Assembly: GCA_947259315.1 (NCBI GenBank)
Contig: CAMYLR010000029.1
Location: 1-17,375 of the forward strand
Direction: 5' to 3'
Length of the DNA stretch: 17,375 bases
From: an uncultured Gemmatimonadales bacterium
GTDB taxonomy: Bacteria > Gemmatimonadota > Gemmatimonadetes > JACCXV01 > JAHWKZ01
The stretch's first letter is position 1. Every line of letters begins with the position of its first letter. Positions 1-17,375 of this stretch are shown here, in pieces. A program made the position numbers and the translations under genes. The notes beneath the pieces were generated by a model that was not told the origin of the DNA, did not search any database, and worked only from the letters and a program-made list of their open reading frames with translations.

Positions 1-486
1 GGCCGCGTCGGCCACCGAAACGTCGGCCCCGGACTGCGGCTCGCCGTTGCGGTTCGTCACCAACACGTTCAGGTCGCCCATCGTCGGATCCGGTGGGCCT
101 ACCTGCGGCGCTAAGGCGATGTTCGCCGTCGCCGTTGGAGCCGTGCTCGAAAGCGAAACGCTCGCCGATGCCGAGCTGAACCCACTCACCGACGCGGTGA
201 CCGCGTACGACGTCGGGTTCGTCGGAATCGGAACGTTTGAAATCACAAAGTTGCCCGCCGCATCCGTCAGGGCCGGAGCGGTAGCCGGCGACGTCCCCAC
301 CAGGGCGCCCACGATGGCGCTCCCGTCGGCGGAGCTCGTCACTGAGCCACTGATCGTGCCCGTAACCGGTGCTGGCGGCTGGATAATCGGTGTGACGTCA
401 TCGTCGTCGTCGCAGGCGGCGACAAACGGCACCGCTGCCATCAACGCGATCGCGACAAGTCGCCACGACTTATCGAGTAAGCTCAT
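1..486 (-). CDS. Lipoprotein with carboxypeptidase-regulatory-like beta domain (3' end missing)
   Basis: Partial gene: 162 codons read from ATG at 486 to the window edge with no stop. The N-terminus has a short basic n-region, a hydrophobic core and a lipobox VAAC, so Cys25 should be lipidated. It is followed at once by five aspartates (26-30) and a Pro/Thr linker. Residues about 41-105 look like a CarboxypepD_reg/Ig-like beta sandwich (G-S-V motif, then DAAGNFVISNVP, then repeated Ser/Ala strands), and a second such domain begins near residue 116 (GDLNVLVTNRNGEP). A Shine-Dalgarno GGAGGA lies 10 bases before the ATG, which fixes the start. The plus-strand ORF over the same bases is a shadow: only the minus frame gives a signal sequence. 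The role is unknown; cell-surface or envelope-bound structural or binding protein is an inference from the domains. Confidence 0.8.
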   Translation of the reverse strand, partial: MSLLDKSWRLVAIALMAAVPFVAACDDDDDVTPIIQPPAPVTGTISGSVTSSADGSAIVGALVGTSPATAPALTDAAGNFVISNVPIPTNPTSYAVTASVSGFSSASASVSLSSTAPTATANIALAPQVGPPDPTMGDLNVLVTNRNGEPQSGADVSVADAA

Positions 487-711
487 GCTGGCGTTCTCCT
501 CCGTGAAGGACAGTTGCCACAGAACAAAAGGGAAACTTCGCGTGCGTTTCGACCCGGACGCGTGACTCTCGCCCGGGGATATTTCAACCCAAGAGATTCG
601 AAATTGTCGGAGGGGCTTCGATGCTGCCCCGTAACATGTGACTTGGCTCTGGAAAACTCAACCCGTTTTTTCGCAAGCCGCGTGCCGCTGCCCGGGGGCG
701 GCTATCGCCGG
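487..711. other. Intergenic spacer between the dgcA-like gene and the lipoprotein gene
   Basis: This 225-base stretch holds the end of one minus-strand gene and the leader of the next. It contains an A6 run on the minus strand and a GC-rich patch near 680-705, with a weak 5-bp stem but no following T-run, so I do not call a rho-independent terminator. I see no small ORF with a convincing start. It probably carries the lipoprotein promoter. Confidence 0.5.
633..661 (-). promoter_or_regulatory. Weak sigma70-like promoter candidate for the lipoprotein gene
   Basis: On the minus strand TTGAGT (661-656) is followed after 17 bases by CATGTT (638-633). The -35 matches consensus at 4 of 6 and the -10 at only 3 of 6, so this is a possible but not strong promoter. 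It would give a leader of about 140 bases. Confidence 0.2.
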
Positions 712-1734
712 TCACGAGACCCGTTCGACCCCCAGGCCGTGCGCTTCAGTGGCTGGCAAAACGCGGCCGTCCTCGAACCGTAGACCCTGAAACGGGTCAG
801 CGGCGAGCAGGAGGTGGCCGTCCAGATCGACATAGTCGGCCAGTGGCGCCAGGTGGGCGGCACCGGAGATCCCCAGCGACGACTCGACCATGCACCCTAG
901 GAAGACTCCGAACCCCAGCGCTTTTGCGGCTTCCATCGTGCGCCGCGCCTCGGCCAGCGAACCGCACTTGGCGACCTTGACGTTGATCACGTCGACGACG
1001 CCGATCAACCCCTTGAGATCACCGCTCGTCATGCACGACTCGTCAGCCGCCACCGGCAGCTCAGTAGCATCACAGATCGCCGCCAATCCTTCCAGATCGG
1101 TCGCGTCGAGTGGCTGCTCGAGCAGCTCGACCCCAAGCTCCTCGAGCGCCCCCAACCGGTCGAGCGCTTCCTGCCGGCTCCACCCCTCGTTGGCGTCGAC
1201 CCGGATCGGCTTGTCGGTCGTCCGGCGCAGCATCTCGAGCACCTCGATATCGCCCTCGAACCCCATCTTGATCTTTAGCGTCGAATACGGTTCGGCCTCG
1301 GCGATCTTTTGGCGCATCACCTCGGGCTCATCGATGCCGATCGTGAACGACGTCGGCGGGATTCCTTCCAAGTCGAGACCGAACCAGCGATAGAGCGGCA
1401 TCCCGTGACGCCGCGCGACGAGGTCGTGGAGCGCCATCGAGACCGCCGTCTTGGCGCTCGGGTTGGCATCGAGACGGTCCGCGATGCGGGCTTCGATCGT
1501 ATCGATCGCGTACGGATCGTCGCCCAGCAGGGGAACGATCTGGTCGAGCGCGCGGGCCACCGTCTCGGCGGTCTCGCCGTACCGCTCCGTCGACGCCGCC
1601 TCGCCCCACCCGATGTCGCCGTCGTGCTCGAGCCGCACGAGCCAGCGTTGGTAGTGGGCGTGAACTGAACGCGATATCCGAAACGGATGGGTCGTGGTCA
1701 GCTCGAGGAGCTCGGTCTCGGCTCGGATCGCCAT
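712..1734 (-). CDS. dgcA: Dipeptide epimerase / N-acetyl-D-glutamate racemase-like (DgcA-like), enolase superfamily
   Basis: A 340-residue enolase-superfamily enzyme of the muconate-lactonizing group, cytoplasmic. The catalytic set is complete: KIK at 154-156 (general base), metal ligands D180 (RVDANEGW), E206 (LLEQPL) and D231 (AADES), and the opposite-face lysine K256 (NVKVAKCG). Near the C-terminus DLDG (D303, D305) matches the D-x-D that binds the alpha-ammonium of L-Ala in L-Ala-D/L-Glu epimerases such as YkfB/YcjG. The start ATG lies 2 bases after the TAG of the DUF1611 gene, with a GGAGAGG-like ribosome site inside that gene's end, so the two are coupled. DUF1611 (DgcN) plus an enolase-superfamily racemase (DgcA) is the known D-glutamate N-acetylation/racemization pair, which points to DgcA. 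The D-x-D points to a dipeptide epimerase. The family is certain; the substrate is not. Confidence 0.85.
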   Translation of the reverse strand: MAIRAETELLELTTTHPFRISRSVHAHYQRWLVRLEHDGDIGWGEAASTERYGETAETVARALDQIVPLLGDDPYAIDTIEARIADRLDANPSAKTAVSMALHDLVARRHGMPLYRWFGLDLEGIPPTSFTIGIDEPEVMRQKIAEAEPYSTLKIKMGFEGDIEVLEMLRRTTDKPIRVDANEGWSRQEALDRLGALEELGVELLEQPLDATDLEGLAAICDATELPVAADESCMTSGDLKGLIGVVDVINVKVAKCGSLAEARRTMEAAKALGFGVFLGCMVESSLGISGAAHLAPLADYVDLDGHLLLAADPFQGLRFEDGRVLPATEAHGLGVERVS

Positions 1735-1736
1735 CT

Positions 1737-2795
1737 CTACCGCCTCTCCGCAGTTGTCGCCGCCTGGCTGGCGACGATCGCTTCGATCAGCCGCTCGGCA
1801 CCAAACTTGACCGGATCGACCGCCACGCGGCCGGCCTCGGCCTCGATCCGCTCACCCCACGCGCGGGCTTCGCTCTCGTCGAGATCCCAACCATTGATTG
1901 CGATCCCCGTAACCGGCGCCGGCTTGAGGTACGCGGCCATCCGTTCGTGAAGCTCGATCCACTCGGGTACGGGCTCGATCTCGATCTCATCGTTGAGCGA
2001 CAACTCGCGGGTCGGCGAGTGAACCAGTACCTGGGCGTCCGGCATGCTGCCGTGGAGGAGCCCCAGCGCGACCCCGCTGTAGCCGGGATGGAGCAGCGAG
2101 CCCTGCCCCTCGACGAAGACGAAGTCGTTTCCGGGGGCGTTGTCGAGCACCATCATCTCGGCCGCTCCGGCGATGAAGTCGGCGATCACGCGGTCGATCG
2201 CCAGTCCGCGTCCATCCAGGAATAGACCTGTCTGCCCAGTGGGCACAAAGACCGCGCTGTGTCCCATGCGACGGGCCGCCAGCGTAAGCTCCATAGTGGC
2301 GGTCATCTTGCCGACGTTGCAGTCGGTGCCGACGGTCAATACGACCGTCGCGTCGACCTCATCCGCGCGGCGTGACGCGACCGGGAGATCATCCGGAACG
2401 CGCCGCAGATCGATGATCTGCCCGCCCGAGCGAGCGGCGATCGCCACCAGGTCGGGGTCGTCGCCCAGAAATGTGTGGAGCCCGCTGGCCACCGTTAGAC
2501 CCGCCTCGAGTGCCGCCGCGATCAGCGTGCGCCATTCGTCGGGCAAGAGACCACCCCGCGGTGCAACGCCGATCAGCAACGTATCGGGGCTGAGCGCCAA
2601 CCCCTCCTCGAGCGTCGCCACGATCGGGAGCGCAGGACCAAAACCCAGCACCTGGTCGGTCGTCTGACCGGCGGTCACGCTGTCCAGGACACCGACGACC
2701 TCATCGGCGGCGTACCGGATCACGCAGGTGGCGGTCTTGGCGTCGAGCACGCCGAATCGCCCCTCGGCCAGGATCAGAATCCGCCGGTCACCCAT
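1737..2795 (-). CDS. dgcN: DUF1611 family protein, DgcN-like D-glutamate N-acetyltransferase
   Basis: A 352-residue DUF1611 protein. The N-terminal domain begins RRILILAEG and has the family's FGVLDAKTA segment. The C-terminal domain is P-loop-like: GTDCNVGKMT at about 156-165, PTGQTGLF at 185-192 and VEGQGSLLHPGYSG at 228-241. In marine bacteria DgcN of this family N-acetylates D-glutamate, and the partner DgcA racemizes the product. Here the downstream gene is just such an enolase-superfamily enzyme, two bases away. I placed the start at ATG 2795, where ATGGGTGA overlaps the stop of sdaAA, because homologues begin close to the RRILIL strand. An ATG at 2843 would add 16 Arg/Pro-rich residues lying inside sdaAA. 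Function is inferred from family and neighbour. Confidence 0.8.
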   Translation of the reverse strand: MGDRRILILAEGRFGVLDAKTATCVIRYAADEVVGVLDSVTAGQTTDQVLGFGPALPIVATLEEGLALSPDTLLIGVAPRGGLLPDEWRTLIAAALEAGLTVASGLHTFLGDDPDLVAIAARSGGQIIDLRRVPDDLPVASRRADEVDATVVLTVGTDCNVGKMTATMELTLAARRMGHSAVFVPTGQTGLFLDGRGLAIDRVIADFIAGAAEMMVLDNAPGNDFVFVEGQGSLLHPGYSGVALGLLHGSMPDAQVLVHSPTRELSLNDEIEIEPVPEWIELHERMAAYLKPAPVTGIAINGWDLDESEARAWGERIEAEAGRVAVDPVKFGAERLIEAIVASQAATTAERR

Positions 2796-3735
2796 CGGGT
2801 GTGATCCCCGCCTCGCGCGCCAAATCGCGGGCCCGCGCGGCATTAGTGTTCTCGAAGCCGGGACCCTCCCATCGGACCGACGTCGCCAGTCGCTGGCCGG
2901 TCGGGGTAGCCGCCAACCCGCCCCTCGCCGTCTCGCGGTACTTCTCGTCGAGTTGATTGCCGATCTCGCCCATCGCGTCGATCACCTCGTCGGCCGGGAT
3001 CGGGAAGTGGAGGCCGGCCAGCGCTAGCTCGGAACCGGTCACGGCCTGGACCGCGCCCGACACGTTGCGCGTCAGACACGGCACCTCGACCAGTCCTGCG
3101 ACCGGGTCGCAAACCAGCCCCAGCATGCCCTGCAGCGTGAACGCGACCGCGTGACTGACGCTGTCGGGATCGCCACCGCGGAGCTCGGTCAGTGCAGCGG
3201 CGGCCATCGCGGCCGCGCTGCCGGTCTCGGCCTGGCACCCGCCGGCGGCCCCCGAAACGCTCGCCCGAGCGACGATCACCTGACCCACGCCAGCCGCCGT
3301 CAGCAAGCCGCGCACGAGCTCGTCGTCGGTGAACCCCAGCTCGTTGGCGGCGGTAAACAAGACCGCCGGCAAGATGCCCGAAGATCCGGCTGTTGGCGTG
3401 GCCACGATCGTGCCCATCCGGGCGTTGACCTCCATCGTCGCCTGAGCCCGAGCGATCACCTGGCCGACAAACGGTCCCACGATGCTCGCCTCTGATTGAC
3501 GCCACGTGTCGAAGCGGTGCGCGCCCCCGCCCAGGAGGCCGCTCACCGATGGCGCATCGGAAGACAGCCCGCGCTCGACCGCGGATCGCATCGTCGCCAA
3601 CCGCTCGTCCAATCGCTCCAGGATCGCACCTTCCGGCTGTTCGGTATCCTCGACCTCTTCGGTCAACACGACCTGCCACATCGGGACCCCGTGGGCCCGC
3701 GTGCGATCGATGATCTCGGCGATGCTGGTCAACAT
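2788..3735 (-). CDS. sdaAA: L-serine dehydratase, iron-sulfur dependent, alpha subunit
   Basis: A 315-residue alpha subunit of the two-subunit L-serine ammonia-lyase, which converts L-serine to pyruvate and ammonia using a [4Fe-4S] cluster. The protein has exactly three cysteines: C167 in SGAAGGCQAETGSA, C209 in GLVCDPVAG and C220 in VEVPC. Their spacing (42 and 11) equals that of the cluster ligands in characterised bacterial L-serine dehydratases. The glycine-rich VATPTAGSSGILPA loop at 111-124 is also typical. There is no fourth cysteine near the C-terminus, unlike single-chain enzymes in which a tail cysteine enters the active site. ATG 3735 follows the beta-subunit TGA by one base, with a weak AAGGTG ribosome site. 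The stop overlaps the start of dgcN, so all four genes are probably one transcript. Confidence 0.95.
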   Translation of the reverse strand: MLTSIAEIIDRTRAHGVPMWQVVLTEEVEDTEQPEGAILERLDERLATMRSAVERGLSSDAPSVSGLLGGGAHRFDTWRQSEASIVGPFVGQVIARAQATMEVNARMGTIVATPTAGSSGILPAVLFTAANELGFTDDELVRGLLTAAGVGQVIVARASVSGAAGGCQAETGSAAAMAAAALTELRGGDPDSVSHAVAFTLQGMLGLVCDPVAGLVEVPCLTRNVSGAVQAVTGSELALAGLHFPIPADEVIDAMGEIGNQLDEKYRETARGGLAATPTGQRLATSVRWEGPGFENTNAARARDLAREAGITPDG

Positions 3736-3736
3736 T

Positions 3737-4402
3737 TCAGTCGGTCACCTTGCTCAGTCGACGGGTCGAAATGACCCACTCGTACTCTTCGATCTCGTCC
3801 ACGATCGAATCCGGAATCGCGTGGTCGGTCTGGATGATCATCATCGCCTCGCGGCCGCGCTTCTCCCGCCCCACCTCGAGAAACGCGATGTTGATGTCGG
3901 TCGCCGCCAGGCGCTGCGTGATGGTGGCCGTCGTGCCCGGAACATCGCGGGCCTGAATCAATAGCGTGTCGAAGCGACCGCTCAGATCGACCGCGCGATC
4001 GTTCACTTGGCTGACCTCGATCGCGCCGCCGCCGACCGAAGCCCCAACCAGCGAGACGGTGTCTTCGCCCGCCGCGATATCGAACCGCAGCGTGTTGGGG
4101 TGTGCCGCCGCCCCCAGGTCGACCGGCTCGAAGCTCACCTCGAGCCCTTCCCGACCGGCCACTGACAGGCTGTCGGGGATCCGCGGGTCGTCGGGCGCCA
4201 TCCCCAGCAACCCCGCGACCACCGCGCGATCCGTTCCGTGTCCCTGATACGTCGTCGCGAACGAGCCGTGCAACCCGATCGTAGCACGCTCCGGCGTGCG
4301 ACCCAGGAGCGCCCGCGCGAGCAGCCCGAGCCTGAGCGCGCCGGCGGTGTGGCTCGATGACGGCCCGACCATCCGCGGCCCGATGATGTCGAAGACGCTC
4401 AT
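3737..4402 (-). CDS. sdaAB: L-serine dehydratase, iron-sulfur dependent, beta subunit
   Basis: A 221-residue beta subunit, first gene of the serine/D-glutamate operon. It opens with the family start MSVFDIIGPRMVGPSSSHTA (GPSSSHT at 13-19) and has the GSFATTYQGHGTDRA segment at about 46-60. It ends in an ACT domain (about 144-205: DVPGTTATITQRLA, then NIAFLEVGREKRG), a fold that often senses amino acids. Length is normal for SdaAB. The ATG at 4402 has no Shine-Dalgarno sequence; a GATAAC box ends 11 bases before it, which may mean a very short leader. Split alpha and beta subunits in the order beta-alpha are as in Bacillus-type enzymes. Confidence 0.95.
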   Translation of the reverse strand: MSVFDIIGPRMVGPSSSHTAGALRLGLLARALLGRTPERATIGLHGSFATTYQGHGTDRAVVAGLLGMAPDDPRIPDSLSVAGREGLEVSFEPVDLGAAAHPNTLRFDIAAGEDTVSLVGASVGGGAIEVSQVNDRAVDLSGRFDTLLIQARDVPGTTATITQRLAATDINIAFLEVGREKRGREAMMIIQTDHAIPDSIVDEIEEYEWVISTRRLSKVTD

Positions 4403-4572
4403 GCGAAGATCACGTTATCGCAACGGTGGCGGGACTCACCCGATGCGGCCGTTTCGCGGGAGCGAGTCGAGACCCCACAGCGAAGCGAGGAGGCTCGGCG
4501 AAGCGGAGCGCCGGCCGCAGAGCGGTGAGATCCTGCCACCAGTAATGAGAGCGTGTTCTGCGTATTCACGCC
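4403..4572. other. Spacer between uvrA and sdaAB with short direct and inverted repeats
   Basis: This 170-base spacer carries GCGAAGCG twice (4480-4487 and 4498-4505) and a 7-bp inverted pair GCGGCCG (4445-4451) / CGGCCGC (4512-4518). The same TTCGC-type words recur in the last codons of uvrA. This could be a structured, possibly genome-dispersed, intergenic element, or simply GC-rich low complexity. No T-run follows any stem on either strand, so I do not call a terminator. A plus-strand ORF crossing it has no coding support. Confidence 0.4.
4414..4419 (-). promoter_or_regulatory. -10-like box directly before sdaAB
   Basis: GATAAC (4 of 6 matches to TATAAT) ends 11 bases before the sdaAB ATG. 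Transcription would start about 4-5 bases before the ATG, which fits the absence of a ribosome site. No clear -35 is visible. Confidence 0.25.
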
Positions 4573-7419
4573 TCACGCCACCGACGCGGCGCTTCGCGCC
4601 AACATTTGCTTGAGGTACGAACCGGTGTACGACTCGTCGACGTCGGCGACCTCTTCGGGTGTCCCCGCGGCTACCACGGTGCCGCCGCGATCTCCACCCT
4701 CGGGCCCCAGGTCGATCACGTGATCGGCGGTCTTGATGACATCGAGGTTGTGCTCGATAACGATCACCGTGTTGCCGCGATCGACCAACCGATGCAACAC
4801 GTCGAGCAGCATCCGCACATCTTCGAAATGGAGCCCGGTGGTCGGCTCGTCCAGGATGTAGAACGTTTTTCCGGTAGCCACCTTGGCCAGCTCGGAAGAG
4901 AGCTTTACCCGTTGCGCTTCGCCGCCGGACAACGTGGTCGCCGACTGACCCAGCGTGATGTACCCCAGCCCGACATCGTGCAGCGTGCTCAGCTTGCGCC
5001 GGATCTTGGGCAGCCGGCGGAAGAACTCGAGCGCCTCCTCGACCGTCATGTCGAGCACGTCGGCGATCGTCTTGCCCTTGTAGTAGATCTCCAGCGTTTC
5101 GCGGTTGTACCGCTTGCCACGACACTCTTCGCACGGCACGTACACGTCGGGCAGAAAGTGCATCTCGATCTTGAGCAAGCCGTCTCCACTGCACGCCTCG
5201 CATCGTCCCCCAGCCACGTTGAACGAGAACCGACCCTGGGTGTAGCCGCGCATCTTCGACTCCGGCAGCTCGGCGAAGATCTCCCGGATCGGCGTAAAGA
5301 CCCCAGTGTACGTCGCGGGGTTCGACCGCGGGGTACGGCCGATCGGTGATTGATCGATCGCGATCACCTTGTCGAGATGCTCGATCCCCTCCAACCGATC
5401 GAAGGCCCCCAATCGTTGCTTTGAACGGCTCAGCTTGCGGCTCAACGCACGGTAGAGAACGTCGTGAACGAGCGACGACTTGCCCGACCCCGACACGCCG
5501 GTCACACACGTGAACACACCGAGCGGAAAGGTCACCGTGAGATCTTGCAAGTTGTGCTGGCGCGCACCGACTACGGTCAACGCCTCACCGTTCCCGCTGC
5601 GCCGTGTATCCGGCGTCGCGATCTCGCGCTCGGCGCGTAGATAGGCACCGGTGATCGACTCGCGCGCGGCCTCGACATCGGCCGGCGACCCCTGAGCCAC
5701 GAGCTCCCCGCCGTCACGACCTGCACCCGGGCCCAGATCGACGACATGGTCGGCGGTGCGAATCGTCTCCTCGTCGTGCTCGACGACCAGCACCGTGTTC
5801 CCGAGATCGCGAAGCCGCTTCAAGGTCTCGAGCAGCCGGCCGTTGTCGCGCTGGTGGAGCCCGATCGACGGCTCGTCGAGAACGTACAGGACGCCCACCA
5901 GCCGGCTGCCGATCTGAGTCGCCAACCGGATCCGCTGAGCCTCGCCGCCAGCCAGCGTTCCGGCCGATCGCTCGAGCGTCAGGTAGTCGAGCCCGACCGC
6001 CACCAGAAACGACAATCGGTCACGGATCTCTTTGAGGATCTGGTCCCCGATCTCACGCTCGCGCGAGCCCAGCTCGAGCTGCTCGAAGAACTCGCTCGCC
6101 ACGTAGATCGGTAGCTCGACGATCTCGCCGATGCCGCGGCCCCCGAGCTTGACCGCCAGCGCCTGTGGTTTGAGGCGCTTGCCGTCGCAGAAGTGGCATG
6201 GCAACACCGCCATGTACGTCTCGATCTGGCGTCGCACCGAATCCGAGGCGGTGTCCTCGTAGCGGCGCTGAAGCTGGCCCACGATCCCCTCCCAGGTGCC
6301 GGTATACGACCCGGCGTGGGCATGCGTGCGATAGTGGAACGCGAGCTCCTGTTCGCCGGCACCGTACAGCAAGATCCGCTGGATCGACTCGGGCAGCTCG
6401 CCCCATGGCGTGTTGAGATCGAAGTGAAACGCCTCGGCGAGCGAGGGCAGGACCGTCTTGGCCAACTGCCCCTTGGGCTCGCCCCATGGCCGCACGACGC
6501 CCTCCAGAATCGAAACCCGCCTATCCAGCAACACGAGCTCGGGATCGACCTCCATCCGCGTTCCCAGCCCGCTGCACGGTTCGCACGCCCCGTATGGGCT
6601 GTTGAACGAGAACATCCGGGGCTCTGGCTCCTCGTACGAGATGCCGCAGTGGACACAAGCCAGGTCACGGCTGAACAGCTTCTCTTCGGTATCGGCTTTA
6701 CCGTTCGCGAAGACGACCGAAACTAGGCCGCCGCCGACCTCAAGCGCGGTCTCGATCGAGTCCGCGAGCCGACGACGGTACTGCGGATCGACCTTGAGCC
6801 GGTCGACCACGACTTCGATATCGTGCTTCTGGTTCTTCTTGAGAGTCGGAACGGCGTCCAGATCGTGCACCTTGCCGTCGACGCGCACGCGGACAAACCC
6901 CTCACGTCGCGCCTCGGCGAAGACCTCTTTGTACTGCCCCTTCCGCCCACGCACGAGCGGCGCCAGGATCTGAATGCGCCGACCCTTCGGCTCGCCCAGG
7001 ATGGCGTCGACGATCTGGCTGGCCGACTGGCGGGCTACCGGCCGGTCACAGTTGTAGCAATGCGGGGTCCCTAGACGAGCGTAGAGGAGTCGCAGGTAAT
7101 CGTAGACTTCGGTGACCGTGCCGACCGTCGATCGAGGGTTCCGGACGCCGGCCTTCTGCTCGATGGCGATCGCCGGCGACAACCCCTCGATCGTGTCGAC
7201 ATCCGGTTTCTCCATCACGCCCAAGAACTGCCGTGCGTACGCCGAGAGCGACTCGACGTAGCGACGTTGACCCTCGGCGTAGATCGTATCGAAAGCGAGG
7301 CTCGATTTGCCCGAGCCCGACAACCCGGTGATCACGACCAGCTGGTTGCGTGGAAGCTCTAGATCGAGGTCTTTGAGATTGTGTTCGCGAGCGCCGCGGA
7401 TGCGGAGAGTGTCGGCCAT
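4573..7419 (-). CDS. uvrA: Excinuclease ABC subunit A (UvrA)
   Basis: A full-length 948-residue UvrA, the damage-recognition ATPase of nucleotide excision repair, which works with UvrB. It has two ABC ATPase modules. The first has Walker [10 protein letters not shown] at 32-40 and signature [12 protein letters not shown] near 490. The second has Walker [10 protein letters not shown] near 640 and signature [14 protein letters not shown] near 830. Zinc-binding CxxC pairs are present: CYNC near 120, CVHC and CEPC around 255-285, and CEAC and CEEC around 735-765. The [16 protein letters not shown] start is standard. No Shine-Dalgarno sequence precedes ATG 7419; a TAAATT box lies 9 bases upstream. 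No repressor site that I can recognise is seen. Confidence 0.98.
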
Positions 7420-7428
7420 AGCCGTTGG

Positions 7429-7434
7429 AATTTA
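7429..7434 (-). promoter_or_regulatory. -10-like box directly before uvrA
   Basis: TAAATT (4 of 6 matches to TATAAT; also fits TANNNT) ends 9 bases before the uvrA ATG, predicting a leader of about 3 bases. CTGACA, a good -35 match, lies 22 bases further up, which is too far for a normal promoter. Confidence 0.25.
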
Positions 7435-7452
7435 GCACCCGCGTGTGGGTGC
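7435..7452. repeat. Short inverted repeat between the DUF5670-like gene and uvrA
   Basis: GCACCC, a 6-base loop, then GGGTGC form a perfect 6-bp stem. It sits 7 bases after the stop of the small membrane-protein gene and 15 bases before the uvrA start. It could end upstream transcripts or act as an operator. The following bases (TAAATTCC on the minus strand) are not a T-run, so an intrinsic terminator is weakly supported. Confidence 0.4.
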
Positions 7453-7458
7453 GACCTG

Positions 7459-7611
7459 TCAGGGTAAACGGCCGACGCGATCGATGATAAAGACGATGAA
7501 CGCCACAATAAGCAGAAAGTGAATCATGCCGCCGAGCGGGAAAAATGTTGCGCCGGCAGCCCAGACGATCACCAGAAGTCCGATCGTCACCCGCAGATTC
7601 AGCCAGCCCAT
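7459..7611 (-). CDS. Small two-helix membrane protein (lmo0937/DUF5670-like)
   Basis: A 50-residue protein beginning MGWLNLRVTIGLLVIVWAAG. It has two hydrophobic segments (about 8-24 and 28-43) joined by a short PLGGMIH turn and ending in a basic DRVGRLP tail. The turn, with Gly-Gly before an I-H-F-L-L helix, is the hallmark of the lmo0937/DUF5670 family of about 50-residue membrane proteins, whose function is unknown. The start is well supported: AGGAG at 7622-7618 is 6 bases before the ATG. The gene overlaps the last 13 bases of the lipid-kinase gene, so translation is probably coupled. Family assignment rests on pattern only. Confidence 0.7.
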   Translation of the reverse strand: MGWLNLRVTIGLLVIVWAAGATFFPLGGMIHFLLIVAFIVFIIDRVGRLP

Positions 7612-8504
7612 GGCCCGCTCCTGGGCATGACGATCGGGACCGCGCGGGGCTCGATTTCGATCGTCGCCGGTGAGGTGCCCGCTACTTCCCCATCGCGCTG
7701 CAGACGCACCTCGGGGTCGGCGTCGATCTGTATCCGCCTGCCGCGCCAGTGCTCGACCAGGTCCGTCTCGGTGGGTGCCCCGCGAAGCAGATACGCTGCC
7801 GCGGTCAAGTAGTCAGCCAACGTCGTCGCGCGATAGACGACGACGTCGAGAAAGCCGTCAACCGGCGAGATCCCGGGCGCAAACTCCCACCCCCGCCAGA
7901 AAACCGCGCCGCAGTTCATGACCTGAATCATCGTCGCTTCGATCTCGCGTGTCTCACCATCCATCGTGACTGTGTAACTGACCGGTTCCAGCGACCCGCG
8001 GCTTTTTCTGAGCCATCCCAGCGGATAAGCGAACACCCCCCACTTGCTCTTCAATCGCCGATTGGCGGCGGCGACCATCTCGGCATGCGAGCCGGTACCC
8101 GCGGCCACCAGATACGTCTCCCCATTCAAACTGCCAGCGTCGATCGGCACGGCGGTGCCGTCCAGTGCGATCGATACGGCGCCATCGATATCGCGCGGGA
8201 TCCCCAGGTTCAAGGCCAACACGTTGGCGGTCCCACGCGGGATGACCGCGAGCGGGATCCGTCGTGAGCCGGCCATCAGACCCGCCGCCACCTCCGCGAC
8301 CGTGCCGTCACCGCCGATGACGACGATCAGGTCGGCGCCACGAACCGCCGCTTCAGCGGCCTGCACAGCCGCGCTTTCGTCGGGAACTGTATCTACCCGC
8401 CAAACACCGTCGCCACGAGCCTCGAGCCGGGCTCGCGCGCGTTCGGCCGCCTTTTGGCTCGAGCCACCACCGGAAACGGGATTGACGATCAGTGTGACGC
8501 GCAG
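7599..8504 (-). CDS. YegS/BmrU/DAGK-family lipid kinase, with a non-standard start
   Basis: A diacylglycerol-kinase-catalytic-domain protein that probably phosphorylates a membrane lipid such as diacylglycerol, sphingoid base or phosphatidylglycerol. It has NPVSGGG at 8-14, the nucleotide-binding GGDGTV at 64-69 and PRGTANVLA at 89-97. The C-terminal beta domain includes VNCGAVFW-like and DGFLDVVVY segments. The first ATG/GTG/TTG in frame is GTG 8366, but that would delete the conserved NPVSGGG strand. In-frame coding clearly continues upstream to the TAG of htpX. I therefore place the start at CTG 8504 (RVTLIVNP follows), giving 301 residues, normal for the family. No ribosome site is seen, so reinitiation after htpX or readthrough of the TAG is possible. 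The catalytic family is sure, the substrate is not. Confidence 0.85.
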   Translation of the reverse strand: MRVTLIVNPVSGGGSSQKAAERARARLEARGDGVWRVDTVPDESAAVQAAEAAVRGADLIVVIGGDGTVAEVAAGLMAGSRRIPLAVIPRGTANVLALNLGIPRDIDGAVSIALDGTAVPIDAGSLNGETYLVAAGTGSHAEMVAAANRRLKSKWGVFAYPLGWLRKSRGSLEPVSYTVTMDGETREIEATMIQVMNCGAVFWRGWEFAPGISPVDGFLDVVVYRATTLADYLTAAAYLLRGAPTETDLVEHWRGRRIQIDADPEVRLQRDGEVAGTSPATIEIEPRAVPIVMPRSGPWAG

Positions 8505-8510
8505 AGCAAC

Positions 8511-8526
8511 GTTCGGCTAGCCGAAC
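8511..8526. repeat. 16-bp perfect palindrome over the htpX stop codon
   Basis: GTTCGGCTAGCCGAAC is its own reverse complement and contains the htpX TAG in its centre. In RNA it could form a 6-bp hairpin with a CUAG loop, just 6 bases before the presumed CTG start of the lipid kinase. Confidence 0.7.
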
Positions 8527-9350
8527 CCTCGCATCGCCATCAACCGCTCCACACGCGCATCGGTAGCGGGATGCGTGCTGAACAGACGGAGCAATGCGCC
8601 GCCTCCGCGGAACGGGTGCACGATGAACATGTGGGATGTGGCGGGGTTGCCCTCCATCGGCACTTGCTTCGAGACCGCCTCGAGCTTCCTGAGCGCCGAT
8701 GCCAACGCGCGTGGTTTGCCGCTGATCTCCGCACCACCTTGATCGGCGGCGAACTCGCGTGAGCGGCTGATCGCGGACTTGATGAACATCGCCGCGATGG
8801 GCGCCAGCAGGATCACCACGAGGGCCAGGATACCGCCACCGCCCCGATTGCGATTACCGCCAAAGAACAGTCCGAACCGCGATACGTACATGATCGCACC
8901 CGCCAGTGTGGCTGCCACGCTAGAGATCAGAATGTCGCGGTGCTTTACGTGAGCCAGCTCGTGCGCCATGACGCCCTCGAGCTCATCGCGGTCGAGGATC
9001 TTCAGGATCCCCTGAGTGGCTGCAACCACCGCGTGCTCAGGATTGCGGCCGGTGGCGAACGCGTTGGGTTGATCCTGAGGCAGGATCGCAACCCGCGGCA
9101 TCGGCAGACCAGCGCGCCGCGAGAGGTGCTCGACGATATCGTATAGCTCAGGCGCCTCTTCGCGATCCACTTCGCGCGCGCGATACATCTTGAGCACGAT
9201 GCGATCGGAGAAGAAGTACGATGCGAAGTTCATCCCCCCCGCCAGAAGCAGGGCGATGAGGGCGCCGCCTTGCCCACCGAAATAGCCGCCGACGAGCACC
9301 AGCGCGACGGTCAAAACCGCCATCAGGACGAACGTCTTGAAGGTGTTCAT
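8517..9350 (-). CDS. htpX: Protease HtpX homologue (M48 zinc metalloprotease)
   Basis: A 277-residue integral-membrane M48B protease involved in quality control of inner-membrane proteins, often under envelope stress. Zinc site: HELAH at 130-134 with the third ligand E199 in SREFAAD. The [10 protein letters not shown] motif (95-104) is also diagnostic. Predicted membrane helices lie at about 6-22 and 28-45, with a hydrophobic pair at about 142-160 and 173-190 around a Gly/Asn-rich linker. The C-terminus ends [14 protein letters not shown], as in the family. I chose ATG 9350 (MNTFKTF) because the frame's 117-codon upstream extension lies largely inside tamB, is Arg/Ser-rich and has no homology. 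There is no Shine-Dalgarno sequence; a perfect TATAAT lies 6 bases before the ATG. It is followed in frame by the lipid-kinase gene after one TAG. Confidence 0.97.
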
Positions 9351-9356
9351 CTGGTG

Positions 9357-9362
9357 ATTATA
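9357..9362 (-). promoter_or_regulatory. Perfect TATAAT -10 box for leaderless htpX
   Basis: TATAAT at 9362-9357 is followed by CACCAG and then the htpX ATG. Seven bases past the box is exactly the A of the start codon, so a leaderless mRNA is expected. No good -35 (TTGACA) is seen at 16-18 bases, and the 52-base gap after tamB is otherwise GC-rich. It would give htpX, the lipid kinase and the small membrane protein their own promoter. Confidence 0.6.
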
Positions 9363-9402
9363 GCGTCTTCCGGAGCCGAAGGCCGGGGCGCGAACGCCGG
9401 GT

Positions 9403-12400
9403 TCAGTAGGAGAACTCCCAAAACAAATCGACAGCGCTCTGTCGCGTCCCAGCGGTCGCCTGGACCGCAAAGACCCGCGATACCTGGTAACGAATCCCCA
9501 CCGCCTGGCGGTCTTCCTCGCCGCCCACTTCTTGCTCCGCGGTGATGTACACATCGGGCGTGATGAACTTCCCCACCCGAAACAGCGTCGCTGTTTTGCC
9601 ACTTGTTTCAGCACGCTGCGAAATCTGAAACACGTCAAGTCCGACCTCGCTAGCCAGCGCGTCCTGTAGCGGCAACGAAGCGAATGCACCCGTGGCGACA
9701 CGGGTCACGGTGCCTTCGAGCTGGTTCTGCTCAGACGCGGTCGACGGGTTTGGGGAACCGAAGAGCGCGATCGAGATGATCTCCGACTTCTCATAGGGCG
9801 GTGTCGATTCGAGATCGATCGTTGGGTTGTTGAGTGTTCCCCCAAGGACGATCCGCAGCTCCACGTCGCCAACCTGTTCCACGTTCTGGACCATGCGCGT
9901 GGCCACGATGTGCAGGCCGGGATTGAGCTCGGGAGTTCCAAAGAAGAACACCTCGCCCTCCTGGATCTCGAATCGCCCGGCGAACTCCTCATAGAACCCG
10001 CGTAACACCGTCAGCGTGCCGGAGAACGTCGGCACGTTCGTGCCCGTCGATTTGAAGAGCGACAAGTCACCCTCGATCTCGATGCGTGCGTTGCTCGCGG
10101 TGAAAACAGCGTCGTCGGTAACCCGTACTACGAGATCGAGTCGCGTGCGCGTCCACAGTGAGGGTGAACGTGCCCGCTGAGCGCCCCCGATACCCGGGAT
10201 TTCCACGTACAACGTCGCTTCATCGAGATCGATGATCTGCTTTTGGGATTGCTCGGGGAGCCGGTAGATCGCCTGTTCGACCTGAACTTGCCCGCCTATG
10301 AGCGGGCTTGCTGTCGTACCGGTCAGCGTGATCGACCCACCGACATCGACCTCCTGGCGGCGTAGCCCAAGCACTCGCAACTGATTGAGCTCGAGCTCTA
10401 GGTCGAGCGCCCCAAACTGCAAGTTCTCCATCGCTATCTCACCGCTGGCTTGAAAGCTCCCGCCGCTTCCATCGGTGCCGGTGAGACGCTCGATCCGGAC
10501 GCGATCGTTGTTGAAAGCCACCTGCCCGACGATGTCACGATACGTGACCCCGGTGGCCCCGATCCGAAAACGTCCCGCATCGAGCGTAGCCAACCCTTCG
10601 AAACGTGGTTCCTCGGTTGTGCCCCTGACGTCGACTCTCAGATCGACCGGTCCCTGCAGATCGGTCAACCCAGGGATGAATGCGCCCAACAACGCCATGT
10701 CAGTGTTTCGACCCCGGACGTCGAGGCTGATCGGCCGGTTGGGGATCCGGTCGACACCCGCCACCAGCGCCAGGTCGACCGGGACTTCGCCCGTCAGCAC
10801 GATGTCGTGGCCCTCGGTAGGCGTGGTGATCGTGAAGTCGACGCGACCGTTACGATCCGCGTACGCCGCATTCCCCCGGATCCGAGCAAACCGGAAGCCT
10901 CTGATCTGTCCAGCTGACACATCACCGTCGATGTCGATGATCGGCGCTTCGAGCGTCCCACCCAGGCTTCCGTTGATCGTGAGCTGACCCTCCCAATCCC
11001 CACTCGGCTGACCGGTCATCCGAGCGACCTCGACCAGATTCAGCTGCTCGACAACGAAATCGAGCTCTGATTCGCCGGCGGTCAGCGCAATTGCGCCATC
11101 CACCGTCACACTCTGTGCGCCCTCAGTCACCCGGAACCCATCGAACCGCGCCATGCCACCGCCGATCGTCACCCGGCTGTCATCGGCCATCACCCATGCC
11201 CCGTCCGGTGAGGTGTGGGCGAACTGTCGAAGCGTGAAAGCGGTGCTCGGGGTGCGAAAGTCGGCCACGCCGCCAAACCCGGTCGACGACTCATCGAGGT
11301 AGAGCAGAGTGCCGTCGATGTTCATCAACCGTTCGGTATAGTTGATGTCGATATCGCCTGTTTCGGCCGTGATCCCGGCGATCCTGAGAGCGTCGAGCGA
11401 GCCGTCGACTTGCATTACGAAGGCTTCTCTGACGTCGTCCAGGGTGACACGGCCCGAGAACGAATCCGCCGTCACCACCCCCAGCTCGAGCTGGGCCGCT
11501 CGCACGTCGGCGCTCACATCGAAGCTGTCGTAGGTGCCGCGGATCTCCGCTGTCGATGACGCGCGGCCGCCGAGCCCACCCCAACTCGGCCACACGTCTC
11601 CAAAACGACGCGTGACAACACGAACGTCTGTCTCCATGATCCCGCCGCGTGATAACCCGAACGCACCGCGGCCGCGGACCTCGGTATTCGCCATCCGTGC
11701 GCTCAGACTATCCGCCTGGTAGAGCCAGCCCACGAACTGGCCGCTCGTTTCGGCAGACTCCAAACCCCACCAATAGACGTTCGAGCTCGTCAGCGCTGCC
11801 GTCAGATTCGCGGCCAGTTCGTCCTCCCGCGTGCCCTGGCCCTCGATCACGTAGCCGCCCGAAAGCGTTACGTCGATGTCAGGCCGGCCGATCAGCTCAC
11901 CGATGTCGAGCTCACTGGTGGTCGCGGAAACGTTGTAGCGGAGCGGCCGAGTGGCTCCCACCATCCCATCGACGGTGAGCCCTCCGGCGGGGGTCCCAAG
12001 ATCGGCGTCGACGTTCATACGGCGCGGCGGGCCGGTCAGCCTCACGCGTCCGTTTAGCGGCTGCTCGAACGGGTAGCCGGCCCAAAACAGCCGGATGTCG
12101 TCTGGCACCAGCCGTTCGAGGTCGATGTCGAGGTCGAACTGGAGGTTGGCCAGATCGAGCAGGGCACCGGTTGTAGTCACCACCGAGCCACCGGTCTCGA
12201 CCCGACTGGAATCGATCACAACCGTTGGGCTCGCAGTTGGACCTTCGAGCCGGCCCTCGAACTCGGCGTCACCGCTCAACCGAATCGCGGGAAAGAAACG
12301 ACGCCACTCATCGAGACCGATGACGGGAGCGTCGATCTCGAGCGCAAACGAGTCTTGCTCGCCAAATACGACTTCTCCGTCGGTCGCGATCATCGAGCCG

Positions 12401-13140
12401 GCGGTTTCGAAATCGATCGCATCGACGACAACGCCGGTATCGGTCCACACGACTTCTCCGTTGAGGCGCTGCACGTCGAACTCGGGGACGGTTGTTCGAA
12501 AAGCGAGGTCGTGGAAATCGAACCGGCGCTCCGGACCACCTCGCGACTCGGCGACGATCTTCAGATCCATTCGGCCATTCAGGCCGTGAAACTCATTCTC
12601 AGACCAATCGAATAACGGCCATTCGGTCTCGGCGAGGCTGAACCGCACGTTGCCATCAACGAACTCGAGACGAGTTATGTCGACATAAGTACCCCAACTA
12701 GGTGGGGCGAAGGGTGGTCTTGGAGGACGAGGTTTGAACAGCGTCTTGAAGTTCCAGCGCCCATCTGGATAGCGAACGATGTGGATGTCGGGGTTCTCCA
12801 GCCGCACTCTCGAGAGCGTGATTCGTCGCTCAAAGAAAGGCGCTAGCCCATAGTCGACTATGATTCTGTCGGCATCGATGAGCGCGATCCCATCGTCACC
12901 GATCATCGCAAAGTCTTCGAGCACGATGCCGCTGATGATATCACCGCTGACGCGCCCGACCTGGACCTCGCCCCACATCAGACCCTGGAGCTGAGACTCG
13001 ACCTGACCCCGGACGAAGTCGCCTCCCCAGGACGAGCGGAGCCATAGCAGGCCACCCACGATCGACACCGCCAGCAGCAGCACGACCGCGAGCACCCCGT
13101 ACGCTACCCAATTGAAGATTCTGCGGACTCTAATAGGCAT
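9403..13140 (-). CDS. tamB: TamB/DUF490 family envelope-bridging protein
   Basis: A 1245-residue AsmA-like protein. One N-terminal inner-membrane anchor (about 10-34) is followed by a long repetitive beta structure in the periplasm and the conserved TamB C-terminal domain (about the last 330 residues). That domain includes [20 protein letters not shown], an [14 protein letters not shown] segment and [15 protein letters not shown] near 1113. It ends in an aromatic beta signal (LFWEFSY). In Proteobacteria TamB pairs with the barrel protein TamA, and AsmA-like proteins move phospholipid to the outer membrane. ATG 13140 (MPIRVRRIF) overlaps the end of the barrel gene by 11 bases. The earlier in-frame starts add 22 residues read inside that gene. 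The length is close to the E. coli protein. Confidence 0.95.
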
Positions 13141-15070
13141 CACCGATCGATATGTGAAACACCCAGCCGGGCAAAAAAGATTCCTCATCCGATGTCCGGC
13201 GGGCAACGTCGAAACGGAACGGGCCGATCGGCGTCACATACCTCACGCCGGCACCAGGGGTGTAGTCGAGATCGGCCAGCGATATCTCGCTCGGGTCGTC
13301 CCACACGTTTCCAGCGTCGACAAAGGCGACCCCGCGGAGCCGTCCTCCGATCGGAAACCGGAGCTCAACGCCGGTCTCGAACAGCCCGCTGCCGCCGATC
13401 GGCTCGGGGTCGCGGGTCTGACCAAAAGACTCTGGGTCGTCCTTGGGCCCCAATTGCCGCCGTTCGTACCCACGCACGCTCGTCGATCCGCCGGCAAACA
13501 ATCGTTGGAACAGCGGGACGCGCCCCTCCCCGTCGGCGTCTGGGTCGCCGCCGTAAGTAAAGATCGCACCCGGCAAAACCCTACCTGCCACCACCCACCC
13601 GTCACGAATCTCGAGATAGTGCGCAACCTGAACAGTGATCTTGTTGTAGGCGTAGTCAAACGAGGCCACCGGGATGCCGAGCTGATAGTCGAAAGTGGCG
13701 CGGTACCCGCGTGTTGGGCTGAACAAGGAATCGGTGTTGTCGAACGTCACCCCCAGATCGGTATACAAGAGCCGGCTGGGGTTGATGAAATCCCGGCCCA
13801 ACTCGGGGATCAGTACACCGCTATCAAACTCCGAGAAATCCGCTCGCTCGGCGGTGACCGCGCCGGTCGCGATAAGCGACCGACTCAGACGGTACGCTAC
13901 GCGCCCTGTCGCCCCGAGACGTTCGACGGTGTAGTTATCCTCCGTCTCAAAGCGCAAGAACCCCGACAGGCTCAAGTTCAGGTTTGGTCTTATGAACGTC
14001 GGTTGGCGGTAGGTGATCGCGGCTTCGCGCTCGAGCCGCGAGTACAGTCCGCGAATCTCCAGCTGTCGGCTCTTGCCAAAGAAGTTCCGGTCCAGCCACG
14101 AGCCTTGCACGCGCACCAGGTCCTCGGTCCCGTAGCCGACCCCTAACCGCACCACACGCGTCGCTGCCGGAGTGACGGAGATCGTCACATCGACGGTATC
14201 CGCTCGCACCGCACCAAGCTTGGTGTCCACATCAACCAGTCGAAACAACCCCAGCTCGTAGATCTGGCGCTGACTATCCAGGATCCGCTGCTGCTCGTAA
14301 CGGCCGCCGGTTTCAAATGCCAACTGGGTTCGAACGAGGTCCTCGTCGCTGGAGTCGACAGCCCCGAAGACATCGATCTGACCGAAGTGGTACACGTCAC
14401 CCGGATCGACCGAGTAGGTGACCGTTGCCGTGCGTTGAGTCTTGCGGATGCGGTACTCGAGCAACACCTGAGCAAAGGCGAAGCCACGATTCTTGAACTC
14501 GTCCTCGAGCATGTCGCGCGACGCGATCAGTTCTTCCTCCCTAAAGATCGCGCCGGCCTTCATTGGCAACTGATCTCGGAGCTCGGCTTCGATGTCTTGA
14601 CCATCGATGCTACCGAACCCCTCGAGCACGACCTCCTCAACGACGGTCGGAGAACCCTCTGACAGGCTCAGCGTTATGCGGACATCACCGTCACGCGACT
14701 GGATTTCATACGACTCCAGCTCGAAGGCGAAGTACCCGTTTCGCTGGTACAGGATGTAGATGCGTTGGAGATCGTCCAGGAACTGGCTCTTGTCGAGGTA
14801 GTGTTGCTCACTCCAAGGGAACGCGCCGGTTTCGGTGGTAAAGATCGCGTTCTTGATCTCGGAGCTCGATAGCGCTTCGTTGCCCGCGATCTTGAGGTCG
14901 CTCACCTTGTCGCCGTCGGCGACCTCATCGATGCAGCATCCTCGGGCCTTCAGGTCTGCCGATAGCCGAGGTGCTTGAGCGATCCCGATGTCGGGAACGG
15001 TCCCCCACGCCAGGCAAGCCGCGAGGACCGCCCACCGGAGGTTCAAGGCACCGGCCCCCTGAGCCCCCAC
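13130..15070 (-). CDS. tamA: Omp85-family outer-membrane barrel with three POTRA domains (TamA-like)
   Basis: A 646-residue outer-membrane protein. It has a signal peptide (1-33, cleavage after AQA) and three POTRA domains (about 57-139, 143-223 and 229-301). The bacterial surface-antigen barrel (about 308-646) contains the lid-lock VRGYERRQLGP near 531-541 and ends ...FHISIGDAY. Three POTRAs rather than five, and the directly overlapping tamB, favour TamA over BamA. The start is uncertain: GTG 15070 (GGGAG 10 bases upstream) overlaps yihY by 28 bases. TTG 15046 sits in a TTGA overlap with the yihY stop, has AGGGGG 8 bases upstream, and gives a compact signal peptide starting LNLRWAVLAA. I keep the longer form, but both are likely. 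A Cys-Cys pair at 45-46, just before the first POTRA, is unusual. Confidence 0.93.
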   Translation of the reverse strand: MGAQGAGALNLRWAVLAACLAWGTVPDIGIAQAPRLSADLKARGCCIDEVADGDKVSDLKIAGNEALSSSEIKNAIFTTETGAFPWSEQHYLDKSQFLDDLQRIYILYQRNGYFAFELESYEIQSRDGDVRITLSLSEGSPTVVEEVVLEGFGSIDGQDIEAELRDQLPMKAGAIFREEELIASRDMLEDEFKNRGFAFAQVLLEYRIRKTQRTATVTYSVDPGDVYHFGQIDVFGAVDSSDEDLVRTQLAFETGGRYEQQRILDSQRQIYELGLFRLVDVDTKLGAVRADTVDVTISVTPAATRVVRLGVGYGTEDLVRVQGSWLDRNFFGKSRQLEIRGLYSRLEREAAITYRQPTFIRPNLNLSLSGFLRFETEDNYTVERLGATGRVAYRLSRSLIATGAVTAERADFSEFDSGVLIPELGRDFINPSRLLYTDLGVTFDNTDSLFSPTRGYRATFDYQLGIPVASFDYAYNKITVQVAHYLEIRDGWVVAGRVLPGAIFTYGGDPDADGEGRVPLFQRLFAGGSTSVRGYERRQLGPKDDPESFGQTRDPEPIGGSGLFETGVELRFPIGGRLRGVAFVDAGNVWDDPSEISLADLDYTPGAGVRYVTPIGPFRFDVARRTSDEESFLPGWVFHISIGDAY

Positions 15071-15951
15071 GTTGGCCGGACTCCCTTGCGACGATGGACT
15101 TGTACGATGCGTGCCAACTCACCACCCAACATGAAAACGATGCTGCTGTAGTACACCCAAAACGCGACCACCACCAGGTTCGTGAACGAGCCGTAGAACT
15201 GCATCAAGCGGCCGAAATTCGACAAGTACGCGATAAAAACCTGCTTCGCCAACTCGAACAGCAAGCTGCTGAACAACGCGGCGATGGCGGCGTCGGTCCT
15301 CGGGATCCAACGATCCGGGACGTAACGATACACGAAGTAGAACATCAGGTAAGTGATCGAGAACGCCATCAACATGCTGCCGAGCGCGGTCACCCTCGAA
15401 AGATCGTACGCTTCCAGCCCGAGAAACGGGATGCCGTAGTCTTCCACCCACTGGAGACCGGTCGTCAGCGAGATCGTCGCCACGAACAACGTGCCCACGA
15501 TGATCACCATCCTGATGTCGTGGATCTTACCCTCGACGATGCCCAGACGGTCCTCCGGTGGGATCTCGAATACGACCTCGAGCACCGTACGCAGAGATCC
15601 AAACAACCGAGTCGCGGCCCAGATAAGACCAACGCTGCCGATCAAACCGAGCAGGCCGCGGTCTTGGACCAAGCTCGATAGCAGCGACTCCGCCTGTTCA
15701 CTGGCCAGCGGCATGACTTGTTGCATGAACGCGAGAACTTGATCGCGGGCGGCTTCCGACGACTCCACCAGCACACCCAGAATCGAAATACTGAGCAGCA
15801 GCAGCGGAACGATCGTGACCAGAACGTTGAACGTGATCCCCGAGGAGAGAAAGAAAATCTGATCGTGGCTGGCCTTATGCCAAAGGTTCTTGGCGTAAAA
15901 CGCCACCCATCGGCCAACGGCGCTCGCACCGCGCCGCAAGTAGGTCATCAT
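15043..15951 (-). CDS. yihY: YihY/BrkB (virulence factor BrkB) family inner-membrane protein
   Basis: A 302-residue polytopic protein with six predicted membrane helices (about 33-62, 98-118, 147-168, 188-209, 222-243 and 256-279). Family marks are the SSGITFNVLVTIVPLLLL first helix, the W-A-A-T-R-L-F segment, and the C-terminal F-G-S-F-x-x-L-V-V-V-A-F-W-V-Y-Y-S-S-x-V-F-M-L-G-G-E motif. The old name RNase BN is a misannotation; the molecular function is not settled, though a permease-like role is often proposed. The start is ATG 15951, with a second ATG next to it. AAGGGG lies rather far upstream (about 15 bases). Its end overlaps the TamA-like gene, so it is part of the envelope operon. Confidence 0.95.
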   Translation of the reverse strand: MMTYLRRGASAVGRWVAFYAKNLWHKASHDQIFFLSSGITFNVLVTIVPLLLLSISILGVLVESSEAARDQVLAFMQQVMPLASEQAESLLSSLVQDRGLLGLIGSVGLIWAATRLFGSLRTVLEVVFEIPPEDRLGIVEGKIHDIRMVIIVGTLFVATISLTTGLQWVEDYGIPFLGLEAYDLSRVTALGSMLMAFSITYLMFYFVYRYVPDRWIPRTDAAIAALFSSLLFELAKQVFIAYLSNFGRLMQFYGSFTNLVVVAFWVYYSSIVFMLGGELARIVQVHRRKGVRPTWGLRGPVP

Positions 15952-15987
15952 TCGGCCGACCGTTCGCCCCTTCAGATTCCGGTGGTA

Positions 15988-16266
15988 TTACCTGCGGCGG
16001 CGTCCGCTGATCAGGCTCGCGATAGACACGAAAAGAGCCGCGCCAATGATCGACCAGATGAGCGGAAAGGTGTGGTCACCGACCGTGAATGGAACGGGTT
16101 CTTGGAGCCTGAACTCCCCCTGCGCCCAGCCGCCCACGAGTGCGCCCACGAACCCAAGGGCGATCGACACCAGGCAGCCACCGACAGTGAAGCCCGCCAT
16201 CCCTTGGCCGACGGCGGCCACAACCGCAGCCACCAGAAAGAGGAACAGGTATCCCTCGGTCGTCAT
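15988..16266 (-). CDS. GlsB/YeaQ/YmgE-type small membrane protein
   Basis: A 92-residue protein with three predicted membrane helices (about 5-22, 29-48 and 66-87). The Gly-rich ALGFVGALVGGWAQGEF stretch and the IWSIIGAALFV helix followed by an Arg tail resemble the transglycosylase-associated/GlsB-YeaQ-YmgE family, linked to stress responses but without known activity. A polar insert (EPVPFTVGDHT) between helices 2 and 3 is longer than usual. ATG 16266 is chosen because AAGGAG (16279-16274) sits 7 bases upstream and ATGA overlaps the stop of the preceding gene. The 33-residue extension to 16365 lies inside that gene. Family call is moderately sure. Confidence 0.8.
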   Translation of the reverse strand: MTTEGYLFLFLVAAVVAAVGQGMAGFTVGGCLVSIALGFVGALVGGWAQGEFRLQEPVPFTVGDHTFPLIWSIIGAALFVSIASLISGRRRR

Positions 16267-17375
16267 GGCCCTTCTCCTTGCGCGGGAAGATTCAAATCTA
16301 TCCTTGCGGGCCGATCGTCTGCAACCGTTATCGGACCCTCCCAAACCAGTGCATCGGCTCGCCAAACTCTTACGCGGTAGGAGCCTGGCCAGACTCGCAG
16401 CGTGGGTTGGGGCGCATTCACGATGGCCAGCGTGCTGTCCGATGTGTCGAGCACCTCAAGCCTCAAATCGATATCGCCCTGAGTGATCGCATCTGGCAAC
16501 TCGATACGCGACAGGCCGCGCTGCTCGATCAGGGCGATCTCAGCCGATTCGACGATCACATTCTCTATCGTCCGCGGCGGTATCGTCTCGAGCTCCAGGC
16601 GATAGGTCCCCGGCATCGCCAGTCGTCTCTCACCACTGGTCAACATGCCGTATCGCTCTTCGGTCGTCGGCTCTATCACGGCGATCACGACTGACCCCGC
16701 CAGTGTGTCAAACTCGAACACGTCGACCTCGAGGACCCCGGTCTCCGGCAATTCGACCGTTGTCTCCTGGCCTGGTTCTACGACTACCGCTTCGGCTACG
16801 TATGGCGGCACGCTTCGAACCGTCACCCGATACTCCCCCGCTGGCAGCGGGTGCGCCAGGCCGATCGCGAGTGAGTCTGCCCGACCATGCCCGAACACTG
16901 CTGCCGGTGTGGCGGGAGCGTTGGACCCCGGAGCGATTACGGTGAGGGTACCACTGCCGCCGAGGACGACTCTCGTCGGTTGCCGAGGCTCGACGGCGAT
17001 CGCCTCGCGTACGGCGAACGAATCACGCATATCCACCCGCACGTCATAGAGCCCCTCTCCCAAGATCAACGAATCCCCCGTGCTGGCGAAGCGGAGCTCG
17101 GCGGGATCACCGGTTCTCGAAACCGAGATCGATGTCCGCAGAGGTTGATTCTCCAGATCGAGCAAGTCGACGGTCAGCGTGCCAAACGCGCGCTCCTCGA
17201 CTACCGCTACCTCGCCGGGCAAGACGAGCACCCGATCGACTCTCAACGAAGGTGCGGTCTCAACAACCACGTTGTACATACCTGCAGGTACGGCGGCCGG
17301 CTGGCCGGACGCGAAAGCCGCCACCAGCTCGCGTGTCAGGGGTTCGAGAACCCGTACCGGCGCCGAGAACTCAGC
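16263..17375 (-). CDS. Tandem beta-repeat protein, PEGA/carboxypeptidase-regulatory-like (5' end missing)
   Basis: Partial: 370 codons plus stop, open at the right edge. In-frame coding continues upstream of the GTG at 17324, so that GTG is not the start. The visible part is a string of beta-sandwich repeats, each with a core such as PAGMYNVVVE, EGLYDVRVD, PAGEYRVTVR, MPGTYRLELE or WPGSYRVRVW, spaced 72-76 residues apart. Between cores run linkers of the type V-V-V-E-P-G-Q-x-T-x-V-x-L then G-x-L-x-V. This is the style of PEGA or CarboxypepD_reg domains, which are extracytoplasmic. There is no membrane helix or catalytic motif in the visible part. The N-terminal domain, perhaps a signal peptide or another module, is outside the window. 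The stop overlaps the GlsB-like start (ATGA). Function unknown. Confidence 0.8.
   Translation of the reverse strand, partial: AEFSAPVRVLEPLTRELVAAFASGQPAAVPAGMYNVVVETAPSLRVDRVLVLPGEVAVVEERAFGTLTVDLLDLENQPLRTSISVSRTGDPAELRFASTGDSLILGEGLYDVRVDMRDSFAVREAIAVEPRQPTRVVLGGSGTLTVIAPGSNAPATPAAVFGHGRADSLAIGLAHPLPAGEYRVTVRSVPPYVAEAVVVEPGQETTVELPETGVLEVDVFEFDTLAGSVVIAVIEPTTEERYGMLTSGERRLAMPGTYRLELETIPPRTIENVIVESAEIALIEQRGLSRIELPDAITQGDIDLRLEVLDTSDSTLAIVNAPQPTLRVWPGSYRVRVWRADALVWEGPITVADDRPARIDLNLPAQGEGP
16362..17288 (-). repeat. Five tandem protein repeats of about 75 residues
   Basis: The G-x-Y-x-V/L-x-V/L cores map to about 17288-17257, 17060-17031, 16845-16816, 16617-16588 and 16391-16362, a period of 215-228 bases. 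DNA identity between copies is low, so the repeat is old and preserved at protein level. Confidence 0.7.

Follow-up and report, generated by a model that had tools for sequence, protein, structure and literature searches.

In Escherichia coli, infC is translated from the near-cognate start codon AUU, and this start serves autoregulation by IF3. To our knowledge, no comparable autoregulation logic exists for a lipid kinase. CUG makes up 0.024% of bacterial start codons and in E. coli initiates with 0.86% of the efficiency of AUG (PMC11497404), a value that we have counted against the CTG start proposed below. Switches from AUG to CUG amounted to 2 in 61,358 (PMC5622118). The published rates of CUG starts are probably lowered by annotation practice. 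The CUG of Caulobacter dnaA has been discarded here as a precedent because it is not used in vivo (PMC8443254), and a literature search for CTG starts in Gemmatimonadota retrieved nothing direct.

The junction of htpX and a lipid kinase gene

The window analysed here, a stretch of 17,375 nucleotides of an uncultured Gemmatimonadales bacterium (genome G000, assembly GCA_947259315.1, contig CAMYLR010000029.1), carries on its minus strand a gene for the M48 zinc metalloprotease HtpX (8517-9350, 277 aa; NF002826, PF01435) that ends with a TAG at 8519-8517. In a profile search, HtpX scored 392 bits against NF002826 (curated cut-off 369), and its translation carries the zinc motif HExxH as HELAH. 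Behind it on the same strand, a frame open from this TAG to a TGA at 7601-7599 matches TIGR00147 with 165.1 bits (curated cut-off 118.65) over positions 4-295 of the 296 of the model. Its product (7599-8504, 301 aa counted from the CTG discussed below; TIGR00147, PF00781) is a predicted lipid kinase of the YegS/Rv2252/BmrU type. The end of this gene is overlapped by the ATG of a small DUF5670 gene (7459-7611, minus strand; PF18919, 37.3 bits, cut-off 23.5), which sits just upstream of uvrA.

The initial annotation had pointed out that htpX and the kinase share one frame with a single TAG between them, that this TAG lies inside a 16-bp palindrome (GTTCGGCTAGCCGAAC), and that no ATG, GTG or TTG occurs in the frame of the kinase between the TAG and a GTG at 8366, with the NPVSGGG motif encoded upstream of this GTG. 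All of this is borne out by the sequence of G000, where the palindrome is perfect and spans 8511-8526, the GTG lies at 8366-8364 (minus strand) and NPVSGGG occupies 8483-8463 (minus strand). The GTG, the first canonical start codon of the frame, was rejected as the true start because NPVSGGG and part of the catalytic domain lie upstream of it. Counted from a CTG at 8504-8502 (minus strand), the protein covers positions 1-124 of the 125 of PF00781; counted from the GTG it covers only positions 48-124, and the score of the catalytic domain drops from 103 to 74 bits. Extrapolation of the NCBIfam lipid-kinase models puts the N-terminus roughly three to five residues behind the TAG, and the CTG is residue five.

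In order to see which features of the junction are conserved, we have compared G000 with four relatives (G001-G004) that belong with it to one family and three genera. G001 is a congener (MAG record DAOWHI010000235.1, Gemmatimonadota). As the five genomes are related, they do not count as five independent cases. The kinase, 48-88% identical to that of the window, is again found behind htpX in each of G001-G004. The htpX stops are, in the order G000 to G004, TAG, TAA, TAG, TGA and TAA, the distance from stop to kinase is 12, 13, 53, 25 and 35 nt, and the two genes are in phase in G000 alone (one of five, with a prior of about one third). What is invariant in the five genomes is a CTG-CGC (window 8504-8499) in the same alignment column, located at the first residue of the conserved protein sequence, where homology to the YegS/BmrU lipid kinases sets in. 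From the preceding in-frame stop to this CTG, an in-frame ATG, GTG or TTG is missing in every one of the five, although in G002 the stretch extends over 297 codons. The first canonical codon downstream of the CTG is scattered (46, 32, 33, 22 and 52 codons on) and always beyond NPVSG. The missing canonical start, shared by all five family members, is the non-random part of the junction. CTG accounts for only 32% of the Leu codons in the sampled part of G000, which also speaks for a conserved start. Between the kinases of G000 and G001 there are no synonymous differences in codons 0-14 and 88 codons with synonymous changes in the later 253, a pattern that fits a constrained initiation region, although it comes from a single short stretch.

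Since the CTG-CGC is invariant at the onset of homology and a canonical start is missing in all five genomes, we consider it very likely that htpX and the kinase encode two separate proteins and that the kinase is a protein of 301 residues starting at CTG 8504-8502. A CTG start was one of the three explanations originally offered for this junction, and the comparison bears it out. The alignment of related junctions that had been suggested as a check gave a divided answer: the missing canonical start is conserved, while the shared frame and the palindrome are not. This comparison of sequences supports where the CTG lies and that it is conserved, and it likewise supports that frame and palindrome are not.

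A way to picture expression of the pair is that the two adjacent genes are probably co-transcribed and that initiator tRNA presumably reads the CTG as Met, which would produce a protein of 301 aa beginning with MRVTLIVNPVSGGG... The third of G000 that was sampled yielded no initiator tRNA, and the tRNA-Met present there looks like an elongator. The Shine-Dalgarno sequence before the CTG is good in G003 (GGGAG), weak in G004, and absent or too far away in G000, G001 and G002, a point that speaks against the CTG start. Because these last three genomes are without a well-placed Shine-Dalgarno while G003 has one, we infer that termination-reinitiation behind htpX may account for part of the initiation at the CTG, with a local Shine-Dalgarno probably helping in at least one relative. 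A weak CTG start may also keep kinase output low relative to HtpX.

Alternative readings of the junction

The arrangement in G000, two frames in phase with a single TAG inside a palindrome between them, could also mean that the htpX TAG is read through in a programmed manner, that a hairpin formed by the palindrome promotes this, and that a protease-kinase fusion of 583 residues results. In the relatives, however, the kinase is out of the htpX phase in four of four cases, the stop differs in three of four, the palindrome at the htpX stop is kept in none of G001-G004, and the htpX frame of G002 runs into a second stop only three codons on. Palindromes of this kind are moreover expected by chance: a first-order Markov model predicts 0.81 perfect 16-bp palindromes per window and two were observed, the other one at 11480-11495. 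The features by which programmed readthrough is recognized are not found either, the frames being in phase in one genome of five and neither the stop context nor a stimulatory structure being conserved. With frame, stop and spacing varying among relatives and the palindrome lost, the readthrough reading falls to a very low probability; a different frame with no palindrome in relatives is what the initial annotation had named beforehand as refuting its reading. Given the chance expectation and the lack of conservation, we have discarded the palindrome as a signal, and its position at the htpX stop is probably coincidental. That the in-phase arrangement is likewise a coincidence and the TAG an ordinary htpX stop belongs to the explanation by two separate proteins and appears, with it, very likely. 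An open frame of 596 codons in G002 was considered as a natural htpX-kinase fusion and rejected, as htpX has a TAG of its own there, in another phase, and the long frame is that of the kinase, which simply stays open through htpX, out of phase with it.

The window comes from a draft genome, in which single-base errors occur, so that an error of sequence or assembly, or a local mutation destroying a canonical start, might be held responsible for the missing codon. The same CTG and the same absence of a canonical start are found in five separate genomes, a concordance that excludes a sequence error, and we give this reading practically no credence; the suspicion of a local mutation or read error was not upheld, for in the relatives the missing start is conserved and not repaired. 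Other near-cognate codons are also present in the first strand, and the start could be a second CTG four codons on, an ATC after it, or some upstream codon. The second CTG is found in three of the five genomes and reads GTC in G003 and G004, so that only the first is invariant, and a start at the second would cut into the first strand; we find such a displaced start improbable. A refinement that is compatible with the CTG start at 8504-8502 concerns a Shine-Dalgarno-like GAGG (8527-8530, minus strand) within the 3' end of htpX, placed 22 nt ahead of the CTG and with a candidate role in initiation. A hairpin between GAGG and CTG, formed at the level of the genus, could bring the Shine-Dalgarno word to a working distance. 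Along these lines, the order in G000 is GAGG, a 16-nt hairpin, GTTGCT and CTG, with a local fold of -13.0 kcal/mol, and the congener G001 retains the GAGG and a weaker hairpin (-5.8 kcal/mol). Against this, the arrangement is carried by two sequences only, it is not seen in G002-G004 (G003 has its normally placed GGGAG instead), and the 101-nt junction region folds no better than shuffled sequences (z = +1.07), so that we regard the hairpin as rather unlikely to play this role.

Origin and frequency of the probable CTG starts

Of 25 kinase loci examined across the class outside the family, 12 likewise have htpX just upstream of the kinase. Loci with htpX followed by a YegS-type lipid kinase (L020, L022-L024, L026-L032 and L036) come from several families, and some have stop-start overlaps. 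The link between membrane protease and lipid kinase that the initial annotation had proposed holds as a conserved pair of neighbouring genes and nothing beyond that. The orthologues of the class outside the family mostly have a canonical start, which precedes the CTG column by some 8-16 codons, and in L022, L027, L032 and L036 it forms a TTGA, ATGA or GTGA overlap with the stop of htpX. Because of these canonical starts, the CTG start of the kinase looks specific to the family of the window. The simplest history would be that the ancestor of the family lost a coupled canonical start and that initiation shifted to the CTG bordering the first strand. In G005, from a sister family of the same order, htpX has no kinase downstream.

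We have screened a sample of 777 kb, about a third of the G000 genome, for frames whose homology precedes any usable canonical start, and judging from sequence, CTG starts appear to recur beyond the kinase in engB, glcF, a ppx/gppA homologue and an M50 protease, all of which are matched in relatives by a GTG or ATG at the corresponding site or close to it. Such cases in the same genome lend further support to the CTG start of the kinase. The engB gene (G000:C19:43603-44196, plus strand; L051:3603-4196; relatives L078 and L079) follows directly after the clpX TAG, with its CTG behind GAGG in G000 and G001 and a GTG at the matching codon in G002. In glcF (G000:C3:120123-121544, minus strand; L072; relatives L106-L108) a CTGA overlaps the glcD stop, preceded by AGGAGG at 7 nt; the arrangement in G001 is the same, an in-frame CTGA is also present in G004, and G002 has GTGA. 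The early start candidates of the ppx/gppA homologue (G000:C6:248745-250367, plus strand; L100; relatives L158 and L159) are all CTG, two of them, near the ATG of G003 and G004. A weaker case is the M50 (site-2 type) protease (G000:C29:24514-25659, plus strand; L046; relatives L111-L113), in which G000 and G001 both show a CTGA overlap whereas G003 and G004 have an ATG lying 3-4 codons upstream; it is weaker since a TTG lies 11 codons further in (G000) or 3 codons in (G001). The thymidine phosphorylase gene deoA (G000:C3:187123-188511, plus strand; L089:7123-8511), in which a CTG aligns with position 1 of TIGR02643, probably starts there too, with an upstream TTG overlapping the neighbour also present. 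As an informal positive control for near-cognate starts we have taken infC of G000 (G000:C8:18861-19367, minus strand; L087), with an apparent ATC start behind AAGGAGG that resembles the AUU of E. coli infC. Three further frames were left uncounted: a serB-like one (G000:C3:18072-18872, plus strand; L066), whose lack of an in-phase canonical start could possibly be due to slippage or a one-base indel, since a run of six G comes after an out-of-frame ATG; aroKB, for which both CTG and a GTG three codons downstream are candidates; and thiD, with either ATC or an upstream ATG.

Including the kinase, CTG starts would amount to about 6 of the 668 frames in the G000 sample, as compared with the published 0.024%, a figure that represents our own judgement after viewing the flagged list and not a measurement. 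In two control genomes of the class, the same screen yielded about one case with homology support among 272 frames (G010) and none among 308 (G039), a difference that is suggestive and not significant, the control screen being too small to prove enrichment, the G000 cases having been followed further than those of the controls and the screen having been run in more than one version. Shine-Dalgarno words precede the CTG in 10 of 87 cases versus 7.4% overall, a weak enrichment. Strict words do so in 4 of 87 (uncorrected Fisher p = 0.016), of which one is in a gene fragment and one in apparently non-coding sequence. Raw counts of CTGA overlaps do not separate the genomes because most have a canonical start nearby. 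We can only tentatively suggest, as a possibility we lean somewhat against, that in this Gemmatimonadota family CTG serves as a regular fourth start codon in about 1% of genes, frequently where the genes of an operon meet (as a CTGA overlap, or with the CTG shortly behind a stop) and perhaps via a changed fidelity of initiation, so that standard annotation misplaces starts. Were CTG starts really common in the lineage, it would offer a natural system for studying the limits on bacterial CUG initiation. Gene callers that accept only ATG, GTG and TTG would trim the kinase by 46 residues, dropping NPVSGGG. A conserved near-cognate start can thus mimic a fusion by stop-codon readthrough, and a few relatives are enough to tell the two apart.

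Comparison with known systems

Among the YegS/Rv2252/BmrU lipid kinases (TIGR00147; PF00781 + PF19279), the kinase of the window is a full-length match above the curated cut-off, unusual solely in its start codon and its position behind htpX. With infC of E. coli and its AUU it shares a conserved non-canonical start, whereas autoregulation by IF3 is a feature of infC with no known counterpart in lipid kinases. The resemblance to readthrough genes (surveyed in PMC7918605), two in-phase open frames with one stop between them, is confined to G000, and the relatives conserve neither the frame nor the stop nor its context. The closest likeness is to bacterial genes that start with CUG, as here too the homology begins at the CTG and there is no usable canonical start. 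The kinase differs from them in that its CTG is conserved in three genera, that other genes of the same genome seem alike, and that it is known from sequence. Taken together, the comparison indicates that the CTG of the kinase is a real, conserved feature, and that of a predicted CUG-initiated gene, a kind that is already known.
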